Origin: Geothrix fuzhouensis
Lineage (GTDB): Bacteria; Acidobacteriota; Holophagae; Holophagales; Holophagaceae
Assembly: GCF_024609325.1 (NCBI RefSeq)
Contig: NZ_JANHMQ010000002.1
Location: forward strand, 62,001-126,000
Direction of reading: 5' to 3'
DNA: 64,000 nt
Below are positions 1-64,000 of the stretch, piece by piece; positions within the stretch are counted from its first letter, which is position 1; the number at the start of each line of letters is the position of its first letter. Under the pieces are notes generated by a model. That model was not told the DNA's origin. It did not search any database and saw only the letters and a list, made by a program, of their open reading frames with translations. The translations under genes were made by a program, and so were the position numbers.

Positions 1-1013
1 AGGCCCCAGTCCGCCTGACGGCTCCCCAGGCGGCCCCGCAGCGGCTTCACCAGGGCCAGGTTCAGCGCGGCGAGGACAAGCACCGGCAGGGCGAAGGCTT
101 CCGGGGCGAGGTCCAGGCGCTTCCACAGCAGCCATCCGTACGAGGTGGCCAGGATCGAGGCGATGAGCCAGAGCACCGTGGGCGTACCGGGTTTCTCCTC
201 CCGCCCCGGCAGCCAGGCCCAGCAACCGGCCAGGGCCAGGTGGAGCACCAGCAGGCCCGCCAGCAGCGGGGCGTCGGCCTTCAGCACCTCGGCGCAAGCA
301 GAGAGTAACAAGAGCCAGGTGCCGATGAGCGCCGTCCAGCGGGCGCCATGCCAGGCGCCACCGACTCCTGCGAGGTAGGGCACCGCCAGGGTGGCGGCCA
401 TGAGCACGGCGAGGTAGATGGTCAGGGCCACTTCGTGGTGGCCCCCCTGGCTGAAGACCAGGGGCGCGACCAGGCCTGAGATCAGGGCCACCGTCAGGGC
501 GCCGCCGCTGCGACCGCGGGCCGCCAGTCCGCCCGCCACCAGCGTGACCAGCGCCGCCGCAGCCAGGCCAAGGGCGGCGGGGTAGAAGTGGTAGGCTATG
601 GCCCCGGCGCGGAAGGTGAACTGGAGAGTGCCGAGGCCCGCCAGCAGCAGGGCCACGCCCAAGCGCCGGTTGTCTCCGAGAATCAGCTTCGCGGCCATGG
701 CGGCGATGGCCCCTCCGGCCAGCAGGCCGAGGAGGAAGCGCAGCTCGGCGCCAAGCCAGCCCTGCTGGATGGCCCAGCGGAAGAAGAAGATCGCGCCCAC
801 GAGGAAGATGGCCGCCCCGGCACCGGCGATCCAGACCACCGGGGACAGCTCTTTCCGGGGAGGGGCGGCAGGCGCAGGCCGCGGCCGCGCCGGGGCCGGC
901 AACGGCGCGGGTGCCTGCTGCCGCTGAAGGAGCCAGGCCACCTGGGCCTCCAACTGCGACACCCGGTCAGCAAGGTCCTGCGGTCCGGCTTGATCCTGCG
1001 GAAGGTCGGCCAT
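1..1013 (-). CDS. DUF2339-like multi-pass membrane protein, 3' end beyond window
   Basis: The minus-strand frame opens with ATG at 1011-1013 and stays open to the left edge, so at least 337 residues are present and the C-terminus is missing. Residues about 10-33 form a short heptad-like helix (begins MADLPQDQAGPQDLADRV). A Pro/Ala-rich linker follows, then many consecutive hydrophobic segments from about residue 55. A short N-terminal coiled coil plus Pro linker plus a long run of membrane helices is the layout of DUF2339 predicted membrane proteins. Their function is unknown; a cell-envelope role is assumed. No partner gene is visible, because the window ends here. The family assignment rests on architecture only. 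Confidence 0.7.
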   Translation of the reverse strand, partial: MADLPQDQAGPQDLADRVSQLEAQVAWLLQRQQAPAPLPAPARPRPAPAAPPRKELSPVVWIAGAGAAIFLVGAIFFFRWAIQQGWLGAELRFLLGLLAGGAIAAMAAKLILGDNRRLGVALLLAGLGTLQFTFRAGAIAYHFYPAALGLAAAALVTLVAGGLAARGRSGGALTVALISGLVAPLVFSQGGHHEVALTIYLAVLMAATLAVPYLAGVGGAWHGARWTALIGTWLLLLSACAEVLKADAPLLAGLLVLHLALAGCWAWLPGREEKPGTPTVLWLIASILATSYGWLLWKRLDLAPEAFALPVLVLAALNLALVKPLRGRLGSRQADWG

Positions 1014-1092
1014 GCTGTCTCCATACGGAAGCGTATGGAATCATGCAATGGGGGTCCGGCCCTTGTCAATCGGCCCGAGGAGTCCCGAACAA

Positions 1093-2550
1093 TCAGCCGA
1101 TGACGCGGTCCCGGCCCTCGGCCTTCGCCTGGTAGAGGGCCTTATCCGCCCGGTCGAGCATCCGCTCCATCGTGTCCGCAGAGCCCTCCCAGGTGGCGAT
1201 GCCGATGCTCAGGGTCACGCGGTCGTTCTGGGGGAGGCCGGGCAGGGGTTCCAGGGCGACATGCTCGCAAAGCCGTTCGGCCAGCGCCCGGATGCCCTCC
1301 AGGTCCGTCTGGGGGCCGTAGGCCAGGAACTCCTCGCCGCCGATGCGGCCCAGTTGATCCACCTTCCGCAAACCGAAGGACATGCGTTGCGCCATGACGC
1401 TGAGCACCTGGTCGCCGATGGCGTGGCCGAAACGGTCGTTCACGGCTTTGAAGTGGTCGAGGTCGATCAGCATCAGGGACAGGCTTTGCCCGAAGCGCGC
1501 GCACTGATCCACCTCGATCTTCAGCATGTCTAGGATGTGGCGCCGGTTGAACAGGCCCGTCAGAGGATCGCGGATGGCCTGGTGGTACAGGCGGAGCCGC
1601 GAATCCTCCAGCGTGAGGAGGCGCCCCAGTTCCTCGTTGGCGATCTCGAACAGGCGTTCGTACTCTTCGACGGAGCGGCGCTCGGCGAAGAAGCCGAGGG
1701 CACCCACCGCCGGGTAGCCGGGCAGGAGGGCGGGCACCACCCGCATCACCGGGTCCCGAAGGGTACGGCGGCGCTCCTCGCCATCATCGACTGGATGCCA
1801 ATGGCACTCCGCGTGAACCCCGACCGGGCCGAACTCGAGGGCGGCGGTTTCTAGTGCCTTCCGGTCCTCGTCGCTGGCGGAGGCGCCATGGACACCGTGG
1901 CAGACGGTCCCCTCCTCGCCCATGTAAGCCACCAGGAGCGCGCCGGGCAATATGAGCTCCTGGAGGATCTCGATGAAGCCCCGAATCAACCGCAGCGTGT
2001 CATGTTCGACGGTATAGAGCCGGGAGATGGAGTCACGCAGGGCGGTCTCCACCACCCGCTGCTCCAGGGCCTGCGCCAGACGGCGCTGGATCGCATCGAC
2101 GCCGAAGTTCTCCTGGGCCAGGCGGGGCGTGCCGGGAAGCGGGCGCAGGCGGTCGCTCTGCTCGACGAGGGAGATGGCCGCTTCCACCACGTGGTCCAGA
2201 TCCCGCCCTTTCACCAGGAAGCGGTCGGCACCGCAGGTCTTGGCCCAGAAGCGCGCCAGGCCTACGCCCTGGGCTGTCAGCAGAAGAACCGGCAGGTTGC
2301 GCGTGGCCCGATCGTCCTTGAGCAGGCGGCAGAGCTGATAGCCGTCCAGGAGGGGCATGACGCAATCGCTGACCACCACATCCGGACATTCGGTGGCGAG
2401 GACAATGAGAGCCTCGGCGCCGTTCTTGGCCTCGAGGGTGGTGTGCCCGTTCCGCTGGAAGAGGTGGTGGAGGAGGCTCAGCTGGATAGGGTTGTCGTCC
2501 ACCAGGAGGACCTGGAGTGTCTTGGAGGCCTTGGGGGCGGCAATCGTCAT
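1093..2550 (-). CDS. Response regulator with diguanylate cyclase (GGDEF) output domain
   Basis: A 485-residue protein predicted to make cyclic di-GMP from two GTP under phosphorylation control. Residues about 12-130 are a receiver domain with the acidic pair D18-D19 and a phosphoacceptor Asp62 in VVVSDCVMPLLDG. A middle region of about 190 residues has no motif I recognise and may be a GAF-like sensor. The C-terminal GGDEF domain carries the active-site variant GGEEF at about 404-408. An RKVD sequence lies five residues before it and matches the RxxD inhibitory site for product feedback. The ATG at 2550 was chosen because the receiver domain begins just after it; the frame is open further upstream but encodes nothing domain-like. 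It is divergent from the NFACT gene. No histidine kinase is adjacent, so the input is unknown. Confidence 0.9.
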   Translation of the reverse strand: MTIAAPKASKTLQVLLVDDNPIQLSLLHHLFQRNGHTTLEAKNGAEALIVLATECPDVVVSDCVMPLLDGYQLCRLLKDDRATRNLPVLLLTAQGVGLARFWAKTCGADRFLVKGRDLDHVVEAAISLVEQSDRLRPLPGTPRLAQENFGVDAIQRRLAQALEQRVVETALRDSISRLYTVEHDTLRLIRGFIEILQELILPGALLVAYMGEEGTVCHGVHGASASDEDRKALETAALEFGPVGVHAECHWHPVDDGEERRRTLRDPVMRVVPALLPGYPAVGALGFFAERRSVEEYERLFEIANEELGRLLTLEDSRLRLYHQAIRDPLTGLFNRRHILDMLKIEVDQCARFGQSLSLMLIDLDHFKAVNDRFGHAIGDQVLSVMAQRMSFGLRKVDQLGRIGGEEFLAYGPQTDLEGIRALAERLCEHVALEPLPGLPQNDRVTLSIGIATWEGSADTMERMLDRADKALYQAKAEGRDRVIG

Positions 2551-2688
2551 GGGGTCCAGTACCGGGAAAAGAGAATCGGGCCGTGACTTCGGTCCGGGCC
2601 ATCCGTGGGCCGGGCATGGGATGCTGAGGCCGGGAGGTTGCCCCATCATGGCCAGCGTCGGGTGGAAAGAACAGAGAAAGGTGTGTCC

Positions 2689-4152
2689 GTGGATGCACCC
2701 CTGATCCTGGCCCTGGGGCAAGCCTGGCTCCGCGAGCGGGGAGAGCTTCCCCTGGAGGCCGTCTGGGCCTCGGGCCGGGCCCTGGGCCTGCGCTGGGCCG
2801 GACGCAAGCATTCCGAGGGTTGGGTGCTGCTGCTGCAGCCGCGGCCCGAGCTGTGGCTGCTGGGGGTGGACCACCCCGCCTGGACGCGCCTCCAGGCGGA
2901 AGCGCCCAGGGAGAGCGGGAAGGTCTGGGCCCCATTTCTGGTGGGAGCCCGGCTGAAGGCCGTGGAGGGGGATCCCCGGGAACGCTGGCTGGGCCTGCAC
3001 TTCCAGCGGCGGGCCATCACCGGGCGCCTGGAGACCCTGCGCCTCGCCTTCCAGGCCATCCCCGGCCGGGCCGGCATCCGGGTGGATGGCCTGGATGTGC
3101 AACTCCCCCGCCTGGGCTTGGGGTCGCCCTTCCCTGCGGCGGCGCCGGAACCGCAGGAAGAGCCACCTCCCTATCGACGCTGGCGGGAACAGTGGGGCCC
3201 CGACCTGGACCGCGCCCTGGCGGGGGAGATCCCTGAGGTGCTCGAGGGCGAGGGCAGTCTGCTGGACCGGCACCGGGCCTGGTCCGAAGCCCGGGCGGAG
3301 GCGCTCATCCTCCAGCCCGCCAAAGCCGCCGCGGAACGGAAACGCCAGACCGAGGCCGCCCGGATGGAACGCCTGGCCCAGGCCCTGGCCCGGGACCGGA
3401 CGAAGCACTTGGCAGTGCTGCCCCTGAAAGTTCAGGCCCAGCGCCTGTCGGGGGAACTCTACCGGTTGAAGGGCGTCACGCGGGAAGCGGTGTTGCTGGA
3501 TGGGACCCGGATCCCGCTGCCGGAGGGGGCCCCGGTGGAGACGGCCGTCCAGACCTGGTTCGCGGCGGCCAAGAAGGCTGAGCGGGGCCTCTCACGGGTG
3601 GCCGAACTGGAAGCGGAACTCGGGGCCGAGCGGGCCGCCTGGGCGAAGCGGATGGAGGCGGAAAGCGGAGGCCTTGCGCCTGGGCCCCTTCCCGCGAGAC
3701 AACCAATCGGGAAGGGCGCGGCGAAGGGCCAGAGCACCTCGAAGGGCAAGGGGACGAAGCGGATGCAGGCAGAAGGCAAGCGCAAGGATGGAAAGGGCGT
3801 GGCCTTCCGGAGCGTCATGGTGGACGGCTTCGAGGTTCTCATCGGCAAGGGCGATGCTGAGAACGACCAGCTCACCTTCAAGGTGGCCGAGAACACGGAC
3901 TTCTGGCTGCACGTGGCCAGCGTACCGGGCAGTCACGTGGTCATCCGCAACCCCGACAAGCTCAGCGAGCTGCCGCGGCATGTGCTGGAGCGCGCCGCCG
4001 AGCTGGCCGCCTACCACAGCAAGGCCCGCGACGGCGGCAAGGTGGAGGTCCACCTCGCCCGCATCGCCGACATCAGCAAGCCCCGCGGCTTCGCACCGGG
4101 CAAGGTGATCCTCAAAAAGTGGATTGGCATCCGCGTTTATCCCAAACCGTGA
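2689..4152 (+). CDS. NFACT/RqcH (Rqc2)-like RNA-binding protein
   Basis: A 487-residue protein related to the NFACT family (bacterial RqcH/FbpA, eukaryotic Rqc2/NEMF), which binds obstructed large ribosomal subunits and recruits tRNA-Ala to tag stalled chains. The diagnostic part is the C-terminal NFACT-R domain (about residues 380-487), with FWLHVASVPGSHVVIRNP and a following helix rich in AELAAYHSKAR. A charged, coiled-coil-like middle (about 205-340) and a low-complexity Lys/Gly linker precede it. The N-terminal domain is divergent. I chose GTG at 2689 because AAAGG lies seven bases before it; an in-frame ATG at 2605 lacks such a site. The last 13 codons, stop included, are repeated 105 bp downstream (separate entry). 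The gene is convergent with the SPOR gene. Confidence 0.8.
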   Translation: MDAPLILALGQAWLRERGELPLEAVWASGRALGLRWAGRKHSEGWVLLLQPRPELWLLGVDHPAWTRLQAEAPRESGKVWAPFLVGARLKAVEGDPRERWLGLHFQRRAITGRLETLRLAFQAIPGRAGIRVDGLDVQLPRLGLGSPFPAAAPEPQEEPPPYRRWREQWGPDLDRALAGEIPEVLEGEGSLLDRHRAWSEARAEALILQPAKAAAERKRQTEAARMERLAQALARDRTKHLAVLPLKVQAQRLSGELYRLKGVTREAVLLDGTRIPLPEGAPVETAVQTWFAAAKKAERGLSRVAELEAELGAERAAWAKRMEAESGGLAPGPLPARQPIGKGAAKGQSTSKGKGTKRMQAEGKRKDGKGVAFRSVMVDGFEVLIGKGDAENDQLTFKVAENTDFWLHVASVPGSHVVIRNPDKLSELPRHVLERAAELAAYHSKARDGGKVEVHLARIADISKPRGFAPGKVILKKWIGIRVYPKP

Positions 4153-4257
4153 CCAGAATCGGAGAAGGGCGGATGGAGCGCAAGCGATGTCTCGCGTATC
4201 GCCGCAGGCGATATGGAGAAGAAATGGGTGAGTATCCGCGTCTATCCGAAGCCGTAG
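4114..4257 (+). repeat. Tail duplication A: last 13 codons of the NFACT gene repeated after a palindrome
   Basis: The end of the gene (4114-4152, KKWIGIRVYPKP-stop, TGA) recurs at 4219-4257 (KKWVSIRVYPKP-stop, TAG), offset exactly 105 bp. Seven of 13 codons differ, two of them non-synonymously, plus a changed stop. The 66 bp between the copies contain no stop in the frame of the gene. They hold the palindrome TCTCG-CG-TATCGCC-GCA-GGCGATA-TG-GAGA at 4190-4219, whose right arm abuts the second copy. A 26-base stretch (4188-4213) is identical to 35827-35852. Read in frame, the palindrome encodes SRIAAGD. The unit looks like an inserted mobile palindrome with a second gene tail, not simple slippage. 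Confidence 0.85.
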
Positions 4258-4265
4258 CCCGGTAG

Positions 4266-4784
4266 CTAGCCCACCTTCACCGCGAAGGGCTTGAAGCCGG
4301 CCTTCTTCAGCTTCTCGGCGGCCTTGTCGATGGCCGCGCGGTCGGCGGACTTGGCGAGGCGCACCTTCACCTGGCCCTTCTCCTTGTGGGTGGTGGTGGC
4401 GAAGCCCGCGGCCTTGGCCTTGTCGGCCACGCGCTTGGCCTCGGCCGGATCGGAGGTGGCGACCAGCTGGAGGGTCCAGGTGCCGCCTTCGGCCGGCGCG
4501 GCCTCCGCCTTCGGCTCCACCCTGGGCGCCGCGGCGTCCACCCGTGGCGTCGCCACCAGCTTGTCCGGCCCGTCACCCTCGAAGATCTTGAGCTGGTCCA
4601 GCAGGGGCTCGGGGAGATCCTTCAGTTCCTCCTCCACGCCGCGCTGGGCGGGACGGCGCAAGGCCGCGCCCTGCTTGCCCACCTGGACCCCGAGAACAAA
4701 CGCCAGGGTCACCAGGCCCACACCCACGCCCGCCACCCAGAGGATGGATTGGCTGCCGATGCTGATCTGGTCGCGCTGGATCAT
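4266..4784 (-). CDS. Membrane-anchored SPOR-domain protein
   Basis: A 172-residue protein with a short cytoplasmic N-terminus, one membrane helix (about 15-34, ILWVAGVGVGLVTLAFVLGV) and a proline/alanine-rich linker. A C-terminal SPOR-type domain (about 98-172) begins GTWTLQLVATSDPAEAKR. SPOR domains bind denuded peptidoglycan and often bring proteins to the septum. The start at 4784 puts the transmembrane helix in the usual place. Its ATG overlaps the stop of the upstream ketosynthase-like gene by four bases, so it is probably translated with the fatty-acid-type operon 4781-7719. A link between that operon and the cell envelope is an inference from this coupling. Confidence 0.75.
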   Translation of the reverse strand: MIQRDQISIGSQSILWVAGVGVGLVTLAFVLGVQVGKQGAALRRPAQRGVEEELKDLPEPLLDQLKIFEGDGPDKLVATPRVDAAAPRVEPKAEAAPAEGGTWTLQLVATSDPAEAKRVADKAKAAGFATTTHKEKGQVKVRLAKSADRAAIDKAAEKLKKAGFKPFAVKVG

Positions 4785-5875
4785 AGGCTTTCCAGCCTAA
4801 CCCCTTCGAGAAGGGCGGCGAACTGGGCTCCGGAACTGGCGGGGGCGGTGACCAGGATCCGGTCCACAGGTTCCAGCAGGGCCGTGGCCAGCAGCTGCCC
4901 GCCCGAGCCGCCAAACTCACCCCAGAGGGTCTTGGGAAACCGGGGCATGGGCCAGTCCGGGTGGGCTGCCGCCAGGTGAAGCTCGGCAGCATCCAGTCGA
5001 GCCTGACCGTTGCCGCCGCCGATCCAGCGGGTGGGCGAATTTCCGTCAAGCACCTGATCCACCGCTTGGGCCAGGGCCTGGGTGCGCTCGTCCTTCTCAT
5101 TCCCAGGCGTGGACCGGCTGGCCAGATCCTGCAGGGTCGCCCGGGGCCGGACGCCGCGAGCCTTGGCCCCATCCTGCGTTTCCAGCAGGAAGGCCTGGGC
5201 GCCCTCGCCCAGCAAGAAGCCCCGGCCTGACCCGACCTCCGGGTTTCCGTGGCGATCCAGCAGGCGGGCTCCGCCGCAGAGATCGAAGAGCAAGGGGAAG
5301 AGGCCGTCCGCCCCGAGGACGAGGGCGGCGTCGACAAGGCCGGCGCGCAGCCAGCGGCTCGCCTGATCCAGGGCTGTGAACGTGGCGTTCTCCCGGTCCA
5401 CGAAAGTCACGCCGGGGCCCTTGAGGCCGAAGGCCAGGGCCAGATGGCCGCTGGCGGCGTTGGCCACGGTGTTGGGGAAGATCAGGGGGGAGGCACCCTC
5501 GGGGCCCCGCTGGAGGTAGGGGCGCATGAAGGCTTCGCTGGCCTCGCTGCCGCCGCTCATGGTGCCCACCGCCACGGCGATCCGCTCGCCTCCGCCCCAC
5601 AGGTCCGCCTTCGGATCGAGCCCCGCGTCCAGGAAGGCCTGGTGGGCGGCCACCCAGGCGAACCGGGAGGCCCGGTCCAGGCGGCGCAGCTGCATGGGTG
5701 GGATGATGCCGGTGGGGTTGAACGCAGTACTGGCCGCGCCCCGGCCGTGCCCCAACGTTTCAGGCAATTCCGCGAAGTAGGGCACGCCGGAGGCGAGGCT
5801 GCCGCGGGCGGCCTCGAGGCCATCCCCGCAGGGCAGCACCAGGCCGAGGCCCGTGATGACTAGGCCGTCGCTCAT
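4781..5875 (-). CDS. Ketosynthase-like partner lacking the active-site cysteine (chain-length-factor-like)
   Basis: A 364-residue thiolase-fold beta-ketoacyl synthase homologue (MSDGLVITGLGLVLPCGDGL). A gap-free alignment by eye with the GP-x-x-T-x-x-x-x-C region of catalytic enzymes places Glu162 (TFVDRENATF) where the acyl-binding Cys should be. The usual catalytic His motifs are also absent. Classical chain-length factors of type II polyketide systems carry Gln at this place. It therefore probably forms a non-catalytic heterodimer with the complete ketosynthase encoded immediately upstream; the two genes overlap in ATGA at 5872-5875. Its role in setting chain length is inferred from the family. 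Confidence 0.8.
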   Translation of the reverse strand: MSDGLVITGLGLVLPCGDGLEAARGSLASGVPYFAELPETLGHGRGAASTAFNPTGIIPPMQLRRLDRASRFAWVAAHQAFLDAGLDPKADLWGGGERIAVAVGTMSGGSEASEAFMRPYLQRGPEGASPLIFPNTVANAASGHLALAFGLKGPGVTFVDRENATFTALDQASRWLRAGLVDAALVLGADGLFPLLFDLCGGARLLDRHGNPEVGSGRGFLLGEGAQAFLLETQDGAKARGVRPRATLQDLASRSTPGNEKDERTQALAQAVDQVLDGNSPTRWIGGGNGQARLDAAELHLAAAHPDWPMPRFPKTLWGEFGGSGGQLLATALLEPVDRILVTAPASSGAQFAALLEGVRLESL

Positions 5876-7050
5876 GCGCCACCCCAGCGGCCCAGCAGCA
5901 GGCTCACGTTGTTGCCGCCGAAGGCGAACGCATTCACCAGCGCCGCCCGGAGCCGCCGTTCCTTCGCCACCAGGGGGGTGCAGTCCAGGTCGCAGACCGG
6001 GTCGGGGTCCTCGAGGCGCAGGGTGGGGCTCACCGCCTGGTCGCGCAGCGCCAGCAGGGCGGTGGCTGCCCCGAAGGCCCCGGCGGCACCCAGCGTATGG
6101 CCGAACTGGCTCTTGGTGCTGGTGACGGAAACGGTGTCGGCCGCCGGGCCCAGGGCCCCGCGAATGGCCAGGCATTCGGCGCCATCGTTGGCGGGAGTGG
6201 CCGTGCCGTGGGCGGAGACCAGATCCACACCGGCCGGGTCCATCCGCCCCATGCGCAAGGCCATGGTCATGGCCCGGGCCGCGCCTTCCCCGGCGGGATG
6301 GGGGGCCGTGGCATGGTGGGCGTCCATGCTGGCGCCGTAGCCCAGCACTTCCCCGTAGATTGTGGCGCCCCGGGCGAGGGCCCGGTCCAGGGGTTCGAGG
6401 AGGAGCTGCGCCGCGCCCTCGCCCAGGTTGAGGCCCGCCCGGTCCCGGCTGAAGGGCCGGCATTTCCGGGCATCCACGGCCTTCAGGCAGGAGAAGCCGG
6501 CGTAGGTGGTGCGGCAGAGGCCTTCGGCCGCCCCCGCCACGGCCAGATCCAGTTCGCCGGCGGCGAGGCGCTCCCAGGCCTGGCCCAGGGCCAAGAGGCT
6601 GGACGAGCAGGCGTTCATGATGGTGCCCCGGGGACCTTCGGCCCCCAGGCGGCGGGCCAGGGCATCGGTGACCGTGCAGGGGCTCTGGAAGGCGGGTTCC
6701 ACGGCCCGGCCCCGCCGTCCGGCCAGGCGGTCCTGCAAGTAGGCCTCTGCCACAGGCAGACCGCTGGTGCCCGCACCCTGGAAGACCCCGATGCGGGCCG
6801 GGTCGCCACCCAGTTGAAAGCCGTCCAGCGCCTCCTCCAAGGCCAGCAGGGCCATGCGTTCGCAGAGGGTCTGATGCCGCAGGGGACCGAGAGGTACCTG
6901 GCCCGCGATCTGCGCGGGCTCCGCTGGCAGGTCCAGCCGGGTGAGGGGGCCCAGGCCGTCGCGCCCTTCGAGCATGGCGGACCAGGTGCCCTCGCGGTCC
7001 AGCGCCAGCGAACTCACGAGGCCGAGGCCCGTCACGACGACGCGGTTCAT
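5872..7050 (-). CDS. Beta-ketoacyl-ACP synthase, FabF-like
   Basis: A 392-residue condensing enzyme that would extend an ACP-bound acyl chain using malonyl-ACP. The Cys-His-His triad is visible: Cys148 in IMNACSSSLLAL, His281 in SAHGTATPANDG and His318 in KSQFGHTLGAAG, with the supporting Lys313. The C-terminal glycine loop FAFGGNNVSLLLG is also present. It is shorter than the usual FabF (about 410-415 residues) and somewhat divergent. It lies in an operon, in order of transcription: ACP, dehydratase, this gene, Cys-less partner, SPOR protein. Overlaps of four bases with both neighbours (7047-7050 and 5872-5875) indicate coupled translation. Because the genes are dedicated and paired with a chain-length-factor-like protein, I infer a specialised lipid or polyene rather than housekeeping fatty acids. 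Confidence 0.88.
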   Translation of the reverse strand: MNRVVVTGLGLVSSLALDREGTWSAMLEGRDGLGPLTRLDLPAEPAQIAGQVPLGPLRHQTLCERMALLALEEALDGFQLGGDPARIGVFQGAGTSGLPVAEAYLQDRLAGRRGRAVEPAFQSPCTVTDALARRLGAEGPRGTIMNACSSSLLALGQAWERLAAGELDLAVAGAAEGLCRTTYAGFSCLKAVDARKCRPFSRDRAGLNLGEGAAQLLLEPLDRALARGATIYGEVLGYGASMDAHHATAPHPAGEGAARAMTMALRMGRMDPAGVDLVSAHGTATPANDGAECLAIRGALGPAADTVSVTSTKSQFGHTLGAAGAFGAATALLALRDQAVSPTLRLEDPDPVCDLDCTPLVAKERRLRAALVNAFAFGGNNVSLLLGRWGGA

Positions 7051-7454
7051 AGCCGCTTCACCAGCAGAGTGGCGGAGCAGAGCTCGCGGCCTTCGCAGGT
7101 CACCTCGCCCTTCAGCTTCATCAACCCGGCGAAGGCACCTTCGGAGGTCACCTCCAGCCGCAGCCGGTCGCCGGGAAAGGCGGGGGCCCGGAACCGGGCA
7201 TCCTTGACGCCAGCCAGGAAGATGGCCGCGCCGTGGAGGGTTTCGGCTTCCAGGAACCCGCCGGCCTGGGCGAGCATCTCCAGCAGCAGCACGCCAGGGA
7301 CCAGGGGGCGGTCTTCGAAGTGGCCCTGGAGGTAGGGCTCGCCGTTCGTCACGAGCTTTTCCGCCACCACGCGCACGCCCGGTTCCCGCTCCAGCACCCG
7401 GTCCACCAGGAGGAAAGGGAAGCGGTGCGGCAGGTGGGCCGGAATGTCGGTCAT
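7047..7454 (-). CDS. FabZ-like hotdog-fold 3-hydroxyacyl-ACP dehydratase
   Basis: A 135-residue hotdog-fold protein close to the length of FabZ. It has the family signature LPHRFPFLLVDRV near the N-terminus. The catalytic pair lies 14 residues apart, His45 in GHFEDRPLVPG and Glu59 in VLLLEMLAQAGG, the same spacing as His54/Glu68 of E. coli FabZ. It would remove water from 3-hydroxyacyl-ACP to give the enoyl-ACP. Its stop overlaps the ketosynthase start in ATGA, and it starts eight bases after the acyl carrier protein stop. No ketoreductase or enoyl reductase is seen beside it, so the pathway must borrow these or make an unsaturated chain. Confidence 0.85.
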   Translation of the reverse strand: MTDIPAHLPHRFPFLLVDRVLEREPGVRVVAEKLVTNGEPYLQGHFEDRPLVPGVLLLEMLAQAGGFLEAETLHGAAIFLAGVKDARFRAPAFPGDRLRLEVTSEGAFAGLMKLKGEVTCEGRELCSATLLVKRL

Positions 7455-7461
7455 GGGTGCT

Positions 7462-7719
7462 TCAAACTTTGGCGTGCTCGGCGATGAAGTCGGTGAGGGC
7501 TTCGACGGACTTGAACGCCTTCAGGCCCGCGGCCTCGTCCTCGATCTTGACCCCGAACACCTGCTCGATGCCCAGGACCAGTTCCAGGGCGTCGATGGAA
7601 TCCAGCCCCAGTCCATCCCCGAAGAGGGGGGCCTGGTCTTCGATCTGGTCGGGGGTCATGCCTTCGAGCTTGAGGCGCTCGATGATCATTTCTTTGACGC
7701 GCAGCTTCAAGTCGCTCAT
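7462..7719 (-). CDS. Acyl carrier protein
   Basis: An 85-residue acidic carrier protein. The 4'-phosphopantetheine attachment site is Ser41 in DGLGLDSIDALEL, with the usual hydrophobic helix II after it. It is the first gene of the small fatty-acid or polyketide-type operon and presumably carries the growing chain for the ketosynthase pair downstream. A dedicated ACP, rather than the housekeeping AcpP, is inferred from this placement; a second acpP elsewhere in the genome would support that. Its promoter must lie in the 174-bp gap shared divergently with nuoA. Confidence 0.9.
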   Translation of the reverse strand: MSDLKLRVKEMIIERLKLEGMTPDQIEDQAPLFGDGLGLDSIDALELVLGIEQVFGVKIEDEAAGLKAFKSVEALTDFIAEHAKV

Positions 7720-7761
7720 GAGATTCCCGGCAGAACGGTGGAAAGATCCCCCTAGATCCTA

Positions 7762-7779
7762 GCCGACGCTTGCGTCGGC
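7762..7779. repeat. Perfect 8-bp hairpin between acp and nuoA
   Basis: GCCGACGC-TT-GCGTCGGC forms a perfect stem with a two-base loop in the gap between two divergently transcribed genes. It has no T-run, so it is not a terminator for either direction. It could be an operator, or another short palindromic repeat like those elsewhere in this window. Confidence 0.55.
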
Positions 7780-7893
7780 AGGGAATTCTATCCTTAACGG
7801 GAGGCCCCGGTGGGGTTGTGATATTGGCACGGTTTCGGGATCTCCAAAGGGCGCTAAGCTGGATCTTCGCGGAAACCTCCGCCCGAGAGCGCC

Positions 7894-8274
7894 ATGGCCC
7901 ATCCCGCATCGCCTTTCCTGCCGATCCTGATCCTGCTGCTGGTCGCCGCCGTGACGGCCATCGCGATCCTCGTGCTGTCGGGCAAGGTGTTGCCCCTGCT
8001 GAAGCCGAACAACCCGCAGGAAGCCAAGCTGCGGCCCTACGAATGCGGTGTGCCGCCCCTGCAGGACGGTGCCCGGCACAAGTATTCCGTGAAGTTCTAC
8101 CTCACCGCGATGCTGTTCATCCTGTTTGACGTGGAAGCCGCATTCCTGCTGCCCTGGGCCGTGAACTTCAAGCATGCCCTCTGGACTTTCGCCGCCATGT
8201 TGAGCTTCATGGCCACCCTGCTCGTGGGCTTCATCTACGCCTGGGGCAAGGGCGCCTTCGAGTGGGAGCACTGA
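7894..8274 (+). CDS. nuoA: NADH-quinone oxidoreductase subunit A
   Basis: A 126-residue membrane subunit of respiratory complex I with three hydrophobic helices (about 9-30, 68-90 and 96-115). It has the conserved loop YECGVPPLQDGARHKYSVKFY and the FILFDVEAAFLLPWA helix, in which the acidic residues are typical of NuoA. It is the first of four nuo genes on the plus strand. The next gene starts two bases after its stop, so the cluster is an operon. The frame and length agree with the family; the alternative upstream start at 7770 would add unrelated sequence. Confidence 0.95.
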   Translation: MAHPASPFLPILILLLVAAVTAIAILVLSGKVLPLLKPNNPQEAKLRPYECGVPPLQDGARHKYSVKFYLTAMLFILFDVEAAFLLPWAVNFKHALWTFAAMLSFMATLLVGFIYAWGKGAFEWEH

Positions 8275-8276
8275 TC

Positions 8277-8885
8277 ATGGCCGAGATGAACATCAACGAC
8301 GCGGTGGTGACCACCCGTCTGGACGCGGTGGTCAACTGGGGTCGCAAGAACAGCCTGTGGCCGCTGCCCTTCGGCACCGCCTGCTGCGCCATCGAGTTCA
8401 TGAGCATGATGGCGTCCAAGTACGACATGAGCCGGTTCGGCGCCGAGGCCATGCGCTTCAGCCCCCGCCAGAGCGACATGATGCTGATCCTTGGCACCGT
8501 CACCAACAAGATGGCCCCCATCCTGCGCACCATCTACGCGCAGATGGCCGAGCCCAAGTGGGTGATCTCCGTGGGCGTCTGCGCCTCCTCAGGTGGCATG
8601 TACCGCACCTACGCGACCCTCCAGGGCGTGGATCGGGTGATCCCCGTGGACGTCTACGTCCCCGGCTGCCCGCCCCGGCCCGAGAGCATGATCTACGGCG
8701 TCATGAAGCTGCAGGAGAAGATCGAGAAGGAATCGCTCTCCATGCGCAAGGACCACATCGCACGGTTCTACGAAAGCCTGGCCCGGCAGGATGCCATCCA
8801 GGCGGAACAGGGCCTCACGGGCCAGCAGACCATCCGCAACATGCTGATGGATGCCGCCGAGCGCGGCGCTGGCACGATCTTTTAG
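8277..8885 (+). CDS. nuoB: NADH-quinone oxidoreductase subunit B
   Basis: A 202-residue peripheral-arm subunit that holds iron-sulfur cluster N2, the last cluster before quinone. Ligand cysteines are visible as the tandem pair Cys36-Cys37 in FGTACCAIEFM, one in SVGVCASSGGMY and one in YVPGCPPRPES. I chose the ATG at 8277 because GGAG lies eight bases before it, at the end of nuoA. The C-terminal extension after the last ligand is slightly longer than in E. coli. It lies between nuoA and nuoC in a tight operon. Confidence 0.95.
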   Translation: MAEMNINDAVVTTRLDAVVNWGRKNSLWPLPFGTACCAIEFMSMMASKYDMSRFGAEAMRFSPRQSDMMLILGTVTNKMAPILRTIYAQMAEPKWVISVGVCASSGGMYRTYATLQGVDRVIPVDVYVPGCPPRPESMIYGVMKLQEKIEKESLSMRKDHIARFYESLARQDAIQAEQGLTGQQTIRNMLMDAAERGAGTIF

Positions 8886-8897
8886 GACGGTGCGACC

Positions 8898-9416
8898 ATG
8901 ATCATCGAGCACATCGACGCACAGCTGCCGGCCGCCGTCACGGACCGCCACGATTTCCGCGGCGACCAGACCATCGTGGTGGCGAAGGCGAACCTCCTTG
9001 CGCTGGTGGACCTGCTCCACCGCGAGGGCTTTCAGTTCCTGGTGGACATCACGGCGGTGGATTGGCCCGAGCGGCCGAATGCCGAAGGCGCCGCCGCCGC
9101 TGGGCGGTTCGACGTGGTCTACCACTGGCTCAACCTCGCCAGCCAGGAGCGCTTGCGGGTGAAGGTGCCCGTGGCCGACGGCGAGACCGTGCCCACCCTG
9201 GCGGGCCTGTTCAAGACCGCCAACTGGTTCGAGCGCGAAGTCTTCGACCTCTTCGGCATCTGCTTCGAAGGGCACCCGAACATGAAGCGTCTGCTCACCT
9301 GGGACGACTTCCCCGGCCATGCCTTGCGCAAGGACTTCCCCCTGGATGGCGGGGACCCCTTCTGCATGGAAGGCTGCACTGCCCCCTACAACAACGGCGA
9401 ACGGGCAAGGGGTTGA
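8898..9416 (+). CDS. nuoC: NADH-quinone oxidoreductase subunit C
   Basis: A 172-residue hydrophilic subunit of complex I. The 30-kDa-subunit signature is near the C-terminus: TANWFEREVFDLFGICFEGHP followed by RLLTWDDFPGHALRKDFPL. An unusual loop of about ten residues rich in Ala/Glu (NAEGAAAAG) occurs at about 56-65. nuoC and nuoD are separate genes here, unlike the fused nuoCD of E. coli. nuoD begins four bases after its stop. Confidence 0.93.
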   Translation: MIIEHIDAQLPAAVTDRHDFRGDQTIVVAKANLLALVDLLHREGFQFLVDITAVDWPERPNAEGAAAAGRFDVVYHWLNLASQERLRVKVPVADGETVPTLAGLFKTANWFEREVFDLFGICFEGHPNMKRLLTWDDFPGHALRKDFPLDGGDPFCMEGCTAPYNNGERARG

Positions 9417-9420
9417 GGAC

Positions 9421-10692
9421 ATGACCATGGATTCCATCGCCATCTCCCGCCAGCAGAACTCGCCCGCGACGGGTCCCCGCTCCGAAGGATCCACTGGATC
9501 CTCCTCCGCGACCCGTCATGCGAGCGACGGCGATCACATGATCGTCAACCTGGGGCCGTCGCACCCCACCACCCACGGCACGCTCCGCATCATTCTCGAA
9601 CTCGAGGGCGAGACGATCCTGAAGGCCACCCCGGAGATGGGCTACCTCCACCGGGGCGTGGAGAAGCTGGGCGAGAGCCTCAGCTACCAGCAGTTCATCC
9701 CGCTCACGGACCGCCTGAACTATTGCAGCTCCATCATGAACAACGTGGGCTACACCTGCGCCGTAGAGAAGCTGCTGGGCATCGAGATCCCGAAGCGGGC
9801 GCAGCAGATCCGGGTGCTCGTCTCCGAGCTGGCCCGCATCGCGGACCACATCGTGTGCGTGGGCGTGAACGCCGTGGACATCGGCGCCTTCACCGCCTTC
9901 CTCTACCTCTTCCGGCAGCGCGAGACGGTCTACGACCTCTTCGAGATGGCCGCAGGCCAGCGCCTGCACACCAGCTTCACCCGCATCGGCGGCCTCTTCC
10001 GGGACATCCCCGAGGGGTTCGTGCCCCTCTGCGAACGCTTCCTGGTGGAGTGCGAGGCCTCCGTGGACGAGTGCGAGCGCCTGCTCACGCACAACCCCAT
10101 CTGGCATGACCGCACCAAGGGCATCGGCGCCATCAGCCCCGAGGACGCCGTGAATTATGGCTACTCGGGCCCCTGCCTGCGCGCCGCCGGCGTGCCCCAG
10201 GATCTCCGCAAGGCCCAGCCCTACCTGGGCTACGAGACCTACGACTTCGACATTCCCGTGGGCACCACCGGCGATGTGTTCGACCGCTACCTGGTCCGCA
10301 TGGAGGAGATGCGCCAGAGCCTGCGCATCATCCGCCAGGTGCTGGACCGCCTCGAGCCCGGACCCGTGAACGTGGACGATCCCAAGATCGCCCTGCCGCC
10401 CAAGGAGAAGGTCTACACCCGGATGGAAAGCCTCATCCACCACTTCAAGCTCATCATGCACGGCATGGAGATGCCGGTGGGCGAGGTCTACAGCGCCACC
10501 GAAGCCGCCAATGGCGAGCTGGGCTTCTACATCGTGAGCGATGGCGGCAAGAACCCCTACCGCATCCGGGTCCGTCCCCCCTGCCTCCCCATCTTCAGCA
10601 GCTTCCACGACCAGGTGAAGGGCTGCCTGATCGCCGACGCCGTTGCGGTGCTTGGCGCCATGAATATCATCGCGGGTGAGCTGGATCGCTGA
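9421..10692 (+). CDS. nuoD: NADH-quinone oxidoreductase subunit D
   Basis: A 423-residue subunit of complex I that lines the quinone pocket. The core begins at NLGPSHPTTHGTLRI (about residue 41) and ends with the conserved DPVFGxVDR-like tail, here IIAGELDR. Before the core is a Ser/Thr/Gly-rich stretch of about 30 residues that coincides with a palindromic DNA segment (separate entry). I chose ATG 9421 because GAGG stands four bases before it; ATG 9538, directly before the conserved core, has no good ribosome site but cannot be excluded. The last nine codons are copied 148 bp downstream (separate entry). nuoE and nuoF lie 1.5 kb further on after two unrelated genes; nuoG-N are not in the window. 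Confidence 0.93.
   Translation: MTMDSIAISRQQNSPATGPRSEGSTGSSSATRHASDGDHMIVNLGPSHPTTHGTLRIILELEGETILKATPEMGYLHRGVEKLGESLSYQQFIPLTDRLNYCSSIMNNVGYTCAVEKLLGIEIPKRAQQIRVLVSELARIADHIVCVGVNAVDIGAFTAFLYLFRQRETVYDLFEMAAGQRLHTSFTRIGGLFRDIPEGFVPLCERFLVECEASVDECERLLTHNPIWHDRTKGIGAISPEDAVNYGYSGPCLRAAGVPQDLRKAQPYLGYETYDFDIPVGTTGDVFDRYLVRMEEMRQSLRIIRQVLDRLEPGPVNVDDPKIALPPKEKVYTRMESLIHHFKLIMHGMEMPVGEVYSATEAANGELGFYIVSDGGKNPYRIRVRPPCLPIFSSFHDQVKGCLIADAVAVLGAMNIIAGELDR
9468..9517. repeat. Nested palindrome inside the 5' coding part of nuoD
   Basis: Outer arms GACGGGTC (9468-9475) and GACCCGTC (9510-9517) enclose inner arms AGGATCC (9486-9492) and GGATCCT (9496-9502) around the loop ACT. The region encodes the low-complexity stretch GPRSEGSTGSSSAT of NuoD just before the conserved core. 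An in-frame palindrome coding for a disordered segment resembles the Rickettsia palindromic elements that insert within genes. Alternatively it sits in a nuoC-nuoD spacer if nuoD starts at 9538. Confidence 0.6.
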
Positions 10693-10840
10693 CGCCGAGG
10701 ACGGCGACCGGGCGAAGCCCGGTACCGGGCTAGGAGCCATGAGGACGAGCGCGGCGAGTCCCACGGTGCCGCAGGCACCGCCCGGAGGGCTAGGCGCCAC
10801 GCGCCAAGTGAGGATCATTGCGGGTGAGCTCGACCGCTAA
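10666..10840 (+). repeat. Tail duplication B: last 9 codons of nuoD repeated downstream
   Basis: 10666-10692 (IIAGELDR-stop, TGA) recurs at 10814-10840 (IIAGELDR-stop, TAA), offset 148 bp. Codons differ only at synonymous positions (ATC/ATT, CTG/CTC, GAT/GAC) plus the stop. The spacer holds two hairpins, CGGGC-GAA-GCCCG near 10719-10731 and CGGTGCC-GCA-GGCACCG at 10764-10780. The second has the same GCC-GCA-GGC centre as the palindromes near the NFACT and efp genes but different outer arms. Unlike those loci, the copy is not in the frame of the upstream gene. Confidence 0.8.
10739..10840 (+). CDS. Possible 33-residue mini-ORF ending in a copy of the NuoD tail
   Basis: ATG at 10739 is preceded by TAGGAG at 10731-10736, a plausible ribosome site. 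The frame reads MRTSAASPTVPQAPPGG, then LGATRQVR, and ends in IIAGELDR-stop, the same last eight residues as NuoD. No known family is recognised. It may be a real small protein or only an accident of the inserted element. The synonymous-only divergence of the tail shows that this stretch was under coding selection at some time. Confidence 0.3.
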   Translation: MRTSAASPTVPQAPPGGLGATRQVRIIAGELDR

Positions 10841-10862
10841 AGGGTTATCACCGCCAGCCTGG

Positions 10863-11351
10863 CTACTTCGCCAAGGCTTCCAACTGGGTCCGGTAGTCGT
10901 CCCGCAGGCGCTCAAGCATGGCCAGGAGCTGGGTACGCTCTTCCACGCTGAGACAACGGTCCACCTGCTGGCTGAGGGCCTGGTGGCGATCGTGCATCCG
11001 GGCTTCCAGGGCCAGGCCCTTGACCGTAATCTGGACCCGGCTGCCCCGCCGGTCGGCCGGGTTCTCGCAGCGCTTCACCAGGCCCCGGGCCTCCAGGCGG
11101 TTCACGAGGCGCGGCACGTCCGCGAACCGGTAGATCATCCGGCAGCGGATGTCCTTCACCAGGTAGCCGTCCTTGCCGCCCCCCTTGAGGATGCGCAACA
11201 CATTGAACTGCTGGTCGGAAAGATCCTCCGGCTCGTAGAGGGCCTGGTCGAACAGACGAGCCACGTACTCCCGGGTCAAGAGGAGCGCCAGGGCCACCTC
11301 GTGGCCTGGCTCGAGGGGTTTGGTGATCTGAAGTTCTTCCTGGATGTGCAT
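10863..11351 (-). CDS. MarR-family transcriptional regulator
   Basis: A 162-residue winged-helix regulator. The recognition region is RFADVPRLVNRLEARGLVKR, followed by the wing CENPADRRGSRVQITVKG; flanking helices would form the dimer. I chose ATG 11351 because AGGAG lies seven bases upstream. It is divergent from yceI with a 115-bp gap. That gap contains a paired inverted repeat AGGTGTT / AACACCT around a sigma-70-like promoter, so control of yceI and of itself is likely. MarR proteins commonly respond to small phenolic or oxidising compounds; the ligand here is unknown. Confidence 0.88.
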   Translation of the reverse strand: MHIQEELQITKPLEPGHEVALALLLTREYVARLFDQALYEPEDLSDQQFNVLRILKGGGKDGYLVKDIRCRMIYRFADVPRLVNRLEARGLVKRCENPADRRGSRVQITVKGLALEARMHDRHQALSQQVDRCLSVEERTQLLAMLERLRDDYRTQLEALAK

Positions 11352-11396
11352 GGTCCTGCTCCTGCGCATCCAAGATTGACAGATTTCACTGGAAAA

Positions 11397-11450
11397 AGGT
11401 GTTGCAACTTCTTAAAACCGGCCTAGACTGATTTACATGGTGAAACACCT
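11397..11450 (+). promoter_or_regulatory. yceI promoter with candidate MarR operators
   Basis: -35 TTGCAA (11402-11407), 16-base spacer, -10 TAGACT (11424-11429). AGGTGTT (11397-11403) overlaps the -35, and its inverted copy AACACCT (11444-11450) sits about where transcription would start. The latter is itself a palindrome, GGTG-AAA-CACC (11439-11449). Binding of the divergent MarR protein at both would block the promoter. Confidence 0.6.
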
Positions 11451-11466
11451 ATTTCCTGGAGGTTCC

Positions 11467-12060
11467 ATGCGACACCCCTTCCGCGTTCTGCTCGCCACCC
11501 TCGCCCTGGCGGCCGTGCCCGCCCTGGCTGGCCAGGACACCTACAAGATCGACCCCGTCCATAGCGAGGTGAGCTTCAAGGTCAGCCACCTGCTCGCCAA
11601 GGTGAGCGGCCGGTTCACGAAGTTCGAAGGCACCATCCAGGTGGACACCGCTGACATCAGCAAGTCCAGCGTGGCGGCCACCATCGACGCCGCCAGCCTG
11701 ACCACGGACAACGAGGCCCGGGACAAGCACCTGAAGTCACCCGACTTCTTCGACGTGGCCAAGTTTCCCGTCATCACCTTCAAGAGCACGGGCGTGAAGG
11801 AAGTGGCCAAGGGCAAGTTGGAGATCACCGGCGACTTCACCCTGCACGGCGTGACCAAGCGCATCACCTTCCCCATCACCAACGCGGGGACCCAGCCCGG
11901 CATGACCCCCGGCAGCGTGGTGGCAGGCTTCATTGATGGCGCCCTGACGTTGAACCGCAACGAGTACGGCATCAAAACCTTCCCCGGCGTCGTCGGCGAG
12001 TCCGTGGCCGTCAGCCTGAATGCCGAGGCCGACAAGGTCGCGCCCGCCGCCAAGAAGTAA
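11467..12060 (+). CDS. YceI-family periplasmic lipid-binding protein
   Basis: A 197-residue secreted protein. Residues 1-21 are a signal peptide (MRHPFRVLLATLALAAVPALAG). The rest is a YceI lipocalin-like barrel, with YKIDPVHSEVSFKVSHLL at the start and the characteristic TFKSTGV, GDFTLHGVTK and FPI strands. Members bind polyisoprenoids such as long-chain quinones. I chose ATG 11467 with GGAGG six bases upstream. Its position beside complex I genes fits quinone handling, but that is inference. A GC-rich hairpin follows the gene. Confidence 0.9.
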   Translation: MRHPFRVLLATLALAAVPALAGQDTYKIDPVHSEVSFKVSHLLAKVSGRFTKFEGTIQVDTADISKSSVAATIDAASLTTDNEARDKHLKSPDFFDVAKFPVITFKSTGVKEVAKGKLEITGDFTLHGVTKRITFPITNAGTQPGMTPGSVVAGFIDGALTLNRNEYGIKTFPGVVGESVAVSLNAEADKVAPAAKK

Positions 12061-12082
12061 CCGGATCATCCTGTTCGTGATG

Positions 12083-12111
12083 GGGGGCACCCGCTTTGGC
12101 CGGGTGCCCCC
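12083..12111 (+). terminator. Hairpin terminator after yceI
   Basis: GGGGGCACCCG / CGGGTGCCCCC forms an 11-bp stem with a seven-base loop, followed by a weak T-containing tail (TCTGCGTTTC). It separates yceI from nuoE. Confidence 0.6.
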
Positions 12112-12153
12112 TCTGCGTTTCGGGCTAAACTGGCCGTTCATGCGAGCGCGCCC

Positions 12154-12729
12154 ATGAATCATCCCCTGCCTCCCGACACCGTCAACGAGCCCATGGCCCC
12201 GGGCCTGCGGCTTCCGGAATCCGAGCGAAAGGAATTCAGCCCCGAGGCCCTGGCGGAAATCCAGGCCATCATGGCCAAATTTCCCGACAAGCTCGCGGCC
12301 ACGCTGCCGGCTCTGCACATCGCCCAGCGCGAGTTCGGCTTCGTGAGCCTGGCGGCCATGAAGGCTGTGGCGAAGGCCATCGGCATTCCCGAGGGCCACG
12401 TCTTCGGTGTCGCCACGTTCTACACGATGTACCAGAAAGCCCCAGTCGGGAAATTCCATTTCTCGGTCTGCACCAATATCAGCTGCGCCCTCCGCGGCGC
12501 CGCCCAGCTGCTGGAGAAGGTCTGCGAGAAGACCGGCGTGAAGCCCGGCCAGGGTCCCAGTGCCGACGGCCTGTGGAGCGTGGAGGAGGTTGAGTGCCTC
12601 GCCGGCTGCGGCAGCGGTCCTTGTGTGCAGGTGAATCACAATGTCTACGACGAGTTCGTAGACGAGCAGAAGCTCATCGAAGTCATGGAAGCCTGCAAGC
12701 GGGGTGACTACCGCCCCTGGGCGAATTGA
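12154..12729 (+). CDS. nuoE: NADH-quinone oxidoreductase subunit E
   Basis: A 191-residue thioredoxin-like [2Fe-2S] subunit (cluster N1a) of the NADH-oxidising module. Ligands Cys106 and Cys111 lie in SVCTNISCAL, and Cys148 and Cys152 in VECLAGCGSGPC. The N-terminal helical domain is complete. The first 27 residues are extra and Pro-rich. nuoF follows after a 102-bp gap that contains a strong hairpin. nuoE and nuoF are split from nuoABCD by the MarR/YceI pair. Confidence 0.93.
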   Translation: MNHPLPPDTVNEPMAPGLRLPESERKEFSPEALAEIQAIMAKFPDKLAATLPALHIAQREFGFVSLAAMKAVAKAIGIPEGHVFGVATFYTMYQKAPVGKFHFSVCTNISCALRGAAQLLEKVCEKTGVKPGQGPSADGLWSVEEVECLAGCGSGPCVQVNHNVYDEFVDEQKLIEVMEACKRGDYRPWAN

Positions 12730-12735
12730 TGCTGT

Positions 12736-12778
12736 CAGGGGGAACTGCCTGCTCGCGTCGCTCGCGATGTTCCCCCTG
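12736..12778. repeat. Hairpin in the nuoE-nuoF gap
   Basis: CAGGGGGAAC (12736-12745) pairs perfectly with GTTCCCCCTG (12769-12778). The 23-base loop carries the repeated word CTCGCG. No T-run follows, so a terminator is unlikely. It may adjust nuoE:nuoF expression by processing or stability, or be another inserted palindrome. Confidence 0.6.
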
Positions 12779-12831
12779 GCCCCCGCTACTCAGCCGGCAA
12801 AGCCGTCTTCGCAGCCAATCGAGGTAACCCA

Positions 12832-14202
12832 ATGGCCGCCATCCGCACCAAGCCCGATCCCCAGATCTACACCTTCCCCGGTTTCGGCACGGACAAGTAT
12901 CCAAACCTGATGCTCCGCGGCGCGGGCGATCTGGACAACTGGCACCTCAAGGTCTACGAGCAGAAGCACGAGGGCTACGTGGCCATGAAGGCCGCGCTGA
13001 AACTGGAACCCGTGGCCGTGGTCGAGGAGATGAAGGCTTCCGGCATCCGCGGTCGTGGCGGCGCGGGCTTTCCCTGCGGCCTGAAGTGGTCCTTCATGCC
13101 CAAGGACACCCCCGAGCGCAAGTTCACCCGCTACCTGGTCTGCAACGGCGACGAGGGCGAGCCCGGCACTTTCAAGGACCGCGCGATCCTCGAGTACAAC
13201 CCGCATCAGCTCATCGAAGGCATGATCATCGGTGGCTGGGCCATGCAGTGCAAGCTGGGCTTCGTCTACATCCGCGGCGAGTTCCTCTGGCTCATCGAGA
13301 AGCTCGAAGCTGCCCTCCAGCAGGCCCGCGACGCCGGCTACCTCGGCAAGAACATCCTGGGCACCGGCTGGGACTACGACATCCTCGTCTACCGCGGCGC
13401 TGGCGCCTACATCTGCGGCGAGGAGACGGCCCTATTGAATTCGCTGGAAGGCCGCCGCGGCGAGCCCCGCGTGAAGCCGCCCTTCCCGGCGGCCAAGGGC
13501 GCCTTCGGCCAGCCCACCACCGTGAACAACGTGGAGACGCTCGCGGCTGTTCCCCCCATCCTCCGCATGGGCGGCGCCGAGTACGCCAAGCTGGGCACCC
13601 CCAAGAACACGGGCACCCGCATCTTCGGCGTCAGCGGCCACGTGAAGCGCCCCGGCCTCTTCGAGCTGCCCCTGGGCACGCCCATGGACTTCGTGGTGAA
13701 CGAGCTGGCGGGTGGCTCCAGCACCGGCAAGAAGATCAAGGCGATCATCCCCGGCGGTGCCAGCGCACCGATGTTCGACGAGAAGGACTTCGACTGCCCG
13801 CTGGACTTCGACACCGTGAAGGCCCGCGGCTCCATGGCCGGCTCCGGCGGCCTCATCTGCATGGACGAGGACACCTGCATGGTGCAGGCCACGCTGCGCC
13901 TCATCCGCTTCTACGCCCACGAGAGCTGCGGCCAGTGCACGCCCTGCCGCGAAGGCTGCAACTGGATGGAGATGGTCCTCTACCGCATCGAGCACGGCGA
14001 GGGCCGCATGGAGGACCTGGATCTGCTGGCCAGCCTCACACCGCGTATCGGCCTGCGGACCCTCTGCCCCCTGGGCGACGCGGCCTGCGGCCCCATGGAC
14101 TCGGCGTTGCAGAAGTTCCGTCACGAGTTCGAGCATCACATCACCCACAAGACCTGCTATGCCACAGGATCGCGGCTGCTTTCGGGAGTTGGGGCGCACT
14201 AG
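12832..14202 (+). CDS. nuoF: NADH-quinone oxidoreductase subunit F
   Basis: A 456-residue flavoprotein that takes electrons from NADH onto FMN. It has the NADH-binding glycine loop IRGRGGAGFPCGLKW, the FMN-binding region NGDEGEPGTFKDR, and a second glycine-rich segment GAGAYICGEETALLNSLEG. The C-terminal [4Fe-4S] motif is ESCGQCTPCREGC, with its fourth Cys in RTLCPLGDAA. Length is normal. nuoG would be expected next, but an unrelated phosphoesterase follows after a terminator, so the remaining subunits are encoded elsewhere. Confidence 0.95.
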   Translation: MAAIRTKPDPQIYTFPGFGTDKYPNLMLRGAGDLDNWHLKVYEQKHEGYVAMKAALKLEPVAVVEEMKASGIRGRGGAGFPCGLKWSFMPKDTPERKFTRYLVCNGDEGEPGTFKDRAILEYNPHQLIEGMIIGGWAMQCKLGFVYIRGEFLWLIEKLEAALQQARDAGYLGKNILGTGWDYDILVYRGAGAYICGEETALLNSLEGRRGEPRVKPPFPAAKGAFGQPTTVNNVETLAAVPPILRMGGAEYAKLGTPKNTGTRIFGVSGHVKRPGLFELPLGTPMDFVVNELAGGSSTGKKIKAIIPGGASAPMFDEKDFDCPLDFDTVKARGSMAGSGGLICMDEDTCMVQATLRLIRFYAHESCGQCTPCREGCNWMEMVLYRIEHGEGRMEDLDLLASLTPRIGLRTLCPLGDAACGPMDSALQKFRHEFEHHITHKTCYATGSRLLSGVGAH

Positions 14203-14218
14203 CCTTCGTTGTTTCCTC

Positions 14219-14255
14219 GCATCAAAACGGGCGCCAGCGGCGCCCGTTTTGATGC
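14219..14255. terminator. Strong terminator after nuoF
   Basis: A 17-bp perfect stem (GCATCAAAACGGGCGCC, loop AGC, then its complement) with the T4 run inside the right arm. It ends nuoEF transcription. Confidence 0.85.
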
Positions 14256-14269
14256 TGGAATAATGCCAC

Positions 14270-15619
14270 ATGCGAATCATGCTGCTGCTCCTCCTCACGG
14301 TGTTCCTGCAGGCTCAGGACGCCTTCCTGGTGAAGCCCTACCTCCAGCTGGGCGACGCGCCACGGCCTGCCGCTAAGGAGCGCCTCGACCTGCTATGGCA
14401 CGCCGAGGATCGGGACGTGGCCTGGACGGTGGAAGTGAAGGGCACCCGCGGCTGGATCGTCCAGGCCACGCCCACGTTCCACCGTCTGGACGCGCCACCC
14501 CTGCCGGCGCACCGGATCTATCGCACGACCTTGCGCGACCTCACGCCCGGTGCCCGCATCCCCTATCGCGTGAAGCTGAAGGGAGCGGTGGTGTTCGAGG
14601 CCAGTGCTCAAGCGCGCAAGCCGGGCGCCCATCGAATGATCGTGTTTGGTGATGCGGGGGACGGTTCCAAGGAACAGGCCGCCATCGCCAAGGCCATGGC
14701 GGCCCAGCAACCCGATGCGGTCTTCCTCACCGGGGATCTGGTCTATGGCCGGGGGCGCGCCTCGGAATACCGCGCGCACTTCTTCCCCGTCTACAACAGC
14801 GAGGCGATGCCGCTGATGCGGTCCGTGCCCTTCCTGGGCGTGCCGGGCAACCATGACGTGCCCTGGGATCTCCAGCGCTGGCCCGATACGCTGGCCTACT
14901 TCGCCTACTGGTCCCTGCCGCTGAACGGGCCGGCCCTGAAGCCGGGAGAATCAAACGCCGCCCCGGCCGTGGCCGGGGTACACGAGGCCATGGTGGCGGC
15001 TTCGGGCCCGGCCTTCCCCCGTATGGCCAGCTACAGCTTCAACTACGGCAAGGCCCACTGGACGGTGCTGGATTCCAACGTCTACACGGACTGGGGAAGC
15101 CCCGCGCTGAAAGCCTGGCTGGAAGCCGACTTGAAAGCCGCCAAGGGCGCCGCCTGGCGCATCGTGGCGCTGCATCATCCCTTGTTCCAGAGTTCGCGCA
15201 GCCACATGGAGGACCAGTGGATGCGCCCCATCAGCCCGATCCTCGAACAGTACGGCGTGAACCTGGTGCTGGCGGGTCACGTCCACAACTACCAGCGCAC
15301 CGCGCCGATCCGCTTCAAGCCCACCAAGGTCGGTCCCCGCGGCAAGCCGGTTGCTGGCGCCTTCACTGTGGACGAGGCCTTCGACGGCAAGGCCGCCACG
15401 CGCGCCAAGGGCATCATTTACATCGTGACGGGCGCCGGTGGCGCCGAGCTCTACGACCCCTGGCAGACCGACGCCCAGGCCAGCTGGCAGCCCTGGACGC
15501 GCGCCTTTGTGTCCGACAAGCACTCCTACACGGTGCTGGATGTCGAAGCCAAGAAGCTGAAGCTGCGCCAACTCGACGCCGAGGGGCGGGAGCTGGATGC
15601 CATCACGATGACGAAGTGA
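14270..15619 (+). CDS. Secreted purple-acid-phosphatase-like metallophosphoesterase
   Basis: A 449-residue protein with an N-terminal signal peptide (MRIMLLLLLTVFLQAQ). An Ig-like N-terminal domain (about 20-120) is followed by a calcineurin-type phosphoesterase domain. Metal-binding motifs are FGDAGDG (about 127), TGDLVYGRG, GVPGNHDVPWD, VALHHPLF and the late GHVHNYQR. This layout matches bacterial purple acid phosphatases that hydrolyse phosphomonoesters or diesters outside the cytoplasm. It stands alone, and its 3' end overlaps the convergent MFS gene by 17 bp. The substrate cannot be told from sequence. Confidence 0.85.
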   Translation: MRIMLLLLLTVFLQAQDAFLVKPYLQLGDAPRPAAKERLDLLWHAEDRDVAWTVEVKGTRGWIVQATPTFHRLDAPPLPAHRIYRTTLRDLTPGARIPYRVKLKGAVVFEASAQARKPGAHRMIVFGDAGDGSKEQAAIAKAMAAQQPDAVFLTGDLVYGRGRASEYRAHFFPVYNSEAMPLMRSVPFLGVPGNHDVPWDLQRWPDTLAYFAYWSLPLNGPALKPGESNAAPAVAGVHEAMVAASGPAFPRMASYSFNYGKAHWTVLDSNVYTDWGSPALKAWLEADLKAAKGAAWRIVALHHPLFQSSRSHMEDQWMRPISPILEQYGVNLVLAGHVHNYQRTAPIRFKPTKVGPRGKPVAGAFTVDEAFDGKAATRAKGIIYIVTGAGGAELYDPWQTDAQASWQPWTRAFVSDKHSYTVLDVEAKKLKLRQLDAEGRELDAITMTK

Positions 15620-17081
15620 CCTCCGCCGGATCCTGGCGGGGCCCCCGGGCCAGAGAGGCCCAGGCACCCAGGAGGGCCAATCCGGCGCCGGTGGCCATGG
15701 CAGTGGCGTAGCCCTGGGCGAAAGCCGCCGAGGCCTCCGGGGAGCCTCCCACCCGCAGCAGCAGGCGCCAGCTTCCCGGGCCGAGGTGGCTGGCCGCGAT
15801 GCCGCCGAGGATGGCCACGCTGAGCGCCTGTCCCGTCACGCGCATGGTGCCCAGGAAGGCGCTCGCGATGCTGAGCTGGGACCGGTCCACGCTGCCCATG
15901 ATGGCGCTGGTGTTGGGGGCACTGAAGGCAGCCATGCCGATGCCCACGATGGCCAGGGCTGTCGCGATGGGAAGGATGTTCGAGTCCCGGCTCGTGAGGC
16001 TGAGCAGGGCCATGCCCAATGCCACTAGAAGCATGCCGGAGGTGCTCAAAACGCGGGAGCCGAGCCGGTCGCTGAGGTGGCCGGCCAGAGGGCTCAGGCA
16101 GGCCTGCATGAGCGGTTGGCTGAGCATGATCCAGCCGGTGAACCGGGCCGACCTACCTTGGACGAGCTGCAGCTGGGCCGCGGTGAGGATGGCGATGGCG
16201 TAGAGCGCCATGTAGTTGAGCAGGGTGGCGAGGTTGGCGGCCGCGAAAAGCCGGTTCCGACGCAGGAGGTTCAGGTCCACCAGGGGAATGGACGCCCGAG
16301 TCTCGTGGGCCAGGAAAGCTCCAAAGGCGAGGACGAAGAGACCCAGCAGCAGCCGGACGCGAAGAGACTCCCAGCCCCATTCGGAGGCGAAGGTCAGGGG
16401 CACCAGCAGGCTCGCCAGCAGGAGGGCCAGCAAGGCGGCCCCAGGCAGATCCAGGCTCGTCCAGGGCGCCGGTGAAGCGGGCATGGCGGCTTCTCGCCGG
16501 CCTGGCAGGATGCGCCAGCCCCAGAGGAAGACGCCCAGGCCGATGGGCAGATTCACCAGGAAGATCCAGGGCCAGCCGAAGTGGTCGACCAGGAAACCCC
16601 CCAAGGGTGGTCCCACGCTGAGGCCCAGATAGACGGCCATGACATTGATCCCCAGGGCCCGGCCCCGTTCGTGGGTCGAGAACACCGACGTGACGATGGC
16701 GGCGGAGGTGGCGAATAGCAAGGCCCCACCCACGCCCTGGACGATCCGGCTGAGGATCAGCGTGGTCCCGTTCCAACTGAGTGCTGCCCCCAGTGAAGCC
16801 ACGGTGAAGATGGCGGTGCCCGTCAGGTAGAAGTGGACCCGGCCGCGCTGATCCGCCAGGCGGCCGATGGGGATCAGGAGCGTGGCGATGCTCAGCAGGT
16901 AGGCGGCCTGCACCCAGAGGGAGGTCGCGAAGCTCAAGCTCAGCAGGGGCCCCATCTTCGGCAGCGCCACCGCCACGATGGAACCGTCCAGGGGGGTCAT
17001 GAAGGCGCCCACGCTGGTCAGTGCCAGCAGGGCCCAGCGGCGGCTCTCCAGGGTGCTCTCCTGCCCTGCGGATGAACCCAT
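15603..17081 (-). CDS. MFS drug-efflux transporter (DHA2/EmrB type, 14 TM)
   Basis: A 492-residue membrane protein with about 14 hydrophobic helices. It has the first-helix motif GAFMTPLDGSIVAVALP typical of the DHA2 family, the loop GRLADQRGRVHFYL (motif A) and the motif C-like stretch LGLSVGPPLGGFLVDHFGW. Such proteins export hydrophobic or cationic compounds using the proton gradient. I chose ATG 17081 with GGAGG six bases upstream; an in-frame ATG at 17123 is possible. No EmrA-type membrane-fusion protein is adjacent, so it probably works alone. Its 3' end overlaps the phosphoesterase gene. Confidence 0.87.
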   Translation of the reverse strand: MGSSAGQESTLESRRWALLALTSVGAFMTPLDGSIVAVALPKMGPLLSLSFATSLWVQAAYLLSIATLLIPIGRLADQRGRVHFYLTGTAIFTVASLGAALSWNGTTLILSRIVQGVGGALLFATSAAIVTSVFSTHERGRALGINVMAVYLGLSVGPPLGGFLVDHFGWPWIFLVNLPIGLGVFLWGWRILPGRREAAMPASPAPWTSLDLPGAALLALLLASLLVPLTFASEWGWESLRVRLLLGLFVLAFGAFLAHETRASIPLVDLNLLRRNRLFAAANLATLLNYMALYAIAILTAAQLQLVQGRSARFTGWIMLSQPLMQACLSPLAGHLSDRLGSRVLSTSGMLLVALGMALLSLTSRDSNILPIATALAIVGIGMAAFSAPNTSAIMGSVDRSQLSIASAFLGTMRVTGQALSVAILGGIAASHLGPGSWRLLLRVGGSPEASAAFAQGYATAMATGAGLALLGAWASLARGPRQDPAEVTSSS

Positions 17082-17182
17082 GGATGTCCTCCATGCTGCG
17101 CCCTGGACCGGTAGGGTTTTCATACTCGAAGGGAGCGGGCGTCACCAACGTGGATCCCCGCCGCCCAGGCGGAGGCAAGCGC

Positions 17183-17596
17183 TTAGCGCTGGCCAGACGC
17201 GAGTGAGTAGGCGCGGATCTTGTGGTTCTTCATCTCGAAGATCCAGGTGTCGGACCAGATGACGTCGGTTTCGACTTTGACGGCGGCGTGGATGGTGCCC
17301 TGGACGACCTGCACGGAAGCGACTTCGACGCGGAGGTTCGGGTATTTCCGGAAGGTGGACTGGAAGAAGTCCCGGATCTTCGGCTTGGGCAGAGACCCAC
17401 CCGAGCCGCGGAAGATGGCATCCTCGTCCAGGTACCGCATCATTCCGTCCAGGTCCCGGCGGCCGTAGGCGGTGAGGAAGGCAACGACAACCTTGGCGTT
17501 CGCATCGCTGGGCACGGGCACGGAGACCGGTGACCGCTGACAGGCGGCCAGGAACGCGATCACGAGGAGAGCGGTGAGCCGGGCTGCGAGCTTCAT
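17183..17596 (-). CDS. Small lipoprotein with NTF2/SnoaL-like domain
   Basis: A 137-residue protein with a lipoprotein signal (LLVIAFLAAC, lipid Cys at residue 19). An alpha-beta domain follows, resembling the NTF2/SnoaL cone fold: VVVAFLTAYGRRDLDGMMRYLDEDAIFRG, then alternating strands. Such domains occur as ketosteroid-isomerase-like enzymes or binding modules; no catalytic pair is obvious here. It lies between the MFS gene and another small secreted protein, both in the same direction but separately spaced. Function unknown. Confidence 0.6.
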   Translation of the reverse strand: MKLAARLTALLVIAFLAACQRSPVSVPVPSDANAKVVVAFLTAYGRRDLDGMMRYLDEDAIFRGSGGSLPKPKIRDFFQSTFRKYPNLRVEVASVQVVQGTIHAAVKVETDVIWSDTWIFEMKNHKIRAYSLASGQR

Positions 17597-17652
17597 GGGG
17601 CGCTCCGCATGAAACCGGGCCCATGAGCCCGGAGGCTCATGGGCTCAGGTTC

Positions 17653-18150
17653 CTACCGCCCGAAGCTGATCGAGTAGGTCAGCGGCTTGGGCAGCTTGGG
17701 ACTCTTCACGGTGGCGGTCATGGTGAGGGACTTGCCGTCGGGGCTCATGTGGAAGACGTTGGTGCGCTCGCCTTCATCGTTCTTGAAGGTCTGGATCATC
17801 TGATCGTGGCCCACCTGGGCGGCCACCATGAACTTGTCGCCGTCCTCGCGCGTCCAGGGGGCGGCTTTGCCGCCGGGCGGCATGTGGATGGGCGCCCGTT
17901 CGTCGAACTTCACGACCACTTCCTTGTCGGAGACCGCGATCATCACCTTCCTGTAGGCGGGGTTCACCTTGGTGAGCCGCCCCCGGGCGATGGGCCGCTT
18001 GATGAAGTTCATGTCCGCTACGGTGTTGTTGATGGCAGCGGCAATGTCATCGGCCCTGGTCTGGGTCCAGGTACCGGAAAGGGAAGGCTGCTGGGCCGCC
18101 AGGGAAAGGGCTGCGAAGACGGGAACGACAAACAGCCGGGCCATGCGCAT
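17653..18150 (-). CDS. Hypothetical secreted protein
   Basis: A 165-residue protein with an N-terminal signal peptide (MARLFVVPVFAALSLAAQ). A mature part begins LSGTWTQTRADD and ends in repeated strands (GKSLTMTATVKSPKLPKPLTYSISF). The GTW opening followed by several beta strands suggests a small lipocalin-like barrel, but I do not recognise a named family. I chose ATG 18150; another ATG six bases later is equally possible. A strong terminator for the upstream argF gene lies just before it, so it has its own promoter. Confidence 0.6.
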   Translation of the reverse strand: MRMARLFVVPVFAALSLAAQQPSLSGTWTQTRADDIAAAINNTVADMNFIKRPIARGRLTKVNPAYRKVMIAVSDKEVVVKFDERAPIHMPPGGKAAPWTREDGDKFMVAAQVGHDQMIQTFKNDEGERTNVFHMSPDGKSLTMTATVKSPKLPKPLTYSISFGR

Positions 18151-18193
18151 GGTGCCTCCGTTGGGGTTGGTGGTCCCAACCTTAGCACTTGAA

Positions 18194-18229
18194 CAGGAGA
18201 ATTGGCCCCAAACGGGGCCAATTCTCCTG
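18194..18229. terminator. Terminator downstream of argF
   Basis: A 16-bp perfect stem (AGGAGAATTGGCCCC core) with the four-base loop AAAC, directly after the argF stop on the minus strand. No long T-run follows, but stem strength and position fit a terminator. Confidence 0.7.
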
Positions 18230-18250
18230 GGAGGAAGGACCAACCGGCCG

Positions 18251-19243
18251 CTACCCGATGGTCGCCACCATCACCGCCTTGATGGTGTGCATGCGGTTCT
18301 CGGCTTCATCGAAGACGACGCTGTGCCTGGAGCGGAAGACCTCGTCGGTGACTTCGCGGATGTCGTGGCCCAGGGCCTTCTGGTCCTTGGCGAGCTTGGT
18401 CTCGAAGTCGTGGAAGGCGGGCAGGCAGTGGAGGAACTTCACATCGGGGTTGCCGGTCTTCTGGATCATCTCCATGGTGACCTTGAAGGGCGTGAGCAGC
18501 TTCACGCGCTCGGGGATCTGGTCCTCCTCGCCCATGCTGGCCCAGACATCCGTGTAGAGCACATCCGCACCCTTCACGGCGGCGTCCACGTCATCGGTGA
18601 CGTCGATGGTGGCGCCGGTCAGCTTGGCGGCCTCCCGGGCGGCGGCCAGCACCTTAGGGTCAGGCGAGAGCGCCTTGGGGCCCAGGGCGACCATGTGCAT
18701 GCCGGTCTTGGCGGCGCCGTACATCAGGGCGTAGCTCATGTTGTTGCGGATGTCGCCGCAGAAGACGAGCTTCACTTTGTTCAGGGGCTTGGCGACGTGC
18801 TCCTCAATGGTGAGGAAGTCCGCCAGGATCTGGGTGGGGTGGTCCGTGTCGGTCAGGCCATTCCACACGGGCACGCCGCTATGCTTCGCCAGGGCCTCCA
18901 CAACTTCCTGCTTGTAGCCGCGGTACTCGATGCCGTCGTAGAAGCGACCCAGCACCTTGGCGCTGTCCTCGATGGATTCCTTCTTGCCCACCTGGGAACT
19001 GGCGGAATCCAGGAAGGTCACGTGGGCGCCTTCTTCGAGCGCCCCGACCTCGAAGGCGCAGCGGGTGCGGGTGCTGGTCTTCTCGAAGAGCAGGACGATG
19101 TTCTTGCCCTTGAGCAAGTAGTTGAACACGCCCATGCGTTTCTTGGCCTTCAGGTCCCGCGACAGGTCCAGCAGGTAGCGGACCTCTTCCGGCGAGAAGT
19201 CCATCAGGGTGAGAAAGCTGCGTCCCTTGAGATTGACGGCCAT
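18251..19243 (-). CDS. argF: Ornithine carbamoyltransferase
   Basis: A 330-residue enzyme that transfers the carbamoyl group to ornithine to make citrulline in arginine biosynthesis. The carbamoyl-phosphate site is [13 protein letters not shown] (STRTR at 57-61), a second motif is [13 protein letters not shown], and the ornithine-side motif is [11 protein letters not shown] chose ATG 19243 with GGAGG upstream; ATG 19255 is also in frame. No other arg genes adjoin, so it is regulated separately. The upstream gap contains an imperfect inverted repeat (CGACCCAG / CTGGGTCG near 19292-19323) that could be an operator. Confidence 0.93.
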
Positions 19244-19456
19244 GGGGTCCTCCAATGCGTAGGCAGGGCCCAGAGTAGCGCTGAGGCCTCGACCCAGCGC
19301 TTTGAAAAGACTTCACTGGGTCGGGGTTTGACATAGTGTCAGCCCCCTATTTCACGGCCCGACCTCGTATTCAACTCCCCACAGATCAGGTCTTGGACGT
19401 ATATTCAGGGCCACGCAGCTCATCATCACCATCCGACCGCCGCACGGGAGGCACAC

Positions 19457-19885
19457 ATGCGACCACTTGCCCAGTTGATCCAAGGCAAACAGCCCCTGGT
19501 GTCGGTGGGGCCCGACGACACTGTGCTCACGGCCTTGTCCCTGCTGGCGCAGCACGATATCGGAGCCTTGCTGGTGCTGGAGTCCGGCCGGTTGGTGGGG
19601 ATCTTCTCGGAGCGGGATTACGCCCGCAAGATCATCCTCAAGGGCAAGTCCTCCAAGGACACCCTCGTGCGGGAGATCATGAGCGACCGGGTGAGCTGCG
19701 TGACCCTGGACGAGACCGTGGAGGAATGCATGGCCCTCATGACGGGGCGGCGCATCCGCCATCTGCCCGTGCTCGGGGAAAACAACGAGGTGCTGGGCAT
19801 CATTTCCATCGGCGACCTGGTGAAGGAAACCATCTCCGACCAGAAGTTCACCATTGAGCAGCTGGTGCACTACATCCAGAACTGA
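19457..19885 (+). CDS. Tandem CBS-domain protein
   Basis: A 142-residue protein made almost entirely of two CBS domains. The first (about 8-58) contains VSVGPDDTVLTALSLLAQHDIGALLV and GIFSERDYARKIIL. The second (about 72-132) contains SCVTLDETVEECMALMTGRRIRHLPV and GIISIGDLVKETI. Such stand-alone pairs bind adenine nucleotides and act as energy sensors; the partner is unknown. GGGAGG lies upstream of the ATG. The next gene on the plus strand is far away, so it is monocistronic. Confidence 0.88.
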   Translation: MRPLAQLIQGKQPLVSVGPDDTVLTALSLLAQHDIGALLVLESGRLVGIFSERDYARKIILKGKSSKDTLVREIMSDRVSCVTLDETVEECMALMTGRRIRHLPVLGENNEVLGIISIGDLVKETISDQKFTIEQLVHYIQN

Positions 19886-19916
19886 ATCGAGCGATCCAGA
19901 GCCGAATCGGCAGGCC

Positions 19917-20483
19917 CTAGCCTCTGGCTTTTTCCTGGACTTTGCTGTGCCGGTAGGAGCCGAGCAGGAGATTGGGGCCGCGCTCGGCAATCCCATCTTC
20001 CAGGGGTTCGGCCCCGTAATAGAACTGGTGCTGCATGTACACCAGGGAGTGCCCGGCGAGTTCCGGGATGCTGCGGAGCACGGCGAAGGCCAGATGGATC
20101 AGCGCATCGGTGGTCTGGAACTGGGTCATGGAGACCCGGTCCAGCAGCAGGTGATCCTCGTACCGATTCATGGGACGGGAATAGAAGATGGTCTTCCCGT
20201 TGAAGGATATGTCGGACCCATCCGTGGCGATGATGTGGGTCTTCGCCTTGTCGGTGACTTCGAACTTGAAGGCGGCGCCTTTCTTGAAGGCGGTCATCAG
20301 GCTCTGAAATTTCGGATGACTCAAGTAGATGGCCCCGTAGTTGACCTTCTTGACGGCGGGTTTCATCTCTTTCGCGGTGGGGCCGTACATCATGCGGTTG
20401 TAACGCATGGCTTCCAGACGCTGCTCCGGCGTCTGCTTCTTCGCCTTTTCCTTCTTGGGAGCTTTCTCAGGCTTGGCGGTCAT
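19917..20483 (-). CDS. Hypothetical protein, conserved-looking
   Basis: A 188-residue soluble protein without a signal peptide. A Lys-rich N-terminus (about 1-25, PEKAPKKEKAKKQTPEQR) is followed by a compact alpha-beta region with many aromatic residues (NYGAIYLSHPKFQSL, KTIFYSRPMNRYEDHLLLDR, LVYMQHQFYYGAEPL). I recognise no named family or catalytic motif. I chose ATG 20483, which has AAGGGG upstream, over the in-frame ATG at 20498. Neighbours (CBS protein, epimerase) give no functional hint. Confidence 0.55.
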   Translation of the reverse strand: MTAKPEKAPKKEKAKKQTPEQRLEAMRYNRMMYGPTAKEMKPAVKKVNYGAIYLSHPKFQSLMTAFKKGAAFKFEVTDKAKTHIIATDGSDISFNGKTIFYSRPMNRYEDHLLLDRVSMTQFQTTDALIHLAFAVLRSIPELAGHSLVYMQHQFYYGAEPLEDGIAERGPNLLLGSYRHSKVQEKARG

Positions 20484-20578
20484 GGGGCCCCTTCTCACGC
20501 GTCATTGCTGAATGCATTGTCGCATAGAGCCCCCTTGCGCGGCGGTGGCGCGGCTTCCGGAACGAAGGGTGCGGCTGG

Positions 20579-21706
20579 TCAGCCCTTGGCCCTGGCGGCC
20601 TCGCGCCAGGCGGCGATGAGCTTGGCTTCCTGTTCGGCGCTGGGGCCGGCGAGCTTGGTGCGGCCCTTCTCCGCCTTCTCCTGAAGCTTGTACCAGGCGA
20701 GGGTGTCCTTCACGGTGTCCAGGGCCGGGCGGAAACGCAGGCCGGCCTTCACGGCTCGGTCGTTGCGCCAGGTGTGGAAACCCTTGGTCTCGCCCGCATA
20801 GGGGGCCCAGATGGGGAATTCGATGTCCTTCTGCTGGGCCAGGTAGTCGGCGGGTATCCAGACCGGCTTGGCGTTGGGATTTCCGGCCTTCTGGAAGGCT
20901 GCCACGAGGCTGCCCCAAGCCAGGCGCGTGTCGGGGCCGCAGGCGTTGAAGGTGCCCACCGTGCCCCGCTCGACCAGGTGCACCAGCCAGGCCGCCAGGT
21001 CGCGCACATCGATGATCTCCACCGGATCCGTGGCCGCACCGGGTACGGCGATCTCGCCACCCTTGTCGAAGCGCACGGGCCAGTAGGTGAAGCGGCCCGA
21101 GGGATCGTCGGGACCCACGATGTAGCCGGGACGGATCACCGCCGTGCGGCCCGGCATGGCCTTCTGGGCGGCCTGCTCGCAGAGGGCCTTCAAGCCCCCG
21201 TAGTTGGCGTAGTCCTTCCCCATATCCTCCACGGCGGGATCGGCAAGCGTGGCCAGGGGCGCGTCCTCGGTGCCGTTCTCGGGGTTGGGTTCCTTGTAGG
21301 CGCTGATGCTGGAAATGATGAGGTACTGCTTCACGCGCGGGGCCAGGAGGCCCGCCGAGGCTGCCACCATGCGCGGGTAGTAGGCGCTGTTGTCGATGAC
21401 GGCGTCCCAGGTGCCCGTCTCCAGGGCCTTCAGGCCCTCGCCCTTCTTCGGATCGCGGTCGCCGTGCAGCTTCTCCACGCCAGGGAAGAGGTCGGGGCGC
21501 GTCTTGCCGCGGTTGAACATGGTGATCTGGTGCCCACGGGCCTGGGCGAACTCGATGGTGGCGGGTCCCAGGAACCCCGTGCCGCCCAGAATGAGGATGC
21601 GCTTGGGTGCAGGCTTGGTCGGCACGGTCGACAGGTTGCAGCCCGTGGCGGCCAAAGCCGAGGCGGTGGCGGACCACTGGAGGAACTCGCGGCGGGAGAC
21701 GGTCAT
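20579..21706 (-). CDS. Tat-exported NAD-dependent epimerase/dehydratase family protein
   Basis: A 375-residue protein of the extended short-chain dehydrogenase type. The N-terminus carries a twin-arginine signal (VSRREFLQWSATASALAATGC), possibly with lipidation at Cys23. The Rossmann loop GGTGFLGPATIEFA follows at about 40-53. The usual Tyr-x3-Lys catalytic pair appears as YANYGGLK. Folding in the cytoplasm with bound NAD before export would explain the Tat signal. The substrate is unknown; homologues are often annotated as NAD-dependent epimerases or as isoflavone-reductase-like. It is divergent from a transporter with a 92-bp AT-richer gap. Confidence 0.8.
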   Translation of the reverse strand: MTVSRREFLQWSATASALAATGCNLSTVPTKPAPKRILILGGTGFLGPATIEFAQARGHQITMFNRGKTRPDLFPGVEKLHGDRDPKKGEGLKALETGTWDAVIDNSAYYPRMVAASAGLLAPRVKQYLIISSISAYKEPNPENGTEDAPLATLADPAVEDMGKDYANYGGLKALCEQAAQKAMPGRTAVIRPGYIVGPDDPSGRFTYWPVRFDKGGEIAVPGAATDPVEIIDVRDLAAWLVHLVERGTVGTFNACGPDTRLAWGSLVAAFQKAGNPNAKPVWIPADYLAQQKDIEFPIWAPYAGETKGFHTWRNDRAVKAGLRFRPALDTVKDTLAWYKLQEKAEKGRTKLAGPSAEQEAKLIAAWREAARAKG

Positions 21707-21798
21707 GAAAACCTCCGACAGGAAGGATGAACTTAATACATCGTGAATCGATATATACTCCCTCCATTCGCATCCGCAACATCTTTCCCGGACCACTC

Positions 21799-23073
21799 AT
21801 GACGCCCGCCCGCCTGCTCCGCCGTCTGGTCCTCCTCGAGGAGGGCGAGGCCCCGGCGCTGCTCTGGTCGGCGCTGTACTTCTTCCTGCTGCTCTTCGGC
21901 TTCTACCTGCTGCGGCCCGTGCGGGAGGCCATCGGCATCGCCCGAGGCGCGGACAAGCTGCCCTGGCTGATGACGGGCACCCTGGTGGCCATGGCGCTGG
22001 CGAATCCGGCCTTCGCCGCCCTGGTGTCGCGGCTCCCGCGCCGGCGCTTCATCCCCTGGGCCTACCGTTTCTTTGCGCTCAACATGCTGGCCTTCTTCCT
22101 CGCCTTCCGGCTGCTGCCCGGCCACGGCGGCGCGGGCCTGGGCTATGCCTTCTACATCTGGCTCAGCGTCTTCAACCTCTTCGTGGTGTCCGTGTTCTGG
22201 GGCCTGATGTCGGACGTGTGGTCCGGGGCCCAGGGTAGGCGGCTCTTCGGCTTCATCGCCACCGGCGGCACCCTGGGTGCCATCGCGGGCGCGGCGCTCA
22301 CCGGGGCCCTCACGAAGGGCTTTGGCCTGGGTGGCCTCCACTTGAAGGTGGATCCACTCTCCCTCCTGCTGCTGTCGATGGTGACGCTGGAACTGGCCGT
22401 GCAGTGCGTCAAGCGCCTGGCGACAATCTTCGCGCTGGGCGACGTGGCCCACGGCGCACGGGAACCCGGCCCGGGCCTGCTGGAGGGTCTGCGCCTCATC
22501 ACCACCTCCCGCTACCTCCAGCTCATCTGCGCCTACATGCTGCTCTTCACCATCACCAGCACTTTCCTCTATCTGCAGCAGGGCGCCATCGTGGCGCGGG
22601 CCTTCAGTGGCACGGCAGCACGGACGGCGGCCTTCGCCCGCATCGACCTCTGGGTGAACGTGCTGACCCTGGCCACCCAGGTGTTCCTCACGGGGCGGAT
22701 CATCACCAGGCTGGGCATCCCCTTCGTGCTTTCCATCCTGCCGGTGCTGAGCCTGGCGGGGTTCGGCGCCCTGTGGGCCTGGCCCACATTTGGGGTGATG
22801 GCACTGTTCCAGGTGCTGCGCCGCGGCTTGCACTACGCCGTGGACCGGCCCGCCCGGGAGATCCTCTACATCCCCCTCGGGCCCGAGGAACGCTACAAGT
22901 CGAAGCCCTTCATCGACACCTTCGTCTACCGCGGGGGGGACCTGCTGGGGGTCTGGGCCCCCACGGCCCTGATGGCCCTGGCCATCCCCGTGGGCTTGGC
23001 GGCGGTGGGCTGTTCGGGTCTCTGGTTGGGCAGCAGCCTCGCGCTGGGCCGTCGCGTGAAGCAAATCGGTTGA
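21799..23073 (+). CDS. Multi-pass transporter, ATP/ADP translocase (NTT)- or MFS-like
   Basis: A 424-residue integral membrane protein with about 11-12 hydrophobic helices. The first helix region is LLWSALYFFLLLFGFYLLRPVREAIGI. The YFFLLLxxYYxLRPxR pattern recalls ATP/ADP translocase-like proteins of free-living bacteria, which are not known to exchange nucleotides. Further landmarks are FWGLMSDVW and a conserved-looking loop RGLHYAVDRPAREILYIPL. It is divergent from the Tat-exported epimerase. The short gap holds an AT-rich palindromic stretch (ATCGTGAATCGAT, near 21742). Substrate unknown. Confidence 0.7.
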   Translation: MTPARLLRRLVLLEEGEAPALLWSALYFFLLLFGFYLLRPVREAIGIARGADKLPWLMTGTLVAMALANPAFAALVSRLPRRRFIPWAYRFFALNMLAFFLAFRLLPGHGGAGLGYAFYIWLSVFNLFVVSVFWGLMSDVWSGAQGRRLFGFIATGGTLGAIAGAALTGALTKGFGLGGLHLKVDPLSLLLLSMVTLELAVQCVKRLATIFALGDVAHGAREPGPGLLEGLRLITTSRYLQLICAYMLLFTITSTFLYLQQGAIVARAFSGTAARTAAFARIDLWVNVLTLATQVFLTGRIITRLGIPFVLSILPVLSLAGFGALWAWPTFGVMALFQVLRRGLHYAVDRPAREILYIPLGPEERYKSKPFIDTFVYRGGDLLGVWAPTALMALAIPVGLAAVGCSGLWLGSSLALGRRVKQIG

Positions 23074-23200
23074 CTTTCCGCCCTCATCCCGGATGATGTC
23101 GGACATGGTTCGTCTGTCTGAACAGCTCCTGAGTGCCTCGCGGGTCTCCGCGATGGGCGCTGCGCGCCTGGGCGCGACGGGTACCGGGCTGTCCTGCCAG

Positions 23201-23251
23201 ATGATGACCACCAACGGTACCATTACGCACCCGGACCACCGCGGCGCCTGA
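23201..23251 (+). CDS. thrL: Thr/Ile-rich leader peptide of the thrABC operon
   Basis: A 16-residue ORF, MMTTNGTITHPDHRGA, upstream of thrA. Four Thr codons (ACC ACC, ACC, ACG) and one Ile codon (ATT) fall within seven codons, the hallmark of a leader that senses charged tRNA-Thr and tRNA-Ile, as in the E. coli thr operon. A GC-rich hairpin with a short T-run lies 22 bases after its stop. The frame is open further upstream to an ATG at 23094, so the leader could be longer (52 residues). No strong Shine-Dalgarno is visible before either start. The gene is called from composition and position. Confidence 0.65.
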   Translation: MMTTNGTITHPDHRGA

Positions 23252-23273
23252 CCTGACCCTTCCTTCAGATTCG

Positions 23274-23298
23274 GCCCCGCGCACCCCGCGGGGCTTTC
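23274..23298 (+). promoter_or_regulatory. Attenuator-like terminator before thrA
   Basis: GCCCCGCG (23274-23281), loop CACCC, CGCGGGGC (23287-23294), then TTTCTGT. It lies between the Thr/Ile-rich leader peptide and the thrA start, where a transcription attenuator is expected. The T-run is short. An alternative antiterminator pairing was not worked out. Confidence 0.65.
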
Positions 23299-23322
23299 TG
23301 TATTGAGCCATACGGAGTCCCC

Positions 23323-25806
23323 ATGCAGCCCACCCCCATCCGCGTCATGAAATTTGGCGGGACCAGTGTCGCTGGCGCCGCGCGACTCCGCACCGTGGCG
23401 GACCTGGTGGTCGCCGCCCGGACCACCCACCGCGTCTGCGTCGTGGCCTCGGCCATGGCCGGGGTGACGAACCTGCTGGTGAACGAGGGTCGCGTGCCCG
23501 ATCCGGCCGCCGCGGATCAGCTCATGGACAGGTTTCGGGCCGTCCATGCCGAGGTGGTGGAGGCGCTGGCGGAGGAGTTGGGCGCCGGCCTGGGGGCGCT
23601 CCGCGCTGAGCTGGACGGATTGGAGAGTCTTGGCCGCCGCCTGCTCCACGGCATGGCTCTGCTGGAGGAAGGGCCGCCCTCGGTGTTGGCCCAGGTGGCG
23701 AGCCTGGGCGAGCGGGCCTCCTGCGCCATCCTGGTGGCCCTGCTGGCGGCCCGGGGCCTGCAGCCCTGCTACCTGGACCCCGTCGAGCACGTCCGCGTGG
23801 AGGGCGACCCGCTCCAGGCCCGGCCCTGCCTGGCCGAGACGGAAGCCCGCTTCGCCGCGGTGAAGGCCGGCAGCGGCGACCTCTGGGTGTTGCCGGGGTT
23901 CTTCGGCGGCGATGCCCAGGGGCGCATCCTGTCCCTGGGGCGCGGCGGCTCCGACCACAGCGCGGCCCTGGCGGCCGCGGCCCTGGGCGCGGAGCTGCTG
24001 GAGATCTGGACCGACGTGGTCGGCCTCTACAGCGCCGATCCCCGCCTGGTGCCCGAGGCCTTCCCCCTGCCGGAAGCCAGCTTCGAGGAGGCCATGGAGC
24101 TCTCCTTCTTCGGCGCGAAGGTCCTCCACCCGAAGACCATCCCACCTGTGCGCGAGCGCGGCATCCCCGTGCGGGTGTGCAGCAGCTTCGACCCCGCCCA
24201 CCCCGGCACGGTGATCCGCGAGGCGGTGCCACCACCCCCCAGTGGCGTGCGGGGCATCTCCTTCCTGCGGGGCCTCTCCGTGGTCAACCTCACGGGGCCG
24301 GGCATGCTGGGGGTGCCGGGCATCGCGGGCCGGGTGTTTGGCGCCCTGGCGCGCAAGGGCATCTCGGTGGTGCTCATCACCCAGAGCTCGTCGGAGCTGT
24401 CCATCTGCTTCGCCGTGCGCCAGGCAGATGGGCCCGGCGCCGTGGCGGCCATCCAGGAGGCCTTCCCCGCGGAGCTGGCGGCGGGCTTCCTGGATCCCCT
24501 GGATCTGCGCGAGGGGCTCTCCGTGCTCAGCATTGTGGGCGACGGCATGCGCACCCGGCCCGGCGTGGCGGGCACTTTCTTCGACGCCCTGGCGGAGGTG
24601 GGCTGCAACGTGGTGGCCATTGCGCAGGGCGCCAGCGAGCGGATCATCTCCGCTGTGGTGGACGAGGCCGAGGGCGCCCGGGCCCTGCCGCACATCCACC
24701 GCCGCTTCTTCCAGACCCAGGTGGTGGTGGACGTGCACCTCCTGGGCGCGGGCAACGTGGGGAGCAGCCTGCTGGGCCAGATCCAGCGGCAGCAGGCCAA
24801 GCTGGCCCAGCAGGGCCTCGACCTGCGGGTGACCACCATTGCCACCAGCCGCCGCATGCGGCTGGACGCCAAGGGCTTGGACCTGGACCACTGGCGGGAG
24901 GACCTGGCGCAAGGTGAGCCCACGGACGTGGACCGCCTGATGGCCGTCGTCCGCAACGGCCCGCCGGCCTTGTCCGTGCTGGTGGACTGCACCACCAGCG
25001 GCGACCTGGCCGCCCGTTACCCGGAGCTCTTCGACGCGGGCTTCCACGTGGTCACGGCCAACAAGAAGGCCAACAGCGCCTCCCAGGCCTTCTACCGCGA
25101 GCTGCGGCAGCGCTCCTCCCGCCGGGGCCTGCGTTTCCTGTACGAAGCCAACGTGGGCGCGGGCCTGCCCATCATCGACACCGTGAAGAACCTGGTGCTC
25201 ACCGGCGACCGGGTGCTGCGCGCCGAGGGTATCCTCTCGGGCTCCATGTCGTACATCCTGGGCCTTCTGGGGGATGGGGTGCCGCTATCCGAGGCCGTGC
25301 GCTCCGCCAAGGAGAGCGGCTTCACCGAGCCGGATCCCCGAGACGACCTCAGCGGCATGGACGTGGCCCGCAAGCTCCTCATCCTGGCCCGGGAGCTGGG
25401 CATGGAGCTGGAGCTGGCGGACGTCCAGGTGGAGGGCCTGCTGCCGGAGTCCTTCGACGCCAGCGGCGATATCCCCACCTTCATGGCCCGCTTGCCGGAG
25501 CTGGACGCGCCGTTCCGGGAGCGTCTGGCAGCCCTGAAGTCCGAGGGGAAGACCTTGCGTTACGTGGGCAGCCTTTCGGACAGTGGCTGTCGCGTCGGCC
25601 TACTGCCGGTGGACGGGGAGCATCCCTTCATGCCCATCAAGGGTGGCGAGAACGCCTTGGCCTTGCTCACGGAGCGCTACCAGCCCCATCCCATGGTCAT
25701 CCGCGGCTACGGCGCGGGAGCGGAGGTGACGGCCGCGGGCGTGCTGGCGGATGTGCTGCGCCTGGTGCCACCAGGCGCCCGGCCCTCGCGGCGGAGGGCT
25801 TCGTGA
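23323..25806 (+). CDS. thrA: Bifunctional aspartokinase / homoserine dehydrogenase
   Basis: An 827-residue fusion, close to E. coli ThrA (820). The N-terminal kinase begins [16 protein letters not shown] and has the [16 protein letters not shown] loop and the [14 protein letters not shown] region. Paired ACT regulatory domains lie at about 310-460, with [19 protein letters not shown] and [19 protein letters not shown]. The C-terminal homoserine dehydrogenase (about 465-820) has the NAD(P) loop [10 protein letters not shown], then [10 protein letters not shown] and [14 protein letters not shown] with the downstream acidic residues [16 protein letters not shown]. It catalyses the first and third steps from aspartate to threonine. 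Threonine feedback through the ACT domains is expected. The stop overlaps the thrB start (GTGA). Confidence 0.96.
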
Positions 25807-26816
25807 CCTCCTCTGACTTTTCCCTGGCGGGCGTGACGGCCTACGCCCCCGCCAGCATCGGCAACTTCGCCGCGGGGTTCGACCTGTTGGGCGCGGCCCT
25901 CGCCCCCCTGGACGGCAGCCTGCTGGGCGACCTCGTGCATGCCGCGCTGGCGCCGGAGGCCTCCTTCCAGCTGGAGGGGCCGTTCGCCAAGGCCCTGGCG
26001 GACGACACCCGTCCCAACCTGGTGCTGCGGGTCGCAGACCTCTTTCAGGAGGCGCTGCAGGCGAAGGGTCGGCCGGTCGGCCCCTTTGCTCTCCGTCTGG
26101 AGAAGCGGCTTCCCGTGGCCAGCGGCCTCGGTTCCAGCGCCAGTTCCATCGTGGCCACCCTGGCGGCCCTCCAGGTCCTCTGCGGGGATCCCCTCTCCGT
26201 CCCTGAACTGCTCGAGCTGGCGGGACGGGCCGAAGGCAGCACCAGCGGCGGCATCCACCTGGACAACGTCGCGCCTTCCCTGTTGGGCGGCCTGCAGCTC
26301 ACGGTCCCGGGTCGCGATGGGAAGCCCGCCGCCCGCCGCTTGCCCTGGCCCACGGACCTGCTGCTCGTGGTGGCGCATCCCGACTACCAGCTGGCCACGG
26401 CGCGAAGCCGAGCTGCCTTGCCGGAGCGACCGGCCTGGACCGAGACGGTGGAATTCGCGGGCAACCTCGCGGGCTTGGTGCACGCCCTGCACACCGACGA
26501 CCGGGCCCTGCTGGCGCGCTGCCTGCGCGATCCGCTGGTGGAGGCTCATCGCGCGCCGCTGGTACCGGGCTTCCGGGCGGCGCAGGCTGGGGCCCTCGCC
26601 GCCGGGGCGCTGGGCTGCACCTTGTCGGGCTCCGGGCCCTCCGTGTTCGCGGTAGCCGGGGATGAGGCGGACGCTGGCGCCGTGGCCGCGGCCCTCCAGG
26701 AGGGCTTTGCCCAGGCGGATCTGCCCAGCCGCGCCTGGATCTGCGCCCTGGATCTGGAAGGCGCCCGAACCCTGTCGCCCGTGCCCCGCCATCCTCTGTT
26801 CGAGGCCCACCCATGA
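25803..26816 (+). CDS. thrB: Homoserine kinase
   Basis: A 337-residue GHMP-family kinase that phosphorylates homoserine. Motif 1 is [19 protein letters not shown], the ATP-binding motif 2 is [19 protein letters not shown], and motif 3 near the C-terminus is [16 protein letters not shown]. The GTG start lies inside the thrA stop (GTGA at 25803-25806), and the stop overlaps the thrC start (ATGA at 26813-26816), so the three genes are translationally coupled. Length is normal for the family. Confidence 0.95.
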
Positions 26817-28081
26817 AGCTCGCCAGCACCCGGAATCCCTCCACCCAGGCCACCTTCCTGGAGGCCGCCCGCATGGGTCTGGCCCCGGACGGTGGCCTCT
26901 TCGCCCCTGTGGCGATCCCCCCGTTCAGCGATATGGCAGATCTGCTGAGACTCACCTTCCTGCCCCGCTCCGTAGAGATCCTGCATCGCATCCTGGGCGA
27001 CGAGCTGCCCCGACTGGTGGTTGAGGATCTGGCCCGCTCTGCGTTCACCTTCCCGGCGCCCCTGGTGCCGGTACGGCCCGGGATCTCCGCGCTGGAGCTG
27101 TTCCACGGGCCCACGCTAGCCTTCAAGGACTTCGGCGCCCGCTTCCTCGCCCGCGTGCTGGCCCTCGATGCAGGCGCCAAGCCCCGCACCGTGCTCACGG
27201 CCACCTCCGGTGATACCGGCGCCGCGGTGGCCAATGCCTTTCTGGGCCTGCCGGGTGTGCGCGTGGTGGTGCTCTATCCCTCGGGCCGCGTATCGCCACT
27301 GCAGGAGCGCCAGTTCGCCACCTGCGGCGGCAACGTGCTGGCCCTGGCGGTGGATGGCGTGTTCGACGACTGCCAGCGCCTGGTGAAGGGGGCCTTCGAG
27401 GACCCTGAGCTCGTCGGCAGTCTGGGCCTCACTTCCGCCAACAGCATCAACATCGCCCGCCTCCTGGCGCAGCTGCTGTACTACTTCGAGGCTGCAGCCC
27501 AGGCCGAGCGCGGCGCACCCCTGACGGTGGCCGTGCCCAGCGGCAACTTTGGCAACCTCTACGCGGGCCTGCTGGCCCAGGCCATGGGCGCGCCCATCGG
27601 CGCCTTCGTGGTGGCCACGAACGCCAACCGCGTGGTGCCGGACTACCTCGATACCGGGGTGTACCGCCCCCGGCCCTCGGTGGCCACGCTCTCCAACGCC
27701 ATGGACGTGGGCTCGCCCAGCAACTGGGAGCGCATCCACGCGCTGTTCCGCGGCGATCATGACGCCATGGCCGCGGCCCTGCGCTGGGGTGTCCGCAGCG
27801 ACGCGGAGACACGGCAGACGGTCCTCGACCTGGACCGCGAAGGCTACCTGGCCGATCCCCACGGGGCCGTGGCCTGCGGCGTGCTTCAGGCCCAGCTGCG
27901 CGAGGGTGAGCAGGGCATCTTCCTCGCCACGGCTCATCCCGCCAAGTTCCGCGAGTCCCTGGAACCCACCCTGGGCAGGGAGATTCCGCTGCCCAGGGCC
28001 CTCAGCGACTTGCTGGAGAAACCGCTGCTGAACGAGCCGCTTCCTGCGGAGCAGGCGGCGCTGAAGCGCAGGCTGAGCTGA
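26813..28081 (+). CDS. thrC: Threonine synthase
   Basis: A 422-residue PLP enzyme that converts phosphohomoserine to threonine. The PLP lysine is in FHGPTLAFKDFGARF. The phosphate-binding loop and neighbours are TATSGDTGAAVANAF, and the C-terminal part has VAVPSGNFGNLYAGLLA. The size and the EcoThrC-like order of motifs point to the class I (short) type. It is the last gene of thrABC; the next gene is convergent, on the minus strand. No obvious terminator hairpin is seen in the 18-bp gap. Confidence 0.95.
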   Translation: MKLASTRNPSTQATFLEAARMGLAPDGGLFAPVAIPPFSDMADLLRLTFLPRSVEILHRILGDELPRLVVEDLARSAFTFPAPLVPVRPGISALELFHGPTLAFKDFGARFLARVLALDAGAKPRTVLTATSGDTGAAVANAFLGLPGVRVVVLYPSGRVSPLQERQFATCGGNVLALAVDGVFDDCQRLVKGAFEDPELVGSLGLTSANSINIARLLAQLLYYFEAAAQAERGAPLTVAVPSGNFGNLYAGLLAQAMGAPIGAFVVATNANRVVPDYLDTGVYRPRPSVATLSNAMDVGSPSNWERIHALFRGDHDAMAAALRWGVRSDAETRQTVLDLDREGYLADPHGAVACGVLQAQLREGEQGIFLATAHPAKFRESLEPTLGREIPLPRALSDLLEKPLLNEPLPAEQAALKRRLS

Positions 28082-28099
28082 CGCCTGTTCCGCGTCAGG

Positions 28100-28537
28100 T
28101 CACTTGGCCTGGAGGCTCTCGATGTACTTGGTCAGGTTGGCCACGCGCATGCGAACAACGGGCTCCTGGCTGCTGTTCAGGCTGCGGAAGACGGGCCCCC
28201 ACACGGGCATGTCCTGGAGGCTGTGGGTCTCGGCCCTGGCCTCGCCGCGGATGACCTGAGAGACCTGATCCTTGGGGAAGGTCCCCTTGTTGCGTTTGGC
28301 CAGGCTGGTCAGATCAGGCACCGCGTGCTTCAGGCTGCCCTTCGCGGGCCCGTCGCCCAGGCCTTTGGAACCATGGCAGGTGGCGCAGTAGGACTGGTAC
28401 ATCTCGGACCCCGAGGCGGGTGACGTGTAGCGGGCCGGGGCCATCTGGATCGCAGGGGGTTTGGCGGCCGGGCTTTGCGCCATGGCGGGCAGGGCGAGCG
28501 CGGTGGCGAAGAGGAGCGAGGCAACGCGGGAGGACAT
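28100..28537 (-). CDS. Periplasmic monoheme c-type cytochrome
   Basis: A 145-residue protein with a signal peptide (MSSRVASLLFATALALPAMAQ). One heme site, YCATCHGSKGLGDGPA, is typical of class I cytochrome c. A Pro-rich stretch with methionines later (SLQDMPVWGPVFRSL) probably supplies the Met axial ligand. I chose ATG 28537 with GGAGA upstream; the longer frame to 28717 adds nothing recognisable. It probably carries electrons in the periplasm. It stands alone between thrC and a broken gene. Confidence 0.87.
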   Translation of the reverse strand: MSSRVASLLFATALALPAMAQSPAAKPPAIQMAPARYTSPASGSEMYQSYCATCHGSKGLGDGPAKGSLKHAVPDLTSLAKRNKGTFPKDQVSQVIRGEARAETHSLQDMPVWGPVFRSLNSSQEPVVRMRVANLTKYIESLQAK

Positions 28538-28740
28538 GGGCTTCTCCTGGAGAATGGGTGAAACAACAACGCTTCCGCCCCCTCGGGGTCGGCAAGGGTT
28601 CAGCTGAAGCCACCTTCGGGCCCAGCACAGGAGTGAAGATAGACCTGGGAGAAGATCAAACAAGACTTCGAGATCGTGTTTGATCCAAAACGCCGCGGTA
28701 CTCCGGGTCAGATTCACAAAGCGTCAAAATGGGTGAGGCT

Positions 28741-29223
28741 TCACCAGAGGGCGTAGGGGACTTCGCGGTGCCACTGCCCGCCGGGAAGGTTGTGGCGGGT
28801 GATCTCGTTGGAGGCCAAATCGAACGTGTAGGCCTGCCGGAAGGGACTGAAGCGACTGACGCAGTAGAGGCGAAGGTAGCGGGCCCGGTTCGGTGCCGTC
28901 TCGCGCAGCAGGATCCAGGACCCGTCGAAGCAGGCCGCGTGAATCAGCACCTGCTCTCCCAGAGCCGGGTCCTGATCCACCAGTCAATACTGTGGATCGT
29001 CGCGGATGGCCTGAAGCACCTGATCGTAGGGCCTGGTGGCCTTCAAGGCCTCGTGGTCCTGGCAGGCTAGCTTGACCTGGCCGCCTCCGGCCTCAGTGTC
29101 CGCCAAGGTGGAGAACCAGAGGTTCCCGAGCCAGCCGAAGAACCAGAGATCTGCCAGACTGCGCCAAAGCGGGCCCAGGCCGCCGCCCGAATCCACCACG
29201 CTGAAGCTGGTTTCAGAGACCAT
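28741..29223 (-). pseudogene. Hypothetical gene interrupted by one in-frame TGA
   Basis: Two 79-codon reading frames on the minus strand (29223-28984 and 28980-28741) are in the same phase and separated only by TGA (28986-28984) and one CTG codon. Together they give about 160 residues that read as a single protein: an aromatic N-terminal part (LADLWFFGWLGNLWFSTLAD), then QAIRDDPQY-stop-LVDQDPALGEQV, and a soluble C-terminal part (SWILLRETAPNRARYLRLYC). A TGG to TGA change is the simplest explanation. The start overlaps the upstream GDPD gene by 11 bp. Alternatives are two coupled small genes (GTG at 28980), a sequencing error, or readthrough. Family not recognised. Confidence 0.5.
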
Positions 29224-29869
29224 CGGCGATGAGCACCGCGGGCACGAAGGGCAGATCCTTCGCCTCGGCGGGGGTCTTCATGCCCCAGATGGCCAGACGA
29301 TCGGCGTAGGGCAGCCAGAGGCGGGGGGTGACTTTCACGGCCTTGAGGGGCGGGTGGAGCCAGAGGGGCTCGGGCAGGTCGGCCAGTTCCTCGGCGCTCA
29401 GCTCCATGGCCTCGTCCAGCTCCCACAGGAAACCGCAGCGGGCGGTTTCGCAGGCGGCCCAGAGCTGGAGCACCTCACTGTGCTCGAAGCTGCTGAACAG
29501 CACGCGATCGAGGGCCTCGGCGGCTTCCACCGTGGCCAGGGCCTGCTGCCAGCCGGGTTCGCTCTTCAGTTCGACGTTGATGAGCTTCGCGGGCAGTTCC
29601 AGCACGTCCGCCAGGCGGGGCAGGGGCTCACCGTTCTTCAGGAGCGGCAGCTCTGCGGCCTTCAGCTTGCGCAGGATGCCCGACCCGTTCGCGGTGCGGG
29701 CCAGATCCTCATCGTGCAGCACGGCGCACACGCCGTCGCGGGTGGGCTGCACGTCCAGCTCGAAGCCGTCCATGCCTGCCGCCAGAGCCGCACGGAAGGC
29801 CTCCATGCTGTTTTCCAGGTGCTTCGCGGACAGGCCGCGGTGGCCGAGGATGAGGGACTGCTTGGGCAT
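29213..29869 (-). CDS. Glycerophosphodiester phosphodiesterase
   Basis: A 218-residue cytoplasmic GDPD/UgpQ-type enzyme that hydrolyses glycerophosphodiesters to glycerol 3-phosphate and an alcohol. The catalytic region is LGHRGLSAKHLENSMEAF (His10, Arg11). The metal/catalytic cluster GFELDVQPTRDGVCAVLHDEDLARTANG follows at about 35-62, and the later acidic site is INVELKSEPGW. No signal peptide is seen. It starts 11 bases after the FAD oxidase stop, so the two may be cotranscribed, and the interrupted hypothetical gene follows in the same direction. Confidence 0.9.
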   Translation of the reverse strand: MPKQSLILGHRGLSAKHLENSMEAFRAALAAGMDGFELDVQPTRDGVCAVLHDEDLARTANGSGILRKLKAAELPLLKNGEPLPRLADVLELPAKLINVELKSEPGWQQALATVEAAEALDRVLFSSFEHSEVLQLWAACETARCGFLWELDEAMELSAEELADLPEPLWLHPPLKAVKVTPRLWLPYADRLAIWGMKTPAEAKDLPFVPAVLIADGL

Positions 29870-29880
29870 GAGAACCCCCT

Positions 29881-31221
29881 TCAGATGACTTTGCCAGGGT
29901 TGAAGATACCGCTGGGGTCCAGGGCCTGCTTGAGCGCCCGCAGAACCTGGATTTGCCCGGGGTCGGACAGCGTGAGGAACGCCTCCCGCTTCGCGAGGCC
30001 GATGCCGTGCTCGCCGCTGAGGGTACCGCCCAGGCTGAGGGCGAGCCGGAAGAGGTCCAGGAGCTGCCGTTCGAGCACCGCGGGCTCGGCGTCGCCGGCG
30101 CCCAGCAGGTTCACATGCAGGTTGCCATCACCCAGGTGGCCGTAAGTCACGCTGGGAATGGCCAGGCGCTCCAGCCCCGCGAAGAACTCCCGCAGGCGGC
30201 TGCGGGGCACCACGATGTCCTCGCTCACCTTCTTTGGGTGGCGTTCCTTGAGGAAGGCGCTGGTCATGCGACGCACGGCCCAGATCCCGGCCCGCTGGCG
30301 TGCGTCCGAGGCAATCTCCAGGTGCTCGGCCATGGGTCCCAGCACGTCCGTGAGGCCTTCGAGGAAGGGTGCGGAGGTGCAGCCGCGATCATCGAATTCG
30401 AGGATGGCCAGCGCCTCGCCCGGCAGGCGCCGCGCCTCCTCGGGGCCATGGGCGCGCAGCTCCGCCAGCACGGCGGGATCGAAGAACTCGAAGGCACTGG
30501 GCAGGTAGCCCGCGCCGCAGAGGCGGCCCGGTAGATCCAGAAGATCCTCCCAGCGCTTCACGGGCAGCAGCAGGGTGGCGTATTCCTGGGGCAGGGTCGT
30601 GAGCCGCAGCGTGGCGCCCACGATGAAGCCGAAGAGGCCTTCGCTGCCAATGAGCAGCTGGCCCAGGGCTGGGCCCGCGTTGGCTTTCACGCTGGAGATT
30701 CCAAAGGTATGCACCTCGCCGTCGTCCAGCAGGGCATCCACGGACAGCACCCAGTTCCGCGTCATGCCGTACTTGCAGGCGTTGGGTCCCCCGGCGTTGG
30801 TGGCCAGGGTGCCGCCCAGGGCGCAGCTCTCCCAGGAGTTGGGATCGGGCGGGTAGAAGAGGCCGGCAGCGGCGGCCGTGGTTTTCACCTCGCGCAGCGG
30901 GGCGCTGACGGGGGCGCTGAGGCAGAGATCCTGGGGTGAGAGGCGAAGTTCGCCGGGCCAGGCGGAGAAGTCCACCACGACGGCACGCCCCCCCACAGGC
31001 ACGCAGCCGCCCGCCTTGCCCGTGCCCGCGCCCCGGGGAACCAGGCCAAAGCCCTCAACCTTGGCGAGGCGCACCAGCCCCTTCAGGGCCGCGGGGCCTC
31101 GGGGCAGCACCACGGCGAGGGGGAGCGTCCCCTGAACGTGGGATTCATCGCGGCGATAAGGCTCCAATGCCTCCGGGTCCGTGAGGACCGTGGCATCGGG
31201 AAGGTTCGGGAACAAGGCCAT
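29881..31221 (-). CDS. FAD-linked oxidase (GlcD / D-lactate dehydrogenase type)
   Basis: A 446-residue flavoprotein of the 4-cresol dehydrogenase/VAO fold. The FAD-binding motifs are VPRGAGTGKAGGCVPVGG and ESCALGGTLATNAGGPNACKYG. The C-terminal domain ends in the family signature SGEHGIGLAKREAFL. Members oxidise 2-hydroxy acids such as D-lactate or glycolate and pass electrons to quinone or cytochrome. No iron-sulfur partner (GlcF) is adjacent, so it may be the single-subunit type. The start at 31221 gives normal length. The substrate is inferred only at family level. Confidence 0.88.
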   Translation of the reverse strand: MALFPNLPDATVLTDPEALEPYRRDESHVQGTLPLAVVLPRGPAALKGLVRLAKVEGFGLVPRGAGTGKAGGCVPVGGRAVVVDFSAWPGELRLSPQDLCLSAPVSAPLREVKTTAAAAGLFYPPDPNSWESCALGGTLATNAGGPNACKYGMTRNWVLSVDALLDDGEVHTFGISSVKANAGPALGQLLIGSEGLFGFIVGATLRLTTLPQEYATLLLPVKRWEDLLDLPGRLCGAGYLPSAFEFFDPAVLAELRAHGPEEARRLPGEALAILEFDDRGCTSAPFLEGLTDVLGPMAEHLEIASDARQRAGIWAVRRMTSAFLKERHPKKVSEDIVVPRSRLREFFAGLERLAIPSVTYGHLGDGNLHVNLLGAGDAEPAVLERQLLDLFRLALSLGGTLSGEHGIGLAKREAFLTLSDPGQIQVLRALKQALDPSGIFNPGKVI

Positions 31222-31248
31222 GCCCCAGTGTGACGGATGGCTGTCTGG

Positions 31249-31953
31249 TTAGGAAACCAGCGTCCCCACGGGCTCGCCCTTCACGGCGGCCACCAGGTTG
31301 CCGGGCTTGTTCATGTCGAACACCAGGATGGGCAGCCTGTTTTCCATGCACAAAGCGATGGCGGAGGCGTCCATGACCCGCAGGCCCTTTTCCAGCACAT
31401 CCTGGAAGCAGATGCGGTCGAAGCGGGTGGCGGTGGGATCCGTCTTGGGGTCGGCGGTGTAGATGCCGTCCACGTTGGTGGCCTTCATCACCACTTCGGC
31501 GCAGATCTCATTGCCGCGCAGGGCGGCGGCGGTGTCGGTGCTGAAGTAGGGGTTGCCCGTGCCGGCGCCGAAGATCACCACGCGGCCCTTCTCCAGGTGG
31601 CGGGTGGCCCGGCGGCGGATGTAGCTCTCGGCCACCTTGGGCATCTCTAGGCCCGAGAGGGTGCGGGTGTCCACGCCCTTGTGCTCCAGGGCGTCCTGCA
31701 GGGCCAGGGCGTTGATCATGGTCGCCAGCATGCCCATGTGATCGGCGGTGGTGCGGTCCATGCCCTTGGTGGCGCCTGCCACGCCGCGGAAGATGTTCCC
31801 GCCACCGATGACCAGCCCCACTTCCACGCCCAGTTCCCGGATGGCCTTCACCTGATCGGCGATCATGTTGACCACCGCCGGGTCGATGCCGTACTTCTGG
31901 TCGCCCATGAGGGCTTCGCCGGAGAGTTTCAGAAGGATGCGCTTGAACTTCAT
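31249..31953 (-). CDS. pyrH: UMP kinase
   Basis: A 234-residue hexameric-type uridylate kinase (amino acid kinase fold). Motifs are [14 protein letters not shown] at the N-terminus, [10 protein letters not shown], the [17 protein letters not shown] loop and [22 protein letters not shown]. It makes UDP from UMP and ATP. It lies downstream of rpsB-tsf, as in many bacteria, but separated from tsf by a strong terminator-like stem. frr, which often follows, is not next here. Confidence 0.95.
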
Positions 31954-31992
31954 GGAGGCTCCAGGCCGGATTCGGGACAGGTGGGGTCCTAC

Positions 31993-32030
31993 CTACAAAA
32001 AGGGCGGCCCAGGGGCCGCCCTTTTTGTAG
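31993..32030. terminator. Terminator between tsf and pyrH
   Basis: A near-perfect 18-bp stem (CTACAAAAAGGGCGGCCC and its complement, two-base gap) with A5 and T5 runs, so it can act in both directions. It follows the tsf stop on the minus strand. pyrH therefore needs readthrough or its own promoter. Confidence 0.85.
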
Positions 32031-32041
32031 CAGACAAATGA

Positions 32042-32692
32042 CTACTTGGCGGCGGCGACTTCGGCGGCGAAGTTTTCGCTGCGCTTCTCGAGGCCCTCGC
32101 CCATGACGTACTTGGTGAAGCGGCGGATGCTGAGCTTCTCGCCGATCTCGGCGGTCTTCTGGGACAGGTACTGCTGGATGGTGAGGTCGGGGTTCATGAT
32201 GAAAGGCTGTTCGAGGAGGCAGACCTCTTTGAAGATGCTGTTCATCTTGCCTTCGACGATGCGCTCGACGATGTTCTGGGGCTTGCCGGTGGCCAGGGCC
32301 TGCTCCATGGCGATGCGCTTCTCGGTCTCCAGGAAATCCTGGGTGACCTCTTCCTTGGTGACGAAGCGGGGCGCGGGATCGGCCGCCGCGATGTGCATCG
32401 CGATCTCCTTCACCAGGCGCTGGAAGGCTTCGTTGCGAGCCACGAAATCAGTCTCGGAGTTCACTTCGACCAGCACGCCCACGCGGCCGCCGGGGTGGAT
32501 GTAGGCTTCCACGATGCCTTCGGCGGCAATGCGGTCGGCCTTCTTCGCGGAGGCGGCCATGCCCTTCTTGCGGAGCCACTCGATGGACTGCTCCATGTCG
32601 CCGTTGTTCTCTTCCAGGGCCTTCTTGCAGTCCATCATGCCGAGGCCGGTCTTCTCACGCAGCGTCTTCACGTCATTGGCGGTGAATGCCAT
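32042..32692 (-). CDS. tsf: Translation elongation factor Ts
   Basis: A 216-residue nucleotide-exchange factor for EF-Tu. The N-terminal UBA-like domain is [21 protein letters not shown], and the EF-Tu contact motif is [12 protein letters not shown]. It is shorter than the E. coli protein (283), matching the compact type with a reduced second core subdomain found in many other bacteria. It lies after rpsB with an 88-bp gap that holds a perfect hairpin. Length and motifs leave little doubt. Confidence 0.95.
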
Positions 32693-32726
32693 AGGTTATC
32701 TCCTGGATCGTGGGGGCTTCAGACCA

Positions 32727-32760
32727 TCAGCCATCAGCGGGCGGACCCTCTGATGGCTGA
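32727..32760. repeat. Hairpin in the rpsB-tsf gap
   Basis: TCAGCCATCAG (32727-32737) and CTGATGGCTGA (32750-32760) form a perfect 11-bp stem with a 12-base loop. No T-run follows. In E. coli a partial terminator or processing site in this gap adjusts the rpsB:tsf ratio; a similar role is plausible. Confidence 0.6.
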
Positions 32761-32780
32761 CGAAGGTAGTGGGGGAGGGT

Positions 32781-33533
32781 CTAGCCCTCGACTTCCATCT
32801 TTTCGGCCATCATCTTCTTCATGTCCTCGGTGTCGCCCTTGTCGCGGAAGGACTGGCGGCCCTCGAGGATGGAGTCGGCCACGCGCTCGGAGAAGAGCAG
32901 GATGGAGCGGATGGCGTCGTCATTGGCGGGGATCACGTAGTCCACCATGTCGGGATCGCAGTTGGTGTCCACGATGCCCACCACCTTGATGCCGATCTTC
33001 TTGGCCTCGGTCACGGCGATGTCTTCGCGATGTGGATCGATGACGAAGATGATGTCGGGCAGCGAGCGCATGTCGCGGATGCCGTGAAAGGAGGCCTCCA
33101 GCTTCAGGCGGGTGCGGTTCAGGGTGAGCAGTTCCTTCTTGGAGAGCAGGGCCGTGCGGGCGGGATCGGCCAAGGTGGCCTCGATCTCGCGGAACTTCTC
33201 CAGGCTCTTCTTGATGGTGGTGAAGTTGGTCAGCATGCCGCCCAGCCAGCGGTTGTTGACGTAGAAGGCGCCGCAACGGGCGGCCTGCTCGGCGATGAGC
33301 TCCTGGGCCTGGGGCTTGGTGGCCACGAAGAGGAAGTTCTTCCCCTCGCCGGCGGCCTTGGTCAGGAAGTTCGCAGCGGTGTTCCAGAGGCGCAGGGTCT
33401 TCTGGAGGTCGATGATGTAGATGCTGTTGCGGGCCCCGAAGATGTACTTCTTCATCTTGGGATTCCAACGCTTGGTCTGGTGTCCGAAATGGGCACCGGC
33501 CTCGAGAAGTTCCTTCATCTGGATGGCAGCCAT
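32781..33533 (-). CDS. rpsB: 30S ribosomal protein S2
   Basis: A 250-residue ribosomal protein. Family segments are LLEAGAHFGHQTKRWNPKM, NSIYIIDLQKTL, NNRWLGGMLTNFTTI and DIIFVIDPHREDIAV. I chose ATG 33533 (protein starts MAAIQMKELL); the frame is open to 33560 but extra residues are not part of the family. It heads an rpsB-tsf operon. The 158-bp gap to rpsI should hold its promoter and perhaps an S2-binding leader; I saw no clear structure. Confidence 0.96.
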   Translation of the reverse strand: MAAIQMKELLEAGAHFGHQTKRWNPKMKKYIFGARNSIYIIDLQKTLRLWNTAANFLTKAAGEGKNFLFVATKPQAQELIAEQAARCGAFYVNNRWLGGMLTNFTTIKKSLEKFREIEATLADPARTALLSKKELLTLNRTRLKLEASFHGIRDMRSLPDIIFVIDPHREDIAVTEAKKIGIKVVGIVDTNCDPDMVDYVIPANDDAIRSILLFSERVADSILEGRQSFRDKGDTEDMKKMMAEKMEVEG

Positions 33534-33688
33534 GCTGGCCTCCCTGGTCAAGCGGCGCATACGAGTGAAGGAGCGCCGCGGGTGGGATGAAAGGCTTGGG
33601 GATGGTTCCCTTCGCCCGAATCGTCCGCAACTGGATACGGACCGGAAAAGCGAGAGGGGGACCCGAAGATCCCCCTCCCAGAGAACGA

Positions 33689-34081
33689 CTAGCGCTTGCT
33701 GAACTGGAAGCGACGACGGGCGGCCTTGCGACCGGGCTTCTTGCGTTCCTTCATGCGGGGGTCGCGGGTCAGGAGACCGGCGCCGCGCAGCAGGGACTTC
33801 AGCTGCTCGTTGTAGCCCAGCAGGGCGCGGGAAATGCCCATGCGGATGGCCGAGGCCTGGCCGGCAGGGCCGCCGCCGGTGACGCTGATGATCATGTCGA
33901 ACTTGCCATTGAGATCGGCCAGCACCAGGGGCTGGTGGACCATCATGCGGAGCACGGCGTTCGGGAAGTAGCTCTCGAGGCTGCGGCCGTTGACGGTGAT
34001 CTTGCCGGTGCCGGGACGGAGGAAGGCGCGAGCGGCCGCACTCTTGCGGCGACCGGTTCCGTAGTTCTGGGAAATGGCCAT
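33689..34081 (-). CDS. rpsI: 30S ribosomal protein S9
   Basis: A 130-residue ribosomal protein that reaches the P-site tRNA with its C-terminal tail. It starts [20 protein letters not shown] and has the family segment [22 protein letters not shown]. It ends in the basic tail [15 protein letters not shown]. The terminal Lys-Arg is standard. It is 13 bp downstream of rplM, forming the usual rplM-rpsI operon. Confidence 0.97.
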
Positions 34082-34094
34082 GGGTTCCTCGCCT

Positions 34095-34529
34095 CTACTT
34101 CTGGATGGTCAGGATCTGGGGCTGCTGGGCGGACTGCTCGTGGTCGGGGCCGGCATAGACCTTGAGCTTGCGATACATCGCCCGGCCGAGGGGGCCCTTG
34201 GGCAGCATGCCCTTGACCGCGCTCTCGATGATGCGCTCGGGGAAGGTCACCTTCAGCACCTCGGCGCGGACTTCCTTCATGGAGCCGGGCTGGGTGGTGG
34301 TGCGGCGGTACATCTTCTGCACGCCCTTCTTGCCGGTCAGCACCGCCTTCTCGGCGTTGATGACGATGACGTGGTCGCCGGTGTCGAGGAAGGGGGTCCA
34401 GGTCGGCTTGTTCTTGCCGGAGAGGACATCCGCCACCGCGGTGCTCAGGCGGCCCACGGGGATACCGGTGGCATCCACCAGGAACCACTGGCGCTTCAGA
34501 TCATTGGCTTTCGGGAAGTACGTGCTCAT
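34095..34529 (-). CDS. rplM: 50S ribosomal protein L13
   Basis: A 144-residue ribosomal protein. Motifs are [38 protein letters not shown] and [20 protein letters not shown] chose ATG 34529 ([10 protein letters not shown]) over the ORF start at 34589 because it gives the family length. It is the first gene of the rplM-rpsI operon. Confidence 0.97.
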
Positions 34530-34636
34530 GGCCTGCTCCGGGATCGGGATCGGGCTGCGGGAACACCACCCTACGGGCAGCGAGTCCACAGAAGGGAAAG
34601 CTTATCGTTGAGAGGCCGGGGGGTCAAGCCGGGATT

Positions 34637-35716
34637 TCAGCCTTGAGCCTCCGTCAACCGCCACAACTCCTGGGTGACGCGCGAGGCACCCAGGCCATCC
34701 ACCAACGCCATGCCGTCGCGGACCTGCTCCTGCCGGTTGTCCTGGCCCTCGGGGCCCAGCCACTGGCCCAGGGCCTCCCGCACGATGGCCAGGTCGGCCT
34801 CGGGGCCCACGCCCAGGTCGAAACAGCCGTTGGCCAGAGCCAAGTCCGCCAGAATGGTGTGCTGCCGCTCGTTCTGGGCCCAGACCGTGGCGGGGACGCC
34901 CATGCAGAGCGATTCGGCGAGCGTGACGCCGGCGGAACACCAGATGGCGTCGTACTCCGGGATGCGGCGGGTGAGGCCGGGGAGGCTCTTGACCACGGTA
35001 CAACCAGGGAAGGAGTCGCCCTGGATGCCATTGGGGGCCAACAGCGTACAGGCACCGCGCCAACGGTCTTCCGCGGCCAGGCGTGCGAGGCTGTCAAAGG
35101 CCTTCTGAGCCAGGTTGGGGCCGTCGCTGCCACCGAAGGTGATCAACAGCTTGTGGACGGCCAGGGGCTGGAGGGGCACCCGTTTGGGGCGCAGCTCCAG
35201 GGCGGCCTTGTCCACCACGATGAAGTTGGAGCCGCGCACCACGCGGCAGGCGCCGGACTTGGTTTCGTAGGGGCGCACCTTGCGACCCTCCACCACTTTC
35301 ACGGGATGGTCCAGCCAGCGCACGCCCTCCAGAAAGGGCTGGAACAGCAGGTCCGCCGTTTCGTGGGCCTCCGTGTCGTCCTCCATCACGGCCACCTTCA
35401 GGGGACGGAGGGCCCGGAGGAAGTCGGTGCTGGTGTCCCACTGGTCCACGAGCACGGCGGCGGCACGGGCCTTCAGCTCCGGCGGCAGTGGTGCATGAAT
35501 GGCCGCGCCCAGGTAGACCGCCTCGCAAGGCATGGGCTGGTCGAGGAAGGGATGGGTGCCGCTTCCCACACGACGTGCCCGGTCGTCGCCGGAGACCGCT
35601 ACGCACGCTCGGCCGCCAAGGGTGCGCCAGGATTCCTGCAGGGCCAGGGCCCGGGCCACATGCCCCAGCCCGAGGCGCAGATCGGCGTGAACGCGGAGGA
35701 TCAGCAGGGGGGACAT
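34637..35716 (-). CDS. PseG-like UDP-sugar hydrolase / GT-B-fold protein
   Basis: A 359-residue protein related to PseG, which removes UDP from UDP-2,4-diacetamido-trideoxy-altropyranose in pseudaminic acid synthesis. The N-terminal motif RLGLGHVARALALQ contains the expected catalytic His19. The C-terminal nucleotide-binding half has KLLITFGGSDGPNLAQKAF and WCSAGVTLAESLCMGVPATVWAQN. No other pse or neu genes are nearby, which is unusual because pse genes normally cluster. It may act on another UDP-sugar or glycosylate proteins. An inverted-repeat element begins just upstream. Confidence 0.65.
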   Translation of the reverse strand: MSPLLILRVHADLRLGLGHVARALALQESWRTLGGRACVAVSGDDRARRVGSGTHPFLDQPMPCEAVYLGAAIHAPLPPELKARAAAVLVDQWDTSTDFLRALRPLKVAVMEDDTEAHETADLLFQPFLEGVRWLDHPVKVVEGRKVRPYETKSGACRVVRGSNFIVVDKAALELRPKRVPLQPLAVHKLLITFGGSDGPNLAQKAFDSLARLAAEDRWRGACTLLAPNGIQGDSFPGCTVVKSLPGLTRRIPEYDAIWCSAGVTLAESLCMGVPATVWAQNERQHTILADLALANGCFDLGVGPEADLAIVREALGQWLGPEGQDNRQEQVRDGMALVDGLGASRVTQELWRLTEAQG

Positions 35717-35732
35717 GATCCGGAGAGTCTAG

Positions 35733-36073
35733 GAGCCTGTCCGGGTAATTGGAATACCCAGGGCCTGTTTTCAAATTGGGTGTGAGCCGCGACGTCGGCC
35801 AGCCGCGTCCATGGCAGATGTCGGTTTGTCTCGCGTATCGCCGCAGGCGATACCGAGAAGGCGGGGGCCGAAGGGCGATGCGGGACATCGTTCGAGGCCG
35901 CCAACGCAGCCAGGGGTGCGGTTGGCTGACGTCCCGTAGGGCAAGGGGCGGCGCCCGGCGCGATGCTGCGTCAAGCTCCTCGTCGATAGTGCCGCTATCG
36001 CCTTCGTCGCTTTCCTGGCCTCGCTTGGGCGGCGCCCCTTGCGCGGCCGCACCCCAATTTGAAAACAGGCCCT
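35733..36073. mobile_element. Small non-coding inverted-repeat element (MITE-like), possibly nested
   Basis: AGGGCCTGTTTTCAAATTGGG at 35760-35780 is matched by its perfect 21-bp complement at 36053-36073. No transposase is inside. Inner segments also pair: 16-bp near-perfect arms GCAAGGGGCGGCGCCC at about 35941 and GGGCGGCGCCCCTTGC at about 36027. The palindrome TCTCG-N2-TATCGCC-GCA-GGCGATA-CC-GAGA lies at 35829-35858. A second, weaker end (GAGCCTGTCCGGGTAATTGG, 35733-35752) sits directly outside the left end. CTAG at 35729-35732 and 36072-36075 could be a four-base target duplication of the YTAR type used by IS5-family elements. I infer a transposase-less IS5-related relic. Confidence 0.65.
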
Positions 36074-36180
36074 AGCTCGTGCGGGTGCTGACCCCGATCG
36101 TCAGGGTGAGGAGAGGAACGGCCTTCCAGGAGAGGCCCCGATCTGAAATGCTGAGGAGCCCATCCCCATTGGAGATCTCC

Positions 36181-36918
36181 ATGTCCGACGCCTTTCCGAC
36201 GTCCATGCCCATTCCGGCCCCCGGCGCCCAGGCCGCCAAGATCTGCGGCATTCTCGCCATCATCTTCGCCCTCACCTGCGTGGGCATTCCCGTGGCCATC
36301 ATCCTGGGCATCGTGGCCCTGGTGCAGCAGGCCAAGGCCAAGCGTCTGGCCAAGGCGGATCCCCAGACGTTCGCGCCGGTGCCGGCCACGGGTCTGGTCA
36401 CGGGCATCATCGGTCTCGTGCTGCCCGTGGTGATGCTGCCCTTCGTGGGCATCGTGAGCGCCATCGCCATCCCGGCCATGCTGGTGCAGCGGGAACGAGC
36501 CAGGGAACTGGTCGTCCAGGGGACTCTGGAGGCTGCCAGGAAGCGGGCGGAAGCCCTCGTTGCGGACATGCAGGCCAGGACACCGGGCCAGGTCCCCTCT
36601 CAGGAGGCCATCATCCAGGACCTCTCCAAAGACCCGGGCCTCAAGGGCCTCAAGAATCCCTACAGTCCATCAGCTCCGGCCATTCAGCGCGGTGCCGAAG
36701 GGCCCCTCGGCACCGTCATGATCTATCCCGGCCGCGAAGAAGAGGGCGGCGTCATCACCTGGTCCATCAAGTTCAGGGCGGTGGTGCGCAGGGGCGGGCA
36801 GGATCGGGTACTCGAAGCGGAAGTCATCACCCACGCGCAGGAGCAAGTGCAGGGCCGCACTGAGGACGGCTGGGAAGTCGTGAGCCCGGCACCGGAAGGA
36901 ATTGCTCAGCACCCCTAG
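36181..36918 (+). CDS. DUF4190-like membrane protein
   Basis: A 245-residue protein. Residues 1-20 are Pro-rich, then come two hydrophobic helices (AAKICGILAIIFALTCVGIP at about 17-45, and VTGIIGLVLPVVMLPFVGIV at about 67-95) joined by a basic loop. This is the DUF4190 arrangement. A soluble C-terminal domain of about 140 residues with a helical start (RERARELVVQGTLEAARKRAEAL) and a predicted beta-rich end resembles the post-membrane part of pilin-like or general-secretion proteins, but I cannot name it. ATG 36181 has GGAG upstream. Function unknown. Confidence 0.6.
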   Translation: MSDAFPTSMPIPAPGAQAAKICGILAIIFALTCVGIPVAIILGIVALVQQAKAKRLAKADPQTFAPVPATGLVTGIIGLVLPVVMLPFVGIVSAIAIPAMLVQRERARELVVQGTLEAARKRAEALVADMQARTPGQVPSQEAIIQDLSKDPGLKGLKNPYSPSAPAIQRGAEGPLGTVMIYPGREEEGGVITWSIKFRAVVRRGGQDRVLEAEVITHAQEQVQGRTEDGWEVVSPAPEGIAQHP

Positions 36919-36924
36919 GGCAAG

Positions 36925-37506
36925 TCAGGGAAAGGGGTGTCCTTCGGCGAAACCAGGCCTGGGCGAGTCGATGGCCGGCGCCTCGGCGATAGGCCAGCCG
37001 TCGGCGAAGTAGGCCTCCTTGTACCGCACGTAGCGGGCCCAGACGCTGGCCACCAGCTCGCGCTGCTTCCCGCTGAGAGGCCCTTTCACGGTGGCTGGCC
37101 ACCCCGCCACCAGGCTGTGAGGCGGCGCATGGAGGCCTTCGCGCACCAGGCTGCCTGCGGCCACGAGGCAGCCCTCGCCAATCTCGGTGCCATCCATGAT
37201 GGTGGTGCTCATGCCGATGAGCGCGTTCTTCCGGACGGTGCAGCCGTGGAGCATCACATTGTGCGCGATGCTGACCTCCTCCTCAATGAGCAGCGGCCAC
37301 TTCCCGTTGGTGACGTGCAGGCAGCAGGCGTCCTGGATGTTGGTGCGGGCCCCGATGCGGATCCAGTTCACATCCCCGCGAATGGCGCAATTGAACCAGA
37401 TGCTGGCGTCGTCGCCGATGGTCACGTCGCCCAGCACCAGCGCGCTGTCCGGGAGGAACACGCGGGAGCCGAGCTTGGGAATCATGCCTTGGAAGGGGCG
37501 GATCAT
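36925..37506 (-). CDS. Gamma-class carbonic anhydrase / left-handed beta-helix protein
   Basis: A 193-residue hexapeptide-repeat protein. Repeats run from LGSRVFLPDSALVLGDVTIG through GCLVAAGSLVREG. Three metal-ligand histidines of the gamma-carbonic anhydrase type are visible in CLHVTNGKW and SIAHNVMLHGCTV. Such proteins reversibly hydrate CO2 or are YrdA/PaaY-like relatives of uncertain activity. I chose ATG 37506, since the upstream frame is out of family. It starts 20 bases after the yeiH stop, so it is probably in one operon with it. Confidence 0.88.
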   Translation of the reverse strand: MIRPFQGMIPKLGSRVFLPDSALVLGDVTIGDDASIWFNCAIRGDVNWIRIGARTNIQDACCLHVTNGKWPLLIEEEVSIAHNVMLHGCTVRKNALIGMSTTIMDGTEIGEGCLVAAGSLVREGLHAPPHSLVAGWPATVKGPLSGKQRELVASVWARYVRYKEAYFADGWPIAEAPAIDSPRPGFAEGHPFP

Positions 37507-37526
37507 GCGACCTCCAGACGCTGAGT

Positions 37527-38480
37527 CTAGCCGACCGTCAGCAGCCCCAGCTTCACGGCCCCCAGGCCTAGCGAGCCCACGATCAGCCACAGCAGCAGGC
37601 CCTGGAGGAAAGGCCGCAGGCCCACGTTGCGCAAGGCCTCGCGGCTGAGACCCGCCCCGATGAGGAAGAGCGTCAGCACCAGCACCCTGCGGGCGGCGGC
37701 CGCCACGAAGTGCCCGGGCACCTGCAGGACCGGCACGAACGTCACCAAGGCGGCCATGGCCAGGAAGCCGGCGATGAACCAGGGCTTCTTCAAGGGAGGG
37801 GCGTCGGCCGAAGCGGGTTCGCGCCGGGCCATGGACCATCCGATGCCCAGGGTGAGCGGCACGATCCACAGGGCGCGAGCCAGCTTCACGGTGGTGGCCA
37901 CTTCCAGGGCCCGGGGCCCATAGGCCAGTCCCGCCCCCACCACGGAGCTGGTGTCGTGGATGGCCAGTGCCGACCAGAGGCCGAAGGCATCCTGGCTGAG
38001 ACCGGTGGCATGGCCGATGGGCGGGAAGATGACGAGCGCCGCGGCGTTGAGGAGGAATACCGTGGCCAGAGCCACGGAGGTGGCCTGCTCTCGGGCCCGG
38101 ACCACGGGTGCCACGGCGGCGATCGCGCTGCCGCCGCAGATGGCTGTACCCACGGAGATGAGCAGCCCCGCTTGGCTATCCACCTTCAGGAGCCGCGCCA
38201 GCCAGAGGCCCAAAGCCAGGACCAGCATGAGGCTCACGGCCGTGTAGCCCAGGCCGTGCAGGCCCGCCTTGGCCACGGCGCGCAGGTTCATGTCTGCCCC
38301 GAGGCCCACGACGGCCAGGGGCAGCAGGCGATGCGTCCAGATCCGCGTGAGGGGCAGCCGAGGGTTGCCCACGGTGAGGGCGAGGACCGCGCCACCCACC
38401 AGGGCCGCGGCGGCCGGCGTGAAGGGGGCCAGGGCCAGCAAGGCACCGAGGAGCAGAAGGGCGGGGGCGACACGTTTCAT
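37527..38480 (-). CDS. yeiH: YeiH-family putative sulfate/anion exporter
   Basis: A 317-residue membrane protein of the UPF0324 family with about 10-11 hydrophobic helices. Family landmarks are GLGADMNLRAVAKAG, ISVGTAICGGSAIAAVAPVV and LWSALAIHDTSSVVGAGLAYG. E. coli YeiH is regulated by the LysR protein YeiE. Here too a LysR gene is divergent, with an AT-rich 80-bp gap. Export of sulfite/sulfate-type anions is proposed for the family but weakly tested. Confidence 0.88.
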   Translation of the reverse strand: MKRVAPALLLLGALLALAPFTPAAAALVGGAVLALTVGNPRLPLTRIWTHRLLPLAVVGLGADMNLRAVAKAGLHGLGYTAVSLMLVLALGLWLARLLKVDSQAGLLISVGTAICGGSAIAAVAPVVRAREQATSVALATVFLLNAAALVIFPPIGHATGLSQDAFGLWSALAIHDTSSVVGAGLAYGPRALEVATTVKLARALWIVPLTLGIGWSMARREPASADAPPLKKPWFIAGFLAMAALVTFVPVLQVPGHFVAAAARRVLVLTLFLIGAGLSREALRNVGLRPFLQGLLLWLIVGSLGLGAVKLGLLTVG

Positions 38481-38560
38481 GGGCTCGAGGTTAGCCTTGG
38501 ACTATCCAAAAAAATAATTGATAATACGTATATACCATCAAAAAAACAGATGGAGGCCCT
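38481..38560. promoter_or_regulatory. Divergent yeiH / LysR-regulator promoter region
   Basis: The central part (about 38508-38548) is strongly AT-rich for this GC-rich genome and contains ATAATTGATAATACGTATAT with the small palindrome ATACGTAT. LysR-type sites are usually T-N11-A palindromes in such divergent gaps, so autoregulation plus control of yeiH is likely. Confidence 0.55.
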
Positions 38561-39484
38561 GTGCTCCCCGAACTCGACCCACGACGGCTGGAGACCTTCC
38601 GGGTGGTGGCCCAGGTGGGCCAGGTGTCCGGGGCCGCGCGCAGCCTCAACCTGTCCCAGCCCGCCGTGACGGCCCAGATCCGGCAGCTGGAAGCGGATCT
38701 GGGAAGGTCCCTCTTCACCCGGCACGCGTCGGGCGTACAGCTCACGGAGAGCGGCCGGGTCCTGTTGGACTACGCCCGGCGCGTCCATCGCCTGCTGGAG
38801 GAAGCCGGCGAGCGGCTCCAGGCCGAGCAAGAGGTGGGCGGGGAACTGCACCTGGGCGCGAGCACCACGGCCGCCGCCTACATCCTTCCCCCGCTGATCC
38901 GCACCTTCGCGGCGGACCATCGCCCGGCCCCGCTGGTGCTGGAAGTCGGCAACACCGACGAGGTGCTGGGCTGGGTGAAGGAGGGCCGCCTGCCCCTCGC
39001 CCTCGTGGAAGGGTTGACCCGGGCGTCGGGCCTGTCCCTCCAGCCCTACTTGCGGGACGAACTGGTGGCGGTTCGGGCTGGGCGGGCCCCAGGTGGGCTG
39101 GGTTCGGTGCGGACCGCCGTGGATCTGGCCGGGGTGCCGCTGATCTGGCGCGAATCCGGTTCCGGGACCCGGGTGGTGGTGGAACGGGCCCTCCGCAGGG
39201 CCGGCGTGGTCCGGGCTCCCCGAGACACAGACCTGGTGGTGGGCGAGACCGAGGCCATCAAATCCTGTGTCCTGCTGGGCCTGGGCATCGGCTTCCTCTC
39301 CCGGTGGAGCATCCAGCGGGAGCTGGTGCGCGGAGACCTGGAGGTGATTCCCCTGCCGGATCTGAGCATCCCGCGGACTTTCTCCTGGGCCCAGGCCGGT
39401 GGCGGCTTGGCGGGCCCGGCCTCGGCCTTCCTGCGCCATGCCCTGGCACATCCCCCCGCGCCATCCAGGGGGCCGGGACGGTAG
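38561..39484 (+). CDS. LysR-family regulator (YeiE/CysB-like)
   Basis: A 307-residue regulator. The N-terminal winged helix is LETFRVVAQVGQVSGAARSLNLSQ with PAVTAQIRQLEADLGRSLF. The C-terminal effector domain begins at about 90 (GELHLGASTTAAAYILPPLI). A GTG start at 38561 has GGAGG five bases before it. It is divergent from yeiH, as yeiE is in E. coli. The effector may be an oxyanion such as sulfite, inferred from the neighbour. Confidence 0.9.
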   Translation: MLPELDPRRLETFRVVAQVGQVSGAARSLNLSQPAVTAQIRQLEADLGRSLFTRHASGVQLTESGRVLLDYARRVHRLLEEAGERLQAEQEVGGELHLGASTTAAAYILPPLIRTFAADHRPAPLVLEVGNTDEVLGWVKEGRLPLALVEGLTRASGLSLQPYLRDELVAVRAGRAPGGLGSVRTAVDLAGVPLIWRESGSGTRVVVERALRRAGVVRAPRDTDLVVGETEAIKSCVLLGLGIGFLSRWSIQRELVRGDLEVIPLPDLSIPRTFSWAQAGGGLAGPASAFLRHALAHPPAPSRGPGR

Positions 39485-39494
39485 TCTGAATGGC

Positions 39495-40709
39495 ATGACC
39501 GAGCAGCTCATCCCCACCCGCCGCGCCTTTCCGGCGGACGATCCCATCTTCGCCCTGAACGCGGAGGCCCAGCGCCGGAAGGCCGCGGGTGACGCCATCC
39601 TCAACGCCACCGTGGGCGCCTTGCTGGACGAGGCTGGCCAGCTGGTGGTGCTCGATACCGTGATGGACCTCTGGCGCGGCTTGGGTGCCATGGAGGTGGC
39701 CCCGTACGCGCCCATCGCCGGAGACCCCGCCTTTCTGAAGGCTCTGGTGCAGCGACACTGGCCCCGGCTGGATGGCCCCGGTGCCGCCTGCGCCACGCCG
39801 GGGGGCAGCGGCGCCCTGTCTCTCTCTCTGCGGAATTTCCTGGAGCCGGGCCAGACCCTGCTTACCACGGCGCCCTACTGGGGGCCCTACGCCACCATGG
39901 CCGCGGAGAACGGCATGGGCTTGGCCACGGCCCCTTGGCCCGCCGCGGGGCAGGTCCTGGACGCGGCGGCCTGGGAGCGGACCTTGCGGGCGTTGATGAA
40001 GGCCCAAGGCCGGGTGATGGTCTGGCTCAACGACCCCTGCCACAACCCCTCGGGACGCAGCCTGTCCGCTGCCGATCGTGCGGCGCTGCTCGGGCTGCTG
40101 CGGAGCCTGGCTGGCCAGGGCCCCGTCACCCTGCTCCTGGACCTGGCCTACCTGGACTACACGCGGGAGCCGGAGGCCGTGGCCGAGGCCTTGCGGGACT
40201 ATGCGGCCCTGGGCGCGCAAGGCCGGGTGCTGGTGGGCGCCTCCATGTCCCTTTCCAAATCCATGACGCTCTACGGGGCCCGCGGCGGGGCCCTCGCCTT
40301 CCCCTGGTGCGCGGACGCGGCCGTGCAGGCGGCCCTGACCCAGTCCTGCCGGGGCACCTGGTCCAACTGCGCCCGGGCGCCCCAGGCCCTGCTTCTGCGC
40401 CTGGCGCAGGACGGCAAGGCGCAGGCGCGCCTCGCGGCGGAGCACCGCCACTGGTCCGAGGTGCTTGCGGCCCGCGCCTTGGCCCTGGATGCGGCCCTGG
40501 TAGCCGAGGGCATGGAAGCGCTCCACTGGCAGGGCGGATTCTTCGTGACCGCACCCGCGGCCGACCCGGAAGCCGCCTGCGAAGGGCTGAAGGCCCACGG
40601 CGTGTTCACGGTGCCCCTGCCGCAGGGCCTGCGCGTGGGCCTGTGTGGGTTGCGAGCGGATGAGGCGCCACGGTTCGCGCGGGCGCTGCGGCAGGTGGCT
40701 TCCCGGTGA
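39495..40709 (+). CDS. Class I aromatic/aspartate aminotransferase
   Basis: A 404-residue PLP enzyme. The PLP lysine is in ASMSLSKSMTLYGARGG, resembling SFSKNFSLYGERVG of TyrB/AspC. The substrate-side motif is NDPCHNPSGRSLS, and an N-terminal strand is ILNATVGALLDEAG. It therefore belongs to the aspartate/tyrosine aminotransferase subgroup and probably exchanges amino groups between aromatic amino acids or aspartate and 2-oxoglutarate. I chose ATG 39495. It follows the LysR gene by 10 bp and may be cotranscribed. The arylpyruvate it could make is a substrate of the IorAB-type enzyme at 52.7-55 kb, though the genes are unlinked. Confidence 0.85.
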   Translation: MTEQLIPTRRAFPADDPIFALNAEAQRRKAAGDAILNATVGALLDEAGQLVVLDTVMDLWRGLGAMEVAPYAPIAGDPAFLKALVQRHWPRLDGPGAACATPGGSGALSLSLRNFLEPGQTLLTTAPYWGPYATMAAENGMGLATAPWPAAGQVLDAAAWERTLRALMKAQGRVMVWLNDPCHNPSGRSLSAADRAALLGLLRSLAGQGPVTLLLDLAYLDYTREPEAVAEALRDYAALGAQGRVLVGASMSLSKSMTLYGARGGALAFPWCADAAVQAALTQSCRGTWSNCARAPQALLLRLAQDGKAQARLAAEHRHWSEVLAARALALDAALVAEGMEALHWQGGFFVTAPAADPEAACEGLKAHGVFTVPLPQGLRVGLCGLRADEAPRFARALRQVASR

Positions 40710-40791
40710 TCTCCCCGGCCACGCAGACGTGGCCTGGGATCCGACGTCGGGCTTGGAAACGGACGGATCCTGGGATATTCTGGTTGACCGC

Positions 40792-40866
40792 GGGCGTATA
40801 ACTCAGCGGTAGAGTGCTACCTTCACACGGTAGAAGTCCCAGGTTCGAATCCTGGTACGCCCACCA
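40792..40866 (+). tRNA. tRNA-Val (anticodon CAC)
   Basis: The acceptor GGGCGTA pairs with TACGCCC, and a D-arm ACTC/GAGT is present. The anticodon stem CTACC/GGTAG closes the loop TTCACAC (anticodon CAC, reading GUG). The T-arm is CCAGG-TTCGAAT-CCTGG, and an encoded CCA ends at 40866. All stems pair. A terminator follows within ten bases. Confidence 0.97.
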
Positions 40867-40875
40867 CTCCAAGCT

Positions 40876-40908
40876 AAGGCCCTGATCGTGATCGGGGCCT
40901 TTTCTTCT
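40876..40908 (+). terminator. Terminator after tRNA-Val
   Basis: AAGGCCCTGATC-GT-GATCGGGGCCTT forms a 12-bp stem (one G-T pair), followed by TTCTTCTT. It ends the tRNA transcript, so efp has its own promoter or relies on readthrough. Confidence 0.85.
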
Positions 40909-40941
40909 TCCAGCCAATCCTCATTCCTTCGGGAGTCTTCC

Positions 40942-41508
40942 ATGCCTCTGATCCTTGCCACTCAGGTTCGCGCCGGGATGATCGTCAACTTCGAGAACGA
41001 GCTCTGCCGCGTCATCAGCGTCGAGCATCAGACCCCCGGCAACCTGCCGGCCCGGGTCCAGGTGAAGATGAAGCGGCTCAAGGACGGCATCAACCGGGAG
41101 AACCGCTTCGGCAGCTCCGACAAGGTGGACAAGGCCAGCCTCGAACAGCACATGCTGGAGTTCCTCTACGAGGACGGCAGCAACCTCGTCTTCATGAACA
41201 ACGAGACCTACGAGCAGCTGGAAGTGAGCAAGGAGATCCTCGGCGAGGACATGGTCTTCCTCGAGCCGAACATGCAGGTGGAGATCGAGTTCTACGAGGG
41301 CCAGCCCATGGGGGCGACCCTGCCTCCCAGCGTCGTGCTGGAGATCGTGGAAACCGATCCCGTCATGAAGAACGCCAACGCCACAGGCTCCTACAAGCCC
41401 GCCAAGCTGGACAACGGCATCACCGTGGGGGTCCCTCCTTACATGGAGGCGGGGCAGAAGATCCGCGTGAACACGGTGGATCGCACGTTCATGGAGCGGG
41501 TGAAGTAG
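40942..41508 (+). CDS. efp: Translation elongation factor P
   Basis: A 188-residue factor that relieves ribosomes stalled at proline runs. It has the three barrel domains and the C-terminal signature GVPPYMEAGQKIRVNTVDRT. I chose ATG 40942 because it matches the family N-terminus (LATQVRAGMIVNFENELCRV). Residue 34, at the loop tip that enters the peptidyl-transferase centre, is Asn (HQTPGNLPARVQ) rather than the Lys or Arg that many bacteria modify. Aligning PGN with E. coli PGK needs no gap. The last 17 codons are copied 105 bp downstream (separate entry). Confidence 0.95.
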   Translation: MPLILATQVRAGMIVNFENELCRVISVEHQTPGNLPARVQVKMKRLKDGINRENRFGSSDKVDKASLEQHMLEFLYEDGSNLVFMNNETYEQLEVSKEILGEDMVFLEPNMQVEIEFYEGQPMGATLPPSVVLEIVETDPVMKNANATGSYKPAKLDNGITVGVPPYMEAGQKIRVNTVDRTFMERVK

Positions 41509-41613
41509 TTCTGCTCTCCCTTCGGCGGGGAGGCCTTGCGCATCGCCACAGGCGATACCAAGAGAATCCACGTGAACACGGTGGAGCGCACATTCATGGA
41601 ACGCGTGAAGTAG
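41458..41613 (+). repeat. Tail duplication C: last 17 codons of efp repeated after a palindrome
   Basis: 41458-41508 (KIRVNTVDRTFMERVK-stop) recurs at 41563-41613 (RIHVNTVERTFMERVK-stop), offset exactly 105 bp, the same as at the NFACT gene. Of seven changed codons, four are synonymous or conservative. The 54-bp spacer is open in the frame of efp and encodes GGEALRIATGDTK. It contains ATCGCC-ACA-GGCGAT (41542-41556), whose centre lies ten bases before the second copy, as at the NFACT locus. Confidence 0.85.
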
Positions 41614-41733
41614 ACTCGTTCGCAACACACAAGGGCCCCGGTAGGCAGATGCCGCCGGGCCTTGTTCTGTACGAATTCCGCCGGACGAAATTCCAACCAC
41701 GCGGTAAAGTACTGGTCGCCCGGTCCTCTGGTG

Positions 41734-41750
41734 CGTGACCAGAATCACAA
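41734..41750. promoter_or_regulatory. Crp-type operator upstream of the Crp-family gene
   Basis: CGTGACCAGAATCACAA is the palindrome GTGA-N6-TCAC typical of Crp/Fnr-family sites, 48 bp before the regulator start. A -10-like GATAAC lies 24 bases past its centre. A nearly identical motif stands at 61457-61474 before the second decaheme cytochrome gene. Autoregulation is inferred. Confidence 0.65.
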
Positions 41751-41797
41751 TCCGATGGAAATGTGCGATAACTGATCTAGTGCCTTGGTGGAGCCCC

Positions 41798-42472
41798 ATG
41801 CCTCAAGCAGTCCTCAATCTGAGAAGGATCGAGTTCCTGGCCGGGTTGCCGATGAACGCGGCGGAGGAACTGGCCAGCATCGCCGAGATGAGGCGGTTCC
41901 CTGACGGCGCCCGGGTGTACACCCAGGGCGACCAGGTCCCCGGCGTCTACGTGGTGGTGAAGGGTGGCCTCAAGGTCTTCCGCACGGACGGACGCGGCCG
42001 GGTGCAGGTGCTCCAGTTCCTCAAGGTCGGGGACTGCGTGGGCGAGGTGGCCGTGTTCGATGGTGCGTCCATCGCCTCCAGCGCCGAGTCCCACGGCGAG
42101 ACCGAGTGCTGGCTGATCCCTTCCGCCCCCTTGCGCCAGATCGTCCACCGCCATCCGGAAGTGGCCGAGATGCTCATCCACCACTTCGCCGCCAAGGTGC
42201 GCCACCTGGTGACCCTGGTGGAGACCCTCAGCCTGCACAGCGTGCCGGAGCGCGTGGCCCAGCTGCTGCTGGAGGCCCATGAATCCCACCCCATGCGGTC
42301 TCTGGTGGAATTCCAGGAGACCCAGGAGGACCTGGCCCAGTGCATCGGCGCCAGCCGCGAGGCCTTCAGCCGAGCCCTGCGTCTGCTGACGGACCTCGGC
42401 CTCATCCAGAGCACGTTCCCGGTGGTGCGCATCCTGGACCTGGGGAAGCTGCAGCGGTACGCGAAGGGCTGA
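41798..42472 (+). CDS. Crp/Fnr-family transcriptional regulator
   Basis: A 224-residue regulator. The N-terminal cyclic-nucleotide-binding-type barrel contains DGARVYTQGDQVPGVYVVVKGGLKVF and GDCVGEVAVFDG. A long dimer helix (about 125-145) leads to the C-terminal helix-turn-helix ETQEDLAQCIGASREAFSRALRLL. The recognition-helix pattern S-R-E-A-F-S-R resembles the E-x-x-S-R of Crp/Fnr. It lacks the N-terminal cysteine cluster of oxygen-sensing Fnr. GGAG precedes ATG 41798. A Crp-type palindrome lies upstream of it and of a decaheme cytochrome, making it the likely regulator of electron-transfer genes. Its ligand is unknown. Confidence 0.9.
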   Translation: MPQAVLNLRRIEFLAGLPMNAAEELASIAEMRRFPDGARVYTQGDQVPGVYVVVKGGLKVFRTDGRGRVQVLQFLKVGDCVGEVAVFDGASIASSAESHGETECWLIPSAPLRQIVHRHPEVAEMLIHHFAAKVRHLVTLVETLSLHSVPERVAQLLLEAHESHPMRSLVEFQETQEDLAQCIGASREAFSRALRLLTDLGLIQSTFPVVRILDLGKLQRYAKG

Positions 42473-42496
42473 GCCGCGGCACTCAACTGTCGACTT

Positions 42497-42531
42497 TGCG
42501 AAACGAGGCGCCATCGGCGCCTCGTTTCGCA
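42497..42531. terminator. Strong terminator between crp-like gene and moeA
   Basis: A perfect 16-bp stem TGCGAAACGAGGCGCC with loop ATC, between two convergent genes. It can serve both directions, although T-runs are short. Confidence 0.8.
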
Positions 42532-42537
42532 GCTGAG

Positions 42538-43677
42538 CTACACGACCGTCAGGTAGCGGGTCTTCACCCCTGCCTCTAGGCCACCCACGTCAATCCAGGC
42601 GAAGGCATCGGCCTTGGCCAGGGTGACGAGATCGGCGGAACCCTTGCCAGGCAGTGGTTCGAGACGGCCCTCCGCCAAGCGGCAGGGGTGCAGCAAGGGG
42701 CGGTCGCCCTTGTGCTTCACGGAGGCAGCCAGGCGGGCGTGCCGCCAGGGATCGGGCAGGGCGCGGCCCTCCAGTTTCGCCAGGGCGACGGGGAGGAACA
42801 GCAGCGCATTGAGGTAGGCGGATACGGGGTTCCCGGGCAGGCCGAGCACCAGCAGATCGCCCAGCTGGGCCGCCAGCATGGGCTTGCCGGGCTTGAGGCG
42901 GATCTTGTGGAAGAGGACCTCCGCCCCGAGATCTTTCAGAACCGCGGGCAGGTGGTCGTGCGCGCCCATGCTCACGCCGCCGGAGGTCATGAGAATGCGG
43001 GCGCCGCCGGGGTTCCGCAGGGCCGCCGCCAGGGCCGCCGGATCGTCTGGCAGGGCGGGACGCCGCTCCACCTCGGCCCCCAGGGCGTGGGCCAGGGCCA
43101 CCAGCATGGGGCCGTTGGAATCGCGGATCTGGTGTGGCGCTGGATCGGCCACCAGCTCATCGCCCGTGGACGCCACGGCCACGCGGATGCGCGAGGGTGC
43201 GGGTAACGGGCGACCGACCCAGGCGCGCAGGGCCGTCCGGGCTACGTTGATGGCCTGGTCTGCGGGCAGCAGCAGATCCCCGGCCCGGGCTTGGCCGGCT
43301 CGGCGGCGCACATGATCGCCGGGCTCGGCAGTCTCCCCCGGATGAATCAGGCCGTCCGCCTCGCGCAGCTGCTCGACGGGCAGGATGGCATCCGCGCCTG
43401 CCGGGAGGGCCGCGCCGGTCATGATGCGCACTGCGGTCCCGGGGGTCACCGTGAAGGCCGCGGGATCATCCCCGGCGTACAGGGTGCCCAGCAGCCGCCG
43501 CGGCGCGCGTCCCTCCTCCGAGCGCAGGGCCACACCGTCCATGGCGGCGAGGTCGGCTGCTGGATCGTCCCGGTCCGCCCGCACCTCCGGGAAAGCGGGC
43601 GCGGGAAGGGCCGCCCAGAGACGGGCCAGGGCCTCGTCCAGGGGCAGCAGGTCGGGATGGTCGCAGCTCATGGCCAT
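42538..43677 (-). CDS. moeA: Molybdopterin molybdenumtransferase
   Basis: A 379-residue enzyme that inserts molybdate into adenylated molybdopterin. The N-terminal part has AAMDGVALR and RIMTGAALPAGADAILPVEQ. The MoCF_BD domain has VAVASTGDEL, RDSNGPMLVALA, ILMTSGGVSMGAHDHL and FHKIRLKPGKPM. The LGLPGNPVSA loop precedes the C-terminal domain. It is the last gene of the Mo-enzyme operon, 37 bp after the HPP gene, so cofactor supply is coupled to the enzyme. A strong terminator follows. Confidence 0.95.
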   Translation of the reverse strand: MAMSCDHPDLLPLDEALARLWAALPAPAFPEVRADRDDPAADLAAMDGVALRSEEGRAPRRLLGTLYAGDDPAAFTVTPGTAVRIMTGAALPAGADAILPVEQLREADGLIHPGETAEPGDHVRRRAGQARAGDLLLPADQAINVARTALRAWVGRPLPAPSRIRVAVASTGDELVADPAPHQIRDSNGPMLVALAHALGAEVERRPALPDDPAALAAALRNPGGARILMTSGGVSMGAHDHLPAVLKDLGAEVLFHKIRLKPGKPMLAAQLGDLLVLGLPGNPVSAYLNALLFLPVALAKLEGRALPDPWRHARLAASVKHKGDRPLLHPCRLAEGRLEPLPGKGSADLVTLAKADAFAWIDVGGLEAGVKTRYLTVV

Positions 43678-43714
43678 GCTCCGATGCTACTCCCGGAGGC
43701 GGCCGGCACCCCGG

Positions 43715-44335
43715 TCATGGGCGGGCGGGAGGCGTCCGTTTGGCCCAGAGAGGATAGTCGATGCCTGCCAGCCGGTTGATGAGGATGGCCTGGACGGTCA
43801 GCAGGGCCACCGCCAGCAGCATGATGGCGAGGTGCATGGGCTTGGTGATGATGCCCAGCGAGACGATGAGCGTCGTGGCGCCCGCGGGGGGATGGGCCGC
43901 CTTGAAGAGGATCATGAGGGCGCCCGTGGCGGCCAGGGACAGGGCGGCGGCGGCGATGCGGGCGGGATCCACACCCATGACCATGGCCGGGGGCGCATGC
44001 TGCAGGCCCACCAGGCAGAGCGCGCCATAGCCGCAGGCGATGCCGATGATGTGACCGTAGATGGTGTGGCGGGGGCTGGCAGAGGGTAGGGTGGGCGAGA
44101 AGAAAAAGAGGAACGCCGTGGGCCCCAGCGAAGGAAAGACGAACGGTGTCCGGGTGAGCATGGCCAGACCTGCCAGCAGGCCGATGGTGACCAGGCCGTT
44201 GATGAACATGAAGGCGGCCCAGAGCTGGCGTTCGGGGAACTGCCCCAGAAGCGCCGTGAGGCGGAACCTTGCCATCAGGCCGCGGGTGACGCTGGGCTCC
44301 AGCAGCTCCAGGGGGGGGCGGCGATCGGGGGTCAT
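43715..44335 (-). CDS. HPP-family membrane protein
   Basis: A 206-residue membrane protein with about four to five helices. It carries the family motif AAHPPAGATTLIVSLG and the earlier LGPTAFLFFFSPTLPSASPRHTIYGH. HPP proteins of plants and cyanobacteria are linked to nitrite transport. In this Mo-enzyme operon a role in nitrite or nitrate movement is plausible but inferred. It starts 40 bp after a small membrane protein gene and is followed closely by moeA. Confidence 0.85.
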   Translation of the reverse strand: MTPDRRPPLELLEPSVTRGLMARFRLTALLGQFPERQLWAAFMFINGLVTIGLLAGLAMLTRTPFVFPSLGPTAFLFFFSPTLPSASPRHTIYGHIIGIACGYGALCLVGLQHAPPAMVMGVDPARIAAAALSLAATGALMILFKAAHPPAGATTLIVSLGIITKPMHLAIMLLAVALLTVQAILINRLAGIDYPLWAKRTPPARP

Positions 44336-44375
44336 GGCATCTCCATCGAGGGCGAGGTCCGGGCGTTGGGTGGGG

Positions 44376-44603
44376 TCAGGATTCGGGCCCGTCGTCGAGG
44401 CGCGGCGCCTTGAAGGCCAGGAAAAGGGCCACGACAGTCAGCACCAGCGACGCGGAGAAGGCGCCTGGAAGCAGGGCCCGCTGGCCGTCCAGCACGGACT
44501 GGAGCACGGTCTCGAACAGATAGAGCTGGACGGCCAGGATCAGGAGCGTCACCCCAAGGGCGACATCGGAGAAATGGCCTTGGCGTGGGCGGGGCTGGTT
44601 CAT
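44376..44603 (-). CDS. Small two-helix membrane protein (DUF6755-like)
   Basis: A 75-residue protein with two hydrophobic helices (about 13-33, VALGVTLLILAVQLYLF, and about 45-65, LPGAFSASLVLTVVALFLAF). Its start overlaps the Rieske gene stop by four bases (ATGA), so it is translated with it. Size and place suggest an accessory or quinone-side membrane piece of the complex. The DUF assignment comes from memory of similar operons and is uncertain. Confidence 0.55.
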   Translation of the reverse strand: MNQPRPRQGHFSDVALGVTLLILAVQLYLFETVLQSVLDGQRALLPGAFSASLVLTVVALFLAFKAPRLDDGPES

Positions 44604-45157
44604 GACCGCACCTCCATCCTGGTATCACGGGGACAGGCGGCGGCCCGCGTGGGAACATTCGTGGGCTTGGGCAGCTCGCCCACGGCCCAGAGGCTGCCAT
44701 CGGCGCGCGTCTCCAGGGCAATGCCCGAGAGGGGGCGGGTCGGGGGACCCTGCACCGGAAAGCCCCGGTCCACTTCGAAGAAACCCTCGTGGCAGGGGCA
44801 CTCCAGTCGTTCGCCCCGGAAGCGCACGGCGCAGCCCAGGTGGGTGCAAGTCTGTCGGTACGCCTTCAGCTCGCCGGTGGGCGTGCGAAGCAGGATGCAG
44901 CGGTCCTGGGCGTCGCGGAAGGTGAAGAGCCGGCTCTGGCCCGGTTGGAGGTCCGAGGCGCGGCCCAGGGCCACGGCCAGCTCGTGGGTTCCGGTCGGCT
45001 CCGGGGCCGTTTCCAGGGGTTTCTTGCGCAGCCACAGGTAGCCGATGCCGGCGGTGAACCCAGCGCTCACCACGGCCAGGAAGCGGGCAAACTCGCGGCG
45101 GGAGAAGTGGCCCTCCTCGGCGAGATCCAGGGGGAAGGCGCGACGCCACCAGCTCAT
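44600..45157 (-). CDS. Rieske [2Fe-2S] protein
   Basis: A 185-residue protein with an N-terminal SRREFARFLAV stretch followed by a membrane helix (about 26-42), resembling a Tat-type anchor. The Rieske domain has cluster motifs CTHLGC and CPCHEGFF, giving the Cys-His/Cys-His ligands. It is encoded in one operon with the Mo enzyme and an FeS protein. Start and stop overlap with neighbours (TGATG and ATGA). It probably carries electrons between quinone and the Mo enzyme on the outer face of the membrane. The direction of flow is not shown by sequence. Confidence 0.88.
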   Translation of the reverse strand: MSWWRRAFPLDLAEEGHFSRREFARFLAVVSAGFTAGIGYLWLRKKPLETAPEPTGTHELAVALGRASDLQPGQSRLFTFRDAQDRCILLRTPTGELKAYRQTCTHLGCAVRFRGERLECPCHEGFFEVDRGFPVQGPPTRPLSGIALETRADGSLWAVGELPKPTNVPTRAAACPRDTRMEVRS

Positions 45158-45737
45158 CAGAGGCCTCCATCGATCAGCAAAGCCGCGTCCAGGTGCAGGG
45201 GCGTGTCCGGATCGGGCACCATGATGGCGTTCCTAGTTTTCACCCGCACGCTGCCGATGAGGAAGTCGCGCAGGGGCTTGTTGTGGCGCAGGTTCGCCAC
45301 CTCGTCCTTGCGGACGAAGAGCAGGGCCTGGCTGGGGCACACCGTGGCGCACATGGGCTTGTGGCCCACGGAGGTGCGGTCGTAGCAGAGGTCGCACTTG
45401 AGCATCTGCTCCAGGCCCGAGAACACGATGGGCACCCCGAAGGGGCAGCTCAGCTCGCAGTTCTGGCAGCCGATGCAGCGGGGCTTCTGGGCCGCATGCA
45501 CCACGCCGTCCTCGCTGCGCTTGATGGCGTCCGAAGGGCACACCTGGGCGCAGATGGGGTCCTCGCAGTGCATGCAGACCGTGGGCACCGTCTGCGGGCT
45601 GTCGAAGCGGTCCATCTCGTCCAGGTGGATCATGGAGCGGCCGCGGTGGGTGCCGCACTCGGCGCAGGCACCCACGCAGGAGCGGCAGCCGATGCAGCGC
45701 TGCGGGTCAATAAAGAAGCCGTAGTCCTGGGGCACCA

Positions 45738-45738
<1 letters not shown>
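45157..45738 (-). CDS. Four-cluster ferredoxin subunit (DmsB/NrfC/NarH-like)
   Basis: A 193-residue iron-sulfur protein with four Cys groups: CIGCRSCVGACAECG, CMHCEDPICAQVCPSDA, CIGCQNCELSCPFG, and CDLCYDRTSVGHKPMC with ATVCPSQAL. This is the electron-transfer subunit pattern of DMSO-reductase-family complexes. It has no signal peptide, so it either works in the cytoplasm or travels with a Tat-exported partner. The start overlaps the Mo-enzyme stop by one base (TGATG). Confidence 0.9.
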
Positions 45739-47999
<2,261 letters not shown>

Positions 48000-48006
48000 G
48001 AAAACC

Positions 48007-49119
48007 TCAGGACTTCATGCTGATGGGATCGGAAATGGGTTCTGCATACACGGGGATCGTGGCGAAGGGATCAAAGGCGCCATGCAGCCGCGCGCCCTGG
48101 GCCTTCGCCACCAGGCGCCGCTTGCACATGGGGCACAGGTCCAGGTGGTGCACCGTCCCCCCATGTCGCGCGCCATCCAGCTCAAGCACCTTCCAGAGGG
48201 CTTCCAGGTCCCGGCGCTGGTTGGCCCGGATGAAGCCTGCGCCACAGCCCTTGCAGGCCAGGCGGCCCTCGGCCTCGCCCTCAGCCTTGTAGATGGCCAC
48301 GCCCACCTGAGCGGGTCGCTGGACGATGTGGAAGAGCTTCCCGAAGGGCAGGCCGAGGAGCAGGAGGATCACGGTCAGCTCGTGAAGGTAGGCCAGTGTG
48401 CCGAAGTTGCGGCCCTGGAGCCACTTCTCCGAGGCGGTGAGCATGAGGCCCGTCGTGCTCACGGCGATGAGCAGCACCAGGGGCAGCAGGTCCAGGTCGA
48501 AGCGCTGGGTGGCCGCATCGCCCTCGTCCTGCTTCCGGCGGATGAGGCTGAGGGCGCAACCCGCGATCACCATGGCGGCAGCCAGGTCCAGGACATGGAA
48601 GCTCACGAAGGCCTGGAAGCTGCCCAGCGGAAAGGACCCGGCGGGAATGCCGAAGAGCCAGGCCTGGTAGCGGTCCGGGTTCAGACCGTCACTGGTGAAG
48701 CGAACCCATCCAAACACCAGGGGCAGGGTCACGGCGAAACCCAGCATGCAGCCCCAGGCCAGGAGCGCGTGGGCGCCCCACCGCTTCAGGGAGCGCTTCT
48801 CGATGAAGCGCTGGAGGAAGATCTGGTCCAGCGTCAGCACGGCCATGCGCGGCAGGGCCTTGAGGGCCTTCGGGGAGAGCAGCGTGCGGAGGGTGTGCCA
48901 GAAGTACATCCGCGTGGCGGGCCGTTCGATCCAGGAGAAGTAGCGGTAGGCCACGCCGAAGCAGGCGAAGAGGGTGGCCAGCAGGTAGCCCAGGAGGGCG
49001 GGGTCGAGCCAGCGCCCGCCCCGGCTACCCAGGGCCACGGCACCACCGAGGGCCAAGGTGGCGAGGGCAGCTCCTAGCAGGGGGCGGGGCTCAAGATCGA
49101 GTTCGGCGAAGACACTCAT
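48007..49119 (-). CDS. NarI-like membrane cytochrome b with C-terminal Cys motifs
   Basis: A 370-residue membrane protein. About six hydrophobic helices span residues 15-290, with His residues in [22 protein letters not shown] and [13 protein letters not shown] that could bind heme b. The C-terminal soluble part (about 290-350) holds two CxxC pairs, CKGCGAGF and CPMCKRRL, which could bind a metal or cluster. It is the first gene of the operon and would link quinone to the soluble Mo/FeS subunits. A palindrome before it is a possible Rrf2 operator. Not a close NarI by eye. Confidence 0.7.
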
Positions 49120-49157
49120 GGCGGGGGCTCCGAAGCGTCAAGCAGATTGCATGGAAA

Positions 49158-49173
49158 AGGACTGGAGAGTCCT
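49158..49173. promoter_or_regulatory. Candidate Rrf2 operator before the Mo-enzyme operon
   Basis: AGGACT-GGAG-AGTCCT is a palindrome in the gap between rrf2 and the NarI-like gene. On the minus strand a -10-like TAAATT touches it, so binding would repress the operon. The Rrf2 gene stands directly upstream. Confidence 0.5.
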
Positions 49174-49223
49174 AATTTAGGGCAAAACCAAAGCGGTTCA
49201 AGGCTCGAGATCCTGGGCCTGGG

Positions 49224-49670
49224 TCAGGGCTTTTCGCAGGGCGGACGGCCCTTGCCATCTTTCTGGTGCCGCAGGTCCATGAGCTGCAGGTCCCGGATGG
49301 TGGCCTCGGTCATGGAGGTGGCCACCTGGGCCTTCACGGCGCCCCAGGCCTCGTGCAGGGGGCAGGGGTGATCGCCGCCGCAGGTGGGGAAGCCCATGAT
49401 GCAGCCATCCATGGAATTCGGGCCCTCCAGGGCGATGACGACTTCGCCCACGGTGATCCGGTGGGAAGGCCGGAGCAGGCGGAAGCCACCCTTGGGACCG
49501 CGCACGGATTCGAGGATCTCGGCCTGCACCAGGCCCTGGAGGATCTTCGCCAAGTAGGGGCCGGGCAGTTCCAGGCGGGCGGACAGATCCTTGGCCAGGC
49601 AGTAGCTCCCATCCTCGGGGAGGGCAGCCAGAGCCCTGAGGGCATAGCCAGTGGCGGTCGAGAAGAGCAT
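49224..49670 (-). CDS. Rrf2-family regulator with three conserved-type cysteines
   Basis: A 148-residue winged-helix regulator. The N-terminus MLFSTATGYALRALAAL and the wing ESVRGPKGGFRLLRP are typical. Three cysteines, DGCIMGFPTCGGDHPC (spacing C-x6-C-x5-C), match the usual iron-sulfur-binding loop of NsrR, IscR and related proteins. It lies just upstream of the Mo-enzyme operon, in the same direction. An NsrR-like role (nitric oxide or Fe-S sensing) is inferred from the neighbours. ATTCCGGAAT (49669-49678) overlaps its start codon and may be an autoregulatory site. Confidence 0.85.
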   Translation of the reverse strand: MLFSTATGYALRALAALPEDGSYCLAKDLSARLELPGPYLAKILQGLVQAEILESVRGPKGGFRLLRPSHRITVGEVVIALEGPNSMDGCIMGFPTCGGDHPCPLHEAWGAVKAQVATSMTEATIRDLQLMDLRHQKDGKGRPPCEKP

Positions 49671-49693
49671 TCCGGAATGATACTTCTGATTTA

Positions 49694-49708
49694 AGGGGGC
49701 AACCCCCT
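49694..49708 (-). terminator. Short hairpin after the YwiC-like gene
   Basis: AGGGGG-CAA-CCCCCT-type hairpin. On the minus strand it is followed by TTAAATC, a weak terminator between the ywiC-like gene and rrf2. Confidence 0.5.
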
Positions 49709-49752
49709 GATTCTGGAGTCCATCTCCATTTGTGCCCGATTTGTGATCGAGG

Positions 49753-50520
49753 TCAGAGCAGGGCGCGCCACAGAAGCAGGAGCCCCAGCACGCTCAAGCC
49801 CCCCTCACGCCAGCCGAGCGTGCGGGCCGGGAGGGGCCGGTAAGGCGCCAGGGCACGGAGGTAGAGCAGCCCGGTCCACCCGGTCCAGACGAGCCCGGCA
49901 ATGCCCCGGGGGGCCAGCAGCAGGGCCGAGGCCCCGATCAGCAGCAGGTGGAGGACATGGACGGGGATCCGGCGCCGGTCCAGCTCCGCCGCGGCCAGCT
50001 TGTGGGCATGGCCCAGGAGGCGCCGCACATGGGCCAGATTGGCGCCGCCCACCAGCGTGGCGAAGAGCCAGGCCCGACCGGCCTCGAGCAGGGGTGCTGC
50101 CCCGGCGGCGAGGATGGCGGCGGCCAGGCCGGCGAAGGCCCCCTGGGCCGCCAGCTCCACGGCCAGCGAGCGCACCGCCCGCTGCAGGTCAGCCCGCAGG
50201 GCCAGGAGAACCAAGGGGGCCACGCAGGCCAAGGGGATCAGGAATCGCCAGCCTGAAATAACCAAGGCTGTGAGTCCGAACCCTGCCGAGAGGGCTCCAA
50301 ACAAGAGGAGCGCGCGGAATTGAAGGGCGTCCCGTTGGCCCGTGAGCACGCGGCGGAGGGAAGGGCGGGCGAGGAAGAAGGCCAGGGCGGCCAGTCCCAG
50401 GCAGAGGCCACCCGCGCTCGGGCGGAGCAGGAGTCCCAGCACCAGCGGGAAGCCCAGCATGAACCAGCTGCCATGCTCGGCCGGCAGGAGGGTGCGCCAG
50501 GGGGGGAGAACTCGGGACAT
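49753..50520 (-). CDS. YwiC-like membrane protein
   Basis: A 255-residue membrane protein with about seven to eight hydrophobic helices. The N-terminal motif LLPAEHGSWFMLGFPLVLGLL matches the P-x-EHG-x-W signature of YwiC. The later HKLAAAELDRRRIPVHVLHLL is also conserved-looking. ywiC of Bacillus subtilis lies in the narK-fnr-narGHJI region. Its presence here next to the Mo-enzyme operon supports a nitrate-respiration setting, though its function is unknown. Confidence 0.8.
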   Translation of the reverse strand: MSRVLPPWRTLLPAEHGSWFMLGFPLVLGLLLRPSAGGLCLGLAALAFFLARPSLRRVLTGQRDALQFRALLLFGALSAGFGLTALVISGWRFLIPLACVAPLVLLALRADLQRAVRSLAVELAAQGAFAGLAAAILAAGAAPLLEAGRAWLFATLVGGANLAHVRRLLGHAHKLAAAELDRRRIPVHVLHLLLIGASALLLAPRGIAGLVWTGWTGLLYLRALAPYRPLPARTLGWREGGLSVLGLLLLWRALL

Positions 50521-50583
50521 TTCGGTCCTTTCAGGTCCGAAATAGAGTCTGACCGCAATCGGGCCCTGCGGCCATGCAGGAGA

Positions 50584-52722
50584 TCACACTTCCGAGGCGA
50601 TGAGCCGCAGCCCCTCCATGGCCTCTTCCATGGTGAGGAAGACGGGCAGGCCAGCTTCCCGCAGGCCCTGGCGGTAGGCGTCGTAGATAGCGCCTCCTTC
50701 CACAGCCACGCCCAGCCACTTGCCGTGCTTCCGGGCCAGGTTCGCCAGGGCGCTCGCGAAAGGGCCGAAGGCGGCCGGATCGCTGGTGTTCAAGCGCCTG
50801 GTCAGGGGCACCAGACCCACCACCACCACATCGGCTTCCGAGGCCAGCAGCAGATCGGCGCTGGCCAAGTAGGCGGCCTCGTCGGCCATGGGCGTGAGGT
50901 CCAGGGGCAGGCGGGGGCTGACAAGCCCGGTGAGGCCGTGGGTTTCGATGGTGGCGGCGAGGGCTGTGCCCTCGGCTTCCGTGAGCTTCGCGCCCCGGAA
51001 GGGACCCGTCAGCAGGTCGGCGGAGGCCACGGACTCGAAGCCCGCATTGGTCACGATGGCCACCCGGTGGGGCGTCCCCGCGGCGTAGGTGGCCAGCCAG
51101 GAGAGGGCGGCATCGAAGACCTCGATGCGCTCGGCCAGCATGGCGCCGGCCCGCCGGAGCACGCTGGCCTGGAGGGCGTGATCGCCCGCCAGGGCGCCCG
51201 TGTGGCTGCTGGCGGCGGCCATGCCCTCCTGGCTGCGCCCGCCCTTGTAGAGCAGCACGCGGCGGCCCGCGGCGCGGAGCTGCTTGGTGGCCTGGGCCGT
51301 AGCCTGCAGGTCGCCGGGGGCGAAGCCCTCCAGGTAGGCGCCCACCACCTTCACTGCCGGGTCCGAGCCGAAACCTGCCAGGAAATCCGAACAGCGCAGG
51401 TCCATCTGGTTGCCAATGGCGATGGCGGCCCGCAAACCCAGCTCCGGCCGGCGGCTCAGGCGGGTGATGAGGAAGGCGCCGCTCTGGCTCACCAGGGCCG
51501 CGTGGCCCGGCTTGGGTCGCAGGGGCAGCTTCTCGTCGGGGATGAAGAGGGTGTTCAGATTCAGGTCGGGACTGTAGAGGCCCAGGCCGTTGGGGCCCAC
51601 CAGGGCGGGGGTCCATTTGCCGGCGCGGCGGTGCTCCGCGAGGCAGGCCACGAGCCGCTCGCCGAGGCCTTCGCAGTCGGCGCCGTCGCCCAGGCCACCG
51701 GCCACCAGGTAGACCACCGTGGCGCCGCCACCCTGGCGGCAGAGCTGTTCGACCACATCCAGGGTCAGAGCCGCCGGCAGGGAGAGGATGAGCTGGTCGG
51801 CGGGCGCTGCGGCGAGCTCCGCCACCGAACCAAGGCAGGGAAGGCCCAGGAATTCAGTGGCACCGGGCTTGATGAGGCGGATCGAACCTTCCGGCAGCGT
51901 GGACTGCTGGAGGTTTTCCAGAATGATGCGGCCCACGGTGCCTGCCCGGCTGGAGACGCCGGCCAGCACGATGTTCTTGGGCGCTACCAGCGCCTGGTAC
52001 CAGGCCGGATTCGGGCTGGCGGGTGATTCGGCGGCGGCTGCTTCCAGCGTGCCCACACCGTCCAGGGCGGTGGGCAGGCCGTCACCATCCAGCACCACGG
52101 GGTTCAGCTCCAGCAGGGTGACGCCTTCCCGGTCCAGGCCTTCCGCGGCGCGCCACAGGCCCTGGAGGAAGGCCAGCAGCTTCGGCTCGTCCGTAAGCGC
52201 TTCGGTGCCGCGCTGGCGGCCCAGCCAGGTGCGGCCCAGCCAGTGCTCGCGCAGGTCCGCCAGGGCCTGCTCCGGCTTGCATAGGCCCAACGGCCAGATC
52301 AGGGGCGGGGCCAGGGCGGCCCAGGCGTCGGCCTGGAGGCCACCGATGCCACACACCACCAGCCAGCCCGCGTCCGGATCGCGCTTGAGTGACACCAGTG
52401 CCTCGGTGGGCAGACCCGCCAGGCGCTTGAAGGCCACCTTCTCGCAGACCAGGCCGCCGATCCAGGGATGCTCCGCCACGCGCCCGCGCATGGCCGCGGC
52501 TTCGGTTTTCAGCGCCTCGGCATCGAAGGGGCCGAAGTGGACGGCGCCCTTGTCCGACTTGTGCCAGAGCTGGTCCGCGATGCCCTTGAGCACGATGGGC
52601 TCGCCGTGAGCGAAGGGCAGGGGCCCGGCTTCCAGGAAGCCGTGGCGCGGCACTCGCAGGCCCGCGGCGGCGAGCAGGCCGTAGGCGCGCCCCTCGTGGA
52701 GGAATCCCGTGGTCGTGTGCAT
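50584..52722 (-). CDS. NDP-forming acyl-CoA synthetase (ACD-type)
   Basis: A 712-residue protein with domains in the order ATP-grasp (about 1-225, with LKGIADQLWHKSDKGAVHFG), then CoA-binding (AGVSSRAGTVGRIILENL) and succinyl-CoA-ligase-like domains (ALVGPNGLGLYSPDLNLNTL, HAALVSQSGAFLITRLSRR, and the phospho-His region MAAASSHTGALAGDHAL). The phospho-histidine would be His in SSHTGA. The enzyme converts an acyl-CoA to the acid with ATP or GTP formation. Its operon with an indolepyruvate oxidoreductase suggests an arylacetyl-CoA substrate, so that amino acid breakdown yields ATP. This is inferred from archaeal pathways. Confidence 0.88.
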   Translation of the reverse strand: MHTTTGFLHEGRAYGLLAAAGLRVPRHGFLEAGPLPFAHGEPIVLKGIADQLWHKSDKGAVHFGPFDAEALKTEAAAMRGRVAEHPWIGGLVCEKVAFKRLAGLPTEALVSLKRDPDAGWLVVCGIGGLQADAWAALAPPLIWPLGLCKPEQALADLREHWLGRTWLGRQRGTEALTDEPKLLAFLQGLWRAAEGLDREGVTLLELNPVVLDGDGLPTALDGVGTLEAAAAESPASPNPAWYQALVAPKNIVLAGVSSRAGTVGRIILENLQQSTLPEGSIRLIKPGATEFLGLPCLGSVAELAAAPADQLILSLPAALTLDVVEQLCRQGGGATVVYLVAGGLGDGADCEGLGERLVACLAEHRRAGKWTPALVGPNGLGLYSPDLNLNTLFIPDEKLPLRPKPGHAALVSQSGAFLITRLSRRPELGLRAAIAIGNQMDLRCSDFLAGFGSDPAVKVVGAYLEGFAPGDLQATAQATKQLRAAGRRVLLYKGGRSQEGMAAASSHTGALAGDHALQASVLRRAGAMLAERIEVFDAALSWLATYAAGTPHRVAIVTNAGFESVASADLLTGPFRGAKLTEAEGTALAATIETHGLTGLVSPRLPLDLTPMADEAAYLASADLLLASEADVVVVGLVPLTRRLNTSDPAAFGPFASALANLARKHGKWLGVAVEGGAIYDAYRQGLREAGLPVFLTMEEAMEGLRLIASEV

Positions 52723-52723
52723 G

Positions 52724-53323
52724 TCAGGCTCCCACGGGGTCGTGGATCAGACCGCGTCCAGCCTCGAAGGCCTCAAGGTTCTTCTCCAGCACGCGGGCGC
52801 CCTTGGACTCGAAGCGCTGGCTGATGACATCGCGCCAGACCGCGTCTTCCACGGGCAAGAAGCGGGAAGCCATGCCCAGCAGGGCCATGCCGCCGGCCTG
52901 GCGATGGTTGAGCTTGCGGGCCAGGTCCTCGGTGTCGATGAGGTGGGCGCCGCGCACCACCTTGAGGGCCGCATAGACGTCGTCCAGGGGCGGGTAGCCC
53001 GCCATATCCATCTGGGGCTCCTCCGACACGACCAGGTGCCCGTCCAGGCGCAGCATGGACACGTAACGCAGCGCCTCCAGCGGTTCGAGGGCGATGAGCA
53101 GGTCCGCGCCGCCCTCGTCGAGGATGGGCGAGGTGAGGGGAAGCTTCGAGTAGCAGACCTGGGCGTGGACGCTGCCGCCCCGCTGGCTCATGCCGTGGAT
53201 CTCGGACTGGAGGGCCTGGAGGCCGCTGCGGCGCAGGGCTTCCAGCAGGATCTGGGCGAGGGAAAGCACGCCCTGGCCACCGACGCCAGACAGGACGATG
53301 CCGTGGATGCGGGAGGCGTTCAT
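52724..53323 (-). CDS. iorB: Indolepyruvate:ferredoxin oxidoreductase beta subunit (IorB-like)
   Basis: A 199-residue gamma/beta-type subunit of 2-oxoacid:acceptor oxidoreductases. It opens GIVLSGVGGQGVLSLAQILL and has the HGMSQRGGSVHAQV motif. It pairs with the large subunit encoded immediately upstream; the start overlaps that gene's stop (ATGA at 53320-53323). It is followed one base later by the acyl-CoA synthetase. I chose ATG 53323. Confidence 0.92.
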   Translation of the reverse strand: MNASRIHGIVLSGVGGQGVLSLAQILLEALRRSGLQALQSEIHGMSQRGGSVHAQVCYSKLPLTSPILDEGGADLLIALEPLEALRYVSMLRLDGHLVVSEEPQMDMAGYPPLDDVYAALKVVRGAHLIDTEDLARKLNHRQAGGMALLGMASRFLPVEDAVWRDVISQRFESKGARVLEKNLEAFEAGRGLIHDPVGA

Positions 53324-54966
53324 GAGCAGACCTCGGCCGTGCAGCGCTCGCGTTCCTGGCGGTCGTGATCCTTCAGGACGCCGCGGCGGATGGATTGGAT
53401 GCATTCCCGGCGGAACACCACCACCGAGGGGCCGGGATGCCGCAGGGCGGCCACGACGGCCGACACGTTGGCGTCGTGCTGCTTTGGCACGGGCAGGAGG
53501 ACCTGGAGCTGATCGTCCGGGATGCCCATGCCCCGCACCATGCGCTCGACATGGTCCAGGGCCTGGCTGGGCTGCTGGCCCGTCATGCCCACCACGCGGT
53601 TGTCGAGGATGATCACGGTGACGTTCACGCCGGAATCGACAGCGGTCAGCAGGGCCGGCAGGCCGCTATGGCCGAAGGTGGAGTCGCCGATGACGGCCAC
53701 GGAAGGCGTCTGGCCCGCCAGGGCCGCGCCCACCGCCATGCTGATGCTTGCGCCCATCTCCACCACCGCGTGGATGGCGGCCATGGGCTCCTGGGCGGCC
53801 AGGGTGTAGCAACCGATGTCGCCGAAGACGCGGGTTTCCGGGGCGCCGACCTGAACGAGGGCCTCCTGGAGGGCCTCGTAGGCATCCACATGGCCGCAAC
53901 CATCGCAGAAACGAGGCGCGCGGATCGGCAGCTCGAGGCTGGTGGCGGTTTTCCCGGTCGAGGCTGCCAGACCGAGGGCGTCCTTAAGCAGGCGCGGGGA
54001 CAGCTCGCCCGTGCGGGGTAGGGAGCCGTCCAGCCGGCCGCGAACCTTCACCGTGCCGCGGAGGCCGAGGCGCTCCTCCAGCACCGGGTAGTCCTCCTCG
54101 AAGACCACGATTTCATCCACCTGAGCCAGGAAGGCCTGTTCCAAGGCGGGGTCCACGGGGTAGGCGGCGATCTCCAGGCGGGGCAGGGCGGCCAGGTCGG
54201 GGTTCTCATGGAGCAGCTGGCCGAAGTAGGCCCGGCCCATGCCTGACATGGCCACCCCACGGCGGGTCGTGCCGGGGACGAGGCGGTTGAGGGGGGTGGT
54301 TTCGGCCATCAGGCGGGGCTGTTTCTCCAGCAGATCCACGTAGCGACGGCGTGCGTTGGCGGGAATCAGGACCCAGTTCTGGATGGCCGCTTCCGGAACA
54401 AGGCCCAGGCTGGTGGGGCACTGGGCCTCGCGGCGGACCAAGGCGGCGCGGCAATGGGCCAGGCGGGTGACGATGCGCAGCATCACGGGCACCTGGAGGG
54501 CTTCGGACAACTCGAAGGCCCGGAAGGTGAGGTCGTAGCATTCCTGGACGGTGCTGGGCTCGAGGCACGGCAGCCAGGCGAATTCGGCCAGGCGGCGGCT
54601 GTCCTGCTCGTTCTGGCTGCTGTGCATGCCGGGATCGTCCGCCACCAGCAGCACCAGCCCACCCCGGACACCCGTGAGAGCTGAGTTGGCGTAGGCGTCC
54701 AAGGCCACATTCAGGCCGACGTGCTTCATGGTCACCAGGGTGCGGTGCCCCGTGTAGCTCATGCCCATGGCCAGGTCATAGGCCACTTTCTCATTGGCGG
54801 CCCACTGGGCCACTCGGCCGTCGAGGGCCTTGTGAATGAGGCGTTCGACCGCCTCAAACCCCTCCGTGGATGGCGTGCCCGGGTATCCGAACGCGCCCTT
54901 GATGCCGGCATCGAAGGCGGCACAACCCACCGCTTCAACCCCCAGCGCGAGGGTGCTCTGAACCAT
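53320..54966 (-). CDS. iorA: Indolepyruvate:ferredoxin oxidoreductase alpha subunit lacking its ferredoxin tail
   Basis: A 548-residue thiamine-diphosphate subunit that converts arylpyruvate plus CoA to arylacyl-CoA. The pyrimidine-domain start is GAFGYPGTPSTEGFEAVERL, and the TPP-binding part has RFCDGCGHVDAYEAL, AVIGDSTFGHSGLPAL and IILDNRVVGMTGQQPS. Typical IorA proteins end in a ferredoxin domain with two CxxCxxCxxxCP groups. Here the chain ends RRECIQSIRRG with RERCTAEVCS, without such a motif. I chose ATG 54966 with GGAGG upstream. Electrons must therefore leave by another route. Confidence 0.88.
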   Translation of the reverse strand: MVQSTLALGVEAVGCAAFDAGIKGAFGYPGTPSTEGFEAVERLIHKALDGRVAQWAANEKVAYDLAMGMSYTGHRTLVTMKHVGLNVALDAYANSALTGVRGGLVLLVADDPGMHSSQNEQDSRRLAEFAWLPCLEPSTVQECYDLTFRAFELSEALQVPVMLRIVTRLAHCRAALVRREAQCPTSLGLVPEAAIQNWVLIPANARRRYVDLLEKQPRLMAETTPLNRLVPGTTRRGVAMSGMGRAYFGQLLHENPDLAALPRLEIAAYPVDPALEQAFLAQVDEIVVFEEDYPVLEERLGLRGTVKVRGRLDGSLPRTGELSPRLLKDALGLAASTGKTATSLELPIRAPRFCDGCGHVDAYEALQEALVQVGAPETRVFGDIGCYTLAAQEPMAAIHAVVEMGASISMAVGAALAGQTPSVAVIGDSTFGHSGLPALLTAVDSGVNVTVIILDNRVVGMTGQQPSQALDHVERMVRGMGIPDDQLQVLLPVPKQHDANVSAVVAALRHPGPSVVVFRRECIQSIRRGVLKDHDRQERERCTAEVCS

Positions 54967-55503
54967 GAAAACCTCCAACCTTTTCCAAGCGGGAAGTATG
55001 CAGAGCCTCCGCAGTGCCCAGGGTCACAGGGAGTATGGTCCGACCAGAAGACCAGTCCTGCCGCTGGAGAGATCCCCCTGGTTCCTGCTCGTTTCGGGTA
55101 CGCCTAGCTGGGATCGGGATCTGGTGCGGAGCAGGGAACCTTTCCCCAGTGGCAAAGGTCACAACTTTGTCCATTCCTGGAAAATCTGTTTTGACTTTTG
55201 TGTTTTTTTGGCCTGTATTTAACTAATTTATATTTTTATAAAATATTTATTTTCAATATTTTACAAAAATTATAAATTGGTCTTTAACGTAATATCTTTG
55301 CTTCTTTTTAACCATACAGTCATTCAGTGGATTGTCATTTACTCCCTTGAGGTCAGCAGAGTGAGAGCTATAGTTTGGTTTCTGACGCCAGCATCAGCTT
55401 TTACCTGCTGTCCGGCTCCCACTGGCAAGGCTTCCCACGCTCACGGCTCTGCTCTTTCCGCAATTCCACCCCGGTCCATTCACGCCACCGCATGAGGCGA
55501 ATC
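54967..55503. promoter_or_regulatory. Long AT-rich divergent regulatory region before the porin-cytochrome cluster
   Basis: A 537-bp gap, by far the longest gene-free stretch apart from the repeat element. From about 55185 to 55330 it is extremely AT-rich (runs such as TATTTTTATAAAATATTTATT) in an otherwise GC-rich region. An imperfect Crp-type site AGTGGCAAAGGTCACAA lies at 55148-55164. Several -10-like hexamers are present, so no single promoter can be picked. No RNA gene or coherent ORF was seen. Confidence 0.6.
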
Positions 55504-56886
55504 ATGAAGCCACGAACCCAAGTGGTCCTGCTTGCCACCTTGATGTCTGCCACGGCTTGGGGCCAGGAGGTGAGCCTGTACGGCACCACCATGGCCCAGA
55601 TGTGGAAGCAGGAGACACCGGGCTTTGACAAGAGCACCTTCACTCCGGCCACCCAGTACCTCGGCATCGACGCCACCAAGCTGGGCACCGACAACTTGTC
55701 GCTGCACCTCTTCGGCTGGGGCCGGACGGACCTGAGCGACGCCAGCAATTTCGATGGGTCGAAATCCGCCGGTTACCTTAACTACGGGTACCTGCAGTAC
55801 CGCTTCGACCAGGCCAATGCCGAGATCAAGGCGGGGCGCTTCACGGCCAACCAGGCCACCGGGTTCGAGCAGGTGGATGGCGTCAGCCTCCGGACGGACC
55901 TGCGGGGCGGGTTCTCCGTGTCGGCCTTCGGCGGGAAGCCGGTCTACTACAAGACGGTGGATCCCCGGAACCAGTCCGACTACGAGTTCCAGCGTGACTT
56001 CATCATGGGCACCCGGTTCGCCTGGCGCATGCCCAAGTTCGGCGAGATCGGCCTCTCCTACCTCCAGGACGGCACGAAGGCGGCCAAGGACCTCGATGTC
56101 CCCTCGCCCATCGATTACACGCGGAAGCAGCTGGGGGTGGACATCCGGATCACGCCCGCCACCGTCTTCGATCTCCGTGGCCGGACCGTCTTCGACGTGG
56201 CCAGCCACCCGGACCAGGCTCCCGGCACCCGGGATCGTTCCAACATTGCCGAGCATGACTACACCGCCACCGTGAAGCTCGGCGAGCAGGTCACCATGTC
56301 CGGCAACTATGCGGAACGGAACTTCTACGCCTTCTTCGCTGGCACGAACCTCCCGTCCCTCTTCCGCCAAGATGAGAACGACATGTTCCGCGGCTTCGGC
56401 GGCAGCATCACCTGGAATGCGCCCACGGGTGTGCAGCTGGTGGGCGACTACCGCCACACGCACCGCGAGTCCTTCGGCGATGTGAACCGCGCGGGCGGCG
56501 AGATCCGCTGGGCCACCAGCGAGCGGACCTTCCTCGCCGGCGTTGGCGCCCACTGGGTGAATGCCGGAAACACCAAGTTCGTGGATCCCGCGACCCCCTA
56601 CCGCAGCCTGAGCCACAAGGAGGCTCGCCTGTGGGCCATGGTCACCCGGGGCAAGTTCACTGGGAGCCTGGATGGCATTCTCCAGCGCTACGACAGCGGG
56701 AATCCCTACCTCGTCGGGATCAGGAACATCTATGAAGTGGTGGGCTCGCTGGGATACCAGGCCACCTCGAACGTGAAGGTGTCCGGCGACCTGAGCTACG
56801 GCAGCACCGCGGTCGCAAGGCACGAGACCCGGGGGCTTCTGCGGGCCGAGTATCGGTTCGGATTCGCTAAGAAGGGGGGCAAATAA
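55504..56886 (+). CDS. Outer-membrane beta-barrel porin of a porin-cytochrome cluster
   Basis: A 460-residue protein with a signal peptide (MKPRTQVVLLATLMSATAWGQ). Alternating-residue strands follow throughout (VSLYGTTMAQMW, YLQYRFDQANAEIKAGRF, VKVSGDLSYG), and the last strand is LLRAEYRFGFAKKG with aromatic-ended segments. It has no CXXC metal motif. Its gene is followed by three cytochrome genes, the first overlapping by one base (TAATG). By analogy with MtrB/OmbB it would let heme proteins pass electrons through the outer membrane; by sequence it is not clearly MtrB. ATG 55492 is an alternative start. Confidence 0.75.
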   Translation: MKPRTQVVLLATLMSATAWGQEVSLYGTTMAQMWKQETPGFDKSTFTPATQYLGIDATKLGTDNLSLHLFGWGRTDLSDASNFDGSKSAGYLNYGYLQYRFDQANAEIKAGRFTANQATGFEQVDGVSLRTDLRGGFSVSAFGGKPVYYKTVDPRNQSDYEFQRDFIMGTRFAWRMPKFGEIGLSYLQDGTKAAKDLDVPSPIDYTRKQLGVDIRITPATVFDLRGRTVFDVASHPDQAPGTRDRSNIAEHDYTATVKLGEQVTMSGNYAERNFYAFFAGTNLPSLFRQDENDMFRGFGGSITWNAPTGVQLVGDYRHTHRESFGDVNRAGGEIRWATSERTFLAGVGAHWVNAGNTKFVDPATPYRSLSHKEARLWAMVTRGKFTGSLDGILQRYDSGNPYLVGIRNIYEVVGSLGYQATSNVKVSGDLSYGSTAVARHETRGLLRAEYRFGFAKKGGK

Positions 56887-57359
56887 TGGCCCGGAAAACG
56901 GTATTCCAGATTCTAGGCATCGCGCTGGGCCTGGGCGTCCTGATGGCATGCAGCCTGATTTCGCCCGAGGCGAGCTTCGCGGCGACCCATCCCCAGGAAC
57001 TGGGCGCGGGCCGTCCCATCTGCTCCGAATGCCACAGCAACGACGTGGCCAAGGGCGCGCTCAAGCCGTACGCCGCCTTCGACCACACACCCACCTTCGT
57101 GAAGGACCACCGCTTCCAGGCCAACCAGGATTCCAATACCTGCGCCGCCTGCCACGCCCAGTCCTTCTGCGCAGACTGCCATGGGGGCAAGGTTCCCATG
57201 AAGCCTGCCACCCGCTTCAGCGACCGGCCCGACCGGGAGTCGCCGCATCGGGGTGACTTCATGACCCAGCACCGCATCGAAGGAAAGATGGATCCGTCCA
57301 GCTGCTATGCCTGCCACGGCCGGGCCAACAACGAGAAGTGCGCGGCTTGCCACCGGTAG
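56886..57359 (+). CDS. Periplasmic pentaheme c-type cytochrome
   Basis: A 157-residue protein with an N-terminal signal helix (about 8-33) and five CxxCH sites: 46-50 (CSECH), 86-90 (CAACH), 95-99 (CADCH), 140-144 (CYACH) and 152-156 (CAACH). It begins within the stop codon of the porin gene (TAATG), so the two are made together. It is the likely periplasmic partner feeding the porin. Several extra His residues (FDHTPTFVKDHRF) can be axial ligands. Confidence 0.88.
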   Translation: MARKTVFQILGIALGLGVLMACSLISPEASFAATHPQELGAGRPICSECHSNDVAKGALKPYAAFDHTPTFVKDHRFQANQDSNTCAACHAQSFCADCHGGKVPMKPATRFSDRPDRESPHRGDFMTQHRIEGKMDPSSCYACHGRANNEKCAACHR

Positions 57360-57388
57360 GAACTGAAAACGTGTCCAAGGGGAACACC

Positions 57389-58039
57389 ATGAGCCGAACT
57401 AAGTTGATGGTAGGAAGCTGCTTCGCGATGGTTCTCGCGCTTCTTGCCTGGGGATGCGCCGGAACCGCCGGGAAGGGGGCGCCATTCAGCGCCACCGCCG
57501 GGCAGCACCCGACGAACTGGATCGAAGTCCACTACATCGATTACGCCAAGGCGCCCGATCAGTGCCGGACCTGCCATGGGTCCACCTCGGATCCGGCCCA
57601 GGCGGGCGGCATCTCCAAGGTGAGCTGCTTCAGCTGCCACGCCAACGGGGTGGATCATCCCGCGGGCTGGGCCGATGCCAGCCAGCATGGCCGCCTCGGC
57701 GCCCAGGCCGTGCCGGCCACGACCCAGCTGATCGGCGGCACGGTGGTCGACGGCTCCGGCTTCGCCTACTGCACCAAGTGCCACGGAGCGAACTACACCG
57801 ATGGCATCGCCGTTTCCTGCAAGTCCTGCCACACCAAGGCCCCCCACCCGGACGCGCCCTGGCGCGGGGCCACGTTCACCACGCCCAGTCACGTCAATAC
57901 GAACAGCGGGAACGCCCCCGCCTGCGCCCAGTGCCACCTCAATGGGGCCAACTCCTCCCTCAAGCCCGTGACCCCGGCACCCGCCGGCACCGCGCCTGGC
58001 TGCTTCAACAACACCCTCTGCCACGGCACGAGCTTCTAG
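57389..58039 (+). CDS. Multiheme cytochrome c lipoprotein with an unusual CX5CH site
   Basis: A 216-residue protein with a lipoprotein-like signal (LALLAWGC, lipid Cys23). Canonical heme sites are at 59-63 (CRTCH), 80-84 (CFSCH), 128-132 (CTKCH), 144-148 (CKSCH) and 179-183 (CAQCH). A sixth motif, GCFNNTLCHG (Cys205, Cys211, His212), has five residues between the cysteines. Geobacter-type multiheme proteins also have expanded CxnCH motifs. It lies 29 bp after the pentaheme gene and before the first decaheme gene, so it is part of the same operon. Confidence 0.85.
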   Translation: MSRTKLMVGSCFAMVLALLAWGCAGTAGKGAPFSATAGQHPTNWIEVHYIDYAKAPDQCRTCHGSTSDPAQAGGISKVSCFSCHANGVDHPAGWADASQHGRLGAQAVPATTQLIGGTVVDGSGFAYCTKCHGANYTDGIAVSCKSCHTKAPHPDAPWRGATFTTPSHVNTNSGNAPACAQCHLNGANSSLKPVTPAPAGTAPGCFNNTLCHGTSF

Positions 58040-58129
58040 ATAAGGAGGCGCCTATCTGGTCGATCAGCCTGAAGACTTCCCACACCGTCCACCCAACCGC
58101 AGTTTGACTCCCTTTAAGGAGAATGCAGC

Positions 58130-60772
58130 ATGCAACACCGACCTTTGAAACAGCTCTGCGGCCTGATCGCCACCGCAGCCATCGCCCTGGTGCTGATCGG
58201 CTGTAACGGCAAGACAGGCCCCGCCGGTGCGAACGGCACCAACGGCACCAATGGTACCAACGGCACCAACGGCACCAATGGTACCAACGCCAGCATCACC
58301 CTCAACGCCGCTCAGCTCACCACCAGCGAGTGGAGCCAGCTCACCCTGGACGGCACCGTGAACAGCGTCACGATGGGTGGGGCGCCCATCGTGAACTTCA
58401 AGGTCACGGACAAGAACGGCGTTCCGGTCATCGGCCTCGCACAGAAGGATGCCACCACGGGCAAGTACCTCAATTTTGGCTTCTCCCTCGCGAAGCTGAT
58501 GCCCACCGACGCAGCGACGGGCCTTCCAACCCGCTGGGTCAACTACATCGTCTTCGGTTCGACGCCGACGGCGGGGACGATCCCCAAGCCGGGCTTTGCG
58601 AGTGTCGAGAACAGTGGCACCCTGACCGATAACCTGGATGGCAGCTACACCTATACCTTCAACCTCGATGTCACCAAGGTCAAAGGTTATGTGGACGCGT
58701 CAGTGGATGATGCCACCCACCTCAAGGCTGATCTGGACGACCTGACCTACGACCCGGCCAAGACCCACCGTCTAATCGTCATCGTGGGCGGAAACCAGCC
58801 CGGGACCACCACCCCGGTCCTGACATCAGCCAATTTCTCCTACGATTTCATCCCCTCCACCGGAAATCCAGTTTCGGCCACTGATACCAGCCGGGTGATC
58901 GTCGATGAGGCGTCCTGCAACGCCTGCCACACCAAGCTGTCCATGCATGGCGCCCACCTTCCGACGCTCCAGGCCACGAAGATGTGCGTGGTGTGCCACA
59001 CCGAACAGCACAAGTACGGCGCCACCGAGTCCCTTCCGGCCACGGGCAACGTCTTGATTCCCGGGGCCTACGGGGTCTACACCGCCAAGCTGCAGGACCG
59101 GGCGCTGCCCAACTTCCCGAACATGATCCACAAGATCCACATGGGTGAGGAGCTCTACTACCAGGGCTACAACCAGTTCGGCGTCCAGTACAACGAAACG
59201 ACCTATCCACAGGATCTGCGGAACTGCACCAAGTGCCACACGGCGACCAACGCCGCCACCCCCCAGGGCGACAACTGGAACACCACCCCCAGCCGCCTGG
59301 CATGTGGTGCCTGCCATGACAGCATCGTCTGGGCGACCGGTGCCAACCACCCCGGTGGCGCTCAGACCAGCGACCTGAACTGCACCTCCTGCCACGGGGC
59401 CGCCGGCGTCAAGCTCAACCACATCCCCGTGTCCCCCAAGAACGACGCCTTCGCCACCGGCGCCTACACCAACGGCGCATACCTGGCCGGCGACCGCAAC
59501 AACCTGCCTCCGGGCGCCATCAAGGTCGACTATGACCTGAAGAGCGTCACCCTCGACGCGACCCGCCACCCGGTGTTCACCTTTAAGTTCAAGCAGACCC
59601 TCAACGGCACCACCTCCGACGTCGTCTTCAACACCTACGCGGCCGGCTCGGTCACGGAGATGATGGACAACTTCGTGGGCAGCCCCAGCGTCTACATGGC
59701 CTTCGCCGTACCGCAGGACGGCATCACCGCCCCGGCCGACGTCAATGCCACCCTCAGCGGCTACATCAAGGGCCTCTGGAATGGCACGGCGGTGGTTCCG
59801 AAGACCACGACCCCGTTGGGCACCATGACCGGGCCTGATGCCAGCGGCTACTACACCATCACGCTGACTGGTTACACGGTGCCTGCCAACGCCACACTGA
59901 TTCGCGGTGGCCTCGGATACACCTACAACAAGAACAGCCAGCCCCTGACCCAGACGAACGTTCCGAATCTGGGCACCACCAGCTTCGCTTACGATCCCGT
60001 CACCATGCTGGGCGGACTGAGCGTTCCCGCGCCCAACAAGTTCATGACCGTCAGCGGCTCCACTGCCCGTCGCAACATCGTGGACACCGCCAAGTGCAAT
60101 GACTGCCACAAGACCCTCGGCGTCTTCACCGCCTCCGCCTACCATGCGGGCGAGCGCAACAACGCCGAGTCTTGCCACTTCTGCCACAACCCCAACCAAT
60201 CCAGCAGCGCCTGGAGCGCGAATGCCAGCACCTTCATCCACGGCATTCACGGAGGCGGCAAGCGGACTGTGCCCTTCACCTGGCACGCCACCTCCGCCAC
60301 GGACACCTTCGCGAGCGTGACCTACCCGGCCATCCTCAACAACTGCGAGGCCTGCCACGTTTCCGGGTCCTATGACTTCAGCAACAGCACCAACGCTGCG
60401 GCCATCCCGAACATGCTCTTCTCCACCGTGGGCAAAGGAATCTACAACGGCGCCTCGGCCACGGCCTATACGCTGTCTCCGTATGTCGTGAAGGACAATG
60501 TCACAGACTACGGCACGGGCCCCAGCTACGACGCTGTCAACGGCGTGTTGATCACCAACGCCACCACGGCGAACAACCTGGTCAATTCACCGATCACCGG
60601 GGCTTGCGCCTCCTGCCACGACTCCTCGGCGGCCGTCGCCCACTTCAAGGGCAACGGTGGCTCGTTCTATGAGCCCCGCGCGACGGCGCTCCTCAAGGTC
60701 GAGCAGTGCATGGTCTGCCATGGTTCCGGCCGCACGGCCGACATCAAGGCCGTCCACATGACCTTCAAGTAA
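58130..60772 (+). CDS. OmcA/MtrC-family decaheme outer-membrane cytochrome (first copy)
   Basis: An 880-residue surface lipoprotein for extracellular electron transfer. The signal ends at the lipid Cys25 (ALVLIGC). Immediately after is a collagen-like Gly-X-Y stretch, residues 27-53: GKT, GPA, GAN and six GTN. Beta-sandwich domains alternate with two heme domains of five CxxCH each: at about 262 (CNACH), 288, 366, 394, 418 and 656 (CNDCH), 682, 740, 826 and 862 (CMVCH). This 5+5 split matches OmcA/MtrC, with the second domain ending at the C-terminus. It follows the porin and smaller cytochromes, and GGAG precedes the ATG. Confidence 0.95.
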   Translation: MQHRPLKQLCGLIATAAIALVLIGCNGKTGPAGANGTNGTNGTNGTNGTNGTNASITLNAAQLTTSEWSQLTLDGTVNSVTMGGAPIVNFKVTDKNGVPVIGLAQKDATTGKYLNFGFSLAKLMPTDAATGLPTRWVNYIVFGSTPTAGTIPKPGFASVENSGTLTDNLDGSYTYTFNLDVTKVKGYVDASVDDATHLKADLDDLTYDPAKTHRLIVIVGGNQPGTTTPVLTSANFSYDFIPSTGNPVSATDTSRVIVDEASCNACHTKLSMHGAHLPTLQATKMCVVCHTEQHKYGATESLPATGNVLIPGAYGVYTAKLQDRALPNFPNMIHKIHMGEELYYQGYNQFGVQYNETTYPQDLRNCTKCHTATNAATPQGDNWNTTPSRLACGACHDSIVWATGANHPGGAQTSDLNCTSCHGAAGVKLNHIPVSPKNDAFATGAYTNGAYLAGDRNNLPPGAIKVDYDLKSVTLDATRHPVFTFKFKQTLNGTTSDVVFNTYAAGSVTEMMDNFVGSPSVYMAFAVPQDGITAPADVNATLSGYIKGLWNGTAVVPKTTTPLGTMTGPDASGYYTITLTGYTVPANATLIRGGLGYTYNKNSQPLTQTNVPNLGTTSFAYDPVTMLGGLSVPAPNKFMTVSGSTARRNIVDTAKCNDCHKTLGVFTASAYHAGERNNAESCHFCHNPNQSSSAWSANASTFIHGIHGGGKRTVPFTWHATSATDTFASVTYPAILNNCEACHVSGSYDFSNSTNAAAIPNMLFSTVGKGIYNGASATAYTLSPYVVKDNVTDYGTGPSYDAVNGVLITNATTANNLVNSPITGACASCHDSSAAVAHFKGNGGSFYEPRATALLKVEQCMVCHGSGRTADIKAVHMTFK

Positions 60773-60780
60773 TGTCCCCC

Positions 60781-60862
60781 GCCAGGGCGCGGCTCGCCGC
60801 GCCCTGGCGACAATTAACCGTCACAATCGAGGACCCGGCTGCCTTCCAGCACCGGGTCCTCG
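60781..60862 (+). terminator. Two consecutive hairpins after the first decaheme gene
   Basis: Hairpin 1 (60781-60808) is a perfect 13-bp stem GCCAGGGCGCGGC with a TC loop. Hairpin 2 (60828-60838 and 60852-60862) is CGAGGACCCGG / CCGGGTCCTCG followed by TTATCATT. The first lacks a T-run; the second is the better terminator. Together they separate the cytochrome operon from the next gene. Confidence 0.7.
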
Positions 60863-60947
60863 TTATCATTCTGCCCCCTGCCGACAGGGTTTGTTGACAA
60901 CCCCGCCGTGCCGACTGGAAAATCGTGCTCCGGCTCTTGAGGTCCCC

Positions 60948-61355
60948 ATGAAGAATCCCCTGCTGATGATGACCTTGGCCCTTCTGGCCACGTTTGCTCC
61001 CGCCCTGCCAGCCAGGGCCCAGGAAGACTTCGAGTCGCCCCGGAAAACGGAATCCAAGAGCGCCAAGGCCGCCAGGATCGCCAAGACCAAGGCCGCCGCG
61101 GCGAAGGCCAGGGCGCGGGCCAAAGCGAAAGCCGAGGCCGAGGCCAAGGCCATCGACATCAACAGCGCCACCAAAGACCAGCTGAAGACCCTTCCGGGCA
61201 TTACGGACGCCTACGCCGACAAGATCATCGCCGGCCGTCCCTACCCCTCCAAGGCCTTCCTGGTGACGAAGAACATCCTGCCCAACGACCTCTTCCAGAC
61301 CTTGCGAAAGCAGATCGTGGCCCGTCAGCCCGCCGCGAAGCCACAGACTCGGTAG
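60948..61355 (+). CDS. Secreted helix-hairpin-helix protein (ComEA-like)
   Basis: A 135-residue protein with a signal peptide (MKNPLLMMTLALLATFAPALPARA) and a Lys/Ala-rich helical linker (about 35-68). The C-terminal HhH motif is IDINSATKDQLKTLPGITDAYADKII. ComEA-type proteins bind DNA in the periplasm and are used in DNA uptake. Here it sits between two decaheme cytochrome genes, flanked by terminators on both sides, so it is a separate unit. I chose ATG 60948. Whether it takes part in competence or merely uses the fold is open. Confidence 0.8.
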   Translation: MKNPLLMMTLALLATFAPALPARAQEDFESPRKTESKSAKAARIAKTKAAAAKARARAKAKAEAEAKAIDINSATKDQLKTLPGITDAYADKIIAGRPYPSKAFLVTKNILPNDLFQTLRKQIVARQPAAKPQTR

Positions 61356-61373
61356 AAACCCCACCACTCCAGT

Positions 61374-61401
61374 AAAAAGCCCCAGGGAACGGGGGCTTTT
61401 T
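61374..61401 (+). terminator. Terminator after the helix-hairpin-helix gene
   Basis: AAAAAGCCCC (61374-61383) and GGGGCTTTTT (61392-61401) with an eight-base loop; the T5 run is in the right arm. Confidence 0.85.
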
Positions 61402-61456
61402 GTTGTACGGACGCCGAGGTCCTTTGTGTTGAGCACTTTGCAGAATGTCACGCGAC

Positions 61457-61474
61457 TCGTGACATGAATCACAA
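61457..61474. promoter_or_regulatory. Crp-type operator before the second decaheme gene
   Basis: CGTGACATGAATCACAA, the palindrome GTGA-N6-TCAC, matches 15 of 17 bases of the site before the Crp-family gene at 41734-41750. It overlaps a second palindrome, TGTCACG-CGACT-CGTGACA (61446-61464). A -10-like TAGATT lies about 24 bases past its centre, the same distance as at 41.7 kb. Confidence 0.65.
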
Positions 61475-61604
61475 CGGCGGTTGACTCGTTAGATTACCGG
61501 AGGATCCTCATTGACGAAATCAGGAGAAGGCAGTGGTCCTTGGCGGTCAATGCTTCTCCTTGCGCCCGAAGGTCTACAGTCCGAACCCCGAAGGAGGATG
61601 AACC

Positions 61605-64000
61605 ATGCAACATCGACCTTTGAAGCAACTCTTCGGCCTCGTCGCGGGTGCCGCCGTCATCCTGCTGCTGGTCGCCTGTGACGGTAAGACAGGCCCAGCC
61701 GGCGCCAACGGGACCAACGGCACCAACGGGACGAATGGCACCAACGGGACCAACGGCACCAACGCTGTCCTCACCGTGAATGCCGCCCAGTTGACCAACG
61801 ACCAGTGGGCGAAGCTCACCCTCAAGGGCACGGTCAACAGCGTCACCATGGGCGGTGCGCCCGTGGTGACCTTCACCATCACGGATGGGGTGGGCACACC
61901 GGTGAGCGGGCTCGCCGCCAAGTCGGCGAGCGGGAACTACACCAACTTCGCCTTCGCGATCTCCAAGCTGGTGCCGGGGACCAACGGCAGCCCCAGCCGC
62001 TGGGTCTGCTACAACGTGGTGACCACCCCGGCGACGGGTCAGGCGGCCGTGCCCTACTTCACGGAGCCCGAGAACAACGGGACCCTGAAGGACAACCTGG
62101 ACGGCACGTACACCTACACCTTCGCCCTGGACCTTACCAAGGCCAAGGGCTACGTGGACGGGGCCGTCTATGACGCCAACCACCTCAAGTCCGACCTCGA
62201 CGATCTGACCTACGACCCGACCTTGACCCACCGTGTGATCGCGTCCGTGGGCGGAAACCAGCCTGGCACCACCACCCAGGTGCTCAGCTCGGCGAACCTC
62301 TATTACGACTTCATCCCCTCCACCGGGAAGCCGGTCGCGGCCACGGATACGGAGCGGGTGATCGTGGACATCGCCTCCTGCAACACCTGCCACACGAAGC
62401 TGGCGATGCACGCCAACTTCTTCCCGGCCATCAACGACACCCACCTGTGCGTGGTGTGCCACACCGATCAGCTGAAGTACGGCAGCGGCGATTCCCTGCC
62501 CGCCTCCGGCAACGTCCTGCTGGCCAACGGCGTCTACGGCAGCACCCAGAAGCTGCAGGGCATGGCCCTGGCCAACTTCCCCAACATGGTCCACCACATC
62601 CACACCGGTGAACTCCTCTACTACCAGGGCTACAACCAGTTCTGGGCCTATAACGAAGTCACCTATCCGCAGGACCTGCGGAACTGCACCAAGTGCCATG
62701 CCCAGTCCACCGCCGCCCCCCAGGGTGACAACTGGACCAGCGTCCCCAGCCGCCTGGCCTGTGGCGGTTGCCACGACTCCATCGTCTGGGCCACCGGCGT
62801 CAACCATGTGGGCGGCGCCCAGACCAGCGACCTGAACTGCGCCAGCTGCCACGGCGCTTCGCAGATGCAGGTGATCCACACTCCGCTCGTCGCACCAGAT
62901 GTCGCCGGCTTCGTGCCCGGCAGCCACACCAACGGTTCGTACATCGCGGACTACAAGAACATCCTGCCCGCGGGCGCCCACCAGATCACCTATGACATCA
63001 AGAATGTCACGGTGAACAGCAGCAACCAGCCCGTCGTGACCTTCCGGTTCATGAAGGACGGCACCGCGGTGGCCTTCAACGCGGCTCCCGCCGCCGCGGA
63101 TGCCACGGTCGAGCTCATGCCGGGCTACATCGGCAGCCCCAACTTCTATGTGGCCTTCGGTGTGCCCCAGGATGGCATCGCCGCTCCGGCTGATTGGAAT
63201 GTCACGCTCAGCGGCTACATCAGGAATGTCTGGAACAAGACTGCCGCCACGAACCTTGGCACCACGGCAGCGCCGAACTATGTCCCTACCGGAACCATGA
63301 CTGGTCCGGATGCCGATGGGTATTACCAGCTGACCCTGACTTACGCGTCGATTCCGGCCAACGCCACGCAGATCACGGGCGGTATTGGGTATGTCTACAG
63401 CTACAACTCGCTGCCTCTGACGCAGATCGACCTGCCGGCCTACCCCTATGACCCGACCACCAAACTGGGCGGCCTGAGCGTGCCCGCGCCCAACGTGGCC
63501 AAGCTGGTCAGCGGCACTCTTCCGACGGGCTTCGCCGCCCAGACGGCCCGGCGCGCCATCGTCAGCAATCAGAAGTGCAACGACTGCCACGCCTATCTGG
63601 GCGTCTTCACTGAGAAGGTCTACCACGCCGGTGAACGCAATGATGCGCCGACCTGCACCTTCTGCCACAACGTCAACCGCGTCAACAGCGGCTGGGGCGT
63701 GAACATCAAGGATGCGGTCCATGCCATCCATGCCGCCGACAAGCGGGCGAACAAGTTCTCGTGGGAAGTCTCCGCGGGCGACAAGTACTGGGAAATCACC
63801 TATCCGGCGATCCTGAACAACTGCGAAGCCTGCCATGTGCCTGGCTCGTACGACTTCAGCAACAGCACCAACGCGGCCGCCCTTCCCAACCTTCTGTGGA
63901 CGACGGTGGCCACTGGCACGACCCCGACTAACGTCAATGCCATCGTGACCGGCACCGAGACCGTACCCGGCGTCTACTGGTCGCCCTTCGCGGCGGCCTA
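61605..64000 (+). CDS. OmcA/MtrC-family decaheme outer-membrane cytochrome (second copy), cut by the window end
   Basis: The frame opens with ATG 61605 (GGAGG upstream) and stays open to the window edge, giving 798 residues so far. It is a close paralogue of the first copy. The N-terminus is MQHRPLKQL as there, the lipid Cys follows LLLVA, and then the same Gly-X-Y stretch GKT, GPA, GAN and six GTN. Eight CxxCH sites are visible (CNTCH, CVVCH, CTKCH, CGGCH, CASCH, CNDCH, CTFCH, CEACH), so two more are expected beyond the edge. It has its own promoter region with a Crp-type site, unlike the first copy, which sits in the porin operon. Confidence 0.93.
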   Translation, partial: MQHRPLKQLFGLVAGAAVILLLVACDGKTGPAGANGTNGTNGTNGTNGTNGTNAVLTVNAAQLTNDQWAKLTLKGTVNSVTMGGAPVVTFTITDGVGTPVSGLAAKSASGNYTNFAFAISKLVPGTNGSPSRWVCYNVVTTPATGQAAVPYFTEPENNGTLKDNLDGTYTYTFALDLTKAKGYVDGAVYDANHLKSDLDDLTYDPTLTHRVIASVGGNQPGTTTQVLSSANLYYDFIPSTGKPVAATDTERVIVDIASCNTCHTKLAMHANFFPAINDTHLCVVCHTDQLKYGSGDSLPASGNVLLANGVYGSTQKLQGMALANFPNMVHHIHTGELLYYQGYNQFWAYNEVTYPQDLRNCTKCHAQSTAAPQGDNWTSVPSRLACGGCHDSIVWATGVNHVGGAQTSDLNCASCHGASQMQVIHTPLVAPDVAGFVPGSHTNGSYIADYKNILPAGAHQITYDIKNVTVNSSNQPVVTFRFMKDGTAVAFNAAPAAADATVELMPGYIGSPNFYVAFGVPQDGIAAPADWNVTLSGYIRNVWNKTAATNLGTTAAPNYVPTGTMTGPDADGYYQLTLTYASIPANATQITGGIGYVYSYNSLPLTQIDLPAYPYDPTTKLGGLSVPAPNVAKLVSGTLPTGFAAQTARRAIVSNQKCNDCHAYLGVFTEKVYHAGERNDAPTCTFCHNVNRVNSGWGVNIKDAVHAIHAADKRANKFSWEVSAGDKYWEITYPAILNNCEACHVPGSYDFSNSTNAAALPNLLWTTVATGTTPTNVNAIVTGTETVPGVYWSPFAAA

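Follow-up and report, generated by a model that had tools for sequence, protein, structure and literature searches.

A conserved candidate thr attenuator with a probable leaderless start upstream of thrABC in Geothrix

The thr locus and its leader

The 64,000-nt stretch of DNA analysed here (the window) belongs to the 3.3 Mb genome (G000) of a soil bacterium of the genus Geothrix, placed in the family Holophagaceae of the little-studied phylum Acidobacteriota, and contains a thrABC operon preceded by a promoter, a short open reading frame and a hairpin. The features on which the analysis is built are the following:

23070-23075, plus strand: TTGACT, the -35 box of the thr operon promoter; no other promoter-like site was reported between 22900 and 23500
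23092-23097, plus strand: -10 box GATGAT, after a 16-nt spacer, at a position conserved in relatives
23105-23251, plus strand: thr leader ORF of 48 codons (MVRLSEQLLSASRVSAMGAARLGATGTGLSCQMMTTNGTITHPDHRGA), ending in TGA 23249-23251, with a start conserved in relatives and probably leaderless
23207-23227, plus strand: control codons ACC ACC AAC GGT ACC ATT ACG (4 Thr, 1 Ile), recognised by enrichment over 35 distinct leaders
23240-23248, plus strand: arm 2 (CGCGGCGCC), the last three sense codons and the predicted 5' half of the antiterminator, from folding and pairing scans
23253-23268, plus strand: predicted inner antiterminator stem, CTGA (23253-23256) with TCAG (23265-23268), from the fold and from conserved columns
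23273-23281, plus strand: arm 3 (GGCCCCGCG), common to the antiterminator and the terminator, from hairpin search and fold
23287-23299, plus strand: arm 4 (CGCGGGGCT, 23287-23295) and the start of the T-rich tail, from hairpin search and fold
23323-25806, plus strand: thrA, bifunctional aspartate kinase/homoserine dehydrogenase I (NCBIfam NF006959, 973.9 bits, cut-off 726)
25803-26816, plus strand: thrB, homoserine kinase, with a 4-base overlap with thrA (TIGR00191, 214.9 bits, cut-off 168.25)
26813-28081, plus strand: thrC, threonine synthase, with a 4-base overlap with thrB (TIGR00260, 282.7 bits, cut-off 167.1)

The gene that precedes the promoter (21727-23073) shows a weak match to the TLC/NTP-NDP exchange transporters, below the NCBIfam cut-off and with 28.7 bits in another search; these transporters are unusual outside intracellular bacteria and plastids.

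A preliminary description of this DNA had proposed a short ORF starting at 23201 and encoding the peptide MMTTNGTITHPDHRGA. The peptide is indeed encoded by 23201-23248, followed by the TGA codon at 23249-23251, and its TTNGTIT stretch holds the four Thr codons and one Ile codon that had been counted across seven positions. The start has to be moved, since the frame is open upstream and relatives keep an ATG at 23105, and the ORF first described is the final third of the 48-codon leader that begins there. Two further in-frame ATGs lie upstream (23093 and 23096), both overlapping the -10 box, and ATG 23105 is the best-supported start because the distance between promoter and ATG is constant across relatives.

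Counted from the first base of the -35 box, this ATG lies 35 nt downstream. A TTGAC motif is found 35-36 nt ahead of the leader ATG in all 60 Geothrix thrA loci compared and in 15 of 19 leaders from other Holophagaceae, the exceptions being one locus truncated by its contig end (L121), two with weak boxes (L124 and L125) and one with none (L126). Given this placement of the -35 and -10 boxes, transcription probably starts at about 23103-23105, within some two bases of the leader ATG, so the leader mRNA is probably leaderless, and a transcript beginning at the ATG would have no room for a Shine-Dalgarno site. Leaderless genes were predicted to make up 13.3% on average in three Acidobacteria genomes (PMC3160421, in the part of that report available).

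Conservation, codon content and distribution

The 60 Geothrix loci were taken from two collections (30 from each, with many strains in common and the window's own locus included; L072, a distant match from Cellulomonas, was excluded) and comprise 35 distinct leaders. The nearest named relatives at thrA are G. oryzisoli, G. paludis, G. terrae, G. campi and G. fermentans (93-95% identical across the matching portion). The same layout is kept in 60 of 60 loci: TTGAC, ATG, an in-frame ORF of 37-48 codons and a GC-rich terminator. The Thr/Ile codons, whose conservation in relatives the preliminary description had made a test of its reading, are kept in all of them as well, together with the stop codon, the alternative arm and the terminator, and these features recur in other genera of Holophagaceae. 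A different gene lies upstream of ten of the 35 distinct leaders, which indicates that it is thrA that the element accompanies, not the neighbouring gene.

The 35 leaders served to build a covariance model (R1), with which 93 genomes of the class were searched; its matches above 80 bits fell in 36 of the 47 same-genus genomes, exactly the 36 that carry a bifunctional thrA. The remaining 11 (G001, G009, G010, G011, G019, G021, G028, G064, G066, G068 and G070) have neither thrA nor the leader; one of them (G009) has a thrC over the cut-off and the other ten do not, with two thrA-bearing genomes as controls. Among these genomes without thrA is one in a single contig with a stated completeness of 100%.

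The leader peptide is poorly conserved as a protein. Its N-terminal half differs between clades (MVRLSEQ, MSFPVK, MHMSVE, MRAAFI), no Pfam or NCBIfam family was found for it, and the 51-residue leader peptide used as a protein query matched only 8 of 60 relatives, being too divergent, so the leaders of relatives were collected by locating thrA and reading upstream. The HPDHRGA end, which had been suggested as possibly conserved, is so in part: a terminal RG(A/T/V) is present in 34 of 35 leaders (RSA in L026), and HPDH is restricted to the nearest clade. This conserved end is the same stretch as RNA arm 2, which indicates that it is conserved as RNA and not as peptide.

Taken by itself, the Thr/Ile content of the window is not significant: when the final 60 nt of the ORF are dinucleotide-shuffled, 1548 of 10000 shuffles have at least as many Thr+Ile codons. 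Nothing can be concluded from this stretch in isolation, and the case is a comparative one. Across the 35 distinct leaders, which are related to each other and whose Thr counts are hence not independent, Thr accounts for 184 of the 700 codons in the final 20 positions and for 42 of the 662 that precede them (the background in nine ORFs of the window is 175 of 3595). In 1000 shuffles of these last 20 codons the Thr count had a mean of 81 (sd 7) and a maximum of 103, and the enrichment is specific to the leader frame: Thr takes 50 and 10 of 665 codons in the other two. As a separate observation, 33 of the 46 Ile control codons of the leaders are ATT, a codon used for 14 of 138 Ile in a background that prefers ATC (Fisher p = 3e-15); the window's ATT is at 23222-23224, and the Asn codons of the leaders shift in the same way.

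The distribution of such leaders was surveyed with a detector that looks for a short ORF with at least five Thr+Ile in its last 20 codons followed by a terminator. It recognised 35 of 36 Geothrix thrA loci (missing L027), 16 of 20 from other Holophagaceae (missing L110, L117, L118 and L127; lowering the threshold to four raises the count to 18 of 20) and the three gammaproteobacterial thr operons used as controls. Among the thrA loci of other Acidobacteriota, taken from elsewhere in the class and phylum, it found none of 21 at the threshold of five, and at four a single weak case far upstream (L075); these 21 are the loci retrieved from 199 genomes of the phylum (42 with a thrA match) plus four others. 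None of three Bacteroidota loci was detected, the stretch from Rufibacter (L180) ending before its terminator. In that locus, on a plasmid of Rufibacter tibetensis, a Thr/Ile-rich short ORF and a terminator were seen by eye about 100-130 nt before thrA, so Thr leaders may occur beyond Holophagaceae and Gammaproteobacteria. In another genus of the family (g19, L126), a SAM riboswitch (86.5 bits, 4477-4583, minus strand) lies upstream of, and on the same strand as, the aspartate kinase/homoserine dehydrogenase gene preceded by a Thr leader.

Leaders of other amino acid operons were also seen in this lineage. In the window's own genome, trpE (G000:C1, L168, 573325-574650, minus strand) is preceded by the leader MPLSFPTLRQGLLHGAWWWRTGSDGSSREA, with three Trp codons (WWW), and then by a terminator; a TTGACA box stands 37 nt before its ATG, a near-leaderless distance, and the leader has switching arms of its own. 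Leaders with two or three Trp codons precede trpE in the six Geothrix loci inspected, one of them from a genome without thrA. The leuB-ilvD interval (L128, reverse strand, G000:C1:851700-859700) contains, ahead of ilvD, two leaders in tandem in which Val, Ile and Leu codons abound, each with a terminator, and a similar pair occurs in G007 (L129). By eye, no leader attenuator was found upstream of Geothrix leuA, which is preceded by an apparent divergent regulator gene, or of hisG, which is internal to an operon. With trp and ilv leaders alongside those of thr, attenuation looks like a habit of the lineage.

Alternative structures and proposed mechanism

The hairpin and T-run that had been noted before thrA are present in part as described: the hairpin (23273-23295) is GC-rich, with a 9-bp stem and a 5-nt loop, and the tail is T-rich yet imperfect (TTTCTGTATT); in L034, L035 and L040 the tail is poor. 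The 5' arm of this terminator, arm 3, can pair alternatively with arm 2, in the window with 8 pairs, -18.6 kcal/mol and one C-C mismatch (the antiterminator of the window's clade). In 30 of 35 leaders no stretch of the ORF pairs better with arm 3 than arm 2 does; the exceptions are L014, L015, L016, L018 and the window's own L001, where another stretch of the ORF pairs better. In shuffle tests, 67 of 500 shuffles were as good as the arm 2 of L001, so composition explains much of its pairing, and the arm 2/arm 3 pairing was not significant in L109 (203 of 500), L117 (378 of 500) and L118 (360 of 500). None of 13 pairs changed on both sides within Geothrix, where covariation is uninformative because the arms are near-invariant, and compensatory changes were therefore read across genera: the arms change jointly to CGGGGGT/ACCCCCG in g17 and to GGCCGG/CCGGCC in g20, and in L125 and L126 GCGGGGCC is paired with GGCCCCGC.

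The leaders were also folded in silico in the presence of a ribosome, hiding the RNA as far as 12 nt downstream of the A-site codon's first base (an assumed footprint) and calling an antiterminator when at least 6 arm 2/arm 3 pairs formed. When the last Thr codon occupies the A-site, the antiterminator folds in 22 of 35 leaders; in the other 13, a ribosome stalled there would hide too much of arm 2. If stalls at the next-to-last Thr codon are counted as well, all 35 leaders form it. A ribosome placed at the stop codon hides arm 2, and the terminator folds instead. In ribosome-free RNA the terminator is dominant in 30 of 35 leaders and the antiterminator is favoured in the other five.

A control-codon ORF, an intrinsic terminator, an antiterminator that excludes the terminator and depends on ribosome position in silico, and conservation at the same gene are thus found together here, as is expected of an attenuator. 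The element is very probably a ribosome-mediated transcription attenuator of thrABC, judging from sequence comparison, and the comparison supports the preliminary description, which had proposed this mechanism. RNA polymerase would start at about 23103-23105 and a ribosome would load at the leader AUG without a Shine-Dalgarno site. When charged Thr-tRNA and Ile-tRNA are ample, the ribosome would advance to the UGA at 23249 and cover arm 2 (23240-23248), leaving arm 3 to pair with arm 4, and transcription would end ahead of thrA. When Thr (or Ile) is scarce, the ribosome would stall within 23207-23227, with arm 2 just past its downstream edge; arm 2, being free, would pair with arm 3 to form the antiterminator, braced by the CTGA/TCAG stem, and polymerase would enter thrABC.

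Other readings of the same features can be weighed against this one. The ORF might stall ribosomes for another cause, such as translation stress or an antibiotic, or act through Rho or through translation of thrA, in which case Thr would not be the signal. Leaderless initiation may itself respond to stress, and such a response would favour this possibility; it is nevertheless very unlikely, since the enriched residues match the operon in each case (Thr/Ile before thrABC, Trp before trpE, Val/Ile/Leu before ilvD) and an intrinsic terminator lies close behind the leader stop codon. Somewhat less likely again is that the hairpin is the ordinary terminator of the upstream gene and the short ORF an accident of GC-rich sequence. 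That gene has the same orientation and stops some 200 bp short of the hairpin, and the window sequence alone does not beat its shuffles; against this, a conserved promoter stands between gene and hairpin, the leader is retained in the 10 of 35 cases lacking this neighbour and is present exactly where thrA is among the 47 same-genus genomes, and the Thr enrichment is confined to one frame. That the leader encodes a trans-acting small protein with an incidental Thr run is the least likely of the three: its frame is conserved and trans-acting attenuator peptides exist (peTrpL of S. meliloti; PMC7298713, in the part of that article available), but the N-terminal half is unconserved between clades, across which only the Thr/Ile codons and the RNA arms persist, and the peptide query and family searches described above recovered few relatives and no family.

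Relation to known attenuators and possible origin

Threonine attenuation by translation of a leader is known above all from E. coli and related bacteria. The proposed ribosome-mediated attenuator of thrABC, a conserved element with a probable leaderless start and a mechanism deduced by comparison, would place a thr attenuator in a new phylum and extend leader-peptide attenuation, its textbook thr example included, to the Acidobacteriota. If the start is leaderless, ribosome and polymerase would begin together at base 1, a simple means of synchronisation.

Almost none of the attenuators predicted in Acidobacteria had an assigned function in the available part of one survey (PMC2965389), and another counted leader genes in Acidobacteria with no thr case among them in the part available (PMC4833913). 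In the open-access literature on attenuation and leader peptides in Acidobacteria, as far as its available text goes, no description of a thr element was found, nor was a Geothrix attenuator found in the open-access literature. Relevant parallels come from other groups, each as presented in the available part of its source. The trpL transcript of Sinorhizobium meliloti has its 5' end at the leader ATG (PMC7298713), as the Geothrix one would by its predicted start, although trpL responds to Trp, belongs to an alphaproteobacterium and encodes a leader of 14 residues. The attenuators predicted in Actinobacteria (trp, ilvB, leuS; PMC1262725) share a leader peptide, alternative hairpins and GC-rich terminators outside the Proteobacteria, but they belong to another phylum and no thr attenuator is named among them. 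The His leader peptides before hisS in bacilli (PMC2965389) are a case of leader-peptide attenuation outside both Proteobacteria and Actinobacteria, and differ in their amino acid and in belonging to Firmicutes.

The relation of the ThrA proteins themselves has been considered too. E. coli ThrA is 44-47% identical to ThrA of Holophagaceae in the six loci compared (47% to that of the window), whereas ThrA from four other Acidobacteriota is 37-38% identical to that of E. coli and 38-41% to that of the window. In a 56-row ThrA tree, which had only 3 gammaproteobacterial rows, gave long-branch warnings and included one MetL-type outgroup row (L182), Holophagaceae and Gammaproteobacteria came together (99/91), apart from the sampled other Acidobacteriota and Bacteroidota, which suggests horizontal transfer. 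Because ThrA groups in this way and the detector finds leaders in the same two groups, it is conceivable, though on balance doubtful, that thrABC and its Thr/Ile attenuator have a single origin common to Gammaproteobacteria and Holophagaceae, by transfer or from a common ancestor, and joined in the latter a leaderless set of thr, ilv (two in tandem) and trp leaders. Thin sampling, the long-branch warnings, the Rufibacter leader and the ease with which such elements converge speak against a shared origin. The common grouping of ThrA offers a testable case for the spread of such regulators.

At the level of RNA families the element stands apart. The Thr_leader covariance model of Rfam (RF00506) reached its gathering score of 55 bits in none of the 93 class genomes, its match in the window's own genome (30 bits) lying elsewhere than the thr locus, while the positive controls scored 122 (E. 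coli), 60 (Proteus) and 56 bits (Aeromonas). Rfam searches of the whole window and of the leader at a permissive threshold gave nothing relevant, with no T-box or riboswitch in 23050-23400.

The closest likeness in organisation is nevertheless to thrL of Gammaproteobacteria (RF00506), where a bifunctional thrA also heads the operon and Thr and Ile codons exert the control. As in E. coli thrL, arm 2 lies at the very end of the ORF and the intrinsic terminator follows 20-30 nt past the stop codon. The E. coli leader has 21 codons, whereas those of Geothrix have 37-48 and a much less dense Thr run, and the AUG of E. coli thrL follows an untranslated stretch, unlike that of Geothrix, with which the RNA probably begins. 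Read from its sequence, the Geothrix element is one that would work like thrL, yet it falls outside RF00506 as that model stands.

Follow-up and report, generated by a model that had tools for sequence, protein, structure and literature searches.

Target duplications of known bacterial transposons measure from a few to about 15 bp, and those of prokaryotic MITEs are likewise short. An IS110 transposase uses dRS3 palindromes in a Neisseria phage. To our knowledge, REP palindromes do not duplicate host DNA, RAYT elements do not duplicate stretches of about 70 bp, and no transposase produces a target duplication of that length. REP elements comprise GTAG and CGTC palindromes; the CGTC class, which includes the neisserial dRS3 and two rickettsial elements, has no dedicated transposase (PMC3733652). 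At the tag of the CGTC REPs, TGTC or CCTC is often found, AT forms the first stem pairs and no transposase is known (PMC3733652). In the neisserial NIME arrays, dRS3 palindromes (ATTCCC N8 GGGAAT) located near genes are separated by units of 30-160 bp (PMC3898611, PMC3046118). The Rickettsia palindromic elements, about 150 bp long, are inserted in frame inside ORFs (reviewed in PMC10969869).

The locus considered here is found in Geothrix fuzhouensis, in a stretch of 64,000 nucleotides that is called the window throughout. The end of the elongation factor P gene (T1) is followed there by a short hairpin (H) and by a second copy of the same gene end (T2). The two copies form a direct repeat of 53 nt with 87% identity and a start-to-start offset of exactly 105, flanking the hairpin. 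Among spacings of 60-400, this pair is the strongest close repeat of the whole window. The first-pass annotation had given the coordinates and the offset of this repeat correctly, and its claim of the same geometry at the NFACT locus was confirmed, with T1 ending at 4152, T2 at 4257 and an offset of 105. As it had also held, the two genes are unrelated (EF-P and an NFACT-R protein according to Pfam), and the first stop codon is followed by an open frame of 35 codons including the terminal stop in both cases. At efp, positions 41509-41613 give exactly 35 codons with TAG at the end and the translation FCSPFGGEALRIATGDTKRIHVNTVERTFMERVK; at NFACT, positions 4153-4257 read PESEKGGWSASDVSRIAAGDMEKKWVSIRVYPKP. 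The correspondence of RIATGD in the former with RIAAGD in the latter was likewise right, RIAxGD being what the hairpin core common to both encodes in one frame.

Table 1. Features of the efp and NFACT loci and of a further hairpin copy; positions are those of the window.
Feature	Position	Strand	Evidence or remark
efp (elongation factor P)	40942..41508	+	Pfam EFP_N, EFP, Elong-fact-P_C; last 53 nt are T1
T1 of efp, first copy, functional 3' end of the gene	41456..41508	+	direct repeat D20, 87% to 41561-41613
Stretch from stop codon to hairpin, efp locus	41509..41532	+	homologous stretch in other species with the efp insertion
H at efp, 31-nt bulged hairpin GCCTTG[C]GCATCGCC-ACA-GGCGATACCAAGA	41533..41563	+	
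T2 of efp, second copy of the 3' end	41561..41613	+	native terminator next, as in the empty site of congeners
GC-rich inverted repeat and T-rich stretch, 3' of T2	41631..41668	+	sequence comparison
NFACT-R family gene	2605..4152	+	Pfam NFACT-R_1; gene end is T1 (4114-4152)
H at NFACT, GTCTCG[C]GTATCGCC-GCA-GGCGATATGGAGA	4189..4219	+	
T2 of NFACT	4219..4257	+	offset 105 from T1
Third H of the window	35828..35858	+	within a palindromic MITE-like element; without gene-end duplication

The palindrome ATCGCCnnAGGCGAT has seven matches in the window with at most one mismatch, against 0.21 expected. One of these core matches (44027-44041, one mismatch) is missing the outer helix and is probably unrelated coding sequence. 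The MITE-like element around the third hairpin (35760-36073) has 32-nt terminal inverted repeats that are 84% complementary, and its relatives with different terminal repeats recur genus-wide. In a comparison of the H copies located inside such larger TIR-bearing MITE-like palindromes (class A), gene-end duplication was not found.

In the genus, H follows efp in six of the 24 genomes with this gene, including that of the window, and the site is empty in the other 18. The empty site of congeners corresponds to T2 and the terminator behind it. The inverted repeat with the T-rich stretch behind T2 is probably the native efp terminator, and species lacking the insertion conserve it beside the stop codon. 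In most other species carrying the insertion, the efp offset is 104, which is out of frame. The stretch preceding H at a given locus is alike between species, which indicates that species share the insertions through descent or exchange.

Across 102 distinct family copies, H is 31 nt long (GTCTCG[C]GTATCGCC-nnn-GGCGATACCGAGA); its stem has 13 bp and a single bulged base, and 3 nt form the loop. This structure is recovered when H is folded as single-stranded DNA, with z-scores of -2 to -6 against shuffled sequences. The stem shows covariation at pair 12-20 (GC 82, CG 11, AT 3), pair 13-19 (CG 86, GC 13) and pair 4-27 (CG 79, TA 19). It is thus maintained by compensatory changes, which points to selection for the folded form. 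The H pattern was found in 61 of the 93 class-level genomes searched, the fixed search pattern missing strongly diverged copies, and is confined among them to Holophagaceae, the family of the window itself. The named records with H belong to Geothrix and Holophagaceae, except for MAGs labelled just Acidobacteria and one labelled Deltaproteobacteria. As to a strand bias relative to replication, the H matches within single contigs occur on both strands and track the gene orientation.

The arrangement T1-H-T2 occurs at about 26 unrelated target genes in Geothrix and in at least eight Holophagaceae genomes of other genera. Loci were collected by pattern searches and then taken as stretches, with one genome per species. 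In total, 106 H copies with a duplicated adjoining flank formed 20 clusters by the left flank, and further targets from other genera brought the number of genes to about 26. When left and right flanks were re-paired at random, six of 1403 pairs satisfied the detection rule. Apart from efp and NFACT, which were scanned with profiles, the target genes were recognised from their translations; they include rpsT, polA, folP, thiC, uppS and genes of a mannose-1-phosphate guanylyltransferase, an APC permease and adenosine deaminase. The genome of the window itself carries further loci at a moeB-like gene (offset 105), at the end of a biotin-carboxyl-carrier-like gene (157), at another gene of the latter kind (170) and at one more place (104). 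The same target genes with the same offset are found in other Holophagaceae genera.

The distance from T1 to T2 is 102-108 bp in 20 of the 26 target genes, a single class 7 bp wide, and the remaining six have 68, 69, 155, 157, 170 and 178. This clustering has a binomial tail of about 2e-19 after correction for the choice of the range, under the assumption of independent families and of offsets uniform over 60-200; each gene contributes one of the 26 offsets, in some cases the most frequent of several, and a common origin is possible for some gene clusters. The defined mechanism that the first-pass annotation had suspected behind its two loci, in place of two accidents, is strongly supported by the preferred offset and by the start of T2 at the 3' end of the hairpin. 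Its proposed check, an alignment of all such loci on the palindrome to look for one length and one frame, bore out the length, in so far as 105 represents the main class; this length is not universal. The fixed frame was not borne out. The offsets per gene are distributed over the three frames as 7/9/10, efp is mostly at 104, and targets with an antisense hairpin at the gene 5' end occur. A conserved in-frame insert is thereby ruled out as the rule.

H is located in sense orientation at gene 3' ends and in antisense at the 5' ends, as in moeB, folP, uppS, the guanylyltransferase, the permease and polA; gene 5' ends account for about half of the loci. At every locus T extends from H back into the gene and never in the opposite direction. 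In every family T2 begins within a few bases of the 3' end of H, a condition that the detection rule also contains. The base at -1 of the left join is A, often as part of an AAG or AAA codon. In every hand-checked locus the H/T2 junction lies after codon position 1; composition alone predicts about 73% per locus, so that this constant phase is largely explained by composition and carries little weight.

Among the described systems, REP palindromes are the closest to H. Like them, H is a short hairpin with a covarying stem that occurs in many copies per genome at gene borders (PMC3733652). It approaches the CGTC class in having cGTC, tGTC, gGTC or gCCT before the stem and AT in the inner stem. 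Searches for Y1 and IS110 found no transposase linked to H. The GTAG tag of the REP/RAYT kind is not conserved at the listed H copies, where GTC or CCT precedes the stem. Unlike REPs, H possesses an additional outer helix with one bulged base, has a loop of 3 nt and lacks a CCA tail. It falls outside both the GTAG definition and the strict CGTC one, which asks for a CGTC, TGTC or CCTC tag directly before an AT-starting stem of 8-9 bp, a loop of 4-5 and the CCA tail; in H, the GTC is separated from AT by TCGCGT, which pairs in the outer helix. A fixed-length duplication of gene ends was not found described for REPs, and no description of the H/gene-end duplication structure was found in open full texts.

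The T-H-T-H-T arrays resemble NIME arrays in their layout, with palindromes spaced by short repeat units, and the H variant ATCCCC nnn GGGGAT resembles dRS3. However, the spacing units here are copies of gene ends, for which reason the arrays were not assigned to NIME; in the NIME sources consulted, RS units are described as repeat families rather than copies of an adjoining gene end, and no fixed 105-bp geometry is reported. H shares with prokaryotic MITEs its non-autonomous nature, the inverted repeat and the genus-wide distribution, and is also present inside TIR-bearing MITE-like elements, but most H loci have a duplication of about 70 bp in contrast to the short ones of MITEs. Similar to the Rickettsia palindromic elements, H occurs within or next to numerous unrelated genes that stay intact, whereas here the gene end is duplicated, the frame is not kept and the stop codon remains in T1.

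Since H with its left edge takes up about 33-39 nt, the 105 class corresponds to 65-75 bp of duplicated host DNA. In fresh loci the agreement of T1 and T2 reaches H: this was found for 68 nt in L149, for rpsT together with its terminator in L154, and for about 117 nt in L099 and L125; in L149, L154 and L125 the two copies are near-identical. As in a target-site duplication, the host repeats abut H in these fresh copies and the tail is single at the empty efp sites. At older loci, efp and NFACT among them, the match is limited to the coding part up to about the stop codon, as would be expected of relics, and the full original length of the duplication at these two is extrapolated from the other loci. 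T2 decays through frameshifts (L014, L121) or loss of the stop codon (L134, L182), and T1 retains its native stop. In each of the six families tested, T1 and T2 share more identity inside a genome than across genomes (permutation P 0.0002 to 0.008). This excess, which demonstrates statistically the homogenisation of T1 and T2 inside genomes, indicates that the copies are homogenised or renewed. The arrays are present at many loci and, wherever their end is seen, close with a T that no H follows, usually the most divergent copy. Other genes (L082, L081, L141) carry arrays with a shorter period of 67-71 bp and up to six H consecutively (G006, C7:98256-98622).

The loci have in common the same H, a fixed junction and a preferred offset, and both empty sites and T-H-T-H-T arrays occur. 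On balance, H is probably a REP-like, non-autonomous palindrome restricted to Holophagaceae, whose insertion produces a long and nearly fixed target duplication of about 70 bp and preserves the gene. H would enter near a gene boundary, and the adjoining host DNA, mostly 65-75 bp, would be duplicated back into the gene. T1 would be the intact end kept by the gene, and T2 the copy beyond H, starting from its exact 3' end. The insertion itself may make the duplication through a pair of strand cuts spaced about seven helical turns, or through a single-strand equivalent. Later recombination between the T copies could amplify, homogenise and precisely remove units, which would explain the patchy presence across species. 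The secondary length classes (68-69, 155-157, 170 and 178) count against such a long duplication, as they show that the ruler is not absolute, and so does the fact that no insertion was caught between near-identical strains in a set with one genome per species. It also counts against it that Y1 and IS110 transposases are both absent from the genome of the window, that no enzyme was tied to H, and that the T1 and T2 of folP and thiC are strongly divergent. It is possible, and put forward tentatively, that an undescribed Holophagaceae recombinase inserts the bare hairpin of about 35 nt and copies a ruler-measured 70 bp or so of host DNA, thus restoring the gene end. Reading the length classes as helical turns (73.5 bp for 7, 126 for 12, 147 for 14) or as an SSB footprint (65 nt) offers suggestive numbers only.

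The main rival is slippage or template switching at a pre-existing H. The polymerase would stall at the hairpin, re-start upstream and re-copy the gene end with no dedicated enzyme, the re-start site being a short match to the 3' end of H (GAGAAG) where A, often as AAR, stands at -1. The strong hairpin, the tandem arrays and a join that always has A on both sides, often in an AAG or AAA codon, agree with this. However, re-starting by chance does not account for 20 of 26 loci in a length range of 7 bp, and a tandem duplication of T-H predicts a terminal H, where the arrays seen end in T. Slippage is an unlikely source of these loci.

A relic of horizontal replacement, where a foreign gene end with H was recombined in so that T1 is foreign and T2 is the old native end, is suggested by two genes. 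A terminator-like hairpin (GGGGACCGCTCC...GGTCCCC) shares sequence with the native folP start. In G001, G057 and G010, the insertion lies within the native coding start, and the native start with the hairpin is left outside as T2, which speaks for insertion with a target duplication. The new start of these three, MWAELTSxPLFIGILNL, also occurs in G051, where H is no longer visible, and this T1 is unlike both T2 and the start native to most congeners. The two copies of thiC in G001 and G021 are different orthologous tails: T1 is like that of G011 and G053, and T2 like the commoner type of the genus. This strong divergence implies that T1 was exchanged or remodelled after insertion, at least there, and folP and thiC favour recombination for these two loci, with the offset left unexplained. 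Another possible reading of the folP T1 is a copy freed from the overlap with the terminator hairpin. Against replacement as the general origin, the two copies from one genome are, on average, more similar to one another than to those of other genomes in the six tested families, and neither the fixed offset nor the fixed H/T2 junction is accounted for, which makes it unlikely.

H might also be a REP mobilised on single-stranded DNA by a Y1 transposase of the IS200/IS605 type (RAYT), with the gene-end copy as a by-product of one-ended transposition. The bulged hairpin of REP size and the covariation, which speaks for selection of the folded form, are in line with this. The Y1 family (PF01797) is absent from the genome of the window and from 42 of the 47 genomes of the genus; four genes fetched from the five genomes that have it are not flanked by H, and there is no GTAG tag. 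Mobilisation of this kind is decidedly unlikely. The weakest reading, an in-frame coding element whose H-T2 would be reached by read-through and supply an alternative C terminus as in the Rickettsia elements, is extremely improbable. The 35-codon open stretch at both window loci and the junction phase speak for it, but the phase is mostly predicted by composition, the offsets spread over three frames (efp being at 104 in most species), T1 retains its stop, T2 decays and the 5' ends do not permit a C-terminal reading. A diversity-generating retroelement (TR/VR) was rejected: T1 and T2 also differ at positions other than template A, and the targets are housekeeping genes.

The repeated finding of the hairpin with a copy of about 70 bp of the gene end at essential genes (rpsT, efp, polA, folP) implies an undescribed mechanism of insertion or copying with a length ruler. 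If the recombinase with ruler-measured copying proposed above were true, H would be a mobile element that repairs its own target by a fixed-length duplication. The H loci also offer a natural test bed for the movement of short palindromes without a recognisable transposase, a question left open for the CGTC repeats (PMC3733652). The duplicated ends are in addition a source of small gene-end remodelling, for example in folP. The overlap of the folP start with the terminator-like hairpin of the upstream gene is conserved in most congeners (L296-L325), and in the species with the insertion the start codon is moved and the two are separated. The ThiC C termini (L326-L355) are of at least two distinct types within the genus, suggesting an exchange of gene ends between species.

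Elsewhere in the window, an Rfam scan gave a tRNA as its sole hit. Positions 58116-63912 hold two long tandem gene copies with blocks of 74-82% identity about 3460 bp apart and CTKCH heme-binding-like motifs, which are probably duplicated multihaem cytochrome genes.
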